From Streptomyces spectabilis (lineage in GTDB: Bacteria; Actinomycetota; Actinomycetes; Streptomycetales; Streptomycetaceae), in assembly GCF_008704795.1 (NCBI RefSeq), contig NZ_CP023690.1, forward strand, positions 5,838,501 through 5,902,500: a stretch of DNA of 64,000 nucleotides. The letters are read 5' to 3'. The notes beneath the pieces are model-generated. The model made no database searches. It saw only the letters and a list, made by a program, of their open reading frames with translations, and was not told the origin of the DNA. Below, piece after piece: positions 1 through 64,000 of the stretch. How positions within the stretch are numbered: position 1 is the stretch's first letter; every line of letters begins with the position of its first letter. The position numbers were made by a program, and so were the translations under genes.

Positions 1-1
1 C

Positions 2-538
2 GTGATCCTCATGGACATCCGCATGCCCGGCATGAACGGCATCACGGCCACCGAGCGCATCCTGGCCGCGGCGCCCGACCCGGCGCCGCGCGTTCTCGTC
101 CTGACCACCTTCGACCTCGACGAGTACGTGTACGGGGCGCTGCGCGCGGGCGCGGCCGGGTTCCTGCTCAAGGACTCGGGCCCGGAGCGGCTCCTCGCCG
201 CGGTGGCGGCGGTGGGCAGCGGCGACGCGCTGTTCGCGCCGAGCGTCACGCGCCGCCTGGTGGAGGCGTTCGCGCAGCGGTCCGGGAGCACCCCGCTCGC
301 GGGCTCCGAGTCGCCGCCGGGCCTGGAGTCCCTGACGGGCCGCGAGCTGGAGGTCCTCAAGCTGATAGCGCGAGGCCTGTCGAACGCGGAGATAGCCGAC
401 CGCCTCTACATCAGCGAGGCGACCGTCAAGACGCATCTGAACCGCACGATGAACAAGCTGGACATCGACACCCGGGCGCAGGCCGTGGTGATGGCGTACG
501 AGTCGGGCCTGGTCACGCCGGGCGACCAGGGCCTCTGA
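2..538 (+). CDS. NarL/LuxR-family response regulator, 5'-truncated
   Basis: Cytoplasmic two-component response regulator whose first residues lie left of the window. The visible part starts inside the receiver domain: MDIRMPGMNG carries the phospho-acceptor Asp, TTFDLDEY the conserved Thr region and GFLLKDS the conserved Lys. A linker follows, then a LuxR-type helix-turn-helix at about residues 112-172 (LTGRELEVLKLIARGLSNAE, then a recognition helix around EATVKTHLNR). This is the usual NarL architecture, in which phosphorylation frees the DNA-binding domain. The partner kinase is probably just upstream, outside the window. The target genes cannot be told from the sequence. Confidence 0.93.
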   Translation: MILMDIRMPGMNGITATERILAAAPDPAPRVLVLTTFDLDEYVYGALRAGAAGFLLKDSGPERLLAAVAAVGSGDALFAPSVTRRLVEAFAQRSGSTPLAGSESPPGLESLTGRELEVLKLIARGLSNAEIADRLYISEATVKTHLNRTMNKLDIDTRAQAVVMAYESGLVTPGDQGL

Positions 539-578
539 CCCGCACGGAGCTGCTCGCACGGAGCGGCGGACGGAGCGG

Positions 579-602
579 CCCGCCCCCTCCCCCGGGAGGG
601 CG
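579..602. terminator. GC-rich hairpin between convergent genes
   Basis: The arms CCCTCCC (585-591) and GGGAGGG (594-600) can pair between the 3' ends of the response regulator and the convergent secreted-protein gene. There is no T-run, as is usual in Streptomyces. The very tight loop lowers confidence. Confidence 0.4.
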
Positions 603-626
603 GACCGCTGCTCGTGGGCCGGCCGT

Positions 627-977
627 TCAGCAGGTCACGGTCTTGTCGTAGGAGCCGAAGGGCCAGCTGTGGCGCGCCCAGGCGCGGTGCTTGAGCGAGG
701 TGCAGCGCGAGTCGGGGCCGTGCTTGACGACGATCTTCACGCGCAGCACGCGGCCGCAGTTGTTGGTGGCGGTGGCGGAGCGCCCGCTGACGGACCGCTC
801 GACGCAGGCGGGCGCCGTGCCCTGCGGCGCGGCGGACGCGGCCGGGGCGAGGGTGAGGCCGCCGCCCAGGACGGCGGCCGCGGTGAGGCCCACGGCGGTG
901 GCCCGGACGTGCCCCCGGGCCTTGCGGCCCCAGCCGGTGTCCGTGGTGTCACAAGGCATGCGTGTGCTGCTGGTCAT
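627..977 (-). CDS. Small secreted protein with tendamistat-like cysteine spacing
   Basis: Exported 116-residue protein. A basic N-terminus and hydrophobic stretch (about 24-48) end in APAASA|APQG, a signal-peptidase I site, leaving a mature protein of about 66 residues. The start is ATG 977 with GGGGGAG upstream; longer readings lack a site. Its four cysteines, C58, C74, C92 and C116, are spaced 16, 18 and 24 residues apart. The Streptomyces alpha-amylase inhibitor tendamistat has C11, C27, C45 and C73 (16, 18, 28), so the same two-disulfide beta-sandwich is likely. The inhibitory Trp-Arg-Tyr triad of tendamistat aligns with Gly-Arg-Ser (65-67). Only the Arg is kept, so amylase inhibition is doubtful; another target, or no inhibitor role, is possible. 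Fold assignment is inference. Confidence 0.72.
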   Translation of the reverse strand: MTSSTRMPCDTTDTGWGRKARGHVRATAVGLTAAAVLGGGLTLAPAASAAPQGTAPACVERSVSGRSATATNNCGRVLRVKIVVKHGPDSRCTSLKHRAWARHSWPFGSYDKTVTC

Positions 978-1272
978 GGGTGTTCTCCCCCGTGGAAGTG
1001 GTGCCGCGAGATGCGGCGTTCTCGACTGTGCCGAGCGGAATCGGTCAACAGCCAGAGCGGCTGGTCCCGGTGGGTGCCCTTGGGATGTCCCACCCGCTGA
1101 CCTGCGGCGGAGCGGGAGCCGGGGGCGCGGGCGTGGGACGTGGGACACGGCCGGAGTGGCCGGTTCGGGGGTGCGAAACGGCCGCCGGGGAACCGGAATT
1201 GATGCATCCGCCCTCTTTTGGGTCACAGGGGGCGATACGCCCGGGAGACCTTGTGACGCGTCCGGGGGAGAC

Positions 1273-2061
1273 ATGCCGCGTTGGAAAGAGCTGCCCGCGC
1301 AGCTGGGGGAGCAGGAGCGTCAGCTCCTCGTCCAGTTACGGCGGATGAAGGACCACAGTGGACTCAGCCTGGCGTCGCTCGGCGCCAAGACCTCGTACAG
1401 CGGCTCCTCGTGGGAGCGGTATCTGAACGGCAAGAAGCCCGTGCCGCGTGCGGCGGTGGAGGAGCTGGCCCAGGTCTGCGGCGCGGACCCGACCCGGCTC
1501 CTCGTGCTGCACGAGGTGGCGCGGGCGGCGGACGGGCACGCGGAGCCGGTCGACAGCGAGGCCGAGGCCGTCGCGCCCGAGGCCGCGGCCCAGCCGGTGA
1601 CACGTGCGAGCGCGCCGCCGGGACCGCCCGCGGAAGCGCCGCCCGCGGCCCGCACCGTGCGGCTGCGCTCCGCGCTCACCGCGCTCGTGCTCGCGGTGGC
1701 CGCGGCGTTCGCGGGCGGCCTGCTCGCCGGGCGGGCGCTCTCGGGGGACGGGGGCGACGAGGGCCGCGGTGTGTTCGCGTACGCCCAGGAACGGACGTAC
1801 TCGTGCGAGAACGGCCGCGCCGACGGCGTCCGCCACGCCGGGTACTCGACGACGGCCACCGCGATCCTCGACCGGGGGAGCACCGGCTGGGAGGTCGTCG
1901 AGGCGCAGTGCCTGCTCAAGGCCCACGGCTTCGGCGCCGGGAAGATCGACGGGTCGTACGGCGACGGTACGAAGGCGGCCGTCAAGCGCTTCCAGCGCGC
2001 GCGGGGCCTGGTGACCGACGGCATCGTCGGCCCGGACACCTGGGGAGCGCTGCGCAAATGA
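1273..2061 (+). CDS. Membrane-anchored HTH protein with external peptidoglycan-binding domain
   Basis: 262-residue single-span protein. It has an XRE-like helix-turn-helix at about 18-75 with the motif SSWERYLNGKKPVPR, an acidic Pro/Ala linker, one transmembrane helix at about 133-155 and an outer region. The outer region ends in a PG_binding_1 domain (about 196-262; QCLLKAHGFGAGKIDGSYG, then FQRARGLVTDGIVGPDTWGA). The start is ATG 1273 behind CGGGGGAGAC; upstream in-frame codons are not coding-like. The layout suggests a protein that touches the wall outside and DNA or a partner inside. Its stop overlaps the start of the next paralogue (ATGA), so the two are coupled. Function is unknown; the sensing role is inference. 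Confidence 0.85.
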   Translation: MPRWKELPAQLGEQERQLLVQLRRMKDHSGLSLASLGAKTSYSGSSWERYLNGKKPVPRAAVEELAQVCGADPTRLLVLHEVARAADGHAEPVDSEAEAVAPEAAAQPVTRASAPPGPPAEAPPAARTVRLRSALTALVLAVAAAFAGGLLAGRALSGDGGDEGRGVFAYAQERTYSCENGRADGVRHAGYSTTATAILDRGSTGWEVVEAQCLLKAHGFGAGKIDGSYGDGTKAAVKRFQRARGLVTDGIVGPDTWGALRK

Positions 2062-2993
2062 AGGGGCGCGCGGGGCGGGACGGCCGGGGCGGGCCGTCAC
2101 CGGCGCCGCCGGCCGCGGGCCTGCCCCTCGTCGAGGCCCTGCGGGAGCTGCGGGAGCGCACGGGTCTGAGCCTGGAGGCCCTCGGCCGCAGGACCGCGTA
2201 CAGCAAGTCGTCCTGGGAGCGGTACCTCAACGGCAAGAAGCCCGTGCCGCGCAAGGCCGTCGCCGCGCTGTGCGCGCTCGCCGACGAACCGCCGGGCCGC
2301 CTCCTCGCGCTCTGGGACCTCGCGGACGCGGCGTGGAGCGGGCGGTCGGCGCGGGGGGACGACGCGAGCGCGGCGGACCGGCCTGGCGGTGACGGGGCGG
2401 GCGGTGACGGGGCGGGCGGTGACGGGGCGGCGGACGACATCGGCACGCTGGTCGGGTCCACGGGGCCCGTGCCGGGCGGCGCCGGGGCCGCGCGGCGGCG
2501 CCGGTCCGCGCTCGCCCTCGGGATCGCCGCCGTCGTGGTGGTCGCGGGCGGCGTGACGGCCGGGCTCGCCGTCACGCGCGACGACGACCGGCGGCGGGAC
2601 CGCGTGGCGACCGAGCCGGGGCCCGGCCCCTACGAGCCGCGCTGCGTCGGCGCGGCCTGCGAGGGCCGGCAGCCGCAGAAGATGGGCTGCGGCGGCCCGG
2701 GGCAGGTGGCCTCGCTCGCCACCCGCTCCTTCGCCCCGGAGCGCCGGGTCGAACTGCGCGTCGGCAAGGCGTGCAACGCGGTGTGGGCGCGGGCGACGGG
2801 CCTGCTGCCCGGCGATCGCGCGGTGGTCTCCCTGCCGGGCGCGCGGGCGAAGGAACTGCGGGCGGACGAGCCCGAGGACACCCGTCGGTATCTGGCCACG
2901 CCCATGACGGCGCTCAAGGGCGCGGATCCGGCGGACGCGACGGTGTGCGTGACGTTCGCGGAGACCGCGACGAAGACCTGCTTCTCCGGCTGA
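2058..2993 (+). CDS. Membrane-anchored HTH protein with DUF2690-type outer domain
   Basis: 311-residue paralogue of the preceding gene, coupled to it by a 4-base ATGA overlap. The helix-turn-helix spans about 25-80 (AYSKSSWERYLNGKKPVPRK). A linker contains GGDGA three times, encoded by a 15-bp tandem repeat. One transmembrane helix lies at about 150-172. The outer domain has the cysteine signature C196-x4-C201-x9-C211 (CVGAACEGRQPQKMGC) and two more cysteines near the end, matching the DUF2690 pattern found on streptomycete HTH proteins. The outer domain probably folds as a disulfide-bonded beta-rich module. Ligand and DNA target are unknown. A strong hairpin follows the stop. Confidence 0.85.
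   Translation: MKGRAGRDGRGGPSPAPPAAGLPLVEALRELRERTGLSLEALGRRTAYSKSSWERYLNGKKPVPRKAVAALCALADEPPGRLLALWDLADAAWSGRSARGDDASAADRPGGDGAGGDGAGGDGAADDIGTLVGSTGPVPGGAGAARRRRSALALGIAAVVVVAGGVTAGLAVTRDDDRRRDRVATEPGPGPYEPRCVGAACEGRQPQKMGCGGPGQVASLATRSFAPERRVELRVGKACNAVWARATGLLPGDRAVVSLPGARAKELRADEPEDTRRYLATPMTALKGADPADATVCVTFAETATKTCFSG
2385..2429 (+). repeat. Three tandem 15-bp repeats inside the HTH/DUF2690 gene
   Basis: GGCGGTGACGGGGCG is repeated exactly three times (2385-2399, 2400-2414, 2415-2429) in frame. It encodes a flexible Gly-Asp-rich linker between the DNA-binding and membrane segments. Unit number could vary by slippage without a frameshift. Confidence 0.9.
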
Positions 2994-3047
2994 GTCCCGC
3001 GAAGGCCCGGTCCGGGCCCAGTTCAGAGCCTGTCCGAAGACGAAGGA

Positions 3048-3085
3048 CGGCGCCCGTCCTCTCCCCCGTGGGAGGACGGGCGCCG
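3048..3085 (+). terminator. Strong hairpin terminator after the HTH pair
   Basis: The arms GGCGCCCGTCCTC (3049-3061) and GAGGACGGGCGCC (3072-3084) pair perfectly, with one more C-G pair outside and a 10-base loop. It lies 55 bases after the 2993 stop. The rest of the gap from 2994 to 3335 holds only a short GGCCCGG/CCGGGCC inverted repeat near 3005 and the leader of the next, broken HTH gene. Confidence 0.8.
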
Positions 3086-3335
3086 CCGTACGTCCGGGAG
3101 CGGGATGCGCGCTCGCCGTGTGTCTTCAGCGTCATGGACACGCCGTCTTCGCTTCAAGGGCGGCCGGTTCCCTGTGGCACGGAAGTGACCATTCCGCAAC
3201 GGTGTGCGGGGCCCGCTACGGCTGCGCGACGACCCGGCAGGGAAGGCCCCGGGGGCGGGAACCAAACAGGGCTGTTCCCCCGTCACGTGACAAACCGGAT
3301 GGGGAGGAACCAGGGCGCGCGAGGAGGGGTGGACG

Positions 3336-3604
3336 ATGAGTGCGCGCGCGAGCGCCTGGCAGCCGCTGCCGGAGGAACTGCCGTCGGAGGTGCGGCACTT
3401 CGTGGAGCTGCTGCGGCGGCTCAAGGACCGCACGGGCCTGAGCCTCGTCGGGCTCGGCGAGCGGGCCTCATACAGCAAGTCCTCCTGGCAGCGTTACCTC
3501 AACGCCCGGCAGCCCCCGCCCGGCTGCTCGCGGCCCGGGACCTCGCGGCGCGGGTGTGGCCGCGCGGCGGGACGACGCCCGCGCCGGGACCGGAGCGGAC
3601 GGCG
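3336..3604 (+). pseudogene. Broken paralogue of the membrane HTH family
   Basis: Start ATG 3336 has a good site (GAGGAGGGG) and codes a normal HTH half: LKDRTGLSLVGLGERASYSK, then SWQRYLNARQPPP. The reading frame then leaves the family. The expected continuation (RLLAARDLAARVWPRG) lies in another frame at about 3515-3565, just after the break. So roughly 17 codons were lost together with the frame. No transmembrane or outer domain remains. Homology disappears near 3600, where a second decayed gene on the other strand begins. The open frame runs on to 3614 without meaning. A truncated 92-residue HTH peptide could still be made. Confidence 0.75.
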
Positions 3605-3820
3605 GCCCCGTTGACCTCCTCCAGGTCCTCGTGCCGCTGCCACCTGTACGTGGCCGACTCCGTCCGCGTACAGGACCGTCTGCCACAGGGCGGTGGCGTC
3701 GCTCACCGTGCGTGGCTGCCGATGGACAAGGTGCCCTCCTCGCCCCAGTCGTTGTACGCGTAGCCGCTGCCGTCGGGGCTGCCGGGGCCGCGGGCCGCCG
3801 GTGGTCGTGGTGTGGTGCAT
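3594..3820 (-). pseudogene. Decayed secreted peptidoglycan-binding-type gene
   Basis: Two overlapping minus-strand frames carry pieces resembling the C-terminal half of streptomycete peptidoglycan-binding proteins. The pieces are SGYAYNDWGEEGTLSIGSHA in one frame and SDATALWQTVLYADGVGHV in the next, so at least one frameshift separates them. A start codon with a GGGGGA site survives at 3820. The sequence ends abruptly near 3600 against the broken HTH gene. Assignment is from the ALWQ..LYADG pattern only. Confidence 0.5.
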
Positions 3821-3834
3821 GGAAATCCCCCGTG

Positions 3835-3887
3835 GTTCGCTCTGGTTCAGCCCGTTCCGGTCTGTTCCAGCCGGTTCAAGCCGGTTC
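3835..3887 (-). repeat. Six phased GAAC repeats upstream of the decayed gene
   Basis: GTTC (GAAC on the minus strand) begins at 3835, 3845, 3854, 3864, 3874 and 3884. The spacing is 10, 9, 10, 10 and 10 bases, so all copies lie on one face of the helix. It sits directly upstream of the start codon at 3820, a position suited to cooperative protein binding. Confidence 0.7.
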
Positions 3888-4227
3888 CGGCACGGAAATG
3901 CCGTGTTCGATACTCCGCCGCGGAACCGCCCCGCAAAAGGGTCAAGCGGCGCATCCGGGACGGTTCTGGGACGTCCCAGTGCGGGACCTGGGGTTCCGCA
4001 TCGTGAAGTGGGACGTCGGTGGGACACTGTGCGTCGACCGCGGAGCGTGCGACGGGGCGCATCTGGCCCAAATGCTCCCGTGCGCCCCCAATCCGGGAAC
4101 TGTCATCCTGGCTTGGCGCATCTCTCTGGGTAGTCCAGAGCCGGAGCGTTCGGGGGCTCGTACGGGGCACTGAGTCAATGAGCACGATGCGTGGGGTACT
4201 TGCACGCACGGGGGGATTGGGGGAGCG
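3888..4227 (+). other. Intergenic leader of the long HTH/DUF2690 gene
   Basis: No coding region is supported here. The stretch is less GC-rich than its neighbours and contains the upstream control region of the gene at 4228, with its GGGGGAG ribosome site at 4219-4225. I see no clear operator. Confidence 0.5.
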
Positions 4228-5505
4228 ATGCCTCGTTGGAAAGCGCTGCCGGACGACCTCGACCCGCAGGTCAGGGAGTTCGCCAGCCAGCTGCGCAGAC
4301 TCGTCGACAGCAGCGGGCTGAGCATCGCCGCCGTGGCGGACAGGACCGGCTACAGCAAGACGTCGTGGGAGCGTTATCTGAACGGGCGGCTGCTCGCCCC
4401 CAAGGGCGCGATCGTCGCGCTCGCCGAAGTCACCGGCACGCCCGCCGTCCACCTCGTCACCATGTGGGAGCTCGCGGAGCGCGCCTGGAGCCGCTCCGAG
4501 ATGCGGCACGACATGACGATGCAGGCCATCCGCATCTCCCAGGCCCGCGCGGCCCTCGGCGAGGCCGCCGCGCCAAGCCCGCCCAAGGGCAAGGGCGGCT
4601 CCGGCAAGGCCCGCGGCGGCGTCGGCGCGGTCACCGGCGTCGCGGGCCCCGCCGGGGTGTCCCCGACGGTGCCGCCGCGCCATGAGAGCGCGCGGTACGG
4701 GGCGCGGACGGCGGCGCAGCCCGGAGCGGCCGGGGGCCCGGGCCCGGGAGCGGCGCCGTCGTCGACTCCCGCCGGCCCCTCCGCCTCCTCTGCTCCTTCC
4801 GCTCCTTCCTCGTTCCCCGCCCCCTCGTCGTCCGCGTCGTCGCCTTCCTCCGCGCCGTCCTCGTACGAGGCGTCGGCGGCACCGCCCACGGCGGCGGCCT
4901 CCGCGCACGCCTCGGCCGCGACGGCGTACGGCGGCGGGGCGCGGGGCGTGCCCGCGGCCCCCGTCGGCCCCGACGGGAAGTCGCCGGACGGGCAGCGGCG
5001 CAAGCGGAAGCTGACGATGTTCCTCGCGGGCGTCGTCGGCGCGCTCGTCGTCATAGGGGCGGCGGCGTTCCTCACCGGTGTCGGCAGGGGCGACAAGGAC
5101 GACGACAAGGCCAAGCCGTCCGCGACCCCCACGACGTCCACGGCGGACCTGCCCGCCGGGGTCGAGTGCAACGGCGCCGCGTGCGCGGGCAAGGACCCCG
5201 AGAACATGGGCTGCGGCGGCGAGTTCGCCCGCACGACGGCGCGGGTCACCGTCGGTACGAAGACCCTCGTCGAGGTGCGCTACAGCAAGACCTGCGGGGC
5301 CGCGTGGGCGCGGATCACCCAGGCGAAGTCCGGGGACAAGGTGCAGATCAGGGGCTCGGACGGGGGTGCGGCGGGGCGGCAGAGCGGGACCGTTGGTGGG
5401 GCCGCGGACGTGGACGCGTACACGCCCATGGTGGCCGTGAAGTCGGGTACGCAGGCCAAGGCCTGCGCGACGCTTGCCTCGGGCCTGAAGGCCTGCACGA
5501 AGTAG
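4228..5505 (+). CDS. Long membrane-anchored HTH protein with DUF2690-type outer domain
   Basis: 425-residue member of the local family, starting at ATG 4228 after GGGGGAG. The helix-turn-helix is at about 17-75 (TGYSKTSWERYLNGRLLAPK). A disordered Ala/Pro/Ser-rich linker of about 115 residues follows, including runs such as SSASSPSSAPSS. There is one transmembrane helix at about 262-284. The outer domain at about 312-425 carries the signature CNGAACAGKDPENMGC and further cysteines. It is the longest member because of the linker. The family architecture suggests coupling of an envelope signal to a cytoplasmic DNA-binding domain; this is inference and no ligand is known. The tandem repeat array begins just after the stop. 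Confidence 0.88.
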   Translation: MPRWKALPDDLDPQVREFASQLRRLVDSSGLSIAAVADRTGYSKTSWERYLNGRLLAPKGAIVALAEVTGTPAVHLVTMWELAERAWSRSEMRHDMTMQAIRISQARAALGEAAAPSPPKGKGGSGKARGGVGAVTGVAGPAGVSPTVPPRHESARYGARTAAQPGAAGGPGPGAAPSSTPAGPSASSAPSAPSSFPAPSSSASSPSSAPSSYEASAAPPTAAASAHASAATAYGGGARGVPAAPVGPDGKSPDGQRRKRKLTMFLAGVVGALVVIGAAAFLTGVGRGDKDDDKAKPSATPTTSTADLPAGVECNGAACAGKDPENMGCGGEFARTTARVTVGTKTLVEVRYSKTCGAAWARITQAKSGDKVQIRGSDGGAAGRQSGTVGGAADVDAYTPMVAVKSGTQAKACATLASGLKACTK

Positions 5506-5554
5506 CTGCCGCTTGCTGAGGGGCCCCTGGCCGGGCCCCGCCGGACCGATCCGC

Positions 5555-6151
5555 GGCACCTCGGCTGCGCCCGCGCCCCTGGGGCGGCTTTGCCGGTGCG
5601 GGTTTGGTCCCGCCCGCCCGCCCCCGCCTGGTTTTGCGTCGGGCCCGGGTCTGGGGGGGCGGCACCTTGGCTGTGCCCGCGCCCCTGGGGCGGCTTTGTC
5701 GGTGCGGGTTTGGTCCCGCCCGCCCGCCCCCGCCTGGTTTTGCGTCGGGCCCGGGTCTGGGGGGGGCGGCACCTTGGCTGTGCCCGCGCCCCTGGGGCGG
5801 CTTTGTCGGTGCGGGTTTGGTCCCGCCCGCCCGCCCCCGCCTGGTTTTGCGTCGGGCCCGGGTCTGGGGGGGGCGGCACCTTGGCTGTGCCCGCGCCCCT
5901 GGGGCGGCCTTGTCGGTGCGGGGTTGGTCCCACCCTCCGCCCCCACCCGGCTCTGCGTCGGGCCCGGGCCTGCGGGGCGGTTGCTCGGCGCTTGGGCTGT
6001 GCCCGTAGCCCTGGGGTGGCTTTGCCGGTGCGGGGTTGGTCCCACCCTCCGCCCCCACCCGGCTCTGCGTCGCGCCCGGCCCCGCGGAGCGGTTGCTCGG
6101 CGCCTGGGGCTGTGCCCACCCGTCCCGCCCTGCGGGACGATTGCCCACAGC
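5555..6151 (+). repeat. Tandem array of about six 104-112-bp units
   Basis: Units start at 5555, 5661, 5768, 5875, 5979 and 6091 (periods 106, 107, 107, 104, 112). The first four begin with GGCACC and are nearly identical; the last two begin with GGTTGCTCGG and diverge. Every unit contains a GCCCCTGGGGCGG-like palindrome and a CGTCGGGCCCGG-like palindrome, so single strands would fold strongly. All six frames are open through much of it, which produces meaningless repetitive peptides. No ribosome site or codon bias supports a gene. The remaining sequence to 6480 is GC-rich and holds no gene I can support. Confidence 0.85.
6091..6151 (+). repeat. Dispersed hairpin element, copy 1
   Basis: Terminal part of the array. 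It has an inner perfect stem CGTCCCG (6121-6127)/CGGGACG (6133-6139) with loop CCCTG, and an outer stem GCTGTG (6109-6114)/CACAGC (6146-6151). An almost identical copy lies at 56713-56772, so this is a dispersed element of the chromosome. Confidence 0.85.
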
Positions 6152-6496
6152 GGGGGTGGGTGGGAGGCTCCGCCGCGGTAGCGGCGGGCGCGCCCACCGG
6201 CGGGCGGCGCTCCGCGTCGGGGCCGGGCCGGCAAGGCAGGGGAGCTGCGGGTGGGCGGGTGGGCGAGCCCCCCCCGCCAGGGGCCCGGAGGAATTGGAGG
6301 GGCCCGAAGAGGAATGCCCGCTGCCGCGCCGGGCAGACGCACCGTACCCCCACGGGAGTGGTCACACCCCCACGGCGGCCGCCACCTCCCCTCTCCCGAA
6401 GTGGCGGCCGCCCTCCCCGGGGCCGAGCGGGAGGCCCGACCCCGCCATGTGGGGTGAGCCACACCTCCCCGGCGACTTCGGCGAGAGGCGGCGCGA

Positions 6497-7614
<1,118 letters not shown>

Positions 7615-7653
7615 GCCGACACAGTCGACACGGTCGGCACAGCCGACACACCG

Positions 7654-7690
7654 CGCCTCCGGCGGCCGTTCACCACGGCCTCCGGGGGCG
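7654..7690 (+). terminator. mdh terminator hairpin
   Basis: The arms at 7654-7669 and 7675-7690 pair over 16 positions with one mismatch and one G-T pair, around a 5-base loop. It begins 40 bases after the mdh stop. Confidence 0.7.
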
Positions 7691-7803
7691 TTCGTCGTTC
7701 CTCAAGGACCTCAGGGAACAGCCGCCCCTCCGGTCACTGTTTCGAGGGGCAGTGGGACGATTCCCCGGACAGCCCCGCCGCCCGGCCACTACGGTTTCGC
7801 GCC

Positions 7804-9687
7804 ATGCGAGGCGACCCACCACGCGAGTACCAACACACCGAATCGACCCGTCTGCTGAGCGTCGGAGCCCGGCAGAACGCGGACTTCCGGCGCCGTGTCA
7901 TCGGCGAACTCGTCGGCCACGCCGAGCGCCCGGTCGCGCCGCCGCTCGGCGCCGACGTCCTGCCGGTGCTCGCGCACGCGCTGCGCGCCCGGCGCGAGGA
8001 GATCGTCAGCGCCCTGCTGCTGTTCGCCGTCTGGGCGGGGTTCGTCGCCGCCGATACGGTCATGGCCTGGGACGCGGCGAACGACCGTGCGGGCGGCGAC
8101 GCGGGACTCTCCCTCGGCGACACCCTGCTGCTCGCCTTCGACGGCGACGCGGCGGAAGGACCCGGCGACGCGTCCGGTGCCCTGCTGCCCGGCGGCTGGG
8201 CCCTGTGGTTCGCGGCGGTCGTGTTCCTGCTGTGGTGCGGGCGGATCGTCTCCGGCCGGGACACCGGTGCCGGGCAGCCGCTGCGACCGCTGCGCCTGCC
8301 CGCGGTGCTCGTCTGGCTGCGGCGCAGGTTCGGGTGGCTGGTGACCGTGCTGGCCTGGGTGTTCGGCAGCACGTACTGGTTCGCGGCGCTCACCGGGATC
8401 GCCGAGACGCCGTACCCGGTGATCTTCCCGCTGCTCGTCACGGTCGTGGTGTGGCGCCACCAGTTCCGCGCCAAGCGCGTGCTGCGCACCCAGCTCGCCC
8501 GGCAGGTCTTCGCCGAGACCGACCAGCCGGAGCTGCCCGCGCGCTACGCCGGGATCGCCGAGTGCGTCCGCAGGGAGCAGCGGGCCCCGCTCACCCTGTA
8601 CGACGTCAACCGCCCCTTCGTCGGCGCGGGCAAGCCCCGCAAGCCGTGGTCGGTCGTCCTGGAGCTGAAGCGCGACGACCGCCCGGACGCGAAGGGCGTG
8701 CCGCCGCAGGGGCCTCGCGGGCCGCTGACCGCGCGTGACGTCATCGACATGATCGACCCCCGGCTCAAGGGGCTGCGCAGGTCCGCGGGCGACACCAGCA
8801 AGGACCGGCTGCGGCATCTGGAGATCGACGAGTTCGTGTACCTGCCGTCGGGGGCGGGCCGCGACGAGAAGCTGTACACCGGCCGCGGCCACGAGACCGC
8901 GCGGGTGTACGACGCGAGCGCGGCGGAGCGGCACCTCGTCGACGCGGTGGGCGAGGGCGGCGAGGCCCGGCGGCACTTCCTGCGGCTGCGCGTCGGCTCC
9001 TGGAACGAGCAGGTCGTCGTCTCGCTCCTGGTCCGGGTGCACACGCAGGGCGGCATGCTGGTGCTCGAAGTGGTGCCGCACGTGCTCGGTCCGGTCCTGC
9101 CGGAGTTCCGCAGGGCCGACGCGGTCGCGGTGGGCGAGCCGGAGGGGCCGGTGCGGGACGCCCTGCGGGCGTGCGTGGACGGGCCCGCGTTCGGCGTGGC
9201 GATCGGCATCGGCGCGCTGCGCGCGCTGCCGTCGCTCGGGGCCGCGGTACGCCGCTGGTGCGCGGCCGGAGCGGACGAGCAGGACGGGCAAGGCCCGCAG
9301 GGCCCGGCGGGGAACGGCGCGCGGCACGCCGGGGCGCGCCCGCTGCCGCGCGCCGTGCGGGCGCTGCGCGCCCTCGGCGCCCGGCTGCTGCCGGTGCGCA
9401 CCGCGCCCCCGGACGCCCCGCTGGTCTCCCTGCGCGAACTCGCCGCCACCGACGAGCTGTCCCTGTTCCAGGAGATGGACGTCGCCCGCTACACGAAGAC
9501 CCTCCAGGACCGCATCGGCGAAGGCGTGCGCGAGGCGTTGCAGGACAGCGGCTACCGCACGGACCGCCTGGAGCAGAACATCACGCAGATCAACAACAGC
9601 GGCGTCTACATCAACGAGATGTCCGGCGGCGCCCTCGCCACCGGCGCCCAAGGCCAGGCCACCCACATGGAGAAGAGCACGGTATGA
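7804..9687 (+). CDS. Four-helix membrane protein of unknown function, first gene of a three-gene operon
   Basis: 627 residues; not recognised. The N-terminal cytoplasmic segment is followed by four predicted membrane helices at about 67-88, 130-152, 176-198 and 203-219. A soluble cytoplasmic region of about 400 residues then follows, with mixed alpha/beta character and no motif I can name. The last 35 residues turn polar and glycine-rich (NNSGVYINEMSGGALATGAQ), and the next gene's N-terminus has the same style. The stop overlaps the next start by 4 bases (ATGA), so the products are made together. ATG 7804 has no strong ribosome site and lies in an mdh-distal gap, so it may be leaderless. Confidence 0.85.
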   Translation: MRGDPPREYQHTESTRLLSVGARQNADFRRRVIGELVGHAERPVAPPLGADVLPVLAHALRARREEIVSALLLFAVWAGFVAADTVMAWDAANDRAGGDAGLSLGDTLLLAFDGDAAEGPGDASGALLPGGWALWFAAVVFLLWCGRIVSGRDTGAGQPLRPLRLPAVLVWLRRRFGWLVTVLAWVFGSTYWFAALTGIAETPYPVIFPLLVTVVVWRHQFRAKRVLRTQLARQVFAETDQPELPARYAGIAECVRREQRAPLTLYDVNRPFVGAGKPRKPWSVVLELKRDDRPDAKGVPPQGPRGPLTARDVIDMIDPRLKGLRRSAGDTSKDRLRHLEIDEFVYLPSGAGRDEKLYTGRGHETARVYDASAAERHLVDAVGEGGEARRHFLRLRVGSWNEQVVVSLLVRVHTQGGMLVLEVVPHVLGPVLPEFRRADAVAVGEPEGPVRDALRACVDGPAFGVAIGIGALRALPSLGAAVRRWCAAGADEQDGQGPQGPAGNGARHAGARPLPRAVRALRALGARLLPVRTAPPDAPLVSLRELAATDELSLFQEMDVARYTKTLQDRIGEGVREALQDSGYRTDRLEQNITQINNSGVYINEMSGGALATGAQGQATHMEKSTV

Positions 9688-10079
9688 GCGACCAGGGGAA
9701 CGGCGTCAGCACAGACGGCGGTTCGCACGTCAGCATCAACACGATCAGCGGAGGCTCGCAGGCCTTCGGCAAGGACGGCATCGCCGTGTCGGGCAGCTCC
9801 ACGACCGTCGTGGCGAGTCCGGCCCACGCCGACCTCCTCGCGTCCGTACGACGCCTGCGCCGCGATCTGGAGCAGGGCGAGCGGGCCGCGGAGGACGAGG
9901 CCCTGGACGCCGAACTGGCCGACGTGGAGGGCGAGATCGCCCGCACGGGCCGCAGCCGCGCCGAGCGGCTCGCGCGGGTGCGCGACCGCCTCGCCCAGTA
10001 CGCGCCCGCGTCCGCGACGGCCGCGTCCGTGACGGCCGTGCTCCAGGCCCTCGCCCAGCTGCCGCAGCTCCCGGGCTGA
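9684..10079 (+). CDS. Small protein with Gly-rich N-terminus and helical C-terminus
   Basis: 131 residues; reminiscent of small streptomycete proteins of the DUF5955 type, but not securely assigned. Residues 1-45 are Ser/Gly-rich with short beta-like repeats (SHVSINTISGGSQAFGKDG). Residues 48-105 form a charged amphipathic helix or coiled coil with LEQGERAAEDEALDAELADV. The tail is Ala/Leu-rich. It overlaps the upstream gene by 4 bases and lies 3 bases before the next, so it is the middle member of one operon. The N-terminus echoes the C-terminus of the upstream membrane protein (INEMSGGALATGAQG), suggesting co-assembly; this is inference. Confidence 0.8.
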   Translation: MSDQGNGVSTDGGSHVSINTISGGSQAFGKDGIAVSGSSTTVVASPAHADLLASVRRLRRDLEQGERAAEDEALDAELADVEGEIARTGRSRAERLARVRDRLAQYAPASATAASVTAVLQALAQLPQLPG

Positions 10080-10082
10080 GAC

Positions 10083-10868
10083 GTGCGCGTCTTCGACGAC
10101 GACCGCCAGGAATGGGTGGGGCACGAGCAGGAGCGGCAGGCCGTGGCGCTCCACGACCGGGACGCGGCGCGCCAGCGGGCCGCCTGGCGCGGGGCCGTCA
10201 CGGTGCTCGCCGTGTGCGGGCTCGCCTTCGGCACCTGGGCCCTCGGCTGGAAGGACGAGCCGGAGCCGACGGCGTACCTGCTGGCGCCGCAGTCCTCGGC
10301 GAACAGCCAGGAGAGCCAGAACAGCCAGGGGGCGGGCGGCGATTCCGCGGAGCGCTCGCCGACGGACGGCCCGTCCCCGGTGGCCGACGGGCTGCCGCCC
10401 GGCTACGAGACCCTGACCGACGCCCGGGGCTTCCGGGTGGCCCTGCCGATCGGCTGGAGCCGCACCTCGACGGCCGGGCAGGGCGGCATAGGAGTCGTCA
10501 ACTACCGCAACTACGGGGCGTCGCAACGGCTTCAGGTGTACGAGGTCAGCGAGCCGACCCCGGAAGCGTCGTTCCGGGACTTCCTGGACGACACCAAGGT
10601 GCCGAAGTCACCCTCGTTCCAGAAGCTCTCCCTGGAGACCATCGACGAGGGCCAGCGGCTCACGTACGTCACGGGCCGGATCGAGGACGAGCCCGACGTC
10701 GGCCCGTGGTACGTGGTGGACGACCGGTTCACGGCGGCCGACGGCAAGCTGTACGCGGTGGTGGGGTACGGGTCCACCTCGACGGACCGGGCGCTGGTGC
10801 GCCAGCTCGCCAGCAACGCGCGGGCCTGGTTCTGCCCGCCCGGCTCGGTCTGCCAGGACCCCGGCTGA
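10083..10868 (+). CDS. Single-span membrane protein with extracytoplasmic PsbP/kinase-sensor-like domain
   Basis: 261 residues from GTG 10083. A short basic cytoplasmic segment is followed by one membrane helix at about 38-57 (AVTVLAVCGLAFGTWALGW). A disordered Ser/Asn/Gln-rich stalk leads to an outer domain at about 100-255 (RGFRVALPIGWSRTSTAGQG). The domain resembles the extracellular part of many streptomycete Ser/Thr kinases, but no kinase domain is present. Two cysteines near the end (FCPPGSVC) could form a disulfide. It is the last gene of the three-gene operon. The role is unknown. Confidence 0.8.
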   Translation: MRVFDDDRQEWVGHEQERQAVALHDRDAARQRAAWRGAVTVLAVCGLAFGTWALGWKDEPEPTAYLLAPQSSANSQESQNSQGAGGDSAERSPTDGPSPVADGLPPGYETLTDARGFRVALPIGWSRTSTAGQGGIGVVNYRNYGASQRLQVYEVSEPTPEASFRDFLDDTKVPKSPSFQKLSLETIDEGQRLTYVTGRIEDEPDVGPWYVVDDRFTAADGKLYAVVGYGSTSTDRALVRQLASNARAWFCPPGSVCQDPG

Positions 10869-10888
10869 CGGACCGCGCCCGCGCGGGG

Positions 10889-12292
10889 TCAGCCGCGCGG
10901 GCGGCCGAGGCACAGGGTGACCACGGCCGCGACGGCGACCACGGCCAGGCCCACCACCCGCAGCGCGGACTCCATGCCGCCGGCGAAGTCGCCCCCGTGG
11001 TGGGCCAGGACCGTGCCCGTGACGGCCACGCCGAGCGCCGCGCCGATCTCCCGCGACGACGTGCTGAGGCCGGAGCCGAGGCCCGCCTGGTGCGGGGGCA
11101 GCGAGGTGACGACGCCCAGGGTCAGGGCGGGCATGCTCAGGCCGGTGCCCGCCGAGATGACGAGGAGCCAGCAGGCGTACAGGGCGTAGGGCGTCGAGGC
11201 GTCGACCGTCGACGTGGCGAGCAGGCCTGTGCCGATGAGGAGCAGGCCCCCGCCGACGACCGGGCGCGGCCTGCCGGACCAGCGTGCCGCGAGCCGGGGG
11301 ATGAGCACCATGCCGACGGTCAGCGGCACGATGGCGAAGCCCGCCTGCGCGGCCCCGTACCCCTTCACGTACTGCAGGTACTGCGAGTTGACGAAGAAGA
11401 GCGAGAAGAGGCCGAAGAAGCTGGCGGCCGTGCCGAGGGCCGCCGCGCTGAGCCGCCGGGAGCGGAAGACGCGCGGGTCGAACAGCGGCGCCTTCGACCG
11501 CAGCGCGTGCAGGACGAACGCGGCGATCAGGGCCGCGCCCACCGCGAACGCGGACAGGATGCGGGCCGACGTCCAGCCGTACAGCGGGCTCTCGATGATG
11601 CCGAAGAGGACCGCGACGAGACCGGTGATGAGCAGCAGCGTGCCGAACGGGTCGAGGGCGGGGGCCTCCTGGGACACCGGCGTGCGCGGCGTCGTGCGGG
11701 CCACCGCGAGGGCGAGCAGCGCGCCGAGCGGGAGCATGATCCAGAAGAGGGCGCGCCACGGCAGGTACGCGCCGATGAGGCCGCCGCCGACGTTGCCCGC
11801 GAGGCCGCCGAGGCCCGCCGAGAGCGCCCAGTAGGCGAGGACGCGGGGCTTCTCCGCCGGCGCCGCGACGCGCATCAGGATGGACAGGGTCGCGGGCATG
11901 ACGAGGGCGGCACCTGCGCCCGAGACGCCGCGCCCGGCGATGAGCAGGGCGGGCGTGGTGGCGAGCGCGCTCACCGTGGCGCCCGCGGCGAACAGGCCGA
12001 GCCCGGTGAGCAGCGCGCCCTTGCGGCCGTAGCGGTCGCCGAGCGCGCCCGCCGGGATCAGCAGGCCCGCGAACACGATCACGTACGCGTCGACGGTCCA
12101 GAGCAGTTCGCTCGCGTCGGGGCGCAGTGACGACGAAGTGAGCTGGGGGAGCAGCAGGTTGATGGCCGCGACCATGCTCTGGGCGACCAGGACGCAGGCG
12201 CACAGGACGATGAGCGTGATGCCCTTGAGGGGTGTCGGCTGCGGCGGCGACGCGGCCTTGACCGGCGCGTCACTGAGGGCAGGGGAAGACAA
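10889..12292 (-). CDS. MFS efflux transporter, DHA2-type with 14 helices
   Basis: Inner-membrane proton-coupled drug exporter family. From TTG 12292, preceded by GAGGAGGAG, it is 467 residues; the longer GTG reading to 12334 lacks a site. Fourteen hydrophobic segments are visible. Motif A-like GDRYGRKGALLTGLG follows helix 2, and helix 5 carries the GxxxGPxxGG-like GLGGLAGNVGGGLIGA. It is divergent from a LysR regulator over a gap with GCAATC repeats, the usual layout for regulator-controlled efflux. The substrate is not predictable. Confidence 0.92.
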   Translation of the reverse strand: MSSPALSDAPVKAASPPQPTPLKGITLIVLCACVLVAQSMVAAINLLLPQLTSSSLRPDASELLWTVDAYVIVFAGLLIPAGALGDRYGRKGALLTGLGLFAAGATVSALATTPALLIAGRGVSGAGAALVMPATLSILMRVAAPAEKPRVLAYWALSAGLGGLAGNVGGGLIGAYLPWRALFWIMLPLGALLALAVARTTPRTPVSQEAPALDPFGTLLLITGLVAVLFGIIESPLYGWTSARILSAFAVGAALIAAFVLHALRSKAPLFDPRVFRSRRLSAAALGTAASFFGLFSLFFVNSQYLQYVKGYGAAQAGFAIVPLTVGMVLIPRLAARWSGRPRPVVGGGLLLIGTGLLATSTVDASTPYALYACWLLVISAGTGLSMPALTLGVVTSLPPHQAGLGSGLSTSSREIGAALGVAVTGTVLAHHGGDFAGGMESALRVVGLAVVAVAAVVTLCLGRPRG

Positions 12293-12364
12293 GGCTCCTC
12301 CTCGGAGCGGGTGTGGTGGGGGATGCACGGCCACCGTAGGCTCGCCCCGTACCTGCTTTCCAGT

Positions 12365-12401
12365 GCAATCTCTGCAAGGAGTGATTGCGTGTGACGCAAT
12401 C
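12365..12401. promoter_or_regulatory. Likely LysR operator overlapping the regulator's ribosome site
   Basis: GCAATC (12365-12370), GATTGC (12383-12388) and GCAATC (12396-12401) form an inverted repeat with a 12-base spacer plus a third half-site. The AAGGAG ribosome site of the LysR gene lies inside the spacer. Binding here could block both transcription and translation of the regulator and control the divergent MFS gene. Confidence 0.6.
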
Positions 12402-13365
12402 CAGCGATCCCGAGTCGCCGCACCCGCCGAGCCCGGACACCCCGCACTCCCCGGGCCCGGACGCCGCGCGCCGCCCCGACGTCGACCTCAATCTCCTGAT
12501 CGCCCTCGACGCGCTGCTCGACGAGGGCAGTGTGCGCGGCGCCGCCCGGCGCCTCCATCTGTCCGAGCCCGCGATGAGCCGCACGCTCGGGCGCGTCCGC
12601 AAGGCGCTCGGCGACCCGGTCCTGGTGCGGGCGGGACGGCACATGGTGCCCACGCCGTACGCGCTCGCGGTGCGGGCGGAGGTCGGCGCGGTCCTCGACC
12701 GGGCCCGCGCGGTGTTCGCCGGGCCCGGCGCCCAGGACCTGCGCACCGTCGAGCGGACGCTCACGATCGTGGGGCAGGACTCGCTGGCCGCCACCTACGC
12801 CCCGGACCTGTTCGCCCGCGCGGCGGCGGAGGCGCCGGGGGTGCGGCTCCGCTTCCTGTCGGAGAGCCATCTGGACGCGCCGGTGCTGCGCGAGGGCGTC
12901 GCCGACCTGGAGGTCGGCGTGATCGACACGACCGCGCCCGAGGTGCGGGTCGAGCACTTCCTGGAGGACACGATGATGGGCCTCGTCAGGCCCGGACATC
13001 CGCTCCTCGAAGGGGAGTTGACCCCCCGCAGGTTCGCCGCGGCGGACCATCTGACGGTGTCCCGCAAGGGCCGCCTCGCGGGCCCGCTGGACGTGGCGCT
13101 CGCCGAGCGGGGCCTCGAGCGCCGGGTGGTCGGCAACGTGGGCACGTACCCCGCGTCGCTGTTCATCCTGCTGCGCACGGACCTGGTGGGGCTCGCCACC
13201 GGCTGGATGCGGCCGCTGACCGACGAGCTGGGCCTCGTCGGCTTCCCGATCCCCCTTCCGCTGCCGCCGCTGCGCCTGGCCATGGCCTGGCACCCGCGCC
13301 ACGACGCCGACCCGGCCCACGCGTGGCTGCGCGGGTGCGTCCGTGACCTGGTGCGACGCGACTGA
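12391..13365 (+). CDS. LysR-family transcriptional regulator
   Basis: 324 residues. A Pro-rich N-terminal extension of about 25 residues precedes the winged helix-turn-helix (DLNLLIALDALLDEGSVRGA, then LSEPAMSRTLGRVRKALGDP). The periplasmic-binding-like effector domain fills the rest (from VERTLTIVGQD). The ribosome site AAGGAG fixes GTG 12391 rather than TTG 12385. It is divergent from the MFS exporter and probably controls it and itself through the GCAATC repeats. The NodD/NahR-like layout suggests a small aromatic or similar effector; this is not demonstrable here. Confidence 0.92.
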   Translation: MTQSSDPESPHPPSPDTPHSPGPDAARRPDVDLNLLIALDALLDEGSVRGAARRLHLSEPAMSRTLGRVRKALGDPVLVRAGRHMVPTPYALAVRAEVGAVLDRARAVFAGPGAQDLRTVERTLTIVGQDSLAATYAPDLFARAAAEAPGVRLRFLSESHLDAPVLREGVADLEVGVIDTTAPEVRVEHFLEDTMMGLVRPGHPLLEGELTPRRFAAADHLTVSRKGRLAGPLDVALAERGLERRVVGNVGTYPASLFILLRTDLVGLATGWMRPLTDELGLVGFPIPLPLPPLRLAMAWHPRHDADPAHAWLRGCVRDLVRRD

Positions 13366-13438
13366 GTACGGGTGCGCGCACCGGATCTGAGTACGCGCGC
13401 CCTGTCCCGGGCGCCGCGCGTGCGGTGGACTCGGAGGC

Positions 13439-13810
13439 ATGCGACAGACCCAGGACACGCGGTGGTACGCCGTCCGGGCCCCCGAGCGGCCGTGGTACGC
13501 CGTGCGGGCCCCGGAGCGGGACGAGTGGTGGTGGCTGGCCCCCGCCGTCGGCACGGCCGCCGCGCTGCTCGGCGCGTGTCTGCGGGTGGGCGACGGCGAA
13601 CTGCCTTTCTTCTGGATCGCGTTGACCTGTGTGCCGGGCTTCCTGCTGGTCGCCGGGAGCTGGTTCGCGCCGCGGACGCGGGAGCGGCGCGGGGTGCGCG
13701 TGAGCCTGGCGGCGGCGGGCTGCGTGCTGACGTATCTGACCGTGAAGGTCTTCATGGCCGCGCTGTACGTCCTGGCGATCCTGATGTGGCTGCGGCAGGG
13801 CGACGGGTGA
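13439..13810 (+). CDS. Small membrane protein with duplicated N-terminal motif
   Basis: 123 residues with three predicted membrane helices (about 30-46, 55-77, 90-115). The cytoplasmic N-terminus carries the same nine residues twice (RWYAVRAPER and PWYAVRAPER), encoded by an 18-base direct repeat of DNA. ATG 13439 follows GGAGGC. The function is unknown. A strong hairpin follows directly after the stop. Confidence 0.7.
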   Translation: MRQTQDTRWYAVRAPERPWYAVRAPERDEWWWLAPAVGTAAALLGACLRVGDGELPFFWIALTCVPGFLLVAGSWFAPRTRERRGVRVSLAAAGCVLTYLTVKVFMAALYVLAILMWLRQGDG

Positions 13811-13840
13811 GACCCGGGCCGCTGGGGGGCGGCCCGGGTC
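13811..13840. terminator. Bidirectional terminator hairpin
   Basis: GACCCGGGCC (13811-13820) pairs perfectly with GGCCCGGGTC (13831-13840); two more G-C pairs continue inward. It starts directly after the TGA of the small membrane gene and faces the end of the convergent Gln-rich gene. Confidence 0.85.
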
Positions 13841-13868
13841 GGATGTCCACGCGGAGGGATGGGGGCTG

Positions 13869-14375
13869 TCAGAACTGCGATTGCTGCGACTGCTGGGGCT
13901 GCTGGGATTGCTGCGACTGCTGCATCTGCTGCGCGTGCTGCTGGATGACGCCTCGCGGCACCTCGATCTCCACGCCGCGCACCAGCATCCGGTCGTCGTA
14001 GGCGACGCGGACGGCCTGGCCGGTCTGGATCGCGAACACGATGGACTGGATGGCGAACTCGCTCGGGTCGAGCAGCTGCACGGGGCGGCCGTCGACCAGC
14101 AGGATCATGGCGCGCTCGTAGCCGGGGAACGGGACGATGGGGGCGCGGACGGCCTGGGCGTAGCCGACCTGGAACTGCGTCTGCGGCTGCGTGCCGGGCT
14201 GCTGGCCCATCTGCTGGAGCAGGCCCTGGAAGGGCTGCTGCTGACCGAACTGCTGGAGCTGCTGCTGGAGTTGCGGCGGCAGCTGGGACTGGCCCTGCTG
14301 CTGGAACGGGGACTGCCCGTGCTGCTGCTGCGGCGAGGTGCCGACGCCGCTGAAGCCGGGTGCGAACGATGTCAT
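13869..14375 (-). CDS. Glutamine-rich protein with conserved central domain
   Basis: 168 residues from ATG 14375. Residues 1-70 are dominated by Gln, Pro and Gly (PQLQQQLQQFGQQQPF). A folded segment lies at about 75-140 (APIVPFPGYERAMILLVDG, then AIQTGQAVRVAYDDRMLV). The tail is again Gln/Ser-rich (QQSQQSQQPQQSQQSQF). There is no signal peptide or membrane helix. The two Gln-rich arms look intrinsically disordered and prone to self-assembly. I do not recognise the central domain. Part of the 14376-14724 gap is the leader for this gene and the divergent HTH gene. Confidence 0.75.
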   Translation of the reverse strand: MTSFAPGFSGVGTSPQQQHGQSPFQQQGQSQLPPQLQQQLQQFGQQQPFQGLLQQMGQQPGTQPQTQFQVGYAQAVRAPIVPFPGYERAMILLVDGRPVQLLDPSEFAIQSIVFAIQTGQAVRVAYDDRMLVRGVEIEVPRGVIQQHAQQMQQSQQSQQPQQSQQSQF

Positions 14376-14706
14376 GCCTGTTTCACCCTTTCTCTCGGGC
14401 TCTGGGCCTTCTCGGGCTTGCCGTAGTGGCTGGTGCCTGGTCGACACCCTTGTACCGCCCCGTCGTTCTGGGTACCCGCACAACAGGACAAACCGGAGAG
14501 ACGGGGTGAGGGAACCTATACAAGACATGGTTCGCTTTTCATGAGCTTCGGGCCCGCGTGCGTACGAGGTAGAGGGCGGGCCCCGGCGTGCGCCAGGGTG
14601 CGTCAACCCGGCTTCCGGACGATTCGCGCCGGGGTGGCCGCGCCGGGGGTGACCTTCGAGGATCCGTCCGGAAAGGGGCCGTCGACTGTTGCCCCCCTGC
14701 TCGCGA

Positions 14707-14726
14707 ATGTAGTACTTCTTATACAT
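14707..14726 (+). promoter_or_regulatory. Operator-like inverted repeat at the HTH gene start
   Basis: ATGTA (14707-14711) and TACAT (14722-14726) form an inverted repeat with a 10-base spacer, and the start codon overlaps the second arm. The region is AT-rich against its surroundings. It suits autoregulation by the small HTH protein. Confidence 0.45.
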
Positions 14727-14970
14727 GAGCGAGCAAGTCCACAACAGGTTGGCCGTGGTGCGCGCCGAGCGGAAGGTGTCGCGCCAGAGCCTGGCCGAGG
14801 CCGTGGGCGTCCACTACCAGACCATCGGCTACATCGAGCGCGGGCAGTACAACCCGAGCCTCGACCTCGCCCTGAAGATCGCGAAGTACTTCGGGCTGCC
14901 GGTCGAGGCGCTGTTCTCCCTGGAGCCCTTTCGCCCGCTCACGGACCAGCTGTACGGGAGGGATCAGTAA
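14725..14970 (+). CDS. Small XRE-family transcriptional regulator
   Basis: 81 residues, essentially a single lambda-repressor-like helix-turn-helix. RLAVVRAERKVSRQSLAEAV is followed by recognition helix VHYQTIGYIERGQYNPSLD and the usual C-terminal LALKIAKYFGLPVEALFSLE. Small regulators of this kind commonly act as dimers next to a membrane protein of unknown function, as here (next gene 3 bases downstream). No ribosome site precedes ATG 14725, so translation may be leaderless. Confidence 0.93.
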   Translation: MSEQVHNRLAVVRAERKVSRQSLAEAVGVHYQTIGYIERGQYNPSLDLALKIAKYFGLPVEALFSLEPFRPLTDQLYGRDQ

Positions 14971-14973
14971 GTC

Positions 14974-15513
14974 ATGGCACAGCAGGAGCAGTTGACCCCG
15001 CACGACCGGCGCATGCACGCCCTGATGAACCGCACCGAGGGGGAGCCGCTGTACCGCACGGCCGGGCGGCGCCGCGCCGTGGTCGTCGCGCACATCGCGC
15101 TGACCGTCGCCGCCGTCGCCGCCTGGCTCGGCACGGTCGTCGGCGAGTCGTCCTGGGCGATGTGGGCGATGCTCGGCCTGCTGCTGCCCTGGTGCGTGGC
15201 CACCGGCGTCATCAACGGCGCCACGCGCGGCCTGCTCGAGCTGCGGCCGCGCGCCCTCGACGAGCGCCAGCGCGGCGAGCGCGAGCGGGTGCGGGCCCGC
15301 GCCCACCAGGCCATGACCTGGCTGCTGCTCGCCGCCGTGGTCGGCACGGGCCTCGCCGGGTTCTCGGGCGTGGACTTCAAGGCGCTGGTGTTCCAGGTGA
15401 CGTTCTGCGTCTTCATCGCCCAGTGGCTGATGCCCCTGTGGATAGCGGGCCTGACGGCCCGCGACGAGCCCCTCGACGAGGCCGACGACGTCGCGGCGGG
15501 GGCCGCGGGCTGA
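14974..15513 (+). CDS. Four-helix membrane protein coupled to the XRE regulator
   Basis: 179 residues with four predicted membrane helices (about 34-54, 60-80, 108-127, 130-152) in two hairpins separated by a charged segment LDERQRGERERVRARAHQ. GGGAGGG, located inside the end of the HTH gene, is its ribosome site, so the pair is cotranscribed. Similar HTH/membrane protein pairs are common in Gram-positive bacteria. The biochemical role is not known. Confidence 0.82.
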   Translation: MAQQEQLTPHDRRMHALMNRTEGEPLYRTAGRRRAVVVAHIALTVAAVAAWLGTVVGESSWAMWAMLGLLLPWCVATGVINGATRGLLELRPRALDERQRGERERVRARAHQAMTWLLLAAVVGTGLAGFSGVDFKALVFQVTFCVFIAQWLMPLWIAGLTARDEPLDEADDVAAGAAG

Positions 15514-15568
15514 GCGCGCCCCGGAGGGGTGCGGGGAACTGCGCGCTCAGCCACGACGAACCCGCAGG
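15514..15568. repeat. Dispersed GC-rich element between convergent genes
   Basis: The sequence GGGGTGCGGGGAACTGCGCG (15526-15545), followed by CAGCCACGACGAACCCGCAG, is of a type seen repeatedly in Streptomyces intergenic gaps. GCGCGC repeats at both sides allow a hairpin, so it probably ends both transcripts. Confidence 0.5.
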
Positions 15569-16360
15569 TCAGGTCTTCTGCAGCTGCTCCTGGAGCTTCC
15601 CGATGTCCACGGATTCGCCGGCCGAAGGCGTCTTCGTCGGCACGGGGTCGCCGTAGTCACTCAGCGTGGTTGTCTTGTCCTCGCCGTCGCCCTTCTCCGT
15701 GGCGCGGATCAGATAGGGCTTCCCCTCGGACGCCACGTACAGCGTCTTCTCCTTGCCGTCCTCGGTGGACGTGAGCGGGATGACCTTGGTGCCGTCGACC
15801 GTGGTGACCTCGCCCTTCTTCAGCTTGTCCGTGTCGTCGTCGGAGTCCTCGTCGACCGACTTCTGCAGCTTCTTGAGGTCGCAGACCTCGGAGAGGCCCT
15901 TGAGCAGCGGGTCGCTCGTGCTGCCGTGGACGTAGCGGCTCTTGAACAGCTCGGCGGCGGCCGCGCCGTCGCCGCCCGGCACCTGGTTCTTCCAGAAGGC
16001 GCTGTCGGGCTTCATCCACACCTTGTCGCCCCGCTTGACCAGGTCGGCGGAGCCGCCGCCCGCGGCGAACGTGAGCTTGCCGGTGCAGTTGCCGTCCCGG
16101 TCGAGCGTCAGGTCCATCGACGCCGGATCGTCCTTCTCGGCGTCGGTGCCCTTCTCCTCCAGCTTGATGTGCACCGACGTGGCGTCGAGCAGCTCCTGCT
16201 TCGCCTTGTCCGAGATCTCCTGGGCGCTGAGGTCCGAGGTCTTGTCCTTCTTGTCGCCGTCGTCGTCGTCCGACGAGCATGCGGGAACGAGCAGCGCCAG
16301 GGCCGCCGCCGCGCAGACCCCGGTAGCGGCCCGCCCCGACTTAAGAGACATTCGCCTCAT
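15569..16360 (-). CDS. Secreted lipoprotein, LppX/LolA-like
   Basis: 263 residues from ATG 16360 with an excellent GGAGGT site. The signal peptide ends in the lipobox VPAC (about residues 23-27), followed by an acidic SSDDDDGDKKDK linker. The remainder is a beta-rich domain (ATSVHIKLEEKGTDAE, DKVWMKPDSAFWKNQVPGG, KPYLIRATEKGDGED), resembling mycobacterial LppX/LprG-type lipoproteins that bind lipid in a half-barrel. Two cysteines (GNCTGKL and EVCDLKKL) may pair. The lipid carrier role is inferred from fold resemblance only. It is divergent from betB. Confidence 0.82.
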   Translation of the reverse strand: MRRMSLKSGRAATGVCAAAALALLVPACSSDDDDGDKKDKTSDLSAQEISDKAKQELLDATSVHIKLEEKGTDAEKDDPASMDLTLDRDGNCTGKLTFAAGGGSADLVKRGDKVWMKPDSAFWKNQVPGGDGAAAAELFKSRYVHGSTSDPLLKGLSEVCDLKKLQKSVDEDSDDDTDKLKKGEVTTVDGTKVIPLTSTEDGKEKTLYVASEGKPYLIRATEKGDGEDKTTTLSDYGDPVPTKTPSAGESVDIGKLQEQLQKT

Positions 16361-16554
16361 AACGTTACCTCCGGTGACAGAACGTGCTTCGAGCGTACGT
16401 TTCCCCTCGCGTACCCGCATACGCAGTGACACAGCGCACTTTCGGCCATCGAATGCGCATGCTTTGCCAGGGCCAGGGCAGGTGCACCCGGCTACCCCGA
16501 GTGATCAGGGGGGCGCAAGGCAGCAGAGTGCCAGGAACGGAAGGCAACAGGGAC

Positions 16555-18057
16555 GTGTCCGCACAACAGACCATCCACGTCGGCGGCGAATGGCGCGCGG
16601 CCGCGAACGGCGCAACGCGCGAGATCCTCGACCCGGCGGACGCCAAGCCCTTCGCCCTCATCGCCGAGGGCGGTGCCGAGGACGCGGACGCCGCGATCGC
16701 CGCGGCCCGCAGGGCCTTCGACCAGGGCCCCTGGCCGGGCACGCCCGTCGCCGAGCGCGCCGCGCTCCTGCGTCGCGTCGCCGACCTGCTGGTCCGCGAC
16801 CGCGAGGAGATCGGGCTCCTGGAGAGCCGGGACGCGGGCAAGACCCTGGAGGAGGGCCGCGTCGACGTCGACTGCGTGGCCGACGCCTTCCGGTACTTCG
16901 CCGACCTCGTGATCGGCGAGGGCGCGGGCCGCGTCGTCGACGCCGGGTCCGACGACATCCACAGCGTCGTCGTGCACGAGCCCATCGGCGTCTGCTCGAT
17001 GATCACGCCCTGGAACTATCCGCTGCTCCAGGCCAGCTGGAAGATCGCGCCCGCCCTCGCGGCCGGGAACACCTTCGTCATCAAGCCCAGCGAGATCACG
17101 CCCCTCACCACGGTCGCGCTCATCGAGCTGCTCGTCGAGGCCGGTCTCCCCGAGGGCGTCGCCAACATCGTCACCGGGCCCGGCCACACCGTCGGCGCCC
17201 GGCTCGCCGACCACCCCGACGTGGACCTGGTGTCCTTCACCGGCGGGCTCGCCTCCGGCACCAAGGTCGCCCAGGCCGCGGCCCTCGGCGTGAAGAAGGT
17301 CGCCCTCGAACTCGGCGGCAAGAACCCGAACGTCGTCTTCGCCGACGCCTGTGCCACCGACGAGGGCTTCGACACGGCCGTCGACCAGGCACTGAACGCC
17401 GCGTTCATCCACAGCGGCCAGGTCTGCTCGGCGGGCGGCCGCCTCATCGTCGAGGAGTCCGTGCGCGACCGCTTCGTGGCCGAACTCGCCCGCCGCGCCG
17501 AGAAGATCAAGCTCGGCCGCGGCACCGAGGACGGCGTCGAGGTCGGCCCGCTCGTCTCCAAGGAGCAGCGCGAGAAGACCGAGGCGTACGTGGCCTCCGC
17601 CCTGGCCGAGGGCGCCGCGCTGCGCTGCGGCGGCAAGCGCCCCGAGCCGAGCGACGCGCGGCCCGCCGAGGGCTACTTCTACGAGCCGACCGTGCTCGAC
17701 CAGTGCCACCGCGAGATGAAGGTCGTGCGCGAGGAGGTCTTCGGCCCGGTCCTGACCGTGGAGACCTTCCGCACCGAGGACGAGGCCCTGGCCCTCGCCA
17801 ACGACACCGAGTACGGTCTCGCGGGCGCCGTGTGGACCACCGACTCGGGCCGCGCCCGGCGCATGGCGCGCCGGATGCGCCACGGCACCATCTGGATCAA
17901 CGACTTCCACCCCTACCTGCCGCAGGCGGAGTGGGGCGGCTTCGGCAAGAGCGGCGTCGGCCGCGAACTGGGCCCCGCCGGGCTCGCCGAGTACCGCGAG
18001 GCCAAGCACGTCTACGAGAACCTGGCGCCCGCCCCGGTCCGCTGGTTCAAGGGCTGA
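16555..18057 (+). CDS. betB: Betaine-aldehyde dehydrogenase
   Basis: NAD(P)-dependent aldehyde dehydrogenase, most likely oxidising betaine aldehyde to glycine betaine given its neighbours. 500 residues from GTG 16555; an in-frame GTG at 16528 is an alternative. The coenzyme region is MITPWNYPLLQASWKIAPAL, then IKPSE. FTGG lies in the Rossmann loop. Catalytic Glu is in LELGGKNPNVVF and nucleophilic Cys in HSGQVCSAGGR. EVFGPVL and the C-terminal substrate loop are intact. It is the first gene of the choline/betaine operon, 120 bases before betA. An intercistronic hairpin separates the two. Confidence 0.93.
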   Translation: MSAQQTIHVGGEWRAAANGATREILDPADAKPFALIAEGGAEDADAAIAAARRAFDQGPWPGTPVAERAALLRRVADLLVRDREEIGLLESRDAGKTLEEGRVDVDCVADAFRYFADLVIGEGAGRVVDAGSDDIHSVVVHEPIGVCSMITPWNYPLLQASWKIAPALAAGNTFVIKPSEITPLTTVALIELLVEAGLPEGVANIVTGPGHTVGARLADHPDVDLVSFTGGLASGTKVAQAAALGVKKVALELGGKNPNVVFADACATDEGFDTAVDQALNAAFIHSGQVCSAGGRLIVEESVRDRFVAELARRAEKIKLGRGTEDGVEVGPLVSKEQREKTEAYVASALAEGAALRCGGKRPEPSDARPAEGYFYEPTVLDQCHREMKVVREEVFGPVLTVETFRTEDEALALANDTEYGLAGAVWTTDSGRARRMARRMRHGTIWINDFHPYLPQAEWGGFGKSGVGRELGPAGLAEYREAKHVYENLAPAPVRWFKG

Positions 18058-18070
18058 GGCCCAGGGCCCC

Positions 18071-18095
18071 GGCCGGGACCCAGGAGGTCCCGGCC
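18071..18095 (+). terminator. Intercistronic hairpin between betB and betA
   Basis: GGCCGGGACC (18071-18080) pairs with GGTCCCGGCC (18086-18095) around CAGGA. Its place inside an operon suggests an attenuator or RNA-stabilising element that may set different levels of betB and the genes downstream. Confidence 0.6.
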
Positions 18096-18177
18096 GCGGG
18101 CCCCACCCCCGATTCCGTACGACCGCAATCCCCCCTTACGCGCAAGCACCTTGGCAGCGACGAGGAGCAGTACCCCC

Positions 18178-19734
18178 ATGACTGGAACGTCTGACAACCC
18201 CCAGGCCCCCGCCGAGTTCGACTACGTGATCGTCGGCGGCGGCACCGCAGGATCGGTGATCGCGTCCCGGCTCACCGAGAACCCCGACGTCACCGTCGCG
18301 GTGATCGAGGGCGGCCCGAGCGACATCGACCGCGAGGACGTCCTGACGCTGCGCAAGTGGCTCGGCCTGCTCGGCGGCGAGCTCGACTACGAGTACACGA
18401 CCACCGAGCAGCCGCGCGGCAACTCGCACATCCTGCACAGCCGCGCCAAGGTCCTCGGCGGCTGCTCCTCGCACAACACGCTGATCTCCTTCAAGCCGCT
18501 GCCGTCCGACTGGGACGAGTGGGAGGCCGCGGGCGCCACCGGCTGGAACGCCGAGGCGATGGACCCCTACTACGGCAAGCTGCGCAACAACGTGGTGCGC
18601 GTCGCGAAGAAGGACCAGAACCAGATCGCGAGCGACTGGATCGAGGCCGTCAAGGAAGCCCTCGACGTCCCCGAGGTCATCGGCTTCAACGACCAGCCCT
18701 TCGACGAGGGCGTCGGCTTCTTCGACCTGGCGTACCACCCGGAGAACAACAAGCGCTCCTCGGCGTCCGTCGCCTACCTCCACCCGCACATGGAGGCCGG
18801 GGACCGCCCGAACCTCCACCTGTTCCTGGAGACGTGGGCGTACAAGCTGGAGCTCGACGGCAAGACCGCGCGCGGCGTCCACGTGCGCACCAAGGACGGC
18901 GCGGAGCGGCTGCTCACCGCCCGCCGCGAGGTGCTCGTCTGCGCGGGCGCCGTGGACACGCCCCGGCTGCTCATGCACTCGGGCATCGGCCCGAAGGCGG
19001 ACCTGGAGGCCCTCGGCATCCCGGTCGCGCACGATCTGCCGGGCGTCGGCGAGAACCTCATCGACCACCCCGAGTCGGTCATCGTCTGGGAGACCGACGG
19101 GCCGATCCCGGGCAACTCCGCGATGGACTCCGACGCGGGCCTGTTCGTGAAGCGGGACCCGGAGCACAAGGGCCCCGACCTGATGTTCCACTTCTACCAG
19201 ATCCCCTTCACCGACAACCCGGAGCGCCTCGGTTACGAACGCCCCGAGCACGGCGTGTCGATGACCCCGAACATCCCCAAGTCCCGCGCGCGCGGCCGCC
19301 TCTACCTCACGTCCGCGGACCCCGAGGTCAAGCCCGCCCTGGACTTCAAGTACTTCGAGGACGAGGGCGACTACGACGGGCAGACCCTCGTCGACGGCAT
19401 CAAGCTGGCCCGCAGGGTCGCCGAGGCCGAGCCGTTCAAGAAGTGGCTCAAGCGGGAGGTCTTCCCCGGCCCGCACATCACCGACGACGCCGAGATCAGC
19501 GAGCTCGTCCGCAAGGCCGCGCACACCGTCTACCACCCGGCGGGCACCTGCCGAATGGGTGCTTCCGGTGATGAACTCGCGGTGGTGGACCCGGAGTTGA
19601 AGATCCGGGGCCTCAACGGAATCCGTATCGCGGACGCATCCGTCTTCCCGACGATGCCGGCCGTGAACCCGATGATCGGAGTGCTCATGGTCGGGGAGAA
19701 ATGTGCCGAGATCCTTGGGGGTGACGGCCGATGA
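18178..19734 (+). CDS. betA: GMC oxidoreductase, probable choline dehydrogenase
   Basis: FAD-dependent GMC-family alcohol oxidase/dehydrogenase, 518 residues. It probably converts choline to betaine aldehyde, feeding BetB. FAD binding is shown by [17 protein letters not shown] (about 14-30), followed by the ribose-contact Glu (VAVIEGG). The GMC signature is [15 protein letters not shown], the second signature [16 protein letters not shown]. The catalytic His lies in [13 protein letters not shown] and the terminal Asn in [19 protein letters not shown]. The GAGGAG site fixes ATG 18178. The stop overlaps the transporter ATPase start (ATGA). Substrate assignment relies on the operon. Confidence 0.9.
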
Positions 19735-20846
19735 GCGAAGCCGCCACGACCCCCCGGACCGGATCCGTGCCAGAGCCCGCCACGTCAGCGGCCCCCGTCT
19801 TCAGTGTCCAGAACCTGTGGAAGGTCTTCGGGCCGAAGTGCGAGCAGGTACCGGGCGACCCGGAGCTGACCGCCCTCGACCCCGCCGAGCTGCGCGAGCG
19901 CACCGGCTGCACCGCCGCCGTGCGGGACGTGTCCTTCGAGGTCAACAAGGGCGAGGTCTTCGTCGTCATGGGCCTGTCGGGCTCCGGCAAGTCCACGCTC
20001 GTGCGCTGTCTGACCCGCCTCATCGAGCCCACCTCCGGCTCCGTCGCCATCGACGGCGAGGACGTCCTCGCCATGGACAAGGCGCGCCTGCGCGAACTGC
20101 GCCGCCACCGCGCGTCCATGGTCTTCCAGCACTTCGGTCTGCTTCCGCACCGCACGGTCCTCGACAACGTCGCCTACGGCCTGGAGATCCAGGGCGTCGG
20201 CAAGGCCGAGCGGCGCGAGCGGGCCGCCGAGGTCGTCGCCAAGGTGGGCCTCGAGGGCCTGGAGGCGCGCAAGCCCGGCCAGCTCTCCGGCGGCCAGCAG
20301 CAGCGCGTCGGCCTGGCCCGCGCGCTCGCCGCCGACCCCGAAGTCCTGCTCTTCGACGAGCCGTTCAGCGCCCTGGACCCGCTGATCCGCCGTGACATGC
20401 AGGAGGAGGTCGTCCGCCTGCACCGGGAGGAGGGCCGCACGATGGTCTTCATCACCCACGACCTCAGCGAGGCCCTCAAGCTCGGCGACCGCATCGCCCT
20501 GATGCGCGACGGCCGCGTCGTCCAGCTCGGCACGCCCGAGGAGATCGTCGGCTCCCCGGCCGACGACTACGTACGCGACTTCGTCCGGGACGTGCCGCGC
20601 GAGCAGGTCATCACGGTCCGCAGCGCCATGCGCCCGGTCGACCCCGCCTCCAGCGACGACGAGCGGGGCCCCGCGGTCGCACCCGACGCCACCGTGTCCG
20701 AGGCCATCGAGGCCGTGGCCCGCACCGGCTTCCCGGCGCGCGTGATGGACGACGGGCGGTGCCTCGGCGTCGTCGACCAGGAGCACCTGCTCGGCGTGGT
20801 CGCGGGCGTACCGGCCCGGGGCGCCACCGGCGAGGTGGTCAAGTAA
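19731..20846 (+). CDS. opuAA: Glycine betaine/choline ABC transporter ATPase
   Basis: 371-residue ATPase of the ProV/OpuAA family that drives quaternary-amine import. The N-terminus carries the family-specific segment [17 protein letters not shown]. Walker A is GLSGSGKST, the signature [16 protein letters not shown], and Walker B VLLFDEP with the H-loop FITHD. The C-terminus keeps a CBS-like region (from about 300; [20 protein letters not shown]), typically used to sense ionic strength in this family. It overlaps betA by 4 bases and the permease by one base (TAATG), so all are co-translated. Confidence 0.95.
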
Positions 20847-22813
20847 TGGCCACCGCCACCGCGTCGACTCCCGTACGAGATACCGGCATCGGGGCCCTGC
20901 TGCGCCACCGCGCGGTCACCAAGCTCCTGTTGCTCGCCGTCGTCGCGGCGGTCGCCGTGCCGATCGTCAACGCCAAGTGGGCCTCCGGGGCCTGGCCGGA
21001 CGCGCTCACCGTCGACCTGTCCGAGCCGCTCGGCAAGGCCAGCGACTGGATCATCGACAACCGCGACAGCCACCCGCTGTTCGTCTACTTCCTCGGCCAC
21101 GTCTCCAACGCCGTCGTGCTGTCCGTGCGCGGCGTCTACCTGGTGCTGCTCGCCGCGGGCTGGGCGGGCGTCACCGCCGCCGCGGCCGTGGTCGCGTGGC
21201 GCGTGGCGGGCGTGAAGCTCGCCGCGACGGCGGCCGCCGCCTTCGGGATCTGCGGTCTGCTCGGCATGTGGGTGCCGACGATGCAGACGCTCGCCCTGAT
21301 GACCGTCGCGGTCCTCGCGTCCGTGGTCCTCGGCATGCTGCTCGGCCTCGCCGCCGGTCTGAACGACCGGGTCTTCCGCATGATGCGTCCGGTCCTCGAC
21401 ACCATGCAGGTGCTCCCGGCCTTCGCCTACCTCCTGCCGGTCGTCCTGGTCTTCGGCATCGGCGTGCCCGCCGCCGTCTTCGCGACGGTCGTGTACGCGG
21501 CCCCGCCGATGGCCCGCCTCACGGCGCTCGGCCTGCGCGGCGCCGACGGCGGCGTGATGGAGGCCGTGGCCTCGCTCGGCGCGACCGGCCGCCAGCGGCT
21601 GCTCTCCGCGCGCCTTCCGCTGGCCCGCAAGGAACTCCTCCTCGGCCTCAACCAGACGATCATGATGGCGCTCTCCATGGCCGTCATCGCCTCCGTGATC
21701 GGCGCGGGCGGCCTCGGTGACCGCGTCTACCAGGCGCTCGCCTCCGTCGACGTCGGCCAGGCCCTCGCCGCGGGCATCCCGATCGTGCTGCTCGCCGTCG
21801 TCCTGGACCGCGTCACGGGCGCGGCGGGCGAACGCCTCGGCGCGCAGACGGAAGACACCTCCGTGTTCCGCGGCTGGCGCGGCTGGTCCCTGGCCGCCGC
21901 CGTGACCCTCGCCGCCGCGCTCGCCTCCCGGTTCGCCGACCGTCTGGAGTGGCCGACGAGCTGGGTCGTGCAGATCGCCGAGCCGGTCAACACCGCCAAG
22001 GACTGGATGGTCGACCACCTCTACACGGGCGTGCCCGTGGTGGGCGGCACCGCCGACTGGGCCGCGCACTTCACGACGTACGTGCTCGACCCCGTGCGCG
22101 ACGGCCTCCAGGGCCTGCCGTGGTGGTCGCTGCTCCTGATCGTCGCGGCCCTCGCCTGGGTGATCGGCACCTGGCAGACCGCGCTCACGGCCGTCCTCGC
22201 GATGGCGGCGATCGGCGTGCTCGACGTCTGGAACGCCTCCCTCGACACGCTCTCGCAGGTCCTCGCGGGCGTCGCGGTGACGCTGGTCCTCGGCTTCGCG
22301 ATCGGCGTCGCGGCCTCCCGCAGCCGACGCCTGGAACGTCTGCTCCGCCCCGTCCTCGACGTCTTCCAGACGATGCCGCAGTTCGTGTACCTGATCCCGG
22401 TCGTCGCGCTCTTCGGCGTCGGCCGCGCCCCGGCGGTCTTCGCCGCCGTCGTGTACGCGCTGCCCGCCGTCGTCCGCATCACCACGCAGGGCCTGAGGCA
22501 GGTCAGCCCCGCCGCGATGGAGTCCGCGAAGTCCCTCGGCGCCACCAACTGGCAGGTCCTGCGCCAGGTCCAGCTGCCGCTCGCCCGCCCGGCGCTGCTT
22601 CTCGCCCTCAACCAGGGCGTCGTGCTCGTCCTCGCCGTCGTCGTCATCGGCGGCCTGGTCGGCGGTGGCGCGCTCGGCTACGACGTCCTCGCCGGTCTCG
22701 CCCGCGGCGACCTGGCGACCGGTCTGGTCGGCGGCATCGCGATCGTCTGCCTCGGCCTGATGCTCGACCGGGTGACGCAGCCGACGGAACGCCGCGCGAA
22801 GAAGGGAGCCTGA
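20846..22813 (+). CDS. opuAB: Fused double permease of the betaine/choline transporter
   Basis: 655 residues, about twice the usual ProW length, because two BPD_transp_1 permease modules are joined. Module 1 spans about 15-320, with the EAA-like loop EAVASLGATGRQRLLSARLP. Module 2 spans about 350-650, with ESAKSLGATNWQVLRQVQLP. Each half carries about six membrane helices. Both halves have intact loops for the ATPase, so one polypeptide probably forms the whole channel. Its start overlaps the ATPase stop by one base. The stop is one base before the binding-protein gene. Confidence 0.94.
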   Translation: MATATASTPVRDTGIGALLRHRAVTKLLLLAVVAAVAVPIVNAKWASGAWPDALTVDLSEPLGKASDWIIDNRDSHPLFVYFLGHVSNAVVLSVRGVYLVLLAAGWAGVTAAAAVVAWRVAGVKLAATAAAAFGICGLLGMWVPTMQTLALMTVAVLASVVLGMLLGLAAGLNDRVFRMMRPVLDTMQVLPAFAYLLPVVLVFGIGVPAAVFATVVYAAPPMARLTALGLRGADGGVMEAVASLGATGRQRLLSARLPLARKELLLGLNQTIMMALSMAVIASVIGAGGLGDRVYQALASVDVGQALAAGIPIVLLAVVLDRVTGAAGERLGAQTEDTSVFRGWRGWSLAAAVTLAAALASRFADRLEWPTSWVVQIAEPVNTAKDWMVDHLYTGVPVVGGTADWAAHFTTYVLDPVRDGLQGLPWWSLLLIVAALAWVIGTWQTALTAVLAMAAIGVLDVWNASLDTLSQVLAGVAVTLVLGFAIGVAASRSRRLERLLRPVLDVFQTMPQFVYLIPVVALFGVGRAPAVFAAVVYALPAVVRITTQGLRQVSPAAMESAKSLGATNWQVLRQVQLPLARPALLLALNQGVVLVLAVVVIGGLVGGGALGYDVLAGLARGDLATGLVGGIAIVCLGLMLDRVTQPTERRAKKGA

Positions 22814-22814
22814 C

Positions 22815-23801
22815 ATGGGTACGCGTACGACACGTACGACGTGTACGCGCGTCATCGCCTCGGTCGGCGCGGGCGCGGCCCTGCTCGCCCTCTCCGGCTG
22901 CGGCAAGGCCGACATGAGCAAGCAGGCGTCCCCGTACGCCAACGCGGCGGGCGCCAAGACCGTGACGCTGTCCGTGCAGTCCTGGGTGGGCGCGCAGGCC
23001 GACGTCGCGGTGGCCGAGTACATCCTCAAGGAGAAGCTGGGCTACCGCGTCGACAAGGTCCAGATCGACGAGATCCCGGCCTGGGACGCGCTCAGCCAGG
23101 GCCGCGTCGACGCGATCATGGAGGACTGGGGCCACCCGGACCAGGAACAGCGCTACATCAAGGACAAGAAGACCATCGTCCCCGGCGGCGACGTCGGCGT
23201 CACCGGCCACATCGGCTGGTACGTCCCCACGTACTTCGCGAAGAAGCACCCCGACGTCACCGACTGGAAGAACCTCAACAAGTACGCGAAGGACTTCCGC
23301 ACCCCGGAGTCCGGCGGCAAGGGCCAGCTGATGGACGGCTCCCCGTCCTACGTCACCAACGACAAGGCCCTGGTCGAGAACCTCGACCTGGACTACAAGG
23401 TCGTCTTCGCGGGCTCCGAGGCGGCCCAGATCACCCAGATCGAACAGTTCGCCAAGCAGCAGAAGCCCTTCCTCACCTACTGGTACAAGCCCCAGTGGCT
23501 GTTCAAGAAGGTGCCGATGACCGAGGTCAAGCTGCCCGCCTACAAGGAGGGCTGCGACGCCGACCCCGAGAAGATCAAGTGCGCCTACCCGCACACGCCG
23601 CTCCAGAAGTACTTCAACGCGGACTTCGCGAAGAACGGCGGCGACGCGGCGGCCTTCCTGAAGCGCTTCAAGTGGTCGGAGGCCGACCAGAACGAGGTCT
23701 CCCTGATGATCGCGGACAAGAAGATGTCGCCCGAGGACGCGGCGAAGCGCTGGCTCGCGGATAACGAGGCCAAGTGGAAGGCGTGGCTGCCCCGCGGGTA
23801 A
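22815..23801 (+). CDS. opuAC: Betaine/choline-binding lipoprotein of the ABC importer
   Basis: 328-residue lipoprotein, OpuAC family, anchored outside the membrane. The signal peptide ends in lipobox LSGC (residue 31 or so). The binding domain starts with TVTLSVQSWVGAQADVAVAE and contains IMEDWGHPDQ, GHIGWYVPTYFAKKHPDV and FLTYWYKPQWLFKK. Its Trp/Tyr-rich loops would supply the aromatic cage for a quaternary ammonium group. It is the last gene of the operon and is followed by a strong hairpin. Choline or glycine betaine is the expected ligand. Confidence 0.94.
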   Translation: MGTRTTRTTCTRVIASVGAGAALLALSGCGKADMSKQASPYANAAGAKTVTLSVQSWVGAQADVAVAEYILKEKLGYRVDKVQIDEIPAWDALSQGRVDAIMEDWGHPDQEQRYIKDKKTIVPGGDVGVTGHIGWYVPTYFAKKHPDVTDWKNLNKYAKDFRTPESGGKGQLMDGSPSYVTNDKALVENLDLDYKVVFAGSEAAQITQIEQFAKQQKPFLTYWYKPQWLFKKVPMTEVKLPAYKEGCDADPEKIKCAYPHTPLQKYFNADFAKNGGDAAAFLKRFKWSEADQNEVSLMIADKKMSPEDAAKRWLADNEAKWKAWLPRG

Positions 23802-23839
23802 CGACCTGGGGCTCCGCCCCAGACCCCGCTCCTCAAACG

Positions 23840-23870
23840 CCGGAGGGGCTGAATCCTTCAGCCCCTCCGG
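23840..23870. terminator. Bidirectional terminator in a dispersed repeat
   Basis: CCGGAGGGGCTGAA (23840-23853) pairs perfectly with TTCAGCCCCTCCGG (23857-23870) around TCC, 14 bp. A smaller CTGGGGC/GCCCCAG hairpin precedes it at 23807-23823. The CTCAAACGCCGGA core recurs at 28131, 50410, 50490 and 61669. It ends the betaine operon and the convergent gene. Confidence 0.88.
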
Positions 23871-23885
23871 GGCGCACCGCGAGGG

Positions 23886-24623
23886 CTAGGCCAGCTCCTT
23901 CGCGATGTCGCTCAAGGCTTCCATCGCCCGGTGGTGCAGCCCCGGCCCGAAGGTGACACGGGTGGCGCCCAGCCGCCCCAGCTCCTGGGGAGAGGGCCCG
24001 CCGGGAGGGCAGAGCACGTTCAGCGGGGCCCCGATCGCGGCGCGCAGCGCGGGCAGTACCTCCACCGGGGCCTTGATGACGTAGACGCAGTCCGCCCCGG
24101 CCTCGACGTAGAGCCGCGCCCGCGCCACGGTCTCGTCGAAGTCCGCGGCCCCCCGCAGATACGTGTCGACGCGCGCGTTGACGAACAGCTCGCGCCCGGC
24201 CACCTCCCGCACCGCCGCGAGGTAGTCCGCCTGTTCCCGGGGGTCCTTCAGCGTGCCCGCCGGCGCGTCCTTGCGGCCCCAGGAGTCCTCCAGGTTGCAG
24301 CCGACGACCCCGGCGTCGAGCAGCCGCCCCACCAGCTTGCGCGCGGGCAGCCCGTACCCGTCCTCGACGTCCGCGCTGACCGGCACGGACACGGCCCGCG
24401 CGACGCGCCCGATCGCGTCGAACATCTCGCGGGGCGGCACCGATCCGTCGGCGTGGCCGAGGGCGGCGGCGACGCCCGCGCTGGGCGTGGCGAGTGCGGG
24501 GAACCCGGCCTCCTCGAAGACGCGGGCGCTGGCCGCGTCCCAGGGGCCGGGCAGGACGAGCGGGTCGCCCGGCGCCCGCCCGTGGTGGAGGGCGCCGAAG
24601 GCCTCGGCGGTGCACGTGCTCAT
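23886..24623 (-). CDS. Isocitrate lyase/PEP mutase superfamily protein
   Basis: 245-residue TIM-barrel protein of the PEP mutase/isocitrate lyase superfamily, which makes or breaks C-C or P-C bonds next to a carboxylate. Typical features are LPGPWDAASARVFEEAGFPA (substrate pocket), PVSADVEDGYG (metal-binding Asp/Glu), GCNLEDSWGRKDAPAG and FVNARVDTYLRG. The KKCGH-type catalytic loop of true isocitrate lyases is missing, so an oxaloacetate- or carboxyphosphonate-type reaction, or no known one, is possible. The AhpD-like gene lies 47 bases upstream on the same strand. Confidence 0.88.
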   Translation of the reverse strand: MSTCTAEAFGALHHGRAPGDPLVLPGPWDAASARVFEEAGFPALATPSAGVAAALGHADGSVPPREMFDAIGRVARAVSVPVSADVEDGYGLPARKLVGRLLDAGVVGCNLEDSWGRKDAPAGTLKDPREQADYLAAVREVAGRELFVNARVDTYLRGAADFDETVARARLYVEAGADCVYVIKAPVEVLPALRAAIGAPLNVLCPPGGPSPQELGRLGATRVTFGPGLHHRAMEALSDIAKELA

Positions 24624-24670
24624 GGGTGGTGCTCTTCCTCTCGGGGCTACGGGAACGCGAGGCGTCGGTG

Positions 24671-25222
24671 CTACTCGGCGGGTCGGTGCGCCGTGGACCC
24701 GGGCGTGTAGTGCCCGGGCACCATGCGCGTGGTCACGGCGAACCGGTTCCAGCCGTTGATCAGGGTGATCGTGGCGATGAGGTGGGCCAGCTCCTTGTCG
24801 TCGAAGTGGAGCGCGGCGCGCTCGTACACCTCGTCGGGGACGAAGCCGTCGGTGAGGACGGTCACGGCCTCCGTCAGCTCGATGGCGGCGATCTCCCGGG
24901 CCGTGTAGAAGTGCTTGGACTCCTCCCAGGTGGACAGCTGCACGATCCGCTCGACGCTCTCACCCGCGGCGAGCGCGTCCTTGGTGTGCATGTCGAGGCA
25001 GAACGCGCAGTGGTTGATCTGCGAGGCCCGGATCTGGACGAGCTCGAATATGACCGGGTCGACACCGCGCTTGGCCGCCGCGGCGAACCGGATCATGGCC
25101 TTGTACGCCTCCGGGGCCAGCTCGGCCATGTTGAGGCGGGGGGTGTGCTCGGGCAGCCGCTCGTCGTGGGCGTGCGCGGGGGAGGGCGCGTGCGGGGCGG
25201 TGGCCTGCGTCGTGTGCGTCAT
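24671..25222 (-). CDS. AhpD-like carboxymuconolactone decarboxylase family protein
   Basis: 183 residues. The redox motif is INHCAFCLDMHTKDAL (CxxC with the following His; an acidic residue precedes it in IFELVQIR), the signature of AhpD-like alkylhydroperoxidases. The all-helical core extends through LSTWEESKHFYTAREIAAIE. It is probably a cytoplasmic thiol peroxidase or gamma-carboxymuconolactone-like enzyme. A -10-like TAGGTT (minus strand) lies 6 bases before ATG 25222 and no ribosome site is visible, so the mRNA may be leaderless. It is divergent from the MocR regulator over only 46 bases, which suggests control by it. Confidence 0.9.
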   Translation of the reverse strand: MTHTTQATAPHAPSPAHAHDERLPEHTPRLNMAELAPEAYKAMIRFAAAAKRGVDPVIFELVQIRASQINHCAFCLDMHTKDALAAGESVERIVQLSTWEESKHFYTAREIAAIELTEAVTVLTDGFVPDEVYERAALHFDDKELAHLIATITLINGWNRFAVTTRMVPGHYTPGSTAHRPAE

Positions 25223-25268
25223 GGCTTGAACCTACGAGGCGATTTGCCCGCCGGTATGGTCCATTCCC

Positions 25269-26711
25269 ATGGAGAAATCTTGGGCCACTTCGGGCGAAGG
25301 CGAAGGAGGCGGCGCCGGTCGCAGCGGGGCCTGGAGCGTGGACCTCCACCTCGATGCGCCCGGCAAGGGCTCCCGTTCCGGCGTGCGCCGCAGCCTCACG
25401 GACGCGCTGCGCGACGCGGTCCGCGGCGGCCGCCTCGCGCCGGGCACGCGCCTGCCGTCGTCCCGTACGCTCGCCGTCGATCTGGGCATCGCGCGCAACA
25501 CGGTCGCCGACGCGTACGCGGACCTCGTCGCGGAGGGCTGGCTGACAGCCCGGCAGGGCTCGGGCACCCGGGTCGCCGCCCGTGACGTGCCGCGCCCGGT
25601 GGCGCCCGCGCGCCCGCCGCGCACCGGCGGCGCCCCCGTCTACGACCTGACGCCGGGCACGCCGGACGTCGCGTCCTTCCCGCGCGGGGAGTGGCTGAAG
25701 GCGGCGCGGCGCGCGCTTGCCGCCGCTCCGAACGACGCGCTCGGCTACGGAGATCCGCGCGGCAGGATCGAGCTGCGCGCCGCCCTCGCCGCGTACCTCG
25801 CACGGGCCCGGGGCGTGCACGCCGAACCGGACCGGATCGTCGTCGTACCGGGCTTCGTGCACGGCCTGACACTGCTGGGCGAGCTGCTCGGCGCGCGCGG
25901 CCTGCGCCGGATCGCCGTAGAGTCGTACGGCTTGGACCTGCACTGGGAACGGCTCGCACGGGTGGGCCTGAGGACCTGCCCGCTAGGGCTCGACGAACTC
26001 GGCACGCGCACCGACGGGTTGGCCGCGCACCGGGCGGTCCTGATGACGCCCGCCCACCAGTTCCCCGTGGGCGTACCGCTGCATCCCGACCGGCGGGCGC
26101 AGGCCGTCGAGTGGGCGCGGCGGGCGGACGGGCTGATCCTGGAGGACGACTACGACGGCGAGTTCCGCTACGACCGGCAGGCGGTCGGCGCGCTCCAGGG
26201 CCTGGACCCGGACCGGGTGGTCTATCTGGGCACGGCCAGCAAGTCCCTCGCGCCGGGCCTGCGGATCGCGTGGATGGTGCTCCCGGCCGCGCTCGCGTCG
26301 GAGGTGGCCGAGCTGAAGGACCGGGCAGGGGCGTCGGGCGGCGCCCTCGACCAGTTGACGCTCGCGGAGTTCCTGACGTCCGGGGCGTACGACCGCCATG
26401 TGCGCTCGGTGCGGCTTCGCTACCGACGCCGCCGTGACCAGCTGGTCGCCGCCCTGGCCGAGCGCGCGCCCGACGTCCGTGTCACCGGCATCGCGGCGGG
26501 CCTGCACGCGGTGCTCGAACTGCCGCCCGGCACCGAGCAGGTGGTGGTGCAGTCCGCGAGCTGGCAGCGGCTCGCGGTCCAGGGCCTGTCCCGCTTCCGC
26601 CACCCCGAGGCGGCAGCGGCAGGCCAGGACGCGCTGGTGGTCGGCTACGGCACGCCGACCGACCACACCTGGGCCCCGGCCCTGGACGCGCTCTGCCGCT
26701 CCCTGCCCTGA
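25269..26711 (+). CDS. MocR/PdxR-type GntR-family transcriptional regulator
   Basis: 480 residues in two domains. A GntR winged helix lies at about 25-105 (SLTDALRDAVRGGRLAPGTR, then ARNTVADAYADLVAEGWLTA). A fold-type I aminotransferase-like domain spans about 125-480. The latter keeps the PLP lysine in GTASKSLAPGLRIAW and the Asp of EDDYDGEFRYD, so it should bind PLP as effector or coenzyme. MocR proteins often control PLP- or amino-acid-related genes and, as here, a divergent neighbour. The gap to the AhpD-like gene is 46 bases, so both promoters overlap. Confidence 0.93.
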   Translation: MEKSWATSGEGEGGGAGRSGAWSVDLHLDAPGKGSRSGVRRSLTDALRDAVRGGRLAPGTRLPSSRTLAVDLGIARNTVADAYADLVAEGWLTARQGSGTRVAARDVPRPVAPARPPRTGGAPVYDLTPGTPDVASFPRGEWLKAARRALAAAPNDALGYGDPRGRIELRAALAAYLARARGVHAEPDRIVVVPGFVHGLTLLGELLGARGLRRIAVESYGLDLHWERLARVGLRTCPLGLDELGTRTDGLAAHRAVLMTPAHQFPVGVPLHPDRRAQAVEWARRADGLILEDDYDGEFRYDRQAVGALQGLDPDRVVYLGTASKSLAPGLRIAWMVLPAALASEVAELKDRAGASGGALDQLTLAEFLTSGAYDRHVRSVRLRYRRRRDQLVAALAERAPDVRVTGIAAGLHAVLELPPGTEQVVVQSASWQRLAVQGLSRFRHPEAAAAGQDALVVGYGTPTDHTWAPALDALCRSLP

Positions 26712-26724
26712 GCGGCGCCCCGGC

Positions 26725-27468
26725 CTAGCCCTGCGAGGCCAGCCACTCCTCGAAGGTGGTGGGCATGATGCGGGCGTCCTTGCCGGGCAGCAGCGCGTCG
26801 CCCGCCATGTCCGGGCCGAAGAGGCCCGACCAGGTCGGGACGAGCTTCACCGCCCGGCCCTGGGCCTGGAGGGTGCGCCGGGCCATGTCGACCATGTCCT
26901 GCGGGTCGGGCCCGGCCACGTCCTGGTGGCGGCCCAGGGGCGCGCCCGCCGCGACCTCGGCGAGGACGCCCGCCACGTCGTCGGGCGCGACGGGCTGGAG
27001 GAGCAGCGGCGCGACGGTGGCGACGCCGTCCTGCTCGGTCCAGCCCGCGACCATGGCGGCGAAGTCGTGGAACTGGGTGGCCGGGACGATGGTCCACGGC
27101 ACCGGGCCCGCGGCGACCAGGCGCTCCTGCTCGCGCTTGCCCACGTAGTGCGCGTTGCCCTCGACGCGGTCCATGCCCGCGATGGAGAGCAGGACGTGGT
27201 GCTTGACCCCGGCCTTCTCCTCGGCGGCGAGCAGGTTCCGTGTGGTGGTGCCGAAGTACGCGACGGTCTCGGCGGGGTCGCTCGCGGTGCAGTTGGTGGT
27301 GTCCACGACCGCGTCCACGCCGACGAGGGCGGCGTCGAGCCCTTCGCCGGTGGTCAGGTCCACGCCCAGCGAGCGGCTGACGCGCACGACGTCGTGACCG
27401 GCCTTCTCCAGTACGGCGACGGTGCGGGCCCCGATGCTCCCGGTGGCTCCGGCGACGGCGATGCGCAT
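26725..27468 (-). CDS. NmrA-like NAD(P)-binding atypical short-chain dehydrogenase
   Basis: 247 residues from ATG 27468 with AGGGAG upstream. The Rossmann motif VAGATGSIGARTV (residues 4-16) is followed by GHDVVRVSRSLGVDL and VDAVVDTTNC, as in NmrA/SDR-a5 proteins. HHVLLSIAGMDRVEGNAHYV carries the partial Tyr-x3-Lys region. Members act as NADPH sensors or quinone/flavin-type reductases. It is divergent from an Rrf2 regulator with an operator in the gap, so it is probably that regulator's target and may respond to redox stress. Confidence 0.88.
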   Translation of the reverse strand: MRIAVAGATGSIGARTVAVLEKAGHDVVRVSRSLGVDLTTGEGLDAALVGVDAVVDTTNCTASDPAETVAYFGTTTRNLLAAEEKAGVKHHVLLSIAGMDRVEGNAHYVGKREQERLVAAGPVPWTIVPATQFHDFAAMVAGWTEQDGVATVAPLLLQPVAPDDVAGVLAEVAAGAPLGRHQDVAGPDPQDMVDMARRTLQAQGRAVKLVPTWSGLFGPDMAGDALLPGKDARIMPTTFEEWLASQG

Positions 27469-27539
27469 GACGATCTCCCTGATGTCTCTCACGGTCCGTC
27501 CGACACCGGAACCATATCTCGGACTAAAACTATCCGCAA

Positions 27540-27566
27540 TATCCCGGATCTCGGATGTCCGGGATA
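27540..27566. promoter_or_regulatory. Perfect 9-bp inverted repeat, likely Rrf2 operator
   Basis: TATCCCGGA (27540-27548) and TCCGGGATA (27558-27566) are separated by 9 bases. The right arm overlaps a -10-like TAGACT (27565-27570) placed 7 bases before the Rrf2 start, predicting a leaderless, autorepressed transcript. A degraded half-site (ATCTCGGAC) lies upstream toward the divergent gene. Confidence 0.72.
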
Positions 27567-27577
27567 GACTCGACGCC

Positions 27578-28051
27578 ATGAAGCTGCCTGTGAGTACGGA
27601 GTGGGTGTTGCACTGCGCCACGTCGCTGGCGCAGCTGGAGCCGGGGGCGACGGCGTCGGCCGGACAGCTCGCGGGCTACTTCGACGTGCCCCAGGCCTAT
27701 CTGGCCAAGCAGCTCCAGCCGCTGGTGAAGGCGGGCGTCCTCGCCGCCACGACGGGCCCGAGGGGCGGCTTCCGGCTGGCCCGCCCGGCGGCGGACATCA
27801 CGTTCCTGGACATCGTCGAGGCGGTCGACGGCACGGCACCGCCCTACGAGTGCCGGGAGATCCGCCAGCAGGGCCGGGGCGCGCTGCCCGCCGAGGACTG
27901 CCGCGCGGCCTGCCCGATCGCGGCGAAGATGGCCGCAGCCCACGCGTCCTGGCGCACGAGCCTCGCCGCGGTGACCCTGGCCGACCTCCTCTCCGAAATC
28001 CCGGAATGGGCCCCGGAACGCACCCGCCGCCTCCTGACGGGCACGGGCTGA
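27578..28051 (+). CDS. Rrf2-family transcriptional regulator with three cysteines
   Basis: 157 residues. The winged helix (about 1-65) includes TASAGQLAGYFDVPQAYLAK and the family wing GPRGGFRLARP, then the conserved DITFLDIVEAVDG. A cysteine cluster follows: YECREI, then EDCRAACPIA (C-x15-C-x3-C), suitable for an iron-sulfur cluster or redox sensing as in NsrR/IscR relatives. There is no ribosome site. The promoter is 7 bases upstream, so translation is probably leaderless. It controls itself and the divergent NmrA-like gene by inference. Confidence 0.92.
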   Translation: MKLPVSTEWVLHCATSLAQLEPGATASAGQLAGYFDVPQAYLAKQLQPLVKAGVLAATTGPRGGFRLARPAADITFLDIVEAVDGTAPPYECREIRQQGRGALPAEDCRAACPIAAKMAAAHASWRTSLAAVTLADLLSEIPEWAPERTRRLLTGTG

Positions 28052-28100
28052 TCCCACTGGGACCGGCCCTCGCGGGGCGCCCCAGGCCCACCCCTTCCCG

Positions 28101-28152
28101 CTCCGGGGGCTCCGCCCCCGCACCCCCGCTCCTCAAACGCCGGAGGGGCTGG
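28101..28152 (+). repeat. Dispersed CTCAAACGCCGGAGGGGCTG element
   Basis: It contains the hairpin CGGGGGC (28104-28110)/GCCCCCG (28114-28120), followed by the CTCAAACGCCGGA core shared with 23840, 50410, 50490 and 61669. It lies 50 bases after the Rrf2 stop and probably terminates its transcript. Confidence 0.7.
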
Positions 28153-28456
28153 TTGTGCAGGGGGGCGTGAATAGTGGGGGCGCACCACCTCCGCGCGCCA
28201 CGCACAACTTCTTCGAAGAAGGAAAGGGGAAGGGGGGCGGCCGGTCCGCACCCGGCGACGAAGCGGAAGGGAGCAGGGCGGCCCCCCGCCGCCCCGGCCC
28301 CGGGCCGCCCGGACAACTGCACCTAGCGCTGGAGGGGTGGCAGTCAAGGGTGGAGCGCAGCGGAATCGGCGGAGCCGACGCCCGGAGGGCGCCCTTGACT
28401 TCCGCCCCGGAGGCGCCATTCTGTGGGCTTCCGGGCGGCCCTGTTCACGATGGGGC
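28153..28456. repeat. Non-coding gap with two hairpin elements
   Basis: No gene is supported between 28052 and 28456. CTTCTTCGAAGAAG (28208-28221) is a perfect palindrome. AGTCAAGGG (28342-28350) and CCCTTGACT (28392-28400) form a 9-bp stem around a GC-rich loop of 41 bases, a structure common in streptomycete gaps. Confidence 0.6.
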
Positions 28457-29296
28457 TCAGGGGGAGGCCTCCGGGGCTTCGCCGAAGCGGGCCAGGGCCA
28501 GGGCGCCGGTCACCGCCACCGCGAAGCCGAGGAGGGCCAGCCAGCCGAGGCCCTCGCGGGTGCGGTCGCCGAGCCAGACCACGCCCACCAGGGCGGGACC
28601 GATGGTCTCGCCGATGACCATGCCCGCCGTGGCGGCGGTGACCGACCCGCGCTGGAGCGCGGAGGTGAGGAGCAGAAAGGCGGCGCCCCCGCCGAGCAGG
28701 AGCGCGTACACGGCGGGGTTGGCGACGAGCGCCCCCGGCGAGACGTCGTCGATGAGGCGGACGGCCACCTCGACCACGCCGAAGCCACAGCCCGCGCCGA
28801 GCCCGAGGACCACCGCCCGCGCCCGGTCCGGCAGGCGACCGGCCACGGCGCCGAGCAGCAGGATGGCCAGCGCGATCCCGAGCATCGCGAACCGCAGCCC
28901 CGTGGACCCGCCCTTGTCGCCCTCGCCGCCGGACGCGAGACCGAGCATGGCGAGCCCGGCGCAGACGACGCCGACGGCACCCCACTCCGCCCCGCTCAGC
29001 CGCACCCGCAGCAGCCGCGCCGCGACCACGGCCGTCACGGCGAGCGAGGCGGCGAGCGCGGCGCCGACGGTGTAGATGGGGAGCGACCGCAGGGCCACGA
29101 TCTGGAGCAGGAACCCGACGCCGTCCAGGGCGAGTCCGGCGACGTACCGCCACTGCCGCACGGCGCGCAGGAGCAGCGCGGGATCGACGCCGGACCCGGT
29201 GCCGGGCGCCGTGGAGCGCGCCGCGACCGCCTGCAACACGGAGGCCGTACCGAAGCAGACCGCCGAACCAAGCGCGCAAATCATCCCAAGGGTCAC
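28457..29296 (-). CDS. EamA/DMT-type membrane transporter-like protein
   Basis: 279 residues with about nine or ten membrane helices in two related halves, as in the drug/metabolite transporter superfamily. Segments include ICALGSAVCFGTASVLQAVA, LPIYTVGAALAASLAVTAVV and VTAATAGMVIGETIGPALVG. It resembles actinobacterial DMT proteins such as those annotated as Mg2+/small-molecule transporters. The start is GTG 29296 or ATG 29284; a -10-like TACAGT 6 bases upstream on the minus strand suggests a leaderless GTG. Substrate unknown. Confidence 0.82.
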   Translation of the reverse strand: MTLGMICALGSAVCFGTASVLQAVAARSTAPGTGSGVDPALLLRAVRQWRYVAGLALDGVGFLLQIVALRSLPIYTVGAALAASLAVTAVVAARLLRVRLSGAEWGAVGVVCAGLAMLGLASGGEGDKGGSTGLRFAMLGIALAILLLGAVAGRLPDRARAVVLGLGAGCGFGVVEVAVRLIDDVSPGALVANPAVYALLLGGGAAFLLLTSALQRGSVTAATAGMVIGETIGPALVGVVWLGDRTREGLGWLALLGFAVAVTGALALARFGEAPEASP

Positions 29297-29366
29297 GAAG
29301 TGACTGTAGAGGGGGGACCGGTTGGCGCCCCGGATCAGCGGCTCTCTAGGCTGACCGCCGTTTCAC

Positions 29367-29402
29367 ACAACGACACGTACAACGACACGCACAACGACAC
29401 GG
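29367..29402 (+). repeat. Three tandem 12-bp repeats
   Basis: ACAACGACACGT, ACAACGACACGC and ACAACGACACGG follow one another in the leader about 100 bases upstream of the lipoprotein gene. They could be protein-binding iterons or a slippage product. Confidence 0.75.
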
Positions 29403-29498
29403 GGGAGTGTCCGTCATGCAGCACCGCCGCGCCCGGCTCCCTGCGCTGCCCGTCCACCAGGACAGCCCCCACCCGGCACAGATCAGGAAGCACAGCGC

Positions 29499-30122
29499 AT
29501 GAGCACTCAGCGAGCACCCCAGTACCGCCGACGCCTCGGCCTCGTGGCCGTCGCGGCCGCCACCGCCGTCACCATGACCGCCTGCGGCGGCTCCGACGAC
29601 TCCGGCAAGGGCAAGGACGGGAAGTCCGGGGCCGAGGCGAGCGAGGCGCCGAAGAACCTCAAGGTCGGCCAGCCGGGCCCGGCGCAGGAGATCACCAAGT
29701 ACAACAAGACCGGCAAGTTCTCGATCACGCCGACGAAGGTCACGCTCGGCAAGCCCGGGGACCTCAAGGAGCTGGACGACGAGAAGAAGTACGGCGGCAA
29801 GAAGGTCGCCTGGATCTACGTCAAGGCCAAGCACGTCGGCGGCGAGGCGGTGAAGCAGCCGATCGTGATGACCAACGTCAACGCCGAGACCAGCGACGGC
29901 AACCCGGCGACGAAGTTCATCCTCATCGGCACCCTCTCCAGCCAGCCCAAGGACTGCGTGGGCAACGACGGCAAGAGGACGCTCGGCGGCGAGGACATCT
30001 GGAAGAAGGGCGAGGAGCGCACCGTGTGCGAGCCCTACCTGATCCCCGCCGACGCCACGGTCAAGGCCGTCACCTACTCCCAGGGCTTCTACAACGAGCC
30101 CATCAAGTGGGCCCTGAAGTAA
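29499..30122 (+). CDS. Secreted lipoprotein of unknown function
   Basis: 207 residues. The signal sequence RRRLGLVAVAAATAVTMTAC ends in lipobox MTAC, so the protein is lipid-anchored outside. An acidic/lysine linker (GKGKDGKSGAEASEA) precedes a beta-rich domain from about 55. It contains GKFSITPTKVTLG and VAWIYVKAKHVGGEAVKQPI, similar in style to DUF4352-type immunoglobulin-like domains. Two cysteines (KDCVGN, TVCEPY) probably form a disulfide. It is followed at 157 bases by another secreted protein. Confidence 0.8.
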   Translation: MSTQRAPQYRRRLGLVAVAAATAVTMTACGGSDDSGKGKDGKSGAEASEAPKNLKVGQPGPAQEITKYNKTGKFSITPTKVTLGKPGDLKELDDEKKYGGKKVAWIYVKAKHVGGEAVKQPIVMTNVNAETSDGNPATKFILIGTLSSQPKDCVGNDGKRTLGGEDIWKKGEERTVCEPYLIPADATVKAVTYSQGFYNEPIKWALK

Positions 30123-30278
30123 CCGCGTCCGGAGAAGGTGGGGAAACGTCCCTCTGAGGAGCCGTAACCGAAAGTCGCATGAGCGGGTTACAGGACCGGT
30201 CGGGCAGACCGGAAGAAGATATTCCGAATTCTCGCCCGGCTCTCCGGCTCTTTCGATCCCTCTACGGTGAGGAACTCT

Positions 30279-30566
30279 GTGAACCGCAATCTCCGGGCCC
30301 GTCTCGCTGCCTCCGCTGGCGTCGTGGCCCTCCTGGCGGGCGGCATGCTGGTCGCCGCTCCGGCGGCCCAGGCCACCGGCCCCGAATGCGCCACCTTCCT
30401 GTCCGACCCGCTCGGGCGGAGCACCACCGACGGCAACGTGTTCTGCGGCGTGGGCGCTGCCAAGATCCCGGTGCTGTCGGAGGTCGTGTGCCCCGTCGGC
30501 CTGCGCTACGTCTCGCAGGTGTCGGCCGGCAGCTCCACCATGGCCTGCGAGCGCGCCGCCAAGTAA
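30279..30566 (+). CDS. Small secreted four-cysteine protein
   Basis: 95 residues from GTG 30279, chosen because GAGGA lies 6 bases upstream; the GTG at 30267 has no site. The signal peptide ends at about residue 33 (APAAQA|TGPEC). The mature part of about 60 residues has four cysteines (GPECATF, VFCGVG, VVCPVG, MACERA), suggesting two disulfides. I do not recognise the family. A TTCG-loop terminator follows. Confidence 0.75.
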   Translation: MNRNLRARLAASAGVVALLAGGMLVAAPAAQATGPECATFLSDPLGRSTTDGNVFCGVGAAKIPVLSEVVCPVGLRYVSQVSAGSSTMACERAAK

Positions 30567-30628
30567 GGCCTTCGCGGGCTCCCCTGGTTGGCACCGGGCG
30601 CTGTGACGGCGGCCGTCAGCCGCGGCAG

Positions 30629-30663
30629 GCGGGCCCCCACCCCTTCGCGGGGTGGGGGCCCGC
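30629..30663. terminator. Strong bidirectional terminator
   Basis: A 15-bp perfect stem, GCGGGCCCCCACCCC (30629-30643) with its complement at 30649-30663, has loop TTCGC. It lies between the small secreted gene and the convergent peptidase. Confidence 0.9.
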
Positions 30664-30687
30664 TCCCGTGTCGGCGTCGTGCGGCGG

Positions 30688-32238
30688 TCACCGCGCGCAG
30701 GTCTCGTCCTTCGCGGGCAGCCGCCCCGTGGCCAGATAGGCGTTGACCTTGGAGTCCACGCAGGTGTTGCCGTACTCCCCGTAAATCCCGTGGCGGTTGG
30801 CGCCCTTGAGGGTGAGCAGCTTCGAGCCCGGCAGCCGGTGCCGGAGCGCGACGCTTCCCTCGTACGGGGCGCGCGGGTCGCCGGTGGCGGCCACGATCAG
30901 CGCGCGGGCGTCGTGCCGCACCCGCGTGGGCCGCTCGCGCGGGCGGTCCCAGAAGGCGCACGGAGTGACGTTGTTGGTCAGCGGGCCGAACAGCGGATGC
31001 CGGGTCCGGCTGCGCTGGATGTCGCGCCAGTAGCGCTCCGGGTCGCGCGGGGCGGCGACATCCCCGCACAGGATGGCGGTCTGCGCGCTGCCGGAGGCGG
31101 AGTCCACGCCGGTGGTCGCGTACCGCAGCAGTTCGGCGAGGTGCTTCGACGGCCGGGCCGGCTTCCCGGCGGCGTCGGCGAGCACGGACACGGTCTCGCC
31201 GAGCGCGGCGCGGGCCGCGTCCGTGTCGTCCGCGATGCCTTCCACGAGCAGGAACGGCACGTGGGAGTCGTCGACGCGGAAGACGTCGGACCCGCTGCGG
31301 AGCGTAAGGCCGCGCGCGGACTTCGCGACGATCCGGTCGACGGTGGCGAGCACCTGGTCGCGGCTGCGGCCGAGCCCGTACGTCGCGTGCCGCCGCGCGG
31401 CCCAGGCGGCCCAGTCCGCGAGGGCCCGCTGGTTCTCGGGCTCGGCGCCGCGCAGGAGGCGGGGCTGGTAGCGCGGAGTGTCGAGGGCGCCGTCGAGGAC
31501 CACGCGGTCGTAGCGGCCGGGGAACATCTGCGTGTAGACGGTGCCCAGATACGTGCCGTACGAGTATCCGAGGTACGACAGCTTGCGCTCGCCGAGGGCG
31601 CCCCTGATGACGTCCATGTCGCGGGCGGTGTTGCGCGTGCTGACGTGCGGCAGCACGTCGGAGTGCGTGGCCCGGCACTTGTCGGCGAGCCGCTTCTGGA
31701 GCGCGACTTGGCGCTCGAAGCCCGCGCGGCCGGCTCCGGCGGAGAGGACGGCGGTGCTGACGGGCCAGCCGCAGTCCAGCGGCGTGCTGCGGCCGACGAA
31801 GCGGGGGTCCATGCCGATGAGGTCGTACCGCGCTCCGGTCTCCTTCATCGCCTCGCGGATGTCGGGCGGCATGTCGAGGGCGGTGCCGCCGGGGCCGCCG
31901 GGGTTGATGAGCAGCGCGCCTACGCGATGCCGCCGGTCGGTGGCCTTCAGGCGCGAGATCGCGACGGTGAGGGTCCGTCCCTCGGGCGCGGCGTAGTCGA
32001 GCGGCACGGTGACGTCGGCGCAGCGCACCCCGGCCTTGTCGAGGTCGCGCCCCGTCGAGTCGTCGGGCCCTGAGGCGCAGCTGCCCCAGTCGAGCCGCTG
32101 CTGGTGGTAGCGGTCGAGGCCGCCGCTCGTCGTGGTGCCCGCGTGGGCCGTCGGGGCGGCGAGGGCGAGGGCGGCCACCACCGCGCCGAACGCCGCGGTA
32201 CGTCGTGTGTGCGGCCGTCGCCGCGCGGAGTCGTCCAT
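30688..32238 (-). CDS. Secreted tripeptidyl aminopeptidase-like alpha/beta hydrolase
   Basis: 516 residues from ATG 32238, with a signal peptide ending near APTAHA|GTTTS, so it is exported. The alpha/beta-hydrolase fold of the streptomycete Tap/Slp family is clear. The oxyanion region is LINPGGPGGTALDMP, and nucleophile Ser lies in LGYSYGTYLG. A C-terminal TAP-type domain has the catalytic Asp region (ALIVAATGDPRAPYEGS) and His in GANRHGIYGEYGNTC. It removes tripeptides from protein N-termini outside the cell by family inference. A possible -10 (TAGCGT) 9 bases upstream indicates a short or absent leader. Confidence 0.93.
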   Translation of the reverse strand: MDDSARRRPHTRRTAAFGAVVAALALAAPTAHAGTTTSGGLDRYHQQRLDWGSCASGPDDSTGRDLDKAGVRCADVTVPLDYAAPEGRTLTVAISRLKATDRRHRVGALLINPGGPGGTALDMPPDIREAMKETGARYDLIGMDPRFVGRSTPLDCGWPVSTAVLSAGAGRAGFERQVALQKRLADKCRATHSDVLPHVSTRNTARDMDVIRGALGERKLSYLGYSYGTYLGTVYTQMFPGRYDRVVLDGALDTPRYQPRLLRGAEPENQRALADWAAWAARRHATYGLGRSRDQVLATVDRIVAKSARGLTLRSGSDVFRVDDSHVPFLLVEGIADDTDAARAALGETVSVLADAAGKPARPSKHLAELLRYATTGVDSASGSAQTAILCGDVAAPRDPERYWRDIQRSRTRHPLFGPLTNNVTPCAFWDRPRERPTRVRHDARALIVAATGDPRAPYEGSVALRHRLPGSKLLTLKGANRHGIYGEYGNTCVDSKVNAYLATGRLPAKDETCAR

Positions 32239-32307
32239 GCGTCCGACGCTAGAAGCGCAGCCGCCCGAACTCACTCCGGCGGGCACCCGAGGCGGGGGTA
32301 GAGAAAG

Positions 32308-33201
32308 CTATACCCGCGCCCCGCGCAGGGCCGTTCGGACGGCGAGGGCGCCGCGTGCGGTGGCCTGGACGGCGGCCCGGTGCACCGCGCGGTCCTGGCG
32401 GCAGCTTCCGCACCGGTCCTCACCGGCCACCGGCCGGAACACCAGCGGCTGTGGATGCGGGCCCGCGCACTCCCGCAGCGCGGCGACGGGCGCGGGCTGC
32501 GGGCGGGGCGGTGGGGGGTCGCTGAGCAGGTGGCGCACGAGGCCGCCCGGCTTGTGGATGACCGGGGGCAGGTTCCGGCGGATCTCGTCCCGTACGCCGT
32601 CCGGGGTGTGACCGAGCGTCAGCCACTTCCCGGCAAGCTCGGTGAGCTGGGGCAGCATGCCGCGAGGTACGCGCAGGCGCGGGTCGAGGCTGGGGAGTTC
32701 CTGGATGAGGCGGTGCGCTTCGGGCAATTCCGGGGCGGGCGCGGAAGGTTGGGGGGTGTTCACCGGGGGTGTTCGGTTAGGAGGACCGCCGACGTCCCGG
32801 CCCGCTGGTCCGCCGACGGCCGGGGCCTTGTCACTCGGAGGCGCGCCCGAGTCGTCGTCGCTGTCGCGCCGGACGTCCCCGCTCCACACGGCGGAAGCCT
32901 GCTCCGGCGACAGGGGGACGTTCGAGAGGAGCTGGTGGGTGCACCAGCGGCCTCGCGGGCCCTGTACGCGCCACTCGTGGAGGTAGCCCTCGTCCTTTAA
33001 CTCCCGCTTGGCGCGGTTGAATCCGGCGCGGCGGACGCGTGCCTTCGCGGCGGTGGCGGAGAGCGCTTCGTCCTCTCCCTCGGGGAGGGAGAGCTGCCAG
33101 GTGAGAATCCGTACCGCGTCCGAGCCGAGCCGGGGATGTCGGATGATCTCGTTCGGCGTCTGGGAGAAGAAGCGGGTGGGGGCGATAACATGACGAAGCA
33201 T
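32308..33201 (-). CDS. Winged-helix DNA-binding protein with Pro-rich centre
   Basis: 297 residues from ATG 33201 with an AAGGAG site. The N-terminal domain (about 1-95) resembles the helix-turn-helix of replication initiator-like or plasmid-type streptomycete proteins (PNEIIRHPRLGSDAVRILTW, then RVRRAGFNRAKRELKDEGYL). A disordered Pro/Gly centre (about 115-165) follows. A helical C-terminal part ends with a possible zinc site (ECAGPHPQPLVF, then DRCGSCRQDRAVH). Proteins of this kind are numerous in Streptomyces accessory regions. The function is unproven. An inverted repeat lies upstream. Confidence 0.78.
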   Translation of the reverse strand: MLRHVIAPTRFFSQTPNEIIRHPRLGSDAVRILTWQLSLPEGEDEALSATAAKARVRRAGFNRAKRELKDEGYLHEWRVQGPRGRWCTHQLLSNVPLSPEQASAVWSGDVRRDSDDDSGAPPSDKAPAVGGPAGRDVGGPPNRTPPVNTPQPSAPAPELPEAHRLIQELPSLDPRLRVPRGMLPQLTELAGKWLTLGHTPDGVRDEIRRNLPPVIHKPGGLVRHLLSDPPPPRPQPAPVAALRECAGPHPQPLVFRPVAGEDRCGSCRQDRAVHRAAVQATARGALAVRTALRGARV

Positions 33202-33286
33202 TTCGGGTGCTCCTTACGCAAGCACTCGGAGTGAAGGCCCTCGCTGCTGGTTGCCGCCAGCGCGGGGGCCGTTTTGTCTGCGGTCA

Positions 33287-33309
33287 CCGTACATCAACTC
33301 GCGTGTACG
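33287..33309. promoter_or_regulatory. Inverted repeat upstream of the winged-helix gene
   Basis: CGTACA (33288-33293) and TGTACG (33304-33309) are separated by 10 bases. A direct GGTCAC repeat flanks it (33282-33287 and 33313-33318). It lies 87 bases before the ATG at 33201, suited to an operator. Confidence 0.4.
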
Positions 33310-33362
33310 TACGGTCACTTCGCGATACGAGATCCGTTCGGCAGCCCCGGGCCATGACACGG

Positions 33363-33405
33363 CTCCGCCCCGGTGCGGGCCGTGGTGGCTCGTACCGGGG
33401 CGGAG
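33363..33405 (-). terminator. Terminator of the first two-cysteine secreted gene
   Basis: CTCCGCCCCGGT (33363-33374) pairs perfectly with ACCGGGGCGGAG (33394-33405), 12 bp, 10 bases after the minus-strand stop. Part of it recurs behind the paralogue at 33994-34027. Confidence 0.8.
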
Positions 33406-34027
33406 TGGGGTGGCTCACACAATCTCGAAGATCACGGACTTGAACTTCACATCGGCGCCGAACTCCTGGCCTTGGACGATCTTCGTGGTCGTGCCCTCGC
33501 AGCCCTCTTCGCTGTAGAGCATGGCTTCGGAATCGCCCACGTCGTTGCTCGGCGAGAACGCGCTGCCGGGCTTGCCCTCGACCTCGGGGATATTGATGCA
33601 CGCCCTCGCCTCCGGTTCCTCCAGCTTCCCAGCAGTTGGGTTGGCCGAGTCGCCGTACTGGTAGTGGAAGAAGCCGACGGTGGCGTTGGCCGAGGTGGGG
33701 ATGGTCACGATGAGGGCGAGGGCGCCGAGGGCGGCGCCGATTGCGTGACAAGGACGCATGGGTTCTCCTGTTTGGGCTGCCGTGGTCTGGGGCTTGTGGA
33801 GCGTGTCGTGCCTTGTGCACCGGAGTTCGTGACGGCTGGTGCGGACCATCCGTACGGCGTGCGCGGCGACGATGCTGCTTGGTTCACGTGGGTGTGTGTG
33901 GCGCCGCGTGAGGCCGGATCGAGCGGCCGCCGGTGAACTCCCGTGCCGCGCCGCTGTGGTGGGGCGTGGGGTGTTGCTACGCGGCACCGCCCTGGTGCGG
34001 GCCGTGGTGGCTCGTACCGGGGCGGAG
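33372..34027. repeat. 34-bp direct repeat following both paralogues
   Basis: The 34 bases at 33372-33405 recur identically at 33994-34027, each just behind a two-cysteine secreted gene. The repeat shows that gene and terminator were duplicated together. The stretch between 33760 and 33990 otherwise holds only leader sequence. Confidence 0.85.
33415..33759 (-). CDS. Two-cysteine small secreted protein, paralogue 1
   Basis: 114 residues from ATG 33759 with AGGAG. The signal peptide (LGALALIVTIPTSANA|TVG) leaves a mature part of about 88 residues. This shares with three other genes in the window a pattern: G-x-F-x-Y-x-Y near the start, DP or EP before a first Cys (EARACINIPEVEG), a second Cys followed by x-G-T-x-T (EEGCEGTTTKI), and a closing VKFKSVIFE. 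One disulfide is likely. The even hydrophobic/polar alternation suggests a crystallin-like beta fold, as in small streptomycete inhibitors; this is inference. Function unknown. Confidence 0.78.
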   Translation of the reverse strand: MRPCHAIGAALGALALIVTIPTSANATVGFFHYQYGDSANPTAGKLEEPEARACINIPEVEGKPGSAFSPSNDVGDSEAMLYSEEGCEGTTTKIVQGQEFGADVKFKSVIFEIV

Positions 34028-34035
34028 CGGGTGGC

Positions 34036-34383
34036 TCAGGTGGCCGTCTCGACGAGGATCGACTTGAACTTGACCTCGGGCCCGAGCTTCGTCGCCGGGG
34101 GGACCTTCGTCTTCGTGCCTTGGCAGTCCTCTTCGGTGAAGACGAAGGTGTCGTGCTCCTGCATGGTGCTCTCGGGCGCGAAGGCGGTGTCGTTCTTGCC
34201 CTCGACCTCGATGACGTTGAGGCACTCGGACATGGCCGGATCCTCGAAGGAGCCCGTCTTCGGGCTGGCCGGGTCGCCGTACTTGTAGAAGAGATCGCCC
34301 TGAACCGCGTTGGCCGAGGTGGGGATGGTCAGGACGAGGGCGAGGGCGCCGAGGGTGGCACCGACTGTGTGGCGAAGACGCAT
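34036..34383 (-). CDS. Two-cysteine small secreted protein, paralogue 2
   Basis: 115 residues from ATG 34383. The signal peptide (LGALALVLTIPTSANA|VQG) is nearly the same as in paralogue 1. The mature part reads GDLFYKYGDPASPKTGSFED, then SECLNVIEVEGKND, TEEDCQGTKTKVPPATKLG and VKFKSILVE. It is the closest relative of the gene at 33415 and arose by tandem duplication, with the terminator copied as well. The two secreted products are probably regulated alike. Role unknown. Confidence 0.8.
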   Translation of the reverse strand: MRLRHTVGATLGALALVLTIPTSANAVQGDLFYKYGDPASPKTGSFEDPAMSECLNVIEVEGKNDTAFAPESTMQEHDTFVFTEEDCQGTKTKVPPATKLGPEVKFKSILVETAT

Positions 34384-34564
34384 GACGGGGATTTCCTTCT
34401 GTTCAGCGGCAGCCGACCAGCTGTCAGCCATCCGGAATGAGCATCTCCGGTAAATCGTTTCCATGACTCCCGGTTCGAAGGCGCTCTGAGGTGATCAAGG
34501 GGCGCACGGAAGCAACGCCGCTGCTCACTGTGGGTGCTTGCGCGCTCCGCCATACGGGCTGCGC

Positions 34565-34604
34565 GGTCGCGTTGGCTTCGCTTGCGGCTCGACTCAACGC
34601 GACC
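34565..34604 (-). terminator. Hairpin downstream of the 34634 gene
   Basis: GGTCGCGTTG (34565-34574) pairs with CAACGCGACC (34595-34604), 10 bp, loop of 20 bases. It starts 30 bases after the minus-strand stop. Confidence 0.65.
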
Positions 34605-34633
34605 TCGCAGCCCTGCGGCTGTCCGCCGTGTGG

Positions 34634-35140
34634 CTACAGCGCCGGGCGGGTGACGGTGAAGTCGCCCTGGGCCTTGTTGGTGATGGTCGGATCGGTCATC
34701 TTCCCGGTCATCTGGGTGACGCGGGTGGACTGCGGATTCAACGGCGTGGTGTCGCAGTGGATGCTGGTGGTCCTGCCGTAGCCGGTCGGGGACTGGAAGA
34801 AGATCTTGCCCCGGCCCAGGTTGTCGACCTCCAGGCTGAAGCTACTGGTGGTGGACACCTCCTGGTCGGACTGCAGTTTGGCGTTGACCTGGAGGATGTT
34901 GCTGTTGGGTGCCTGCGAGGTGATGGTGATCGGGTACTTGAACGTGTTGTTGTCGATGACCACGGTCAGGGTCCCGGTGAACGGGACGGCCGGGGCGACG
35001 GTGCCCGAGAAGTCGGAGATGACGCCGCCGCACTTGTTCGGCGTGGCGGCTTTGGCGGTGGCGGGGCTCGCGGCGCAGAGGGTGGTCATCGCCAGGGACG
35101 CGGCGACGACGAGGGCGCTCGTGCGGGTGCGGTGGGACAT
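34634..35140 (-). CDS. Secreted protein of unknown function
   Basis: 168 residues from ATG 35140. The signal peptide ends near SPATAKA|ATPN. The mature part is beta-rich and rather polar (CGGVISDFSGTVAPAVPFTG, VVIDNNTFKYPITI, TSSFSLEVDNLGRGKIFF) with two cysteines (NKCGGV and IHCDTT), probably disulfide-bonded. Base composition is lower in GC than the neighbours, as in much of this accessory region. No family recognised. Confidence 0.75.
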   Translation of the reverse strand: MSHRTRTSALVVAASLAMTTLCAASPATAKAATPNKCGGVISDFSGTVAPAVPFTGTLTVVIDNNTFKYPITITSQAPNSNILQVNAKLQSDQEVSTTSSFSLEVDNLGRGKIFFQSPTGYGRTTSIHCDTTPLNPQSTRVTQMTGKMTDPTITNKAQGDFTVTRPAL

Positions 35141-35430
35141 GGGGACACTCTTTTCCGCAGGGTCCAGCGACTCGTCGACCCGGCCTTGGCCGTCACGTCG
35201 TGTACTCACCGATGGACCGTATTCGTGGTTCGGCGAACGTGACTCCGGAAAGCCCCCCTGGACCAAGTCCCCAGGAATAGGTGATCCGACTTCAACAGCC
35301 GTGTGTGCCATCGAGATCCGCTCGATCGCACAAGCGGATCGTTACACCGGTGATCACGGTCCGCCACACGAGCGCTGCCGCCCCGCCTTTCACCAGGTGG
35401 GGCGGGGTGCCGCAGGGGGCCCTGCAAAGG
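35141..35430. other. Non-coding gap upstream of the secreted gene
   Basis: I see no gene here. The right side includes the leader and promoter of the minus-strand gene at 35140. The left side leads to the terminator of the DUF397 gene. Confidence 0.5.
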
Positions 35431-35459
35431 GCCAGGGCCCTAGGGAACAGGGCCCTGGC
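35431..35459 (-). terminator. Terminator of the XRE/DUF397 pair
   Basis: GCCAGGGCCCT (35431-35441) pairs perfectly with AGGGCCCTGGC (35449-35459) around AGGGAAC, 31 bases after the DUF397 stop. Confidence 0.85.
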
Positions 35460-35490
35460 GGGGGTTGGAACGGTCGCGGCGCGCGTACGG

Positions 35491-35718
35491 CTATTCGGTG
35501 GTGCCGCGTATGAAGCCGACCCAGGCGGCGGGGTTGACGGTGAGGCGGGGGCCGTCGGGGTTCTTGGAGTCGCGGACGAGGACGGCGTCGGGGGTGGCGG
35601 CCATCTCGACGCACTCGGGCTCGTCTGCACTGCTGTAGCTGCTCTTGCGCCAGGCCACTTCGACGCAGTCCGGCCCGTCGGCGGTGCTGTAGCTGCTCTT
35701 GACCCACTTCAGTGTCAT
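35491..35718 (-). CDS. DUF397 protein with duplicated motif
   Basis: 75 residues. It contains two copies of the DUF397 core: WVKSSYSTADGPDCVEVAW and WRKSSYSSADEPECVEMA, then the usual VLVRDSKNPDGPRLTV and W-x-G-F-I ending. DUF397 proteins accompany XRE/DUF5753 regulators throughout Streptomyces and are thought to work with them, e.g. BldB-like roles in development. Here it overlaps the upstream XRE gene by 4 bases, so both are made together. Biochemical activity unknown. Confidence 0.93.
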   Translation of the reverse strand: MTLKWVKSSYSTADGPDCVEVAWRKSSYSSADEPECVEMAATPDAVLVRDSKNPDGPRLTVNPAAWVGFIRGTTE

Positions 35719-36569
35719 GTCTCTCCCCGCACTTTCTCGATGAAGGCCAGTGACTCCCGAGGCGTGAGAGCCTGCGCCCGGATCATGCCATAGCGCATTT
35801 CGAGGGTCTGGATGTCGCGCGGATCGGTAACCAGTCGGCTAACGAGTTGAACGGCGAGGTGGCCGACGTTGTCGCCGCCCTTGAGCTTGAACACGGTGAG
35901 GGAACCGCCCATCCCGGCGTTCTCCTCCCGATCCAACGGCAGAACCTGAATGGTCACGTTCCTCAACTGCCCGACCTCCAACAAACGTTCGAGCTGCCCA
36001 CGCATCACCATCCTTCCCCCGTTGGCCCGACGCAAAGTCGATTCGCACTGCACGAAGCTGAAAACAGGCCGCCCCGACGCGTGGTCCACGATCTCCTGCC
36101 GAGCCATGCGGCCGGCGACCCGGCGCTCCACCTCGCGCTCGGGGAACGGGGGCTGTCGATTGCGCACCTCGGCCAGTGCGTACTCCTCCGTCTGCAACAA
36201 CCCATGGATCAAAGAGTTGTTGTACGCGCACAGCTCAACGGCCTGCGCCTCCAGCTTCGCCAGATCCCGAACCTTCTTCGGGTAACGAGCCTTCTCCGCG
36301 TCCTTCTTGAGCGCCTTGAGGTGGCCGCTGGCGTGAAGGACGTCGTCGGCGCGCTCCAGGAACTCCGGCCGGGGGATGCGAACCCCGCGTTCGACCTTGT
36401 GGATCAGGTCCTCTCCGTAGCCCATGAGGCTGGCGAACTCGACGGCCCGCAGCTCCGCGGCTTCGCGCCACAACTTGAGCTGGCGGCCGATGAGTTCGGC
36501 GATCGCGATGGACTCGCCGTCGGCGTCGACCTCCCAACCGACCTCGTCCATGTCCTCGTTGCCGTCCAA
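35715..36569 (-). CDS. XRE-family regulator with DUF5753 domain
   Basis: 284 residues. The helix-turn-helix is at about 27-85 (LKLWREAAELRAVEFASLMG, then LIHKVERGVRIPRPEFLERA). The DUF5753 domain follows, with LCAYNNSLIHGLLQTEEYAL, RQEIVDHASGRP and TIQVLPLDREENAGMGGSL. The start is TTG 36569, fixed by GGGAGGT 6 bases upstream; the ATG at 36551 has no site. It is cotranscribed with DUF397 and divergent from the graspetide precursor gene. Control of that cluster is plausible but not shown by any operator I can see. Confidence 0.92.
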   Translation of the reverse strand: MDGNEDMDEVGWEVDADGESIAIAELIGRQLKLWREAAELRAVEFASLMGYGEDLIHKVERGVRIPRPEFLERADDVLHASGHLKALKKDAEKARYPKKVRDLAKLEAQAVELCAYNNSLIHGLLQTEEYALAEVRNRQPPFPEREVERRVAGRMARQEIVDHASGRPVFSFVQCESTLRRANGGRMVMRGQLERLLEVGQLRNVTIQVLPLDREENAGMGGSLTVFKLKGGDNVGHLAVQLVSRLVTDPRDIQTLEMRYGMIRAQALTPRESLAFIEKVRGET

Positions 36570-36725
36570 GGCGCACCTCCCGGGGGCCGTACGGGCGTAG
36601 TCGCCGCCGAGCCTAGGACCGGGCGGCGCCGCGCGGTCACACCCAGCGAGAAGTCACCCGAACCGGTGCGCGGGCCGGGGCGGCCCGCCACGATGGAGGC
36701 ACGGTAACGGGACCAAGGAGGAGAC

Positions 36726-37001
36726 GTGAACACGAGCACCTCGACGGCGGAGGCGATCTCTCAGACCCCGTGGGGGTTCGGTCGTATGGCTCCGCTGCGC
36801 AACGGTTCCCCCTCACCCTGGCGGTACGCGGGCGTTGATCCGGTGACGCAAACCGGCCGGTGGATCGGGGAGGACGGAGCGATGGTCCCGGCTGAACTCG
36901 GGAAGCACGGTACGAGCGTGAACACCTACCCGCCTACTCAGGTCGGCAAAGACGGCAAGGTCGACCCGGACACGGGCCAGGACGCGGAGCAGGACGAATA
37001 G
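36726..37001 (+). CDS. ATP-grasp-modified RiPP (graspetide) precursor peptide
   Basis: 91 residues from GTG 36726 with a strong AAGGAGGAG site. It fits the actinobacterial family of putative ATP-grasp-modified RiPPs: leader MAPLRNGSPSPWRY, conserved VDPVTQTGRWIGEDG (37-51), ELGKHGTS (57-64), then a short C-terminal core. The core, about 65-91, has donors T67, T71, K75, K78 and T83 and acidic acceptors D76, D80, D82, D86, E88, D90 and E91, suited to ester or amide crosslinks. The maturase starts 11 bases downstream. There is no signal peptide, and no exporter gene is adjacent. Confidence 0.9.
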   Translation: MNTSTSTAEAISQTPWGFGRMAPLRNGSPSPWRYAGVDPVTQTGRWIGEDGAMVPAELGKHGTSVNTYPPTQVGKDGKVDPDTGQDAEQDE

Positions 37002-37012
37002 GAGGCAGCGCC

Positions 37013-37972
37013 ATGGACGGACGTCCGGTGTTGGTCTCCACGCGGGCAGAGGACGCAACCGCGGATGTGGTCATCGCAGAGTTGAACCGGCGCCGTGTGC
37101 CCGTCCTCCGGTTCGACCCCGGGCGGGACTTCCCCGCTCGCGCGGTGATCGCCGCCCGTACGAGTGCGGACGGCTGGGCCGGGCACCTCGCGGTCGGGGA
37201 CCGTACGGTGGACCTGTCCGGCGTACGCGCCCTGTATCACCGTCGGCCGAGTGCCTACGTGACGGACAGCGGCGAGCAGGCCGCGCGGTTCGCCGCTCAG
37301 GAGAACCGGCGTGGACTGGGCGGAGTGCTCGGCGCGCTGCCGGGGTGCCTGTACCTCAGTCATCCGCAGGCCATCGCGCGGGCGGAGTACAAGCCCGCGC
37401 AGTTGGCAGCGGCGGCCCGGGTGGGGCTCAAGGTCCCGGCCAGCTTGATCACGAACGATCCGATGGAAGCCAAGGAATTCTGCGCCGCGCAGCCGACGAT
37501 CTACAAGCCCTTGTACGCGGGGACGTACGACGTCGGGGGCGAGCCCGCCGGAATCTGGGCCGCCCCGGTCGCGGCGGGGGAGGTCGACGGCGCAGTGAGC
37601 CACAGCGCGCACCTGTTCCAGGCGCAGGTGCCCAAGGTGGCGGACGTGCGCGTGGTCGTCGTCGGCGATCAGGTGTTCACCGCGCGCATCACCGCGCCGC
37701 CCGGTGTCGTGGACTGGCGGGCCGAGTACCAGAGCCTCACCTATGAGCCGGTCGCCTGCCCGGAGGAGATGCGCGGGGCACTCGTGCGGTTCCTCTCCGC
37801 TTTCGGACTGAGCTTCGGCGCCTTCGACTTCGCCGTGACCGGTGACGACGGATGGTGGTTCTTGGAGTGCAATCCCAACGGACAGTGGGCGTGGCTCGGT
37901 GCGACACGAAGTCGCGTACGGCGAGTGAACTCGCAGATTGGAGACCGGTTATGCCGGATGCGTAGTTCCTGA
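37013..37972 (+). CDS. ATP-grasp graspetide maturase, exon 1 (gene split by group II intron)
   Basis: ATP-dependent ligase that would activate precursor carboxylates and form macrocyclic ester/amide bonds. The coding part is 37013-37898 (295 codons plus one base); the remaining 24 codons to 37972 are intron read-through. The pre-ATP-grasp domain starts VLVSTRAEDATADVVIAELN. The ATP-grasp core has AEYKPAQLAAAARVGLKVPA, TIYKPLYAGTYDV, VRVVVVGDQVFTARI and FDFAVTGDDGWWFLECNPNG, whose E and N are the metal ligands. Joined to exon 2 (40427-40500) the protein is 319 residues and ends [15 protein letters not shown]..., as the family does. GGAGG lies 7 bases upstream of ATG. Without splicing the C-terminal helix is lost. 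Confidence 0.93.
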   Translation: MDGRPVLVSTRAEDATADVVIAELNRRRVPVLRFDPGRDFPARAVIAARTSADGWAGHLAVGDRTVDLSGVRALYHRRPSAYVTDSGEQAARFAAQENRRGLGGVLGALPGCLYLSHPQAIARAEYKPAQLAAAARVGLKVPASLITNDPMEAKEFCAAQPTIYKPLYAGTYDVGGEPAGIWAAPVAAGEVDGAVSHSAHLFQAQVPKVADVRVVVVGDQVFTARITAPPGVVDWRAEYQSLTYEPVACPEEMRGALVRFLSAFGLSFGAFDFAVTGDDGWWFLECNPNGQWAWLGATRSRVRRVNSQIGDRLCRMRSS

Positions 37973-38582
37973 TCAGTGTTCGAGATCAGTCTCCGCCCTG
38001 ACGTGCGTTCACAGGTCCTGCCTGTAGAGGGTGCGAAGCTCAGGGTAAACGCCTAAGGGCCCCCGTTCCGTCCGGGGGAGCAACCAGGCAAGGAGAAGGC
38101 CGAGCGGGCGAACGTAAGTGAACCTCTGATGATGTCTCGTTAGCCCAAACTCTGGGTGACGGAGAATCAACCAGGGTGATAGAGCCTAGCCGTTGGAAGA
38201 GGCGGCAAGCGGCGACCGGACAGAAGCCGTCGGTCGTGGGAACACCGCTGGCTCCGGGGCATAGGGGGCGCCCACCCCGGCCGTATCTCGTGTACGCGGA
38301 ACGTGGAAACCCCGTCGGGGTCCGGGCCTTCTGGCCCGGTAGGCCGATCGTAAGAGGGGCGGAACCCCTCGGCGGGAAAGGAAGCCCAAGAAGCGGATGC
38401 CGGCTGCCGAAAGGCAACAGGATTCAGGGCAATTTGCCACCCCTCCAGGTAGCCGCCCTGGGGAACTGGCCGGATGCCGGTCCTGGCGACCGGTCCCGAA
38501 AGGGAGCTGACGTGGGCTGGTGAGCCTTTGAACTTCGAGGCCGACGCCTCACGAACCAAGGGACAAGTTGGAGGCCAATACG

Positions 38583-40352
38583 GTGAACGGACCCAAGGAC
38601 GTTCCCGAATGGGACGCCATCACCTGGCGTCACCATGAGGAGAACGTAGTGAGACTGCGGCGGAGGATCTTCAAGGCGACGCGGGACGAGGACTGGGCCA
38701 CGGTCCGGTCCTTGCAGAAGATGATGCTGAGGTCATGGTCGAACACGCTACTCAGCGTGCGGCAGGTGACCCAGCGCAATGCTGGACGCCGAACGGCTGG
38801 GATTGATGGGGAAACTGCCCTGACGCCCGAGACCAGGATGGCAGTGGCCATGCGCGTGCACCGCACACGGTCGTCCTGGGATCCGCTGCCGGTCCGGCGT
38901 GTGTACATTCCGAAGGCCAACGGGAAGCAGCGCCCGCTCGGAATTCCTGTGATCGTGGACCGGTGCCATCAGGCTCGGGTCCGCAATGCACTTGAGCCTG
39001 AATGGGAAGCGCGATTCGAGCCGAGATCGTATGGGTTTCGTCCCGGTCGTAGCTGCGCGGATGCAATCGGCGCCCTCTACACCACGCTGAAGGGCGTTCA
39101 CGCCAAGAGGCTGTGGATTCTGGACGCCGACCTGTCCGCCGCGTTCGACAGAATCGGTCATAAACCATTGCTCGAAGCACTCGGATCGTTTCCTGCCAGG
39201 AAAATGATCCGTGGGTGGCTGAAAGCAGGAGTGGTCGAGGACGGTATGGTCAAGCCGACCGAAGAGGGGTCTCCTCAAGGTGGCGTGATCAGCCCGTTGC
39301 TGATGAACGTGGCACTCCACGGGCTGGAAGAGGCCGCCGGGGTCCGCTATCTGACGTCCGGCGTCAACGCCGGACAGATGGAGAGGGGGGCTCCTGTTCT
39401 GGTGAGGTACGCCGACGACATGGTTGCCTGCTGTCACTCGCAGCAGCAGGCTGATCAGGTCAAGGCACAGATTGCGACGTGGTTGGCGCCCAGGGGACTG
39501 ACCTTCAATGAGGATAAGACGCGCATTGTGCACCTCGCCGATGGGTTTGACTTCTTGGGTCTCACTATCCGCCGGTTCCGCGACAGCAAGCTGATCATCA
39601 CTCCGAGCAACAAGGCGGTCAAAAGGCTGAGGAAACGGCTCGCGGACGAGATGCGCTCTCTGCGTGGAACGAACGCGAAGGTGGTCATCGCCAAGCTCAA
39701 CCCGATCATCAAGGGCTGGGCTGCCTATTACCGGGGTGTCGTGTCCAGTCGAATCTTCACATCGCTGGACACCTATGTGTGGCGGCTCACTTACAAGTGG
39801 GCCAGATATACGCACCCAAACAAGTCGAAGAAGTGGATCGTGCGCCGCTACTACGGCAAGTTCAACGTGTTCCGGAACGACCGCTGGGTGTTTGGAGACC
39901 GCGACAACGTCAGTGAGAGCGGGACGACATTCCACATGGTCAAGTTCGCCTGGACGAACATTGTCCGGCACCAGTTGGTCGCAGGCGGAGCGTCACCCGA
40001 CGACCCCGGCCTGACCGACTACTGGGCCAAGAGGCGAAAGAGGGTCAAGCCTCCGCTGGACAGTTACAACCTGCGCCTGCTAGCCAGGCAGGACGGTCGC
40101 TGTCCGCTCTGCGGGGACCACATCCTCATCGCCGAACAGCCGCCGCAATCCCCGCACGAATGGGAACGCTGGTGGCTGAGCACCGTCCGTAGAGCAATAG
40201 CAGCCAGCTATCTCACTCATCACGGACGCGGCACGCCGGGCGGAACACAAACACGCCTTGTACACGCCTCCTGCCATCGCGGGCTTCAAGCCCGTCAACG
40301 CAGAAAGCCGAAGCTCGAATCATCTCCCGCAACGCCCTTGCGGCTTGCTTGA
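38583..40352 (+). CDS. ltrA: Group II intron-encoded reverse transcriptase/maturase with HNH endonuclease
   Basis: 589 residues from GTG 38583, chosen because GGAGG (38570-38574) lies 8 bases upstream; TTG 38568 is the alternative. Reverse-transcriptase blocks include RPLGIPVIVDRCHQARVRNA, RSYGFRPGRSCADAI and LDADLSAAFDRIGH. The catalytic box is LVRYADDMVACC (about 272-284). The maturase X domain contains LNPIIKGWAAYYRGVVSS (about 380-400). The C-terminal endonuclease has CPLCGDH and a later HASCHRGL (about 505-580), an HNH zinc arrangement. All domains look intact, so splicing and retrohoming should be possible. The stop overlaps domain V of the intron. Confidence 0.95.
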   Translation: MNGPKDVPEWDAITWRHHEENVVRLRRRIFKATRDEDWATVRSLQKMMLRSWSNTLLSVRQVTQRNAGRRTAGIDGETALTPETRMAVAMRVHRTRSSWDPLPVRRVYIPKANGKQRPLGIPVIVDRCHQARVRNALEPEWEARFEPRSYGFRPGRSCADAIGALYTTLKGVHAKRLWILDADLSAAFDRIGHKPLLEALGSFPARKMIRGWLKAGVVEDGMVKPTEEGSPQGGVISPLLMNVALHGLEEAAGVRYLTSGVNAGQMERGAPVLVRYADDMVACCHSQQQADQVKAQIATWLAPRGLTFNEDKTRIVHLADGFDFLGLTIRRFRDSKLIITPSNKAVKRLRKRLADEMRSLRGTNAKVVIAKLNPIIKGWAAYYRGVVSSRIFTSLDTYVWRLTYKWARYTHPNKSKKWIVRRYYGKFNVFRNDRWVFGDRDNVSESGTTFHMVKFAWTNIVRHQLVAGGASPDDPGLTDYWAKRRKRVKPPLDSYNLRLLARQDGRCPLCGDHILIAEQPPQSPHEWERWWLSTVRRAIAASYLTHHGRGTPGGTQTRLVHASCHRGLQARQRRKPKLESSPATPLRLA

Positions 40353-40426
40353 GCCGTGTGCGTCGAAAGGGCGCACGCACGGTTCTGAGGGGGCGGGGAC
40401 GCAGCAATGCGTCCCCGCTACCCGAC
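40351..40426 (+). ncRNA. Intron domains V and VI
   Basis: Domain V (40351-40385) starts GAGCCGTGTGCGTC and ends GCACGCACGGTTC, with the AGC catalytic triad and GAAA loop. Domain VI (about 40387-40423) leaves A40420 unpaired between GCT and CCC, the expected lariat branch point. The intron ends 6 bases later. Confidence 0.9.
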
Positions 40427-40500
40427 AAGACGCGGTCGGGCTGCCGATCAGTACCGCGATCGCCGACCTGTTGGAGAACGGAGTGAGCCATCATGACTGA
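40427..40500 (+). CDS. ATP-grasp maturase, exon 2
   Basis: 74 bases. The first two (AA) complete the Glu codon begun by G37898. The rest codes [20 protein letters not shown] and then HHD and a stop. This is the conserved C-terminal helix of the maturase family, unreadable in frame unless the intron is removed. The TGA at 40498-40500 overlaps the methyltransferase ATG at 40493 by 8 bases, so the two proteins are translationally coupled in the spliced mRNA. Confidence 0.92.
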
Positions 40501-41614
40501 CCCCTTGCCCGCGGAACACCTACGGGCCGAGCTGGCGCGGAACCTGTCCAAGAGCGGTGCGCTACGTGGCCCCCAGTGGGAAGCGGCCGTTCTGTCCGTC
40601 CCCCGCGAGGCGTTCCTCGCGCGTGGCTGGTTCGAGTACGAAGAGGGCGGCTGGTACCGGCCCACTGCCGGGGACACCGCTGCGGATCTCGCCCGGATCT
40701 ACGAAGACGACACCCTCGTCACGCAGGTCGCCGGGGCGGTCTTTCCCGACCAGGTCGAGGGGCGTATCGCGGCGGCCCCCTCGTCCTCGTCCACCCTGCC
40801 GAGTCTGGTCGTGCGGATGCTCGAAGACCTGCGGGCGACCGAGGCAACGCGCGTACTGGAGATCGGCACGGGCACGGGCTACTCAACGGCGCTGCTGTGC
40901 CATGTCGTGGGCGAGGACAACGTGATCACGGTGGAAGTCGACGCGGAGGTGTCCGCCCGCGCCGGAATCGCGCTCGCGGGCGCCGGATTCTGGCCCACGC
41001 GGGTGGTCGGTGACGGCCTTGTGGGATGCGAGGACCGGGGCCCGTACGATCGCGTCATCGCCACCTGCGGCGTGCACACGGTGCCAAGTGAATGGCTCGC
41101 TCAGACCCGTCCCGGCGGTGAGGTCCTGGTCACGGTCGGCGGGTGGATGCACGCATCCGAACTCGTACGGCTCACGGTCGCCGACGACGGCACGGCCAGC
41201 GGCCCGGTTCTCGGCGGACAGGTCTCGTTCATGCTGGCCCGCCCACACCTTGCGCCCCCTCTCGAAATCCTGCCGAACTTGGGCGAGGGCGACGCGATCC
41301 CCGCCGAGCTGGGCGCCGATGTACTCGACCACTGGACAGCCCGGTTCGTCGCACAGTTCGCCGCGCCACGCGTACAGCGGCTCACCCTGGAACGGCACGG
41401 CCGACCGGAACACGTGATCATCGACGTGGAGGCCGGATCCTGGGCCGCTGTCTTCGAGGACGGCGGACGATGGATGGTCCGCCAGGGCGGCCCGGCGCGC
41501 CTGTGGGACCAGATCAGCGAACGCGTCACCGGCTGGCAGGCGGACGGGCGCCCGCCCACCGACCGAATGCGACTGCACGTCGGCCCCGACGGGCAACACC
41601 TCACATGGGCGTAG
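40493..41614 (+). CDS. PCMT-like O-methyltransferase of the graspetide system
   Basis: 373 residues; cytoplasmic SAM-dependent enzyme of the protein-L-isoaspartate methyltransferase type. Residues 85-100 carry the family's [17 protein letters not shown] segment. SAM motif I is [15 protein letters not shown] (about 122-136). [20 protein letters not shown] and [11 protein letters not shown] follow. The C-terminal 150 residues are an extension typical of ATP-grasp RiPP clusters. In characterised systems (fuscimiditide type) such enzymes methylate an Asp of the graspetide, which then cyclises to aspartimide. The same is expected here but not shown. Its start overlaps exon 2 of the maturase. Confidence 0.93.
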
Positions 41615-41641
41615 CCGCACCCTGACACCCCGAACCGACGG

Positions 41642-41948
41642 TCAAGACTGCTTGTGCCGCTCCCAGTAGGTGGCGAATGGCACAGCGACGGCAAGGGCCC
41701 GGTCCCGGTACCCCCGGTACTCGCTCAGCTGGTCCGCGGGCCAGAAGTCGTGATCCGGCAGCCCCTCCACAGGCTGCTCGATAGTCGGTCCACGGGGACG
41801 GGAGGACGTGGACGCGGGACACCTGCTTGCCCTTGTCGGTCATGGACCGGACTCAGTCGTACTCGGCCCGGGTCTCAAGGCGGAACGCGGTTTGCTCGAA
41901 GGTGTCGAAGAGACGGCCGAATGCTTCACCGGCCAGTTGGGTGTCCAC
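41642..41948 (-). pseudogene. Decayed DUF6879-family gene
   Basis: Three pieces of a DUF6879 protein lie in order on the minus strand but in different frames. First is VDTQLAGEAFGRLFDTFEQT and RAEYD, then a stop (from GTG 41948 with a GAGGGG site). Second is VSRVHVLPSPWTDYR (from 41843). Third is EGLPDHDFW with RALAVAVPFATYWERHKQS, ending at 41642. About 80 internal codons are missing in two deletions. The intact relative at 42030 is divergent from it, so the two were probably a neighbouring pair of duplicates. No function can remain. Confidence 0.72.
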
Positions 41949-42029
41949 GTTTTCCCCTCGTCCTCCGGGCGGAACGGGAAGGGTAGCGTGAGCCGGGCAC
42001 TCGGCTGCGGGTTCTGAGGGAGGCTCTCC

Positions 42030-42554
42030 GTGCTCTTGGATGGTGACGGCTGGCGCCGGTACTTCGACGCTTTCGAGCGGGAAGCGTGGCGATTCGAGGC
42101 ACAGCCCACCTACACCGTGCCCAAGGAGCAGGCCAATGTGGCCCGTTTCCTGCGCGGCGAGGCCAAGCCCGCCGACCACAACGTCCGCTGGCACGAACGG
42201 GTGCGCGGATACGTGGTTTCCGGCAGGTACGTAGGCCGTGTCCGCGTCGTACGCCAACCACTCACGGACTACCAGCGGTACCAGTTCGCGTGGGGAATCC
42301 CCGGCAACATCGCGGCCGGTGAGGACATCCGCGTACTGGACGTGACGCGGGAGGACCACGGCTTGCCGCTCTCCGGCCGGGACTGGTGGATGTTCGACGA
42401 GACCCGGGTGGCCCACCTGAACTTCCGCCCGGACGGCACACAGATCAACCGCGAGGCCTATGAGGGCGACCCCGCCCCCTACCAGCATTGGAAACGGACC
42501 GCCCTGGAACGCGCTGTGCCTTTCGAGGAGTACGTGAAGGGCCTCGACGTGTGA
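42030..42554 (+). CDS. DUF6879-family protein
   Basis: 174 residues from GTG 42030, with GGGAGG 7 bases upstream. It reads WRRYFDAFEREAWRFEAQPT, VARFLRGEAKPADHN, RVRVVRQPLTDYQRYQFAWG, AAGEDIRVLDVTRED and VPFEEYVKG, the layout of small cytoplasmic proteins found beside XRE/DUF397 regulators in Streptomyces. The mixed alpha/beta content and conserved Trp/Asp residues suggest an enzyme-like or adaptor fold, but no activity is known. It lies in the same accessory block as the XRE/DUF397 pair and the graspetide genes. Confidence 0.88.
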   Translation: MLLDGDGWRRYFDAFEREAWRFEAQPTYTVPKEQANVARFLRGEAKPADHNVRWHERVRGYVVSGRYVGRVRVVRQPLTDYQRYQFAWGIPGNIAAGEDIRVLDVTREDHGLPLSGRDWWMFDETRVAHLNFRPDGTQINREAYEGDPAPYQHWKRTALERAVPFEEYVKGLDV

Positions 42555-42687
42555 GCCTGGCGCACCGGCCGGGTGCGCGAACCGGCCCCCGTTGAGGCCC
42601 CGTTGAGTACGCGTTGAACCCCCGCTGGCAGCGTTCCGTGACGGCGGCCGCAGACCACGGCTGCCGGTAAACGGAGGGGACACAGAG

Positions 42688-43362
42688 ATGAAGCGCTCGC
42701 TCAGAGCACTGTTAGCCGGCGTAGTGGCCACCGTGGCGCTCGGTGCCAACGTCGTCGCGGCCGGGACCAGTTCGGCCGACACCTGGCGCGGCAGCGGGTT
42801 CGACCGCAACTGCGCCCGGGGGAACGGGTCGTGGGACCACCTCAGGTCCGGGATGTGTCTGCGCGCGGGGGACCACATCTCGACGCCCATCATCTTCGGC
42901 AGCTCCGGCCCCGGCGGCATGGTGGCCACGCAGGAGGGGTACCGCGCCGATTACCAGCCGGACGGCAACTTCGTCATCTCGCACTGGAAGACCTGGATCC
43001 CGCCGGAGGTCGGCGGGCCGCCCAACTTCACGAAGCTCGCCAAGCTGATCATGCAGTGCGCGGTGGGCGGCGACTGCGGCGAGGGCGACACGGTCGTCGA
43101 CGTGCTGTGGAGCTCCGGCACGAGCGGCCGGAGCGCCGGGGCGGCGGTCATGCAGGGCGACGGCAACTTCGTCGTGTACGACGACGACGGCCGCCCCGTG
43201 TGGAACAGCGGCACGCACGCCTGCCGCGACCGGTACGTGTGGGCCCGCATGCAGCAGGACGGCAACTTCGTCCTGTACAAGGGCCACGCGGCGGGCGAGG
43301 GCGCCGACAAGTGGCGGGCCGTCTGGTCCACCAAGGGCGGCCGCACCGGCGAGCCCTGCTGA
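42688..43362 (+). CDS. Secreted B-type (mannose-binding) lectin-like protein
   Basis: 224 residues. The signal peptide ends at about residue 30 (TSSADT). The mature protein contains bulb-lectin repeats: DYQPDGNFVISHWKTW (about 91), MQGDGNFVVYDDDGRPVWNS (about 155) and MQQDGNFVLYKGHAAG (about 192). These are the Q-x-D-x-N-x-V-x-Y sugar-binding motif, with the first copy lacking the Val-x-Tyr ending. Six cysteines suggest disulfides. It probably binds carbohydrate outside the cell, for example as a bacteriocin-like or adhesion protein. It is convergent with the STAND ATPase gene. Confidence 0.88.
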   Translation: MKRSLRALLAGVVATVALGANVVAAGTSSADTWRGSGFDRNCARGNGSWDHLRSGMCLRAGDHISTPIIFGSSGPGGMVATQEGYRADYQPDGNFVISHWKTWIPPEVGGPPNFTKLAKLIMQCAVGGDCGEGDTVVDVLWSSGTSGRSAGAAVMQGDGNFVVYDDDGRPVWNSGTHACRDRYVWARMQQDGNFVLYKGHAAGEGADKWRAVWSTKGGRTGEPC

Positions 43363-43373
43363 GACACCCAGCG

Positions 43374-46358
43374 TCAGCCGGTGCCACCGTGTTCGGCGAG
43401 GAGACGGTGGCACCGGCGGGCTCGGGCGGCCAGGGGGCCGTCGAGGGGGAAGAGTTCGCTCAGGTACAGGAGCGCTTCCGTGGTGTTCTTCCGGTCCGGA
43501 CGGGAGGACAGGAAGTCGTCGGCCGCCTCGGTTACGTCGTGCGACGGTTCGAGGACCACGCGCTGGAGCAGGCGGAAAACGTGCCTCCTGGCGGACGGGG
43601 GCAGGTCACGTGTGAAGAGCTCTGACCACTGCTCCGCGCCCGCCTCGGGGCCCGACTCGACCGTGTTCAGCATCGCCGTCTCGAAGAGAAGAGCGACGGT
43701 TTCGCCCTGGAGCGCTACAGCCCTGGCGAGGTCGGCCCGCGCTCGGGGGAAGTCCCTGGACTGCCGGTGGGCGACGCCGCGCAGGCGCAGGGGGCGGGCC
43801 TGATCGGGGGCGGCGTCGAGGACGGCGGTGAGGTCTTCGATGGCGTCCTCGCAGCGCCCGGCAAGGCGGTGAGCGTTGCCGCGCCGCGTGAGGACGCTGA
43901 GGTCGTCAGGCTCCGCGTCCACCACGGTGGTGAGGTCCGCGACGGCGTCGTCGAACCGGCCAGCCTCCTGGTGGAGGGCACTGCGGCACAAGAGCGCCAG
44001 CGTGTTCACCGGGTTGAGTTCGAGTACGGCGGCGAAGTCCTCGAGCGCCGGATCGTGCTGCCCGACAATGAAGTACGTGGCTCCGCGCAGCGCGCGCGGA
44101 ACCGTGTCCGTGGGGTCGTGCTCCACCGCCGTGGTGAAGTCGGCGATGGCCGCCTCGTACCGACCGGCCTCCCGGTGGAGCACCGCCCGCTGCGTGAGCG
44201 CGAAGGTGTACCTGGCGTCGAGCCGGAGCGCGCAGGTGTAGTCCGCGATCGCCTCCTCGCCCCGGCCGAGCTTCCGCAGGGCCGTGCCGCGCTGTACGAA
44301 GGCGAACGCGGAGTGAGGGTCAAGCTCCAGGGCGGCGGTGAGGTCCTTGACCGCGTCCTCGTACCGCTCCGTCTTGACGCGCGCGCGGCCGCGCAGCATC
44401 AGAGCCTTCGCGTGGGCCGGATCGGCGTCAAGGGCGGCCGTCAGGTCGGTGATCGCCTCTTCATGGTGGTCGCCCCTGAGACGCAGGGCACCCCGCACGA
44501 CCCTGGCCAGATGGTCGTTGGGGCGCAGGTCGATCACGGTGGTGAAGTCGGCGATGGCGTCGTCGAGTTGGCCGAGCGCCTGATGGGCGCCGCCGCGATG
44601 TCCCCAAGCCGTGGCATCACGGGGATTCAGGGCGACGGCACGGTTCAGCTCGGCGAGGGCCTCCTCGTGGCGGTCGGCGCTGCCGAAGCAGCGGCCGCGC
44701 TGACGATGCGCCCGCCCCCGCCCCTCCACACTCAGCGAGCCGTGCTCAAGGAGCGCGGCAAGGGCGGCCAGCTTGGGCTCGTCCCCGGTGACCGCCGCGT
44801 CCAGCCTCCGGGCCCACGCCAACAACCCGGCGTCCACCGTGTCGTACGCCGCCAGCTGCAGCACGTCCACCCACTGCCTCAGCACCGCCACGTCCTGCCC
44901 GGCGGCGTGGACGGCCTCCTCAAGGGCCGCCGCCAGTTGGCACGTCGGCTGGGCGCACAGGCGGTGGTACGTCTCGTCCAGGCGGTGCCGCAGCCAGCGC
45001 GCGTCGCTCCAGAGCTTCGGCCGGGGCAGGTCCCGCTCGGCGGCGGCACGCCACGCGGCGTGCGCGTCGGCCAGGCGCAAGTGGGTCTCGGTCCACCGCT
45101 GCGGGGAGTGCGCCTGCTGCTGGCGCACCATGCTGGCCCGTACCACCGCGTGGTAGTGCTTGAAATCCCCGTGCCCGCTGACGAAGGGCTGGCCGCACAG
45201 CCAGCCCCACCGGCCCCGCGCCTCCTGCGGCACCGCCGCCGCGAAGACGTCCTCGTTCAGGCGGGGAGCAAGCGCGCACGCGAGGATCGCGTCGCGGTCG
45301 TGGGGATCGTTGACCCATTGCACGAACCGGTCCACGGCCACGTCCACGACATCCGCGTCCGCGCCCACGTCCTCGGCGCTCTCGGGCTCGGCAAGCGCGA
45401 GGAGTTCGACGAGCAGCGGCAGGCCGAGGGATAGACGCAGGACGGCGTCCACCACGCACGGCTCCGTCACCCCGCGCGCCGCGAGCAGCGTCCGCGTCTC
45501 CGTCTCGGTGAACTCCGCGAGCGGTACGTCCACCACGTGCGGCCGCAGTGGTGCCCACGGGCGCTCGGCCAGCACGCCGCGCCCGGCCATCACCACCAGC
45601 ACGTTCATGGGGAGGGTGCCGGAGGGATCTTCGAGGAGGTCGCGCAGCCACTCGTCCAGGAGGCCGCCGGTCTGTTCCCACGTGTCGAAGAACAGCACCA
45701 CCCACGGGTGCCTTCCGCACAACCGGCCGAGCTCCGCGACGAACGCCCGGTTCATGCCCGACGCGTCCACGCCCCGGCCCCGGCGGCCCCGGCCCCGCGC
45801 CCCGGCGCGCAGCCGGTCGAGGCCCTGCGCGGCCGCGTCCGGGCTCGCCATCGACGTGGCCGCGCCCACCCCGGGCAGGAACGACGCCGCGCCGAGCACC
45901 GCCTGCGCCGCGACCCGGCTCGACATCGAGGCGTCGGCCTGGACCGCGTCCGCGCCCTCCGCCAGGAGCAGCTCCGCGGCGGCGGCCTCCTGGTCCTTGC
46001 GGTACTGCTCCGCCGCCTTGTCGAACTCCTTGAGCGGGCCCGCCTGTTCGGCCAGCTGCCGGGCCAGCTCCACCAGGGCCTGCGGCACCCCGTGCGCGTC
46101 GCCCTCGTCCACCACGGCCGTCAGCGCGCCCGCCCGCCGTGCCGCCTCCTGCCACTGCCGCAGCAGCGTGGACTTGCCGACGCCGCCGACGCCCCGCACG
46201 TGGAACAGGAAGTCCGCGGGATCCTGGGACGACGCCGGGTCCTTGGCCAGGTTCTCCGAGAACAGCGACACCTGCGCCTGCCGGCCCACGAACCGCGCCC
46301 GCGTGCGCTCCCGGATCAGCTCGCCCCGCGACCGCCCCCGGCTCCCCGCCCCAGCCAT
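43374..46358 (-). CDS. STAND-type ATPase with C-terminal TPR array
   Basis: 994 residues from ATG 46358 with GGAGGT. The N-terminal ATPase starts RARFVGRQAQVSLFSENL. The P-loop HVRGVGGVGKSTLLRQWQ is at about 53-70, and a Walker B-like WVVLFFDTWEQTGG at about 210-225. A winged-helix-like/helical middle follows. From about 570 to 960 the protein is built of about ten tetratricopeptide repeats (e.g. RGGAHQALGQLDDAIADFTT). STAND proteins switch between inactive and oligomeric states on ligand binding and act as regulators, chaperone-like scaffolds or immune sensors. No effector domain or partner is visible, so the role stays open. Confidence 0.87.
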   Translation of the reverse strand: MAGAGSRGRSRGELIRERTRARFVGRQAQVSLFSENLAKDPASSQDPADFLFHVRGVGGVGKSTLLRQWQEAARRAGALTAVVDEGDAHGVPQALVELARQLAEQAGPLKEFDKAAEQYRKDQEAAAAELLLAEGADAVQADASMSSRVAAQAVLGAASFLPGVGAATSMASPDAAAQGLDRLRAGARGRGRRGRGVDASGMNRAFVAELGRLCGRHPWVVLFFDTWEQTGGLLDEWLRDLLEDPSGTLPMNVLVVMAGRGVLAERPWAPLRPHVVDVPLAEFTETETRTLLAARGVTEPCVVDAVLRLSLGLPLLVELLALAEPESAEDVGADADVVDVAVDRFVQWVNDPHDRDAILACALAPRLNEDVFAAAVPQEARGRWGWLCGQPFVSGHGDFKHYHAVVRASMVRQQQAHSPQRWTETHLRLADAHAAWRAAAERDLPRPKLWSDARWLRHRLDETYHRLCAQPTCQLAAALEEAVHAAGQDVAVLRQWVDVLQLAAYDTVDAGLLAWARRLDAAVTGDEPKLAALAALLEHGSLSVEGRGRAHRQRGRCFGSADRHEEALAELNRAVALNPRDATAWGHRGGAHQALGQLDDAIADFTTVIDLRPNDHLARVVRGALRLRGDHHEEAITDLTAALDADPAHAKALMLRGRARVKTERYEDAVKDLTAALELDPHSAFAFVQRGTALRKLGRGEEAIADYTCALRLDARYTFALTQRAVLHREAGRYEAAIADFTTAVEHDPTDTVPRALRGATYFIVGQHDPALEDFAAVLELNPVNTLALLCRSALHQEAGRFDDAVADLTTVVDAEPDDLSVLTRRGNAHRLAGRCEDAIEDLTAVLDAAPDQARPLRLRGVAHRQSRDFPRARADLARAVALQGETVALLFETAMLNTVESGPEAGAEQWSELFTRDLPPSARRHVFRLLQRVVLEPSHDVTEAADDFLSSRPDRKNTTEALLYLSELFPLDGPLAARARRCHRLLAEHGGTG

Positions 46359-46555
46359 GCCCCTACCTCCACCCGGAGCGATGCCCCACCCCGGTCTGCG
46401 CGAGCCCTACGCGCGCCATGCTGCCACTCACCGCGCCGTGGCGCGGGCGGTATGCGCCGCGAGGAGGGGTGGCAGAGGAAAGCCGCAGTGGCGAACGGCG
46501 GGGCCCGGAAGGGGAGGCCCCGCCGTCGTGTGAGGGTGCCGGGTGCGGGAGGGCG

Positions 46556-46903
46556 CTAGCTGCCGAACTTCACGCTGTAGAGCTTGGAGCCGAAGTTGTT
46601 GGAGTACTGGCCGGGTTGGAGGGTGCCCCACTCCCTCTCGCAGTTGGCGTCGAAGTAGACCCTGGCGGTGGCGTTGGTCTGGTTGGACGCGCCAGTCGCG
46701 TGGTAGAGGAGGGTGCACTGGTGGAGGGGCGGGTCGACGATCTGCTGGCTGCCCGCCGTGGCCGACTCGTAGTAGAACGTGCCGCTGGCGTCGGCGTAGG
46801 CGCTGCTCATGGGCAGCGCGGCGAACAGCGTGAGCGCGGCGCCCGAGACCAGGGCCAGACGGCCCAGGCGGCGGCGCGGCGCTTCCTTGCGTGTGGTGGT
46901 CAT
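46556..46903 (-). CDS. Two-cysteine small secreted protein, paralogue 3
   Basis: 115 residues from ATG 46903. The signal peptide ends near PMSSAYA|DAS. The mature part keeps the family outline: SGTFYYESATAGSQQIVDPP, HQCTLLYHATGAS, ARVYFDANCEREWGTLQPG and KLYSVKFGS. So C-x~35-C and the closing S-V-x-F are conserved, but it is the most diverged member and has more Asn, Thr and Ser. It is divergent from paralogue 4. The 197-base gap to the ATPase start contains no gene. Confidence 0.75.
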   Translation of the reverse strand: MTTTRKEAPRRRLGRLALVSGAALTLFAALPMSSAYADASGTFYYESATAGSQQIVDPPLHQCTLLYHATGASNQTNATARVYFDANCEREWGTLQPGQYSNNFGSKLYSVKFGS

Positions 46904-47121
46904 GGGGCAACGGTTGCGCGCGAGAGGCGGGTGCGGCCAGGGAGTACGCCCCTGGGCGGTCGGGAAAGCGGGGCGGGAGGCGTGGGTGCGTCGCCCTGCG
47001 TACGCCCCTCGTGTGCGCCCCTCGTACAGGTGAGTCCGGTGAGGTCGGGGCATATGCGCGGATGTGGGTGGGAAGCGACTGCACGGTCCGTTGTCGTCAA
47101 CCCCCCGAAAGGACCGCGCAC

Positions 47122-47469
47122 ATGCGCTTCCGTACCGCCCTGGCCGCCGCCGCGGGTGCCCTGGCCCTGATCGTCACCCTGCCTACGTCGGCCGCCGCGG
47201 CCGAGGGCCAGTTCCAGTACACGTACACCGGCCTCGACGGCTCTCCCCGTATCGCTGTCATTGACGACCCGGAGAGCTGGGAGTGCCACACCCTGCCCGA
47301 GGTGGCTGACCCGGGAGCCAGCTCGCCCGCGCACTCGCCGCGCAACAGGACGGACGAGTACGCCACGGTCTTCACGGGGCCGGACTGCGACGGTGACTCC
47401 TTCACGCTGCGGCCCCACACCGGCTACGGCTCCGAGCGCCTGAAGCTCCGCTCGGTCCTGTTCTTCTGA
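47122..47469 (+). CDS. Two-cysteine small secreted protein, paralogue 4
   Basis: 115 residues from ATG 47122 with GAAAGGA. The signal peptide (AGALALIVTLPTSAAAA|EGQ) is closely related to paralogues 1 and 2. The mature part reads GQFQYTYTGLDGSPRIAVID, ECHTLPEVADPG, ATVFTGPDCDGDSFTLRPHT and RLKLRSVLFF. The fold is probably a small beta structure with one disulfide. It lies divergently next to paralogue 3, so both share a 218-base control region. Confidence 0.8.
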   Translation: MRFRTALAAAAGALALIVTLPTSAAAAEGQFQYTYTGLDGSPRIAVIDDPESWECHTLPEVADPGASSPAHSPRNRTDEYATVFTGPDCDGDSFTLRPHTGYGSERLKLRSVLFF

Positions 47470-47490
47470 CGCGCGCCAGCCGGAACGGCC

Positions 47491-47527
47491 CGCGCCGCCC
47501 GCGCTCTTCGTGAGCGTGGGCGGCGCG
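47491..47527. terminator. Bidirectional terminator
   Basis: A 16-bp stem with one G-T pair (47491-47506 with 47512-47527) around TTCGT lies between the secreted gene and the convergent deacetylase-like gene. Confidence 0.88.
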
Positions 47528-47551
47528 TTGGGTGCGTACCGGTGGGGGCGT

Positions 47552-48418
47552 TCAGTTCCGCTGGGTCCGGAAGTGCTCCGCTATCTCGTCCGACGTCGTC
47601 GTCCACACGCCGGGGTGGTTCACGATGTACTCCAGGGCCTGGTCCAGGTACTTGGCGCGGAACGCCTGGCCGATGACGAAGGGGTGCAGGGCCAGCGGCA
47701 TGACGCGCCCGCTGTCCGTGGCCTCCGCCTCGGCGTACAGCTGGTCGACCTGGTCCTTGAGCATCTGCACGAAGTCCGGGCCCGACGTGTGCTTGCTGAC
47801 GAACAGGCCGATGTCGTTCAGCTCCACCGTGTACGGCACGCTCAGGACGCCCGGCTCGTTCAGGGCGAAGGGCTGGTCGTCGGCCGTCCAGTCCAGTACG
47901 TAGTCGATGCCCAACTCCTTCGCCAGGCGCGGGGTGTTGAACGTCTGGGTCAGGCCCGGACCCATCCAGCCGCGCGGCCGCGTCCCCGTCGTCCGCTCGA
48001 TCGTCTCGACGATGTCCTTGAGGGCCGCGCGCTCCTCGTCCTCCGTGAGGCCGGTGTGCAGGTCCGAGTTGGTCTTGCCGTGCGCGAGCCACGCCCAGTT
48101 CCGCTCCCGGCCCGCCTCGATGATCTGCGGGTAGCGGTCGCCGACGTCGGAGTTGAGCAGGACGCTGGCGCGCACCCCGTGCCGGTCCAGGGTCTCCATG
48201 GTGCGCCAGAAGCCCACCCGCGCCCCGTAGTCGCGCCAGCCGTGGTTGAGCGGGTCGGGGGTCAGCTCCATGGTGCCCGGGTAGATGCTCGTGGAGGGCT
48301 TGCCGATCTCGAAGTGCTCGACGTTCAGGCCGATGTAGAAGGCGACGCGCTTGCCTTCCGGCCAGTGGAGCGGCTCGCGCTCGACGATGGGGCTGTAGTC
48401 GTAGAGCTTGTTGTCCAT
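47552..48418 (-). CDS. Polysaccharide deacetylase/PuuE-type family protein
   Basis: 288 residues from ATG 48418 (AGAGGGT 8 bases upstream). The NodB-like barrel of the PuuE/allantoinase subgroup shows VAFYIGLNVEHFEIG, HGWRDYGARVGFWRTMETLD, GVRASVLLNSDVGDRYPQII, GRERNWAWLAHGKTNSDLHT and VMPLALHPFVIGQAFR. The catalytic Asp/His positions of classical chitin deacetylases are partly changed (NVEHF in place of D-D/H), as in cytoplasmic relatives acting on ureides or small amides. There is no signal peptide, so cell-wall deacetylation is unlikely. Substrate unknown. Confidence 0.85.
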   Translation of the reverse strand: MDNKLYDYSPIVEREPLHWPEGKRVAFYIGLNVEHFEIGKPSTSIYPGTMELTPDPLNHGWRDYGARVGFWRTMETLDRHGVRASVLLNSDVGDRYPQIIEAGRERNWAWLAHGKTNSDLHTGLTEDEERAALKDIVETIERTTGTRPRGWMGPGLTQTFNTPRLAKELGIDYVLDWTADDQPFALNEPGVLSVPYTVELNDIGLFVSKHTSGPDFVQMLKDQVDQLYAEAEATDSGRVMPLALHPFVIGQAFRAKYLDQALEYIVNHPGVWTTTSDEIAEHFRTQRN

Positions 48419-48509
48419 CACGATCACCCTCTGGAGTGGTTCGAGCGGCCTGCGGTGGCCGCCGCCCGCGGTGTTTCCCTCCCGCTTGCGTGCCTCCATC
48501 GTCAAACCC

Positions 48510-49181
48510 TCACACTGATGTGAAGGTCAAGGCGGCCTCGGCTGTGACGCCCGTCACGCGGGGTGGGGGGGCGGGTTCCTGGGCCGGGAGCAGCTCGTCG
48601 AGCGCCGCGTCCAGGATCTCGAACGCGCCCGCCCCCGCCTCCGCCTCCGCGCCCGCCGTCAGCGAGTCGTACACGTACCGCACCGACGTCCGCTCCGGCG
48701 CGATCCCGCAGTACTCCGAGATCCCCTTGCGGAGCACCCGCGTCACCGTCTCCTGCCAGCCCGCGTCCACGAACTTCGCCCGGTCGTACGCCGTCAGTCC
48801 GAGCCACAGCATCCGGGTCCGGGCGAGCGGGCCGCCGCCCCGACGGCGGCCGTACGCGAATCCGTGGTTCCACACCCGGTCGATCCAGCCCTTGAGCAGT
48901 GCCGGAAGGCCGAACCACCACACCGGGAAGACGACCACGATCGCGTCGGCGTCCGCCACCCGCCGCATGTGGGCACGTACTTCGGGAGAGTACGCCTTCT
49001 GCGGATCGGCCCAGTCGGGCTCGTCATCGGGCGTCATCCGGGGGTCGAAACCCTCCGCCTCCAGGTCGAGGAAGTCCACGGCGTGGCCCTCGGCGGTGAG
49101 GCGGTCCCGGGCGTGCCGGGCGAGGCCCGCGGTGAGCGAGTCGGTGCGCGGATGCCCGGTGACGACGAGCACCCTGGCCAT
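48510..49181 (-). CDS. NAD(P)H dehydrogenase (quinone)-like flavoprotein
   Basis: 223 residues. The flavodoxin-like fold of the NQO/MdaB family begins MARVLVVTGHPRTDSLTAGL, with FMN/FAD contacts. DADAIVVVFPVWWFGLPALL and KGWIDRVWNHGFAYG (about 85-115) form the typical quinone-site segment. The C-terminus is an extended, low-complexity tail. The start overlaps the upstream oxidoreductase's stop by one base (TGATG), so they form a two-gene operon. It is a probable two-electron quinone or xenobiotic reductase. Confidence 0.92.
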   Translation of the reverse strand: MARVLVVTGHPRTDSLTAGLARHARDRLTAEGHAVDFLDLEAEGFDPRMTPDDEPDWADPQKAYSPEVRAHMRRVADADAIVVVFPVWWFGLPALLKGWIDRVWNHGFAYGRRRGGGPLARTRMLWLGLTAYDRAKFVDAGWQETVTRVLRKGISEYCGIAPERTSVRYVYDSLTAGAEAEAGAGAFEILDAALDELLPAQEPAPPPRVTGVTAEAALTFTSV

Positions 49182-50200
49182 CACTCGGCCCCGTCGGCGA
49201 GGCGGACCAGCATCTTGCCGGTGTTGGCGCCGCGCAGGACGCCGAGGAACGCCTCGGGTGCCCGCCCGATCCCGTCCACGACGGTCTGCTCCGTCCGCAG
49301 CGAGCCGTCCGCGAGCATCGCGGCCGCCTTCCCCACCCACTCGGGGAACAGGTCGAAGTGGCTGGTCACGAGCATGCCGCGGAGGGACGCCTCCTGCTTG
49401 GCGGCCTGGAAGAGGTTGTTCGGACCGGGGACGGGCGTGGTGCTGTTGTACTCGCTGATCGCGCCGACCATCGCGATGCGGCCCTCCCGGCGGATGGCAC
49501 CGATGGCGGCCTGGAGGTGGTCGCCGCCCACGTTGTCGATGTACACGTCGATGCCGTCGGGCGCGGCCTCGGCGAGCTGTTCGGGCAGGCCGCCCTGCCG
49601 GTAGTCGATCGCGGCGTCGTACCCGAACGTGTCGAGCAGCTTCTTCGTCTTCTCCGGCCCGCCCGCCGAACCGATCACCCGGGACGCGCCGAGCGCCCGC
49701 GCCACCTGCCCCGCGACGCTGCCCACCGCTCCCGCGGCGGCCGACACGAACACGACGTCGCCCTCGCGGACCGGGGCGGTGCGCGTCAGGGCCGCGTACG
49801 CCGTCAGGCCGGTCGTCCCCAGCGGGCCCAGGTACGCGGACGGCGGGACGAGCGAGGTGTCGACCACCGTCGCGGTGGCCGCGTCGACGAGGGCGTACTC
49901 CCGCCAGCCGGCGAAGTGCGTGACCGTCGCGCCGACCGGTATGTCCGGCGAGCCGGAGGCCACGACCTCGCCGACCGCGCTCCCCTCCAGCGGGGCGCCG
50001 AGCTCGAACGGCGGGATGTAGGAGGGCGCGTCGTCCATGCGGCCGCGCATGTACGGGTCCACGGACATCCACAGGTTCCGGACGAGCACCTGGCCCTGCG
50101 GGGCGGTGTCGGGGAGGGCGGTGGTGGCGAGGGCGAAGTCGGTGGGGCGGGGGGTGCCCTGGGGGCGGGCGGCGAGGCGGATCTCCTGGGACTTGGGCAT
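49181..50200 (-). CDS. MDR-family NADP-dependent oxidoreductase (CurA-like)
   Basis: 339 residues, zinc-independent medium-chain dehydrogenase/reductase of the leukotriene B4 dehydrogenase/CurA type, reducing activated double bonds with NADPH. It shows the N-terminal VRNLWMSVDPYMRGRM, then LGPLGTTGLTAYAALTR. The nucleotide motif is VFVSAAAGAVGSVAGQVARA (about 155-174) and YIDNVGGDHLQAAI closes the cofactor site. It lies directly upstream of the quinone reductase-like gene, coupled to it by a one-base overlap, which suggests a joint reductive detoxification role. Confidence 0.94.
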   Translation of the reverse strand: MPKSQEIRLAARPQGTPRPTDFALATTALPDTAPQGQVLVRNLWMSVDPYMRGRMDDAPSYIPPFELGAPLEGSAVGEVVASGSPDIPVGATVTHFAGWREYALVDAATATVVDTSLVPPSAYLGPLGTTGLTAYAALTRTAPVREGDVVFVSAAAGAVGSVAGQVARALGASRVIGSAGGPEKTKKLLDTFGYDAAIDYRQGGLPEQLAEAAPDGIDVYIDNVGGDHLQAAIGAIRREGRIAMVGAISEYNSTTPVPGPNNLFQAAKQEASLRGMLVTSHFDLFPEWVGKAAAMLADGSLRTEQTVVDGIGRAPEAFLGVLRGANTGKMLVRLADGAE

Positions 50201-50567
50201 GGCGGTTGCTCCTGGGGTGGTGGTGGGGTGTGGCCTGGGCGGCTGCCCTGTTCACGGGACTCACCATGCCTGCGGCCGCGCACGAACCACTGACGCCCCA
50301 CGCACGGGCCCCTCCCCACGCCGGGCTCACCCCCACCCACCCGCCCCCGTCGCGCTGCGTCCTCACCTCGACCTTCGGCCCGGCTCCAGAACCGCGCTAA
50401 CGCGCTTGTCCTCAAACGCCGGACGGGCTGAAGGACCTCCGGTGCGGGCCCGCAGACGAGATCCGGCCTGTGCGGGCACCAATCAGCCCGTCCGGCGTTT
50501 GAGGACGAGGCGCGGAGCGCCGATCACCCCGCTGACCAGCCCGGCAAGGGCCACGTAACGTGACCGC
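50201..50567. other. Intergenic gap with inverted dispersed repeat
   Basis: No gene is supported. GTCCTCAAACGCCGGACGGG (50408 onward) and its exact 23-base complement (50484-50506) face each other across 53 bases. These are two copies of the CTCAAACGCCGGA element and could form a large hairpin ending the divergent leaders. The start of the SARP gene follows. Confidence 0.7.
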
Positions 50568-53500
50568 ATGCGATTCGAGGTGCTTGGCCCCCTGGCGGTG
50601 CGTACCGACGACGGCGCCCTCATACCGGTGCCGGAACCGAAGGTGCGGACCCTCCTCGCCGCCCTGCTCGCCCGCACAGGGCACCCCGTCCCGGCGGACA
50701 CCCTCGTGGAGGACCTGTGGGGCGCCGGGAAGCTCCCGGCCAACCCCGCCAACTCCCTCCAGACCAAGGTCTCCCAGCTCCGCCGGGCCATCGGCCGCGA
50801 CACCGTGGCGTACGGCCCCGCGGGCTACCGCCTCGCCCTGGCCGAGGGCGCCACGGACGCGGCCCGCTTCGAGACCCTGACGGCGCGGGCGTACCGCACG
50901 GACACCGGCCCCGCCGAGCAGGCGTCACTCCTGACCGGCGCCCTGGCCCTCTGGCGCGGCCCCGCCTACGCCGACTTCCCCGACGCGGACTTCGCCCGTG
51001 CCGTCGCCGCGCGCCTGGAGGAGCAGCGCCTCACCGCCCAGGAGACCCTGGCGGAAGCCCGCCTGGCCCTCGGCGAACACGCCCTGCTGGCCGACGACCT
51101 CACGGACCTGGTGGCCCGCGAACCGTTGCGCGAGCGGTTGCGCGCGGCCCACATGCGCGCCCTCTACCGCGCGGGCCGCCCCAGCGAGGCCCTGGCCGCC
51201 TACCAGGACCTGCGCACCCGCCTCGCCGACGAACTCGGCACCGACCCCGGCCCTGAACTCGCCGCCCTGCACGAGGCGATCCTGCGCCAGGACCCCGGCC
51301 TCGCGCCCCCGCCCACCGCCGCGGCGGCAGCTCCCGCCGCGGCACCCCCGCGCACCAACCTCCCCGCCGCCACCACCCGGCTCGTCGGTCGAGCCGACGC
51401 CGTGACGCGCGTCCGCGAACTGGTGCGCCGCGAACGCCTGGTGACCCTCACCGGGCCCGGCGGCGTCGGCAAGACCCGCCTCGCCCTGGAGGCCGCAGCC
51501 GACCTCATGGACGACTTCCCCGACGGCATCTGGCTTGTCGAACTGGCCGGAACGACGGCGGACGGGGTCCTGGAGGCCGTGGCGTCGGCAGTGGGGGTCC
51601 GCGAGGACGAGGCCGCCCGCCAGGCATTCGAGGACGAGCCCGCGGCGGCACCGGCGGGCGGCCCGGCACCGGCGGGCGGCCCGGCGCCGGGCCCTCAGGA
51701 CGGCGCGGGCCCGGGGAATCCCCGGCAGGCGCATCTCACCCGGGCCCTCGCCGCCCGTCGCGCGCTGCTGCTTCTCGATAACTGCGAACACGTCCTCGAC
51801 ACCGCCGCCGACCTCGTCGCCCACCTCCTCCGCCGCGCCCCACACCTGCACGTCCTCACCACCAGCCAGGAACCCCTCGCCCTCAGCGGCGAGACCCTGG
51901 AGGCCGTCGTACCGCTCGGCGAGGACGAGGCGGTGCGGCTGTTCGCCGAGCGGGCCGCGGCCACCGCGCCCGGCTTCGTCCTGAGCGACGACAACCGCGA
52001 GGCCGCCGCCCTCATCTGCCGCCGTCTCGACGGCATCCCCCTCGCCGTCGAACTCGCCGCGACCCGCGTCCGCGCCCTCGGTGTGCACGCCCTCGCCGAC
52101 CGGCTGCACGACCGCTTCCGCCTCCTCAACCAGGTGCGCCGCGACGCCCCGGCCCGGCAGCGCACCCTGCGCGCGATGATCGACTGGAGCTGGGAGCTGC
52201 TGTCCGCGCCGGAGCGCCGCGCCCTGCGCCAACTGGCCGTCTTCCGCGGGGGCTTCACCCTGGAGAGCGCGGAGGCCGTCCTGGGGGAGGACGAGGCCGG
52301 GGGTGACCCCGTGCTCGACCTCGTCGCCCGGCTCCTCGACCGCTCCCTCCTGGCGACCGCAGGGACCGGCCCCGACGGCGGCGGCCCCGTCCGTCACCGC
52401 CTCCTCGAATCCGTCGCCGCGTACAGCCTCGAACGCCTCGCGGAGGCAGGCGAGTCGAAGGATGTGGCACGGCACCACGCCCACCACTACACCGACCTCG
52501 CCGAACGCGCCGCGCCCGCCCTGCACGGCCCCGACCAGCGGCACTGGCTGCGCCGCCTCGACGCCGAGACCGTGAACCTGCGCGCCGCCCTCGACTGGGC
52601 CGCCGCCGAGGCCGACACCCCGCTGGCGCTCCGCCTCGTCAACGCCCTGACCTGGTACTGGTATCTGCGCGGCCGCCTCACCGAAGCCATCCGCTCCCTC
52701 GCCGTCGCCCTGAGCCTGCCCGCCGCGCACGGGCCCGCGCGGGCCTCCGCCGCCGCGGCCCGCGGCGCCTTCTCGCTCCTCGCCGGGGAGAGCACGTGCG
52801 CCCACGGCTCCGCGTGCGTCCACGACACTGACGACACCGGCACCGGCACCGGCACCGGCACCGACGGCGCCGACGCCCGCTCCGGCTGGCTGCTCGCCTT
52901 CGCCCGCTGCGGCTTCGACCGCACCCCCGAGGAGGGGCGGCGCGTCGACGCGCTCCTCGCCGAGTTCCGCGCGGCGGGCGACCGCTGGGGCGAGGCCGCC
53001 ACGCTCAGCACCCGTGCCACCCGCGCCCTGTACGCCGGCGACCTCGCGGTCCTGCGCCGCGACGCCACCCTCGCCGCCGGCCTCTTCGGCCAATTGGGCG
53101 ACCGCTGGGGACAGTTGCAGTCCTCCGAACAGCTCGGCGTGCTCGCCGAGATCACCGCCGACTACGCCGGGGCCGCCCGCCTCCAGCACGACGGCGTCCG
53201 GGGCGCCGAGGAACTCGAACTCTGGACCGAGGTCTCCTTCCGCCTCTCCCGGCTCGGCCGCCTCGCCCTGCTCACCGGCGACGACACCCGCGCCACCGAC
53301 CACCACGAACGCGCCGCCCGGCTCGCCGCCCGGCAGTCCCACCGGCCCGCCCAGCAGTTCGCCGAGACCGGCCTCGCCCTCGGCGCCCGCCGCCGCGGCG
53401 ACCTGGACACCGCCGAACGCCTCCTGCTGCCCTGGCTCGACTTCAACCGCCGCTTCGGCATCTCCTCCGGCGCCGCGCTGATCCTCGCCCAACTCGGCTA

Positions 53501-53861
53501 CGTCGCCGAACAGCGGGGCGACGCCGCCCGCGCCGCCCACCTCCACCGCGAAGGCCTCGACGCCGCCCGCGACACCGGTGACAACCGCGCCGTCGCCCTC
53601 GCCCTCGAAGGCCTCGCGGGCGCCCACGCCCTCGCGGGCACCCACGCGGAAGCCGCCGCCCTCCTCGGCCGGGCCGCCGCGCTCCGCGCCGCCGAGGGCG
53701 CCCCGCTGCCAGGGGCCGAGCGCGCCGACGTCGACCGCGCCACGGCCCGCGGCCGCACCGGCCTCGGCGCCGAGGCCTTCGACACCGCCTTCACGACCGC
53801 TTTCGACGCGGCCCGCGCACGGGGGGCGGCAGCCGCGCCCCCCGGCACCGCGGGCGGCTAG
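50568..53861 (+). CDS. AfsR/SARP-type transcriptional regulator with NB-ARC and TPR domains
   Basis: 1097 residues. An OmpR-like winged helix (about 1-92; VLGPLAVRTDDGALIPVPEP, VEDLWGAGKLP) and a BTAD domain (about 95-243) form the SARP module. An NB-ARC ATPase follows, with P-loop LTGPGGVGKTRLALEAA (about 290) and LLLLDNCEHVLDTAADL (about 400). A TPR-rich C-terminal half follows to about 1085. Slippage-prone runs exist: GGPAPAGGPAPG and GTGTGTGTD. SARPs activate biosynthetic gene clusters, and the ATPase/TPR part gates the activity. No biosynthetic cluster is adjacent. The stop shares CTAG with the convergent rocD stop. Confidence 0.93.
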   Translation: MRFEVLGPLAVRTDDGALIPVPEPKVRTLLAALLARTGHPVPADTLVEDLWGAGKLPANPANSLQTKVSQLRRAIGRDTVAYGPAGYRLALAEGATDAARFETLTARAYRTDTGPAEQASLLTGALALWRGPAYADFPDADFARAVAARLEEQRLTAQETLAEARLALGEHALLADDLTDLVAREPLRERLRAAHMRALYRAGRPSEALAAYQDLRTRLADELGTDPGPELAALHEAILRQDPGLAPPPTAAAAAPAAAPPRTNLPAATTRLVGRADAVTRVRELVRRERLVTLTGPGGVGKTRLALEAAADLMDDFPDGIWLVELAGTTADGVLEAVASAVGVREDEAARQAFEDEPAAAPAGGPAPAGGPAPGPQDGAGPGNPRQAHLTRALAARRALLLLDNCEHVLDTAADLVAHLLRRAPHLHVLTTSQEPLALSGETLEAVVPLGEDEAVRLFAERAAATAPGFVLSDDNREAAALICRRLDGIPLAVELAATRVRALGVHALADRLHDRFRLLNQVRRDAPARQRTLRAMIDWSWELLSAPERRALRQLAVFRGGFTLESAEAVLGEDEAGGDPVLDLVARLLDRSLLATAGTGPDGGGPVRHRLLESVAAYSLERLAEAGESKDVARHHAHHYTDLAERAAPALHGPDQRHWLRRLDAETVNLRAALDWAAAEADTPLALRLVNALTWYWYLRGRLTEAIRSLAVALSLPAAHGPARASAAAARGAFSLLAGESTCAHGSACVHDTDDTGTGTGTGTDGADARSGWLLAFARCGFDRTPEEGRRVDALLAEFRAAGDRWGEAATLSTRATRALYAGDLAVLRRDATLAAGLFGQLGDRWGQLQSSEQLGVLAEITADYAGAARLQHDGVRGAEELELWTEVSFRLSRLGRLALLTGDDTRATDHHERAARLAARQSHRPAQQFAETGLALGARRRGDLDTAERLLLPWLDFNRRFGISSGAALILAQLGYVAEQRGDAARAAHLHREGLDAARDTGDNRAVALALEGLAGAHALAGTHAEAAALLGRAAALRAAEGAPLPGAERADVDRATARGRTGLGAEAFDTAFTTAFDAARARGAAAAPPGTAGG

Positions 53862-55060
53862 CCGAGCACCGCCCGGAGCTGGTCGAGGCCCCAGTCCAGG
53901 TCCTCCTTGCTGATCACCAGCGGGGGAGCGATCCGGATCGTCGAGCCGTGGGTGTCCTTCACCAGGACACCGCGCTCCATCAGCTTCTCGGAGATCTCCC
54001 GGCCCGTGCCGTGCGACGGGTCGATGTCGACGCCCGCCCACAGGCCGCGCCCGCGCACCTCCACGACCTTCCCGGAGCCCGCGAGCAGGCCCAGCTCCGC
54101 GTGCAGATGCTCGCCCAGCTCCGTCGCCCGCTGCTGGAACTCGCCCGTCTCCAGCATCGCGACGACCTCCAGGGCCACCGCGCACGCCAGCGGATTGCCG
54201 CCGAACGTCGAGCCGTGCTCACCCGGCCGGAACACCCCGAGCACGTCCGCGTCCGCCACCACCGCCGACACCGGCACCACGCCGCCGCCCAGCGCCTTGC
54301 CCAGCAGATACACGTCCGGCACCACGTCCTCGTGCTCGCACGCGAACGTCCGCCCCGTCCGGCCGAGCCCCGACTGGATCTCGTCCGCGACGAAAAGGAC
54401 CCCGCGCTCGCGCGTCAACTCCCGCACCCCCGGCAGATAGCCGGGCGGCGGCACCAGCACCCCGGCCTCACCCTGGACCGGCTCGATGAGCACCGCCACC
54501 GTGTCCTCCGTGACGGCGTCCCGGAGCGCCCCCAGATCACCGAACGGCACGATGTCGAAGCCCGGCGTGTACGGGCCGTAGTCCGCCCGGGCCTCGGGGT
54601 CCGTGGAGAAGCTGACGATGGTCGTCGTACGGCCGTGGAAGTTGTTCGCCGCCACCACGATGCGGGCCCGGCCCTCGGGCACGCCCTTGACGCGGTAGCC
54701 CCACTTCCGGGCGGTCTTCACCGCCGTCTCCACGGCCTCCGCGCCCGTGTTCATCGGCAGCACCATCTCCTTGCCGCACAGCCGGGCGAGCCGTGCGCAG
54801 AACTCCGCGAAACGGTCGTGGTGGAACGCGCGTGACGTCAGCGTCACCCGCCCCAGCTGTTCCTTGGCGGCCTCGATGAGGCGTTCGTTGCCGTGGCCGA
54901 AGTTGAGCGCGGAGTAGCCGGCGAGCATGTCGAGGTACCGGCGGCCCTCGACGTCCGTCATCCACGCGCCCTCCGCCGACGCGACGACGACGGGCAGGGG
55001 GTGGTAATTGTGCGCGCTGTGCGCTTCGGCCGAGGCGATGAGGTCTTCCGTAGCGGTCAC
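53858..55060 (-). CDS. rocD: Ornithine aminotransferase
   Basis: PLP-dependent class-III aminotransferase, converting ornithine and 2-oxoglutarate to glutamate semialdehyde and glutamate. 400 residues from GTG 55060 with GGAGACC. The key motifs are SAHNYHPLPVVVASAEGAWM (ornithine-specific N-terminus), MNTGAEAVETAVKTARKWGY, NNFHGRTTTIVSF, FVADEIQSGLGRTG and YLLGKALGGGVVPVSA with the PLP lysine. The usual length and motif set make the assignment secure. It overlaps the convergent SARP gene by 4 bases. Confidence 0.96.
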   Translation of the reverse strand: MTATEDLIASAEAHSAHNYHPLPVVVASAEGAWMTDVEGRRYLDMLAGYSALNFGHGNERLIEAAKEQLGRVTLTSRAFHHDRFAEFCARLARLCGKEMVLPMNTGAEAVETAVKTARKWGYRVKGVPEGRARIVVAANNFHGRTTTIVSFSTDPEARADYGPYTPGFDIVPFGDLGALRDAVTEDTVAVLIEPVQGEAGVLVPPPGYLPGVRELTRERGVLFVADEIQSGLGRTGRTFACEHEDVVPDVYLLGKALGGGVVPVSAVVADADVLGVFRPGEHGSTFGGNPLACAVALEVVAMLETGEFQQRATELGEHLHAELGLLAGSGKVVEVRGRGLWAGVDIDPSHGTGREISEKLMERGVLVKDTHGSTIRIAPPLVISKEDLDWGLDQLRAVLG

Positions 55061-55199
55061 GGGGTCTCCGTTTCTCACGTTCGCACGTCGTTGTGCGATT
55101 CCTACGGCTACTAACGGCGCAAGGAGGTTCTCGCGTGTCGTAGGGGACGGGGCGGGTTCGTGGCCCAATACCTATCGTCGCTCGCTCCGGGAGCGAACC

Positions 55200-55226
55200 C
55201 TGACACGGTGGCCTGACCGTTACTCT
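55200..55226 (+). promoter_or_regulatory. Possible glyA promoter
   Basis: CTGACA (55200-55205) and TACTCT (55221-55226) lie 15 bases apart, just upstream of the riboswitch. The spacing is short, so the assignment is tentative. Confidence 0.35.
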
Positions 55227-55235
55227 GGTTTCCAC

Positions 55236-55318
55236 AGCGCGGCGACTGGCGCACAGGGAATCGACCCTGAGGAAGCCGTGCGAGGCAGAACCTTCGAGGT
55301 GCCGAACGCCTGGGCACC
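55236..55318 (+). promoter_or_regulatory. ZTP-type (pfl) riboswitch upstream of glyA
   Basis: The leader has the two conserved blocks of the ZTP/ZMP riboswitch: GCGGCGACTGGCGCACAGGG (starting 55239) with pairing CAGGG/CCCTG, then AGGAAGCCG. A variable stem (CGAGGCAGAACCTTCG region) follows, and the 3' block GCCGAACGCCTGGGCA (55301-55316). ZTP signals purine/folate shortage and such riboswitches commonly precede glyA, folD and purH. The glyA start is about 47 bases downstream. Confidence 0.85.
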
Positions 55319-55364
55319 CCGGGACAACGACCGGACACCATCACCGCTCGCCCCGGAGGACGCC

Positions 55365-56660
<1,296 letters not shown>

Positions 56661-56712
56661 CCCCCGTTCCCCCGGTGCGGGGCGCTGTGCTGGGGGCACG
56701 CCCTCGTTAATA

Positions 56713-56772
56713 GTTGCTCGGCGCCCGGGGCTGTGCCCACCCGTCCCGCCCTGCGGGACGATTGCCCACAGC
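56713..56772 (+). repeat. Dispersed hairpin element, copy 2
   Basis: It is nearly identical to 6092-6151: stem CGTCCCG/CGGGACG with loop CCCTG and outer GCTGTG/CACAGC. It stands 53 bases after glyA and probably acts as its terminator. Confidence 0.85.
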
Positions 56773-56786
56773 AAGTCAGGTCTGCC

Positions 56787-57422
56787 TCAGGCGAGTGACG
56801 CGCGGCGTTGGTAGTAGAGCGTCGCCGCCGCTCCCGCGAGGGCTCCCGCCCCCGCGCCGGGTATCACCCAGGGCCAGCCCCAGCCCGTGTCCGGGGCGGG
56901 CTTCGCCGTGGGGGTGGTCCCGGCTCGGTAGGGCGTGGACGGGGAGATGCCCGCAGAGCCGTCGTCCGACTGCTTGCCCAGGACGTGAAGGGACTTGAGG
57001 AGGGCGCGCAGGGCGCCGGGGCGGGCCGCCTTGTGCCACGTGCCGGTCATGGACTCCACGTCCGTGGAGGTGTGGATCCAGACCGGGCCCTTCCCGCCCG
57101 GATACACCCGGTCCACCCGCCAGGGGCGCACGTCGTGGACCAGCCAGGTGACATTGATCTGGCGGCCCGCCCCCACGCCCAGGCCCGGCGGGCGCTCACG
57201 GGTGCCCTCGGTGTCCTTGCCCAGGTGGCCCAGGAGGCTCTCCAGGCGGTCGTACTCCTCGTCGGCGTAATACAGCGATGCCGTCTCCGTGCTTTCCGGG
57301 GAGGTGACGATCACGCTGGTCGGGCCGCCCGCCGACGCGCTGGGTGTGCCCAGGAACAGCGCCATGACCAGCAGCGCCCCCGTCGTCGTCAGTCGCCTCG
57401 CCGTGCTCCTTCGGATGCGCAT
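56787..57422 (-). CDS. Exported single-span membrane protein of the sigma-factor operon
   Basis: 211 residues from ATG 57422 with AGGGGG. The signal sequence (about 1-32; GALLVMALFLGTPSASAGG) is followed by an extracellular domain (LYYADEEYDRLESLLGHLG, INVTWLVHDVRPWRVDRVYP, VWIHTSTDVESMTGTWHKA) and a C-terminal anchor (WPWVIPGAGAGALAGAAATL with basic end YYQRRASLA). Its own ECF-type promoter lies inside the upstream gene. It may be an envelope protein under control of the sigma factor. Function unknown. Confidence 0.82.
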   Translation of the reverse strand: MRIRRSTARRLTTTGALLVMALFLGTPSASAGGPTSVIVTSPESTETASLYYADEEYDRLESLLGHLGKDTEGTRERPPGLGVGAGRQINVTWLVHDVRPWRVDRVYPGGKGPVWIHTSTDVESMTGTWHKAARPGALRALLKSLHVLGKQSDDGSAGISPSTPYRAGTTPTAKPAPDTGWGWPWVIPGAGAGALAGAAATLYYQRRASLA

Positions 57423-58316
57423 GTCCGGCCCCCTGTGACTGGTGGGCGCGGACCCTCCGCGCCGCCGTCGCACTTCACTTCTGGTACACCGGCCGACCGC
57501 GGCGCGTTCCCATCCGGCCCGGCCGATTTCGCCACCTCCATCGCCCGCCGCTTCGACGGCACCCCCTCAAGGCGCAGCGTCAGCCGGCCGTCGGTCCACA
57601 GGAGCGTCGGACCGGCCGCCCGCACCGTGCGGAACCACCGCTCGCCGGATGCCTCCCGCAGCCAGAACTCCAGGCGGTGCGGGCGCGCGAACCACAGGGC
57701 GGGGGCACCGCCGCCCAGGTCGACCCACTCGGGGTCGCCCTTGATCAGCTTGCTGAAGCCCGGGTCGAGGGGGGCGGGGAACTCGTCCAGGCGGACCGTG
57801 CCCCCGCCCTCCGCGCGCCAGCACAGGGTGATCAGCGAGCGGTCGCGCGGGGCGCGCGTCACCGTCACCCCGTCCGGCGCGCCGAGCGCCCGCGGCACCA
57901 CGGGCCGCAGCCCCGCGTCGCGGGCGGCCCGCGCCAAGGACACCGAAGGCCCCGAGCAGCCGGGCGGGCCGCCGGAGCGCGGCGGCGGCGACGGGTCGTA
58001 CCGCACCTCGACGCCGCCGAAGTCGAACCAGTCGACGACGGCGGCCCGCACCGGAGGCGTCAGCGCGAGGACCGCGAGCAGGCCGCACACCGACGCGGCG
58101 AGGGCCCGCCGACGTGCCCGCAGGGCCCGGCGCAGGCGCCGCGCGGACTCGCGGAGCCGGTCCCGGGGGCCGGGGCGCCGCACGAGGGCGCCCTCGGCGG
58201 CGATCTGCGCCAGGACCCGCTCGACCATCGTCTCGCCGCTCTCCGGCCGGTCGAGCGCCCGCCCCAGCGCCCGCAGCTCGTCGGGCAGCTCCCCGCCGGG
58301 GCGCTCCCGCTCCGGC

Positions 58317-58333
<17 letters not shown>
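57389..58333 (-). CDS. Single-span membrane protein, putative anti-sigma factor
   Basis: 314 residues from GTG 58333 (GTG 58324 also possible). The start lies inside the end of the sigma factor gene, so the two are translationally coupled. Residues 1-85 form a charged helical cytoplasmic part (DELRALGRALDRPESGETMV). One membrane helix lies at about 87-105 (AASVCGLLAVLALTPPV). The outer domain of about 190 residues is beta-rich (WFDFGGVEVRYDPSPPP, TRAPRDRSLITLCWRAEGGG). Position and topology suggest an anti-sigma factor, but no zinc-binding motif (HxxxCxxC) is seen. Its 3' end overlaps the next gene's leader and start by 34 bases. Confidence 0.78.
57482..57511 (-). promoter_or_regulatory. ECF sigma promoter for the 57422 gene
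   Basis: On the minus strand GGGAAC (57511-57506), 16 bases, then GTGTACCA (57489-57482). It is identical in boxes and spacing to the promoter of the sigma factor gene at 58979-59008. It lies inside the putative anti-sigma gene, about 60 bases before the start at 57422. Confidence 0.75.
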
Positions 58334-60150
<1,817 letters not shown>

Positions 60151-60180
60151 GCTCCACCCGAGCACAGGCCGAGCAGCACA

Positions 60181-60204
60181 GCCGCCGTACCACGGCACGG
60201 CGGC
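60181..60204 (+). terminator. trpS terminator hairpin
   Basis: GCCGCCGT (60181-60188) pairs with ACGGCGGC (60197-60204), 8 bp with an 8-base loop, 31 bases after the trpS stop. The downstream gene starts 37 bases later, so some read-through is likely. Confidence 0.6.
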
Positions 60205-60240
60205 ACCCCCCTGCCCATCACACGACGACAGGAGTACGAC

Positions 60241-60813
60241 GTGGGGACCGTAACGATCGGTGTGTCGATCGCGGTCCCGGAGCCACACGGCAGCCTGCTC
60301 CAGGAGCTGCGTGCGGGCTTCGGTGACCCCGCCGCGCACGGCATCCCCACGCACGTCACGCTGTTGCCGCCGACCGAGGTGGCCGCCGCCGCGGTGCCCG
60401 CCGTCGAGAACCACCTCGTGTCGGTGGCCGCGGCGGGCAGGCCGTTCCCGATGCGGCTCTCCGGCACCGGCACGTTCCGGCCGCTCTCGCCCGTCGTCTT
60501 CGTCCAGGTCGTCGAGGGCGGCTCCGCCTGCTCCTGGCTCCAGGAGCGGGTCCGCGCCACGTCGGGGCCGCTCGCGCGCGAACTGCAGTTCCCGTACCAC
60601 CCGCACGTCACCGTCGCCCACGGCATCGCCGACGAGGCCATGGACCGGGCGTACGAGGAGCTCGCCGACTACGAGGCCGAGTGGCCCTGCACCGGCTTCG
60701 CGCTCTACGAGCAGGGGGCGGACGGGGTGTGGCGCAAGCTGCGCGAGTTCGCCTTCGGCGGGTCCACGGTGCCGCCGCAGGCGGCGGCCCGGGACACCCT
60801 GCCCGCGCGCTGA
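60241..60813 (+). CDS. 2'-5' RNA ligase/cyclic phosphodiesterase superfamily protein
   Basis: 190 residues from GTG 60241 with CAGGAG 7 bases upstream. Two H-x-T-type motifs are present: PTHVTLLPP (about residue 37) and HPHVTVAHG (about 121), with the two catalytic histidines of the 2H phosphoesterase superfamily. Such proteins hydrolyse cyclic or 2',5'-linked nucleotides or act on tRNA-splicing products. The exact substrate is not predictable here. It follows trpS on the same strand and is probably cotranscribed in part. Confidence 0.92.
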   Translation: MGTVTIGVSIAVPEPHGSLLQELRAGFGDPAAHGIPTHVTLLPPTEVAAAAVPAVENHLVSVAAAGRPFPMRLSGTGTFRPLSPVVFVQVVEGGSACSWLQERVRATSGPLARELQFPYHPHVTVAHGIADEAMDRAYEELADYEAEWPCTGFALYEQGADGVWRKLREFAFGGSTVPPQAAARDTLPAR

Positions 60814-60835
60814 GGAGCCCGCGGGCGCGCCGCGC

Positions 60836-61591
60836 TCACACCGGGAGGCGGCGGAACAGCGGCCGCGGCACGTGCCGCAGGGCCGACATCACCAGGCGCA
60901 GCCTTCCGGGGACCCACACCGTCTCCGCGCGGCGGCGCAGGCCCGCCTCGATGGCCACGGCCACGGCCTGCGGCGTCGTGGCCAGCGGTGCCTCCTCCAG
61001 GCCCGCCGTCATCCTCGACCGTACGAAGCCGGGGCGCACGACCATCACGTGCACGCCGGTGCCGTGCAACGCGTCACCCAGGCCCTGGGCGAAGGCGTCG
61101 AGACCCGCCTTGCTGGAGCCGTAGATGAAGTTCGAGCGGCGGGCGCGTTCGGCCGCGACGGAGGAGAGCACGACGAGCGAGCCGTGGCCCTGGGCCTGGA
61201 GGGCGCGGGCGCAGACCAGGCCCGCGGAGACCGCGCCGGTGTAGTTCGTCTGGGCCACGCGGGTCGCGGCCACGGGGTCGGCCTCGTCGCGGGCCTGGTC
61301 GCCGAGCGTGCCGAAGGCCATGAGGACCATGTCGACGTCGCCCTCGGCGAAGACCTTGCCGAGGGCGGTCTCGTGGGATTCGGGGTCCAGGGCGTCGAAG
61401 GGGACGGTCCTGGTGTCGGCGCCCCGGTCGCGCAGGGCCTGCGCGGAGCGCTCCAGGGTGGGCGACGGGCGGCCCGCAAGCCAGATGTCGCGGGTGCGGC
61501 GGGTCACCAGGCGGTGGGCCGTGGCCTGGGCGATCTCCGAGGTGCCGCCGAGGACAAGGAGGGACTGGGGGGTGCCGAAGGCGTCTTTCAT
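60836..61591 (-). CDS. dprE2: Decaprenylphosphoryl-D-2-keto-erythropentose reductase
   Basis: NADH-dependent short-chain dehydrogenase, 251 residues from ATG 61591 with GGAGAG. The Rossmann motif is LVLGGTSEIAQATAHRLV (12-29). The catalytic Ser-Tyr-Lys set lies in VVLSSVAAERARRSNFIYGS and SSKAGLDAFAQ. It reduces the 2-keto intermediate made by DprE1 to decaprenylphosphoryl-arabinose, and family motifs such as RPGFVRSRMTAGL match. It lies 99 bases downstream of dprE1, separated by a dispersed repeat, on the same strand. Confidence 0.94.
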   Translation of the reverse strand: MKDAFGTPQSLLVLGGTSEIAQATAHRLVTRRTRDIWLAGRPSPTLERSAQALRDRGADTRTVPFDALDPESHETALGKVFAEGDVDMVLMAFGTLGDQARDEADPVAATRVAQTNYTGAVSAGLVCARALQAQGHGSLVVLSSVAAERARRSNFIYGSSKAGLDAFAQGLGDALHGTGVHVMVVRPGFVRSRMTAGLEEAPLATTPQAVAVAIEAGLRRRAETVWVPGRLRLVMSALRHVPRPLFRRLPV

Positions 61592-61620
61592 GGCTCTCCA
61601 GGGGTGCGGTGCGGGGGCAG

Positions 61621-61684
61621 GGGGCTCCGCCCCCGTGCCCCGCTTTATCGGCGCTTCGCGCCTCGTCCTCAAACGCCGAGCCCC
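61621..61684 (-). repeat. Dispersed repeat between dprE1 and dprE2
   Basis: It contains GGGGGC/GCCCCC-type pairing (61619-61634) and CTCAAACGCCGAG (61669-61681), the element found at 23840, 28131 and 50410. The hairpin may reduce but not block read-through into dprE2. Confidence 0.65.
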
Positions 61685-61690
61685 GTAGAG

Positions 61691-63061
61691 CTAGAGACCC
61701 AGGCGGCGCGAGAGGTCCGAGCGGAAGACCGCGTCCGGGTCCAGTTCCGCGCGCAGGGCGCGGAAGGCGGGCAGCTGGGGATACATCGCGCTCAGCACCT
61801 CGGGGCGCATCCGGGAGTCCTTGGCCAGGTAGACGCGGCCCCCGGCGGCGGCGACCTCCTCGTCCAGGCCGTCCAGGAGCCGCGCGAGGCCGGGCAGGTG
61901 CGCGGGAATGTCCAGGGCCAGGGTCCAGCCCGGCAGGGGGAAGGAGAGCCAGCCCGGGTCGGCGTCGCCGAAGCGCTTGAGGACGGCGAGGAAGGACGGG
62001 CAGCGGTGCTCGGTGATGCGCCGCACGATCCGCCGCAGCGCCTCCTCCTGGCCGTACCCGACGACGAACTGGTACTGGACGAAGCCGCCCCTGCCGTACA
62101 CGCGGTTCCAGTGGGGGACGCCGTCCAGCGGGTGGAAGAAGGACGAGACGCGCTGGAGCTCGCCCGTGCGCGAGCGCGGCGCCCTGCGGTACCAGAGCTC
62201 GTTGAAGAGGCCGACGGTCGTGCGGTGGAGGAGGCCCTCGGGCAGGAAGGCGGGGGCGGCCGGGAGCCGGCGCGGGCGGAAGTCGAGCGGGGCCCTGCGG
62301 GCGCGGTCGGGCAGGGCGTCCAGGGGGGCGTGGTCGCCGCGGGTGAGGACGGCGCGGCCCGTCGCGGCGCCGCGCGCGAGGAGGTCGATCCACGCCACGG
62401 AGTAGCGGTAGCGGTGGTCGGTGGCGGTGAGGCGGGCCATCAAGTCGTCCAGGTCCGAAGCCCGTTCGGTGTCCACCGACATGAAGGACGTGCCCACCGG
62501 CAGGCAGCGCAGCTTCGCCTTGAGGATGACGCCGGTCAGGCCCATGCCGCCCGCCGTGGCGTTGAAGAGCTTGCCGCCGGACTTCACCGTGCGGACCGAG
62601 CCGTCGGCCGTGAGCAGGTCGAAGGAGCGTACGTGGCGGGAGAACGAGCCCGAGACGTGGTGGTTCTTGCCGTGGATGTCGGCGCCGATCGCGCCGCCGA
62701 CCGTCACGTAGCGGGTGCCGGGCGTCACCGGCACGAACCAGCCGAGCGGCAGCAGGACTTCCATCAGATGGTGCAGCGACACGCCCGCGTCGCACACGAC
62801 GGTGCCGGTGTCGGCGTCGATGGTGTGCACCCGGTCCAGGCCCGTCATGTCGAGCACGGCGCCGCCCGCGTTCTGCGCGGCGTCCCCGTAGGCGCGACCG
62901 AGCCCGCGCGCGATGCCGCCGCGCCCCGCGCAGGCGCGCAGCGCGTCCACGGCCTCCTCGCGGGATCGGGGGCGCACCAGGCGGGCGGCCGTGGGCGCGG
63001 TACGGCCCCAGCCGGACAGGGGCACGGCGGGCGGAGTCGGCGCAGGAGGAACGGCAGACAT
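61691..63061 (-). CDS. dprE1: Decaprenylphosphoryl-beta-D-ribose oxidase
   Basis: FAD-dependent enzyme of the VAO family, 456 residues from ATG 63061; it oxidises the C2 hydroxyl of polyprenyl-phosphoribose in arabinose-donor synthesis. The FAD domain shows GRGGIARGLGRAYGDAAQNA, PVTPGTRYVTVGGAIGADIH and GKNHHVSGSFSRHV. The C-terminal substrate domain has SFLAVLKRFGDADPGWLSFP and GWTLALDIPAHLPGL. The mycobacterial benzothiazinone target Cys387 aligns with the Ala of GWTLALD. KDSRMRPEVLSAMYPQL closes the domain. It is coupled to dprE2. The PAP2 and UbiA-type genes of the same pathway lie divergently. Confidence 0.95.
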   Translation of the reverse strand: MSAVPPAPTPPAVPLSGWGRTAPTAARLVRPRSREEAVDALRACAGRGGIARGLGRAYGDAAQNAGGAVLDMTGLDRVHTIDADTGTVVCDAGVSLHHLMEVLLPLGWFVPVTPGTRYVTVGGAIGADIHGKNHHVSGSFSRHVRSFDLLTADGSVRTVKSGGKLFNATAGGMGLTGVILKAKLRCLPVGTSFMSVDTERASDLDDLMARLTATDHRYRYSVAWIDLLARGAATGRAVLTRGDHAPLDALPDRARRAPLDFRPRRLPAAPAFLPEGLLHRTTVGLFNELWYRRAPRSRTGELQRVSSFFHPLDGVPHWNRVYGRGGFVQYQFVVGYGQEEALRRIVRRITEHRCPSFLAVLKRFGDADPGWLSFPLPGWTLALDIPAHLPGLARLLDGLDEEVAAAGGRVYLAKDSRMRPEVLSAMYPQLPAFRALRAELDPDAVFRSDLSRRLGL

Positions 63062-63204
63062 GGCGTGACCGTATCGCCCTGATATCCACCGCTTGCTCCC
63101 TATGAGGTACTGATCTCTCTAAATCGTCCTTAGTCTCACCGGAATGGGCGATTAAAAGAGTGTCACCCAACAATCCCGCAATTCGTGGGGTGTTGCCTGT
63201 CCGT

Positions 63205-63741
63205 ATGGACGACATGGACCACCGGCTGCTCTCGGCCCTGCGTGCCCGCGGGAGCGATCCGCGCGTGGCGGCCGCCGCCCGCGCCCTGTCCCACAGCGGT
63301 GAGCACGGCGCGCTGTGGCTCGCCGTGGGGCTCACCGGCGCCGCGCTCGACCGCGAGCGGCGCGCCGCGTGGCTGCGCGGCACCGCGCTGACCGCCGCCG
63401 CGCACCTGGCCAGCATGGGCGTGAAGCGGCTCGTCCGCCGCCCGCGGCCGACGCACGTCACCCCGCTCGTACGGACCGCGGGGCGGCACTCCTTCCCCAG
63501 CTCGCACGCCACGTCGGCGGCCGCGGCCGCCGTGGCGTACGGCGCGCTGCGGCCCGCCGGGACCCGCCTGCTCGCGCCGCTCGCCGCCGCGATGTGCGTC
63601 TCGCGCCTGGTCGTCGGCGTGCACTACCCCTCCGACGTGGCGGTGGGCGCGGCCCTCGGCGCGGCCACCGCGTACGCGGGCGGCCCCTGGCTGCGCGGGA
63701 CCCGCGCACCGCGCCCGAACGGAGTCCGTCACGATGGCTGA
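63205..63741 (+). CDS. PAP2-type phosphatase of the decaprenyl-phosphoribose pathway
   Basis: 178 residues from ATG 63205; GTG 63160 is a possible earlier start, but no ribosome site is seen for either. The PAP2 signature is complete: KRLVRRPRP (K-x6-RP), SFPSSHATSAAAA (PSGH-like) and SRLVVGVHYPSDV (SR-x5-H-x3-D). There are several membrane helices. It would remove the 5-phosphate from decaprenylphosphoryl-5-phosphoribose before DprE1 acts. It overlaps the UbiA-type gene by 8 bases and is divergent from dprE1. Confidence 0.87.
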   Translation: MDDMDHRLLSALRARGSDPRVAAAARALSHSGEHGALWLAVGLTGAALDRERRAAWLRGTALTAAAHLASMGVKRLVRRPRPTHVTPLVRTAGRHSFPSSHATSAAAAAVAYGALRPAGTRLLAPLAAAMCVSRLVVGVHYPSDVAVGAALGAATAYAGGPWLRGTRAPRPNGVRHDG

Positions 63742-64000
63742 CCGCAGCACCGCCCTGCTCGTCCCGCCCCGCTCCCCGCAGCCCCCGAGGCCGGGCCCGG
63801 GAAGCCTGCCGCTCGGGCTCCTGAAGACCGCGAGACCCCGGCAGTGGATCAAGAACGTCCTGGTCATCGCCGCCCCGGCGGCCGCGGGCGAGCTGTTCTC
63901 ACGGCACGCGCTGAGCCAACTCGCGCTGGTCTTCGTCCTGTTCACGGCCGCCGCGGCAGCCGTCTACCTGATCAACGACGCCCGCGACGCCGACGCCGAC
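63734..64000 (+). CDS. UbiA-family decaprenyl-phosphate phosphoribosyltransferase, 3'-truncated
   Basis: 89 codons are visible before the window ends. Start ATG 63734 overlaps the PAP2 stop by 8 bases. The N-terminus MADRSTALLVPPRSPQPPRP is cytoplasmic. LLKTARPRQWIKNVLVIAAP leads into the first membrane helix. The second helix (ALSQLALVFVLFTAAAAAVY) ends in the Asp-rich LINDARDADAD, the diagnostic UbiA metal/diphosphate motif. It would transfer 5-phosphoribose from PRPP to decaprenyl phosphate, the step before the PAP2 enzyme. The family assignment is sound even though truncated. Confidence 0.92.
   Translation, partial: MADRSTALLVPPRSPQPPRPGPGSLPLGLLKTARPRQWIKNVLVIAAPAAAGELFSRHALSQLALVFVLFTAAAAAVYLINDARDADAD

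Follow-up and report, generated by a model that had tools for sequence, protein, structure and literature searches.

A group II intron in a graspetide ATP-grasp maturase gene of Streptomyces spectabilis whose splicing would restore the C-terminus of the enzyme

Bacterial group II introns are generally found outside conserved genes, as stated in excerpts of an account that also describes resident introns of the CL and ML lineages in cyanobacterial housekeeping genes (PMC4424553). According to excerpts of another report, Ll.LtrB and Ef.PcfG are homologous introns in related relaxase genes, where they interrupt conserved catalytic motifs at an identical position; one ectopic copy is also described (PMC5072309). 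The intron described here lies in a 64,000-nucleotide window, i.e. the whole stretch of DNA that was analysed, from Streptomyces spectabilis (contig NZ_CP023690.1, positions 5,838,501 to 5,902,500). As far as the excerpted report goes, it resembles the Ll.LtrB/Ef.PcfG pair in the presence of homologous introns at the same site, in target reading via EBS/IBS and in a full-length reverse transcriptase/maturase. While the host of that pair is the relaxase gene of conjugative elements, the host in the window is a peptide-tailoring gene, and the alternative targets are transposase and transporter genes. Ll.LtrB in its relaxase motifs is the nearest precedent. With the cyanobacterial introns, as depicted in the excerpts, it shares a conserved host gene that needs splicing, yet the host gene here encodes a maturase of secondary metabolism and belongs to an actinobacterium, the same-site relatives are scattered and 14 orthologues are intron-free. 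An earlier statement on this DNA, namely that such introns usually sit outside conserved genes, agrees with the literature for bacteria generally, but several of the closest relatives of this intron are located inside conserved coding motifs, mostly transposase-like ones. The locus is composed of the following features:

36726..37001, plus strand: precursor peptide gene (GRASP_targ / Actino_peptide; TIGR04186 47.1 bits, cut-off 25; PF14408 42.1 bits, cut-off 25)
37013..37898, plus strand: 5' exon of the ATP-grasp maturase, 295 codons and the first base of Glu296 (TIGR04187 370.2 bits, profile positions 1-295 of 312)
37899..40426, plus strand: group II intron, 2528 nt, GTGCGAC...CCCGAC
38568..40352, plus strand: reverse transcriptase/maturase, 594 aa, TTG start, C-terminus HNH-like by motif only
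40427..40500, plus strand: 3' exon, remainder of Glu296 to the stop, 24 residues, colinear with orthologues
40493..41614, plus strand: cluster methyltransferase (TIGR04188 418.4 bits, cut-off 380)

The genes matching TIGR04186, TIGR04187 and TIGR04188 follow each other directly as precursor, maturase and methyltransferase, and we take such sets to be makers of graspetides. All three products, the maturase in its spliced form, score above their family cut-offs. The spliced maturase frame contains the methyltransferase ATG among its last codons (ATGACTGA), and the maturase stop overlaps a possible methyltransferase start in all seven orthologues checked (ATG in six, GTG in one).

Group II introns have a GUGYG-like 5' end and an AY 3' end. 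The intron in the window starts with GTGCGAC at 37899, finishes with CTACCCGAC, the last nucleotide being 40426, and has an unpaired candidate branch point at A40420, in agreement with the GUGYG-like, AY and branch-A pattern. These ends, proposed by the sequence-only reading, are confirmed. The domain V/VI model RF00029 of Rfam gives a match (40349-40426, 57.1 bits, E 1.4e-8; gathering cut-off 40 bits) that stops exactly at 40426. The two domains were placed as follows:

40351..40385, plus strand: domain V (Rfam alignment; consensus fold of 13 sequences)
40389..40423, plus strand: domain VI with the bulged candidate branch point A40420 (consensus fold of 13 sequences)

In this fold, domain VI has A40420 as its bulged, unpaired A, which is invariant in all 13 sequences folded together. 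Changes on both sides are shown by 14 of the 29 pairs of domain V/VI, and the domain VI stem has ten such pairs. The intron-encoded frame contains YADD, lacks internal stops and is matched by RVT_N, RVT_1 and GIIM (PF13655, PF00078, PF08388) as well as by TIGR04416 (335.4 bits, cut-off 300). Its C-terminus carries the motif CPLC...HH...LVHASCH, which is HNH-like by motif reading, while Pfam gave no HNH match even with the limit relaxed to E 10. Hence, of the domain V, branch point A40420 and intact reverse transcriptase/maturase/HNH protein claimed previously, domains V and VI, A40420 and the reverse transcriptase/maturase frame stand, whereas HNH is reduced to a motif. The closest solved relative of the protein is the maturase reverse transcriptase of 6me0/6mec/8fli, which we take to be a T.el4h-type intron maturase of the CL class (IIB); the best PDB match is 6me0_C with 358.2 bits over residues 13-519, as against 113 bits for LtrA.

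The elements that would guide insertion were located by a scan over 40 introns:

37886..37890, plus strand: IBS2 (-13 to -9, TGGGC), 5 of 5 pairs with EBS2
37893..37898, plus strand: IBS1 (-6 to -1, GGCTCG), 4 of 6 pairs with EBS1, mismatches at -2 and -1
38143..38147, plus strand: EBS2, intron nucleotides 245-249
38223..38228, plus strand: EBS1, intron nucleotides 325-330

Over the 40 introns, EBS2 forms on average 3.81 of 5 pairs (5000 shuffles: mean 1.88, maximum 2.54) and EBS1 5.18 of 6 (5000 shuffles: mean 2.23, maximum 3.03). This complementarity across 40 insertion sites implies that the insertion address is recognised by base pairing. Together with the RF00029 match and the covarying stems it led us to reject a chance domain V match. 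In the window, EBS2 is fully paired, but EBS1 is unpaired at -2 and -1, and the intron is one of four among the 40 with an EBS1 pairing of 4.0 or less; its splicing is thus likely, not certain, and the earlier statement that it should still splice is plausible but weaker than it was put.

The intron is positioned after G37898 and splits the Glu296 codon in NPNGQWAWL^E. Joining G37898 to 40427 gives a protein of 319 aa and raises the TIGR04187 score from 370.2 bits for the 5' exon alone to 395.1 bits (cut-off 350), with the profile filled from 1 to 312 of 312. The sequence-only reading that this join restores the Glu codon and the C-terminus is therefore upheld, except that ADLL is not the end: ENGVSHHD follows, with the stop at 40500. 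As had been anticipated, the joined protein fits the family over its full length, and the 14 close orthologues fetched (L083-L096; 69-85% identity to the joined protein), all without gap at the junction, are those mentioned above as intron-free. The GQWxWLE motif around the junction is almost invariant: none of the 119 other homologues listed differs at G290, Q291, W292, W294, L295 or E296. Glu at position 296 is not universal, as the 29 loci L083-L111 have Glu in 27 cases, Gln in L095 and Pro in L108. Each of the 119 listed homologues covers 18 or more of the residues 296-315. The possibility that intron-free homologues end at position 295, named earlier as a refutation, was rejected, since all of them run on past the junction. 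Solved ATP-grasp enzymes alignable to the joined protein are 9bou, AMdnB 7m4s, 5ig8, 5ig9 ("ATP grasp ligase"), CdnC 7mgv and 7drm. Five of the six align from query residue 6-13 to 311-318 and the sixth, 7drm, from 111 to 310; the two alignments inspected continue past the junction through residue 311. Unlike the window gene, these are uninterrupted proteins. The position of the intron within this stretch, the most conserved of the gene, means that the proper end of the enzyme is encoded only after intron removal from the RNA.

Taken together, the evidence supports a group II intron inserted precisely in the ATP-grasp maturase gene, the splicing of which would restore the C-terminus. In the explanation that we favour (probability about 0.82), a mobile group II intron would have entered the NPNGQWAWL^E codons by EBS/IBS-guided reverse splicing. 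The pre-mRNA would then be spliced at least partly, probably with help of the maturase, to a mature mRNA that encodes the whole 319-residue enzyme, and splicing would also restore the overlap of maturase stop and methyltransferase start. From unspliced RNA, a protein would be made in which the ATP-grasp residues are retained as far as Leu295 and a 24-residue intron-coded tail takes the place of the native end. Coincidentally, this form also has 319 aa, so that length alone cannot distinguish the two and was rejected as proof of splicing.

Relatives of the intron occupy the corresponding codon of ATP-grasp genes in S. typhae (L002), Streptomyces sp. SCSIO 30461 (genome G290, L142) and S. spectabilis P0002, the last known from its read-through protein. 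Judged from these sequences, targeting of this one codon recurs, with the same site occupied in three other Streptomyces, which is new here. The read-through Arg of P0002 indicates a split codon that starts with C, and hence a residue other than Glu. In S. typhae, ATP-grasp homology is limited to roughly the final 30 codons ahead of the intron, which shows that this host gene, a remnant, is not maintained. The departures from Glu and the S. typhae remnant weigh against the favoured explanation. SCSIO 30461 harbors two identical 2529-nt copies, one in the ATP-grasp gene, which retains a full-length 5' exon and an EBS1 pairing of 5.5/6, and one in an IS4/5-type transposase gene at SDEQWALI^Q. 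In S. spectabilis, an ABC-transporter protein (P0003) also has this intron-coded tail, which follows WQWAWP^, and the gene of the window genome that is 96% identical to it (residues 1-341) is uninterrupted and thus represents an empty site. The homing target of the intron seems to be DNA that is rich in Trp codons and conserved at the protein level, and the intron would spread because this TGG-rich motif varies little from paralogue to paralogue and is present in transposases and further genes as well.

Conceivably, the intron splices too poorly or not at all, which would in effect knock out the maturase and leave the cluster silent or decaying. We consider this unlikely, albeit with an appreciable chance; as the favoured explanation needs only some accurate splicing, the two overlap and their odds do not add to one. 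Poor splicing is suggested by the two unpaired EBS1 positions, by the remnant state of the comparable S. typhae gene and by the scarcity of the intron, which is the sole match to itself in its own genome at E 0.001 or better and has relatives of at least 78% identity elsewhere in the genus only in G290 and G149 (392 sampled genomes, including that of the window). It is opposed by the complete EBS2 pairing, the intact domains V/VI and maturase frame, the above-cut-off scores of all three cluster products and the well-preserved host gene in SCSIO 30461. Against seven orthologues, pN/pS is 0.28-0.65 for the 3' exon and 0.26-0.30 for the 5' exon (higher for the 3' exon in six of seven), although 24 codons are too few to prove or disprove present constraint. 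The insertion may also be too young to have decayed.

Splicing could also act as a switch, with the spliced/unspliced ratio setting the amount of graspetide and the translation of the methyltransferase. The insertion at a conserved codon, the stop/start overlap in the orthologues and the suboptimal EBS1 pairing are consistent with this idea, and expression of the relaxase gene that hosts Ll.LtrB is reported to be inhibited by the intron (PMC6003770). Yet, copies vary among strains and genes, and a selfish element fits at least as well, which makes a switch improbable in our view. We give even less credit to a working read-through maturase that would render splicing dispensable. The FLE-x-N residues are present in this form, which scores 371.5 bits against TIGR04187 over 1-297 (cut-off 350), but the identity of E296 and the presence of the C-terminal segment in every listed homologue, as well as the extent of the solved relatives, argue against it. 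Splicing to the complete enzyme would make RNA splicing a step in the biosynthesis of a peptide natural product in bacteria. The same-codon introns, identical maturase and transposase copies and an empty site form a naturally replicated system in which the choice of targets, the cost to the host gene and the control by splicing could be measured. A broader and rather speculative proposal, which we regard as unlikely, is an intron lineage homed to graspetide maturases that uses the TGG codons of GQW-x-W-L-E as address, has entered a range of different maturase genes in four or more Streptomyces and jumps from these into transposases with a QWAL(I/V) sequence resembling this address, with the splicing level controlling peptide maturation.

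In 391 genomes of the order, a search with the 5'-junction pattern QWxW[LIVMF]^intron, one mismatch being allowed, retrieved two sites, that of the window and a transposase-like one (G589). A phage-borne intron was rejected, as two of 50,697 phage records match and cover only 3% of the query. Of 72,556 plasmid records, 102 match; both collections may omit records very near the genome of the window. The best full-length plasmid match among the 20 of 102 listed is NBC_01643 (80.8%, in an IS21-type frame), and one record outside these 20 reaches at least 99% identity at its best place. The hosts L144 and L155 adjoin istB and, by their AQVDWG motif, are presumably IS21-type; a Pfam scan of L144 gave only HTH matches, all below cut-offs. 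L009 has the flank VQWDWL^E; Pfam gave two weak below-cut-off matches for its 5' piece and no match for the 3' piece. The three host genes in G269 share what we take to be a kinase-like motif, and the one piece scanned (L145) had no Pfam match at 1e-3. A search for read-through proteins with the SCSIO 30461 gene as query gave 21 matches, of which 20 are intron-free and only its own protein carries the tail. In the database, P0002, P0003 and P0123 are entered in their read-through form, so that their ends consist of intron sequence, which calls for caution by annotators.

The group II intron (2,528 nt) interrupts the second gene of a graspetide-type cluster directly after G37898. The genome carrying it, which belongs to Streptomyces to judge by named relatives, consists of one contig of 9.8 Mb, in which no second match to the intron was found at E 0.001 or better. 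The cluster genes are:

36726–37001, precursor gene (TIGR04186)
from 37013, ATP-grasp maturase gene (TIGR04187), split by the intron at 37899–40426
40493–41614, methyltransferase gene (TIGR04188)

The 5' exon comprises 295 codons plus one base, and the 3' exon (40427–40500) finishes Glu296 and adds 23 residues up to TGA. This maturase stop (40498–40500) overlaps the methyltransferase ATG (40493), and a stop/start overlap of the two genes was likewise present in all seven orthologues checked (ATG in six, GTG in one). An earlier, sequence-only reading had proposed that the intron exactly splits the maturase gene; this holds, and the precision is better supported than was claimed. The joined protein fills TIGR04187 from profile position 1 to 312 with 395.1 bits, compared with 370.2 bits and an end at position 295 for the 5' exon alone, and all 14 close orthologues (L083–L096, 69–85% identity to the joined protein) continue over the junction without a gap there. 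In a search of 5.8 billion proteins, with scoring limited to the 8,000 candidates that had the most words in common with the query, 768 matches reached E 1e-60 or better. Among the best 120 of these, leaving 119 after removal of the window's own protein, every homologue covers at least 18 of residues 296–315, and none stops at 295. As F283, L284, E285, N287, N289, G290, Q291, W292, W294, L295 and E296 are identical in 119/119, the intron cuts into a highly conserved region of the enzyme. The wider set of 29 loci (L083–L111), with more distant paralogues among them, shows Glu at position 296 in 27 cases, with Gln in L095 and Pro in L108.

In the ribozyme, covariation among 13 sequences extends over domain VI and a portion of domain V: at 14 of 29 pairs both sides are changed in at least one sequence, and A40420 is unpaired and invariant in all 13. 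For the exon-binding sites, seven exon stretches were scanned against about the first 520 nt of 40 introns, i.e. the window intron, L155 from a plasmid and a further 38 out of 113 scanned loci (the start of L003 was set by hand); introns with no recognisable 5' end, a maturase below 60% identity or a repeated 16-nt flank were dropped. EBS1 maps to intron nt 325–330, pairing with exon −6 to −1 (on average 5.18 of 6 pairs, against 2.23 in shuffled data and at most 3.03 in 5000 shuffles), and EBS2 to nt 245–249, pairing with exon −13 to −9 (on average 3.81 of 5, against 1.88 and at most 2.54); since these positions were picked on the same 40 introns, the shuffles overstate certainty, but the runner-up positions do not exceed 2.78 (of 6) and 2.54 (of 5). 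The window intron pairs at 5/5 in EBS2 and at 4/6 in EBS1, with −2 (C·A) and −1 (G·G) unpaired; an EBS1 pairing of 4.0 or lower occurs in 4/40 introns. This predicted 4/6 pairing is the main doubt on how efficiently the intron would splice, and the certainty of splicing is weaker than the sequence-only reading had claimed.

A more general picture than that of the earlier reading emerges from the relatives: judged from sequence, base pairing has guided related introns to one codon of graspetide maturase genes on repeated occasions. By maturase identity, the nearest are L002 from S. typhae (83%), L142 and L143 from Streptomyces sp. SCSIO 30461 (82%), L003 from S. ipomoeae (81%) and L004 from Nonomuraea (79%). 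The insertion point of L002 is GQWAWL^E in an ATP-grasp frame, where ATP-grasp homology is confined to about the last 30 codons 5' of the intron. By eye, a transposase-like remnant (minus strand, 2936–3304 and 3004–3975) adjoins this shortened exon upstream. The two SCSIO 30461 introns are identical, each of 2,529 nt. L142 follows a full-length ATP-grasp 5' exon (TIGR04187, 370.2 bits; junction ...NPNGQWSWI^EHETGVPISRAIADLLEKG), from which a read-through protein (P0123) has been deposited, and L143 lies at SDEQWALI^Q of a DUF4096 IS4/5-type transposase, the 3' part of which matches PF13340 (69.7 bits). The orthologue of the window maturase gene in this strain (L088) carries no intron.

A read-through search from the window turned up three proteins that end in this intron tail: that of the window itself and two from S. 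spectabilis, both of them read from the protein sequence. P0002 is an ATP-grasp paralogue (TIGR04187, 409.6 bits; 55% identity to the window's) interrupted after WAWL, with Arg as the next residue, which implies a split codon that begins with C and does not encode Glu. P0003 is an ABC substrate-binding protein (PF13458) interrupted at ...WQWAWP^; its counterpart in the window genome is intron-free (96% identity over residues 1–341; matching stretch CAGTGGGCCTGGCCGC^CGGTC). At this level, the intron's location demonstrably differs between strains.

Intron anatomy, complementarity of the address and recurrence at the codon are shown by sequence. From the known behaviour of group II introns, this one would reverse splice into DNA matching EBS1/EBS2, its maturase would aid splicing, and splicing would restore a complete enzyme. 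With Trp encoded by a single codon, protein selection keeps the address around CA(A/G)TGGNNNTGG nearly constant, which may explain the repeated insertions into maturase genes.

In the literature, most bacterial introns are placed outside housekeeping genes, with residence inside such genes in cyanobacteria and in the CL and ML lineages (PMC4424553); Ll.LtrB/Ef.PcfG is described from several relaxase genes, in which it occupies a single conserved position (PMC5072309), and some intron types integrate after terminators, in an article that gave nothing on the maturase-gene site (PMC8919778). Within the PMC articles searched, a scope outside which most subscription journals fall, no report joins group II intron, Streptomyces and ATP-grasp, or graspetide and intron. 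Among the matches listed for group II introns together with biosynthetic gene clusters, none describes such a case by title or start of abstract, and the matches listed in wider searches show none either, which is not proof of absence.

In a tree of 34 maturases, those of the window, L002, L142, L003 and L004 form one clade (100/100) that branches in the order window, L002, SCSIO 30461, then the two transposase-borne introns (100/95, 100/99, 100/98); the IS21-type pair L144/L155 is joined to it less firmly (92/95). As a lead rather than a result, the maturase-gene site may be older and the transposase site derived, in a comparison of five lineages with much mobility. The S. ipomoeae intron contains about 2.3 kb of extra sequence (1431–3722) near its nt 406–410.

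Among 392 Streptomyces genomes, 44 hold an intron relative at E 1e-150 or better, and only SCSIO 30461 and G149, besides the window's, at 78% identity or more. Three identical introns of 2501 nt in another genome (L145, L146 and L147 in G269) occupy three different genes, each after DWE-x-W and before Gly. By their flanks, several more distant kin also lie within conserved coding motifs (PGHWEGD^LIIG, GTPQGG^VVSP). L137 (genome G311; 55% maturase identity) is inserted at VLEIGTG^TGW, in SAM motif I, of a methyltransferase akin to that of the window cluster (33% identity over its 3' part). For the other distant kin, a long frame over the junction was not seen or both ends were not found. L073, L035 and L116 are likely nested introns, as their flanks resemble another intron's RT gene (GTPQGG^VVSP; GFDFL^; L035 and L116 by eye). 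The window also carries a ZMP/ZTP riboswitch at 55232–55322 (RF01750, 47.9 bits), which has no relation to the intron.
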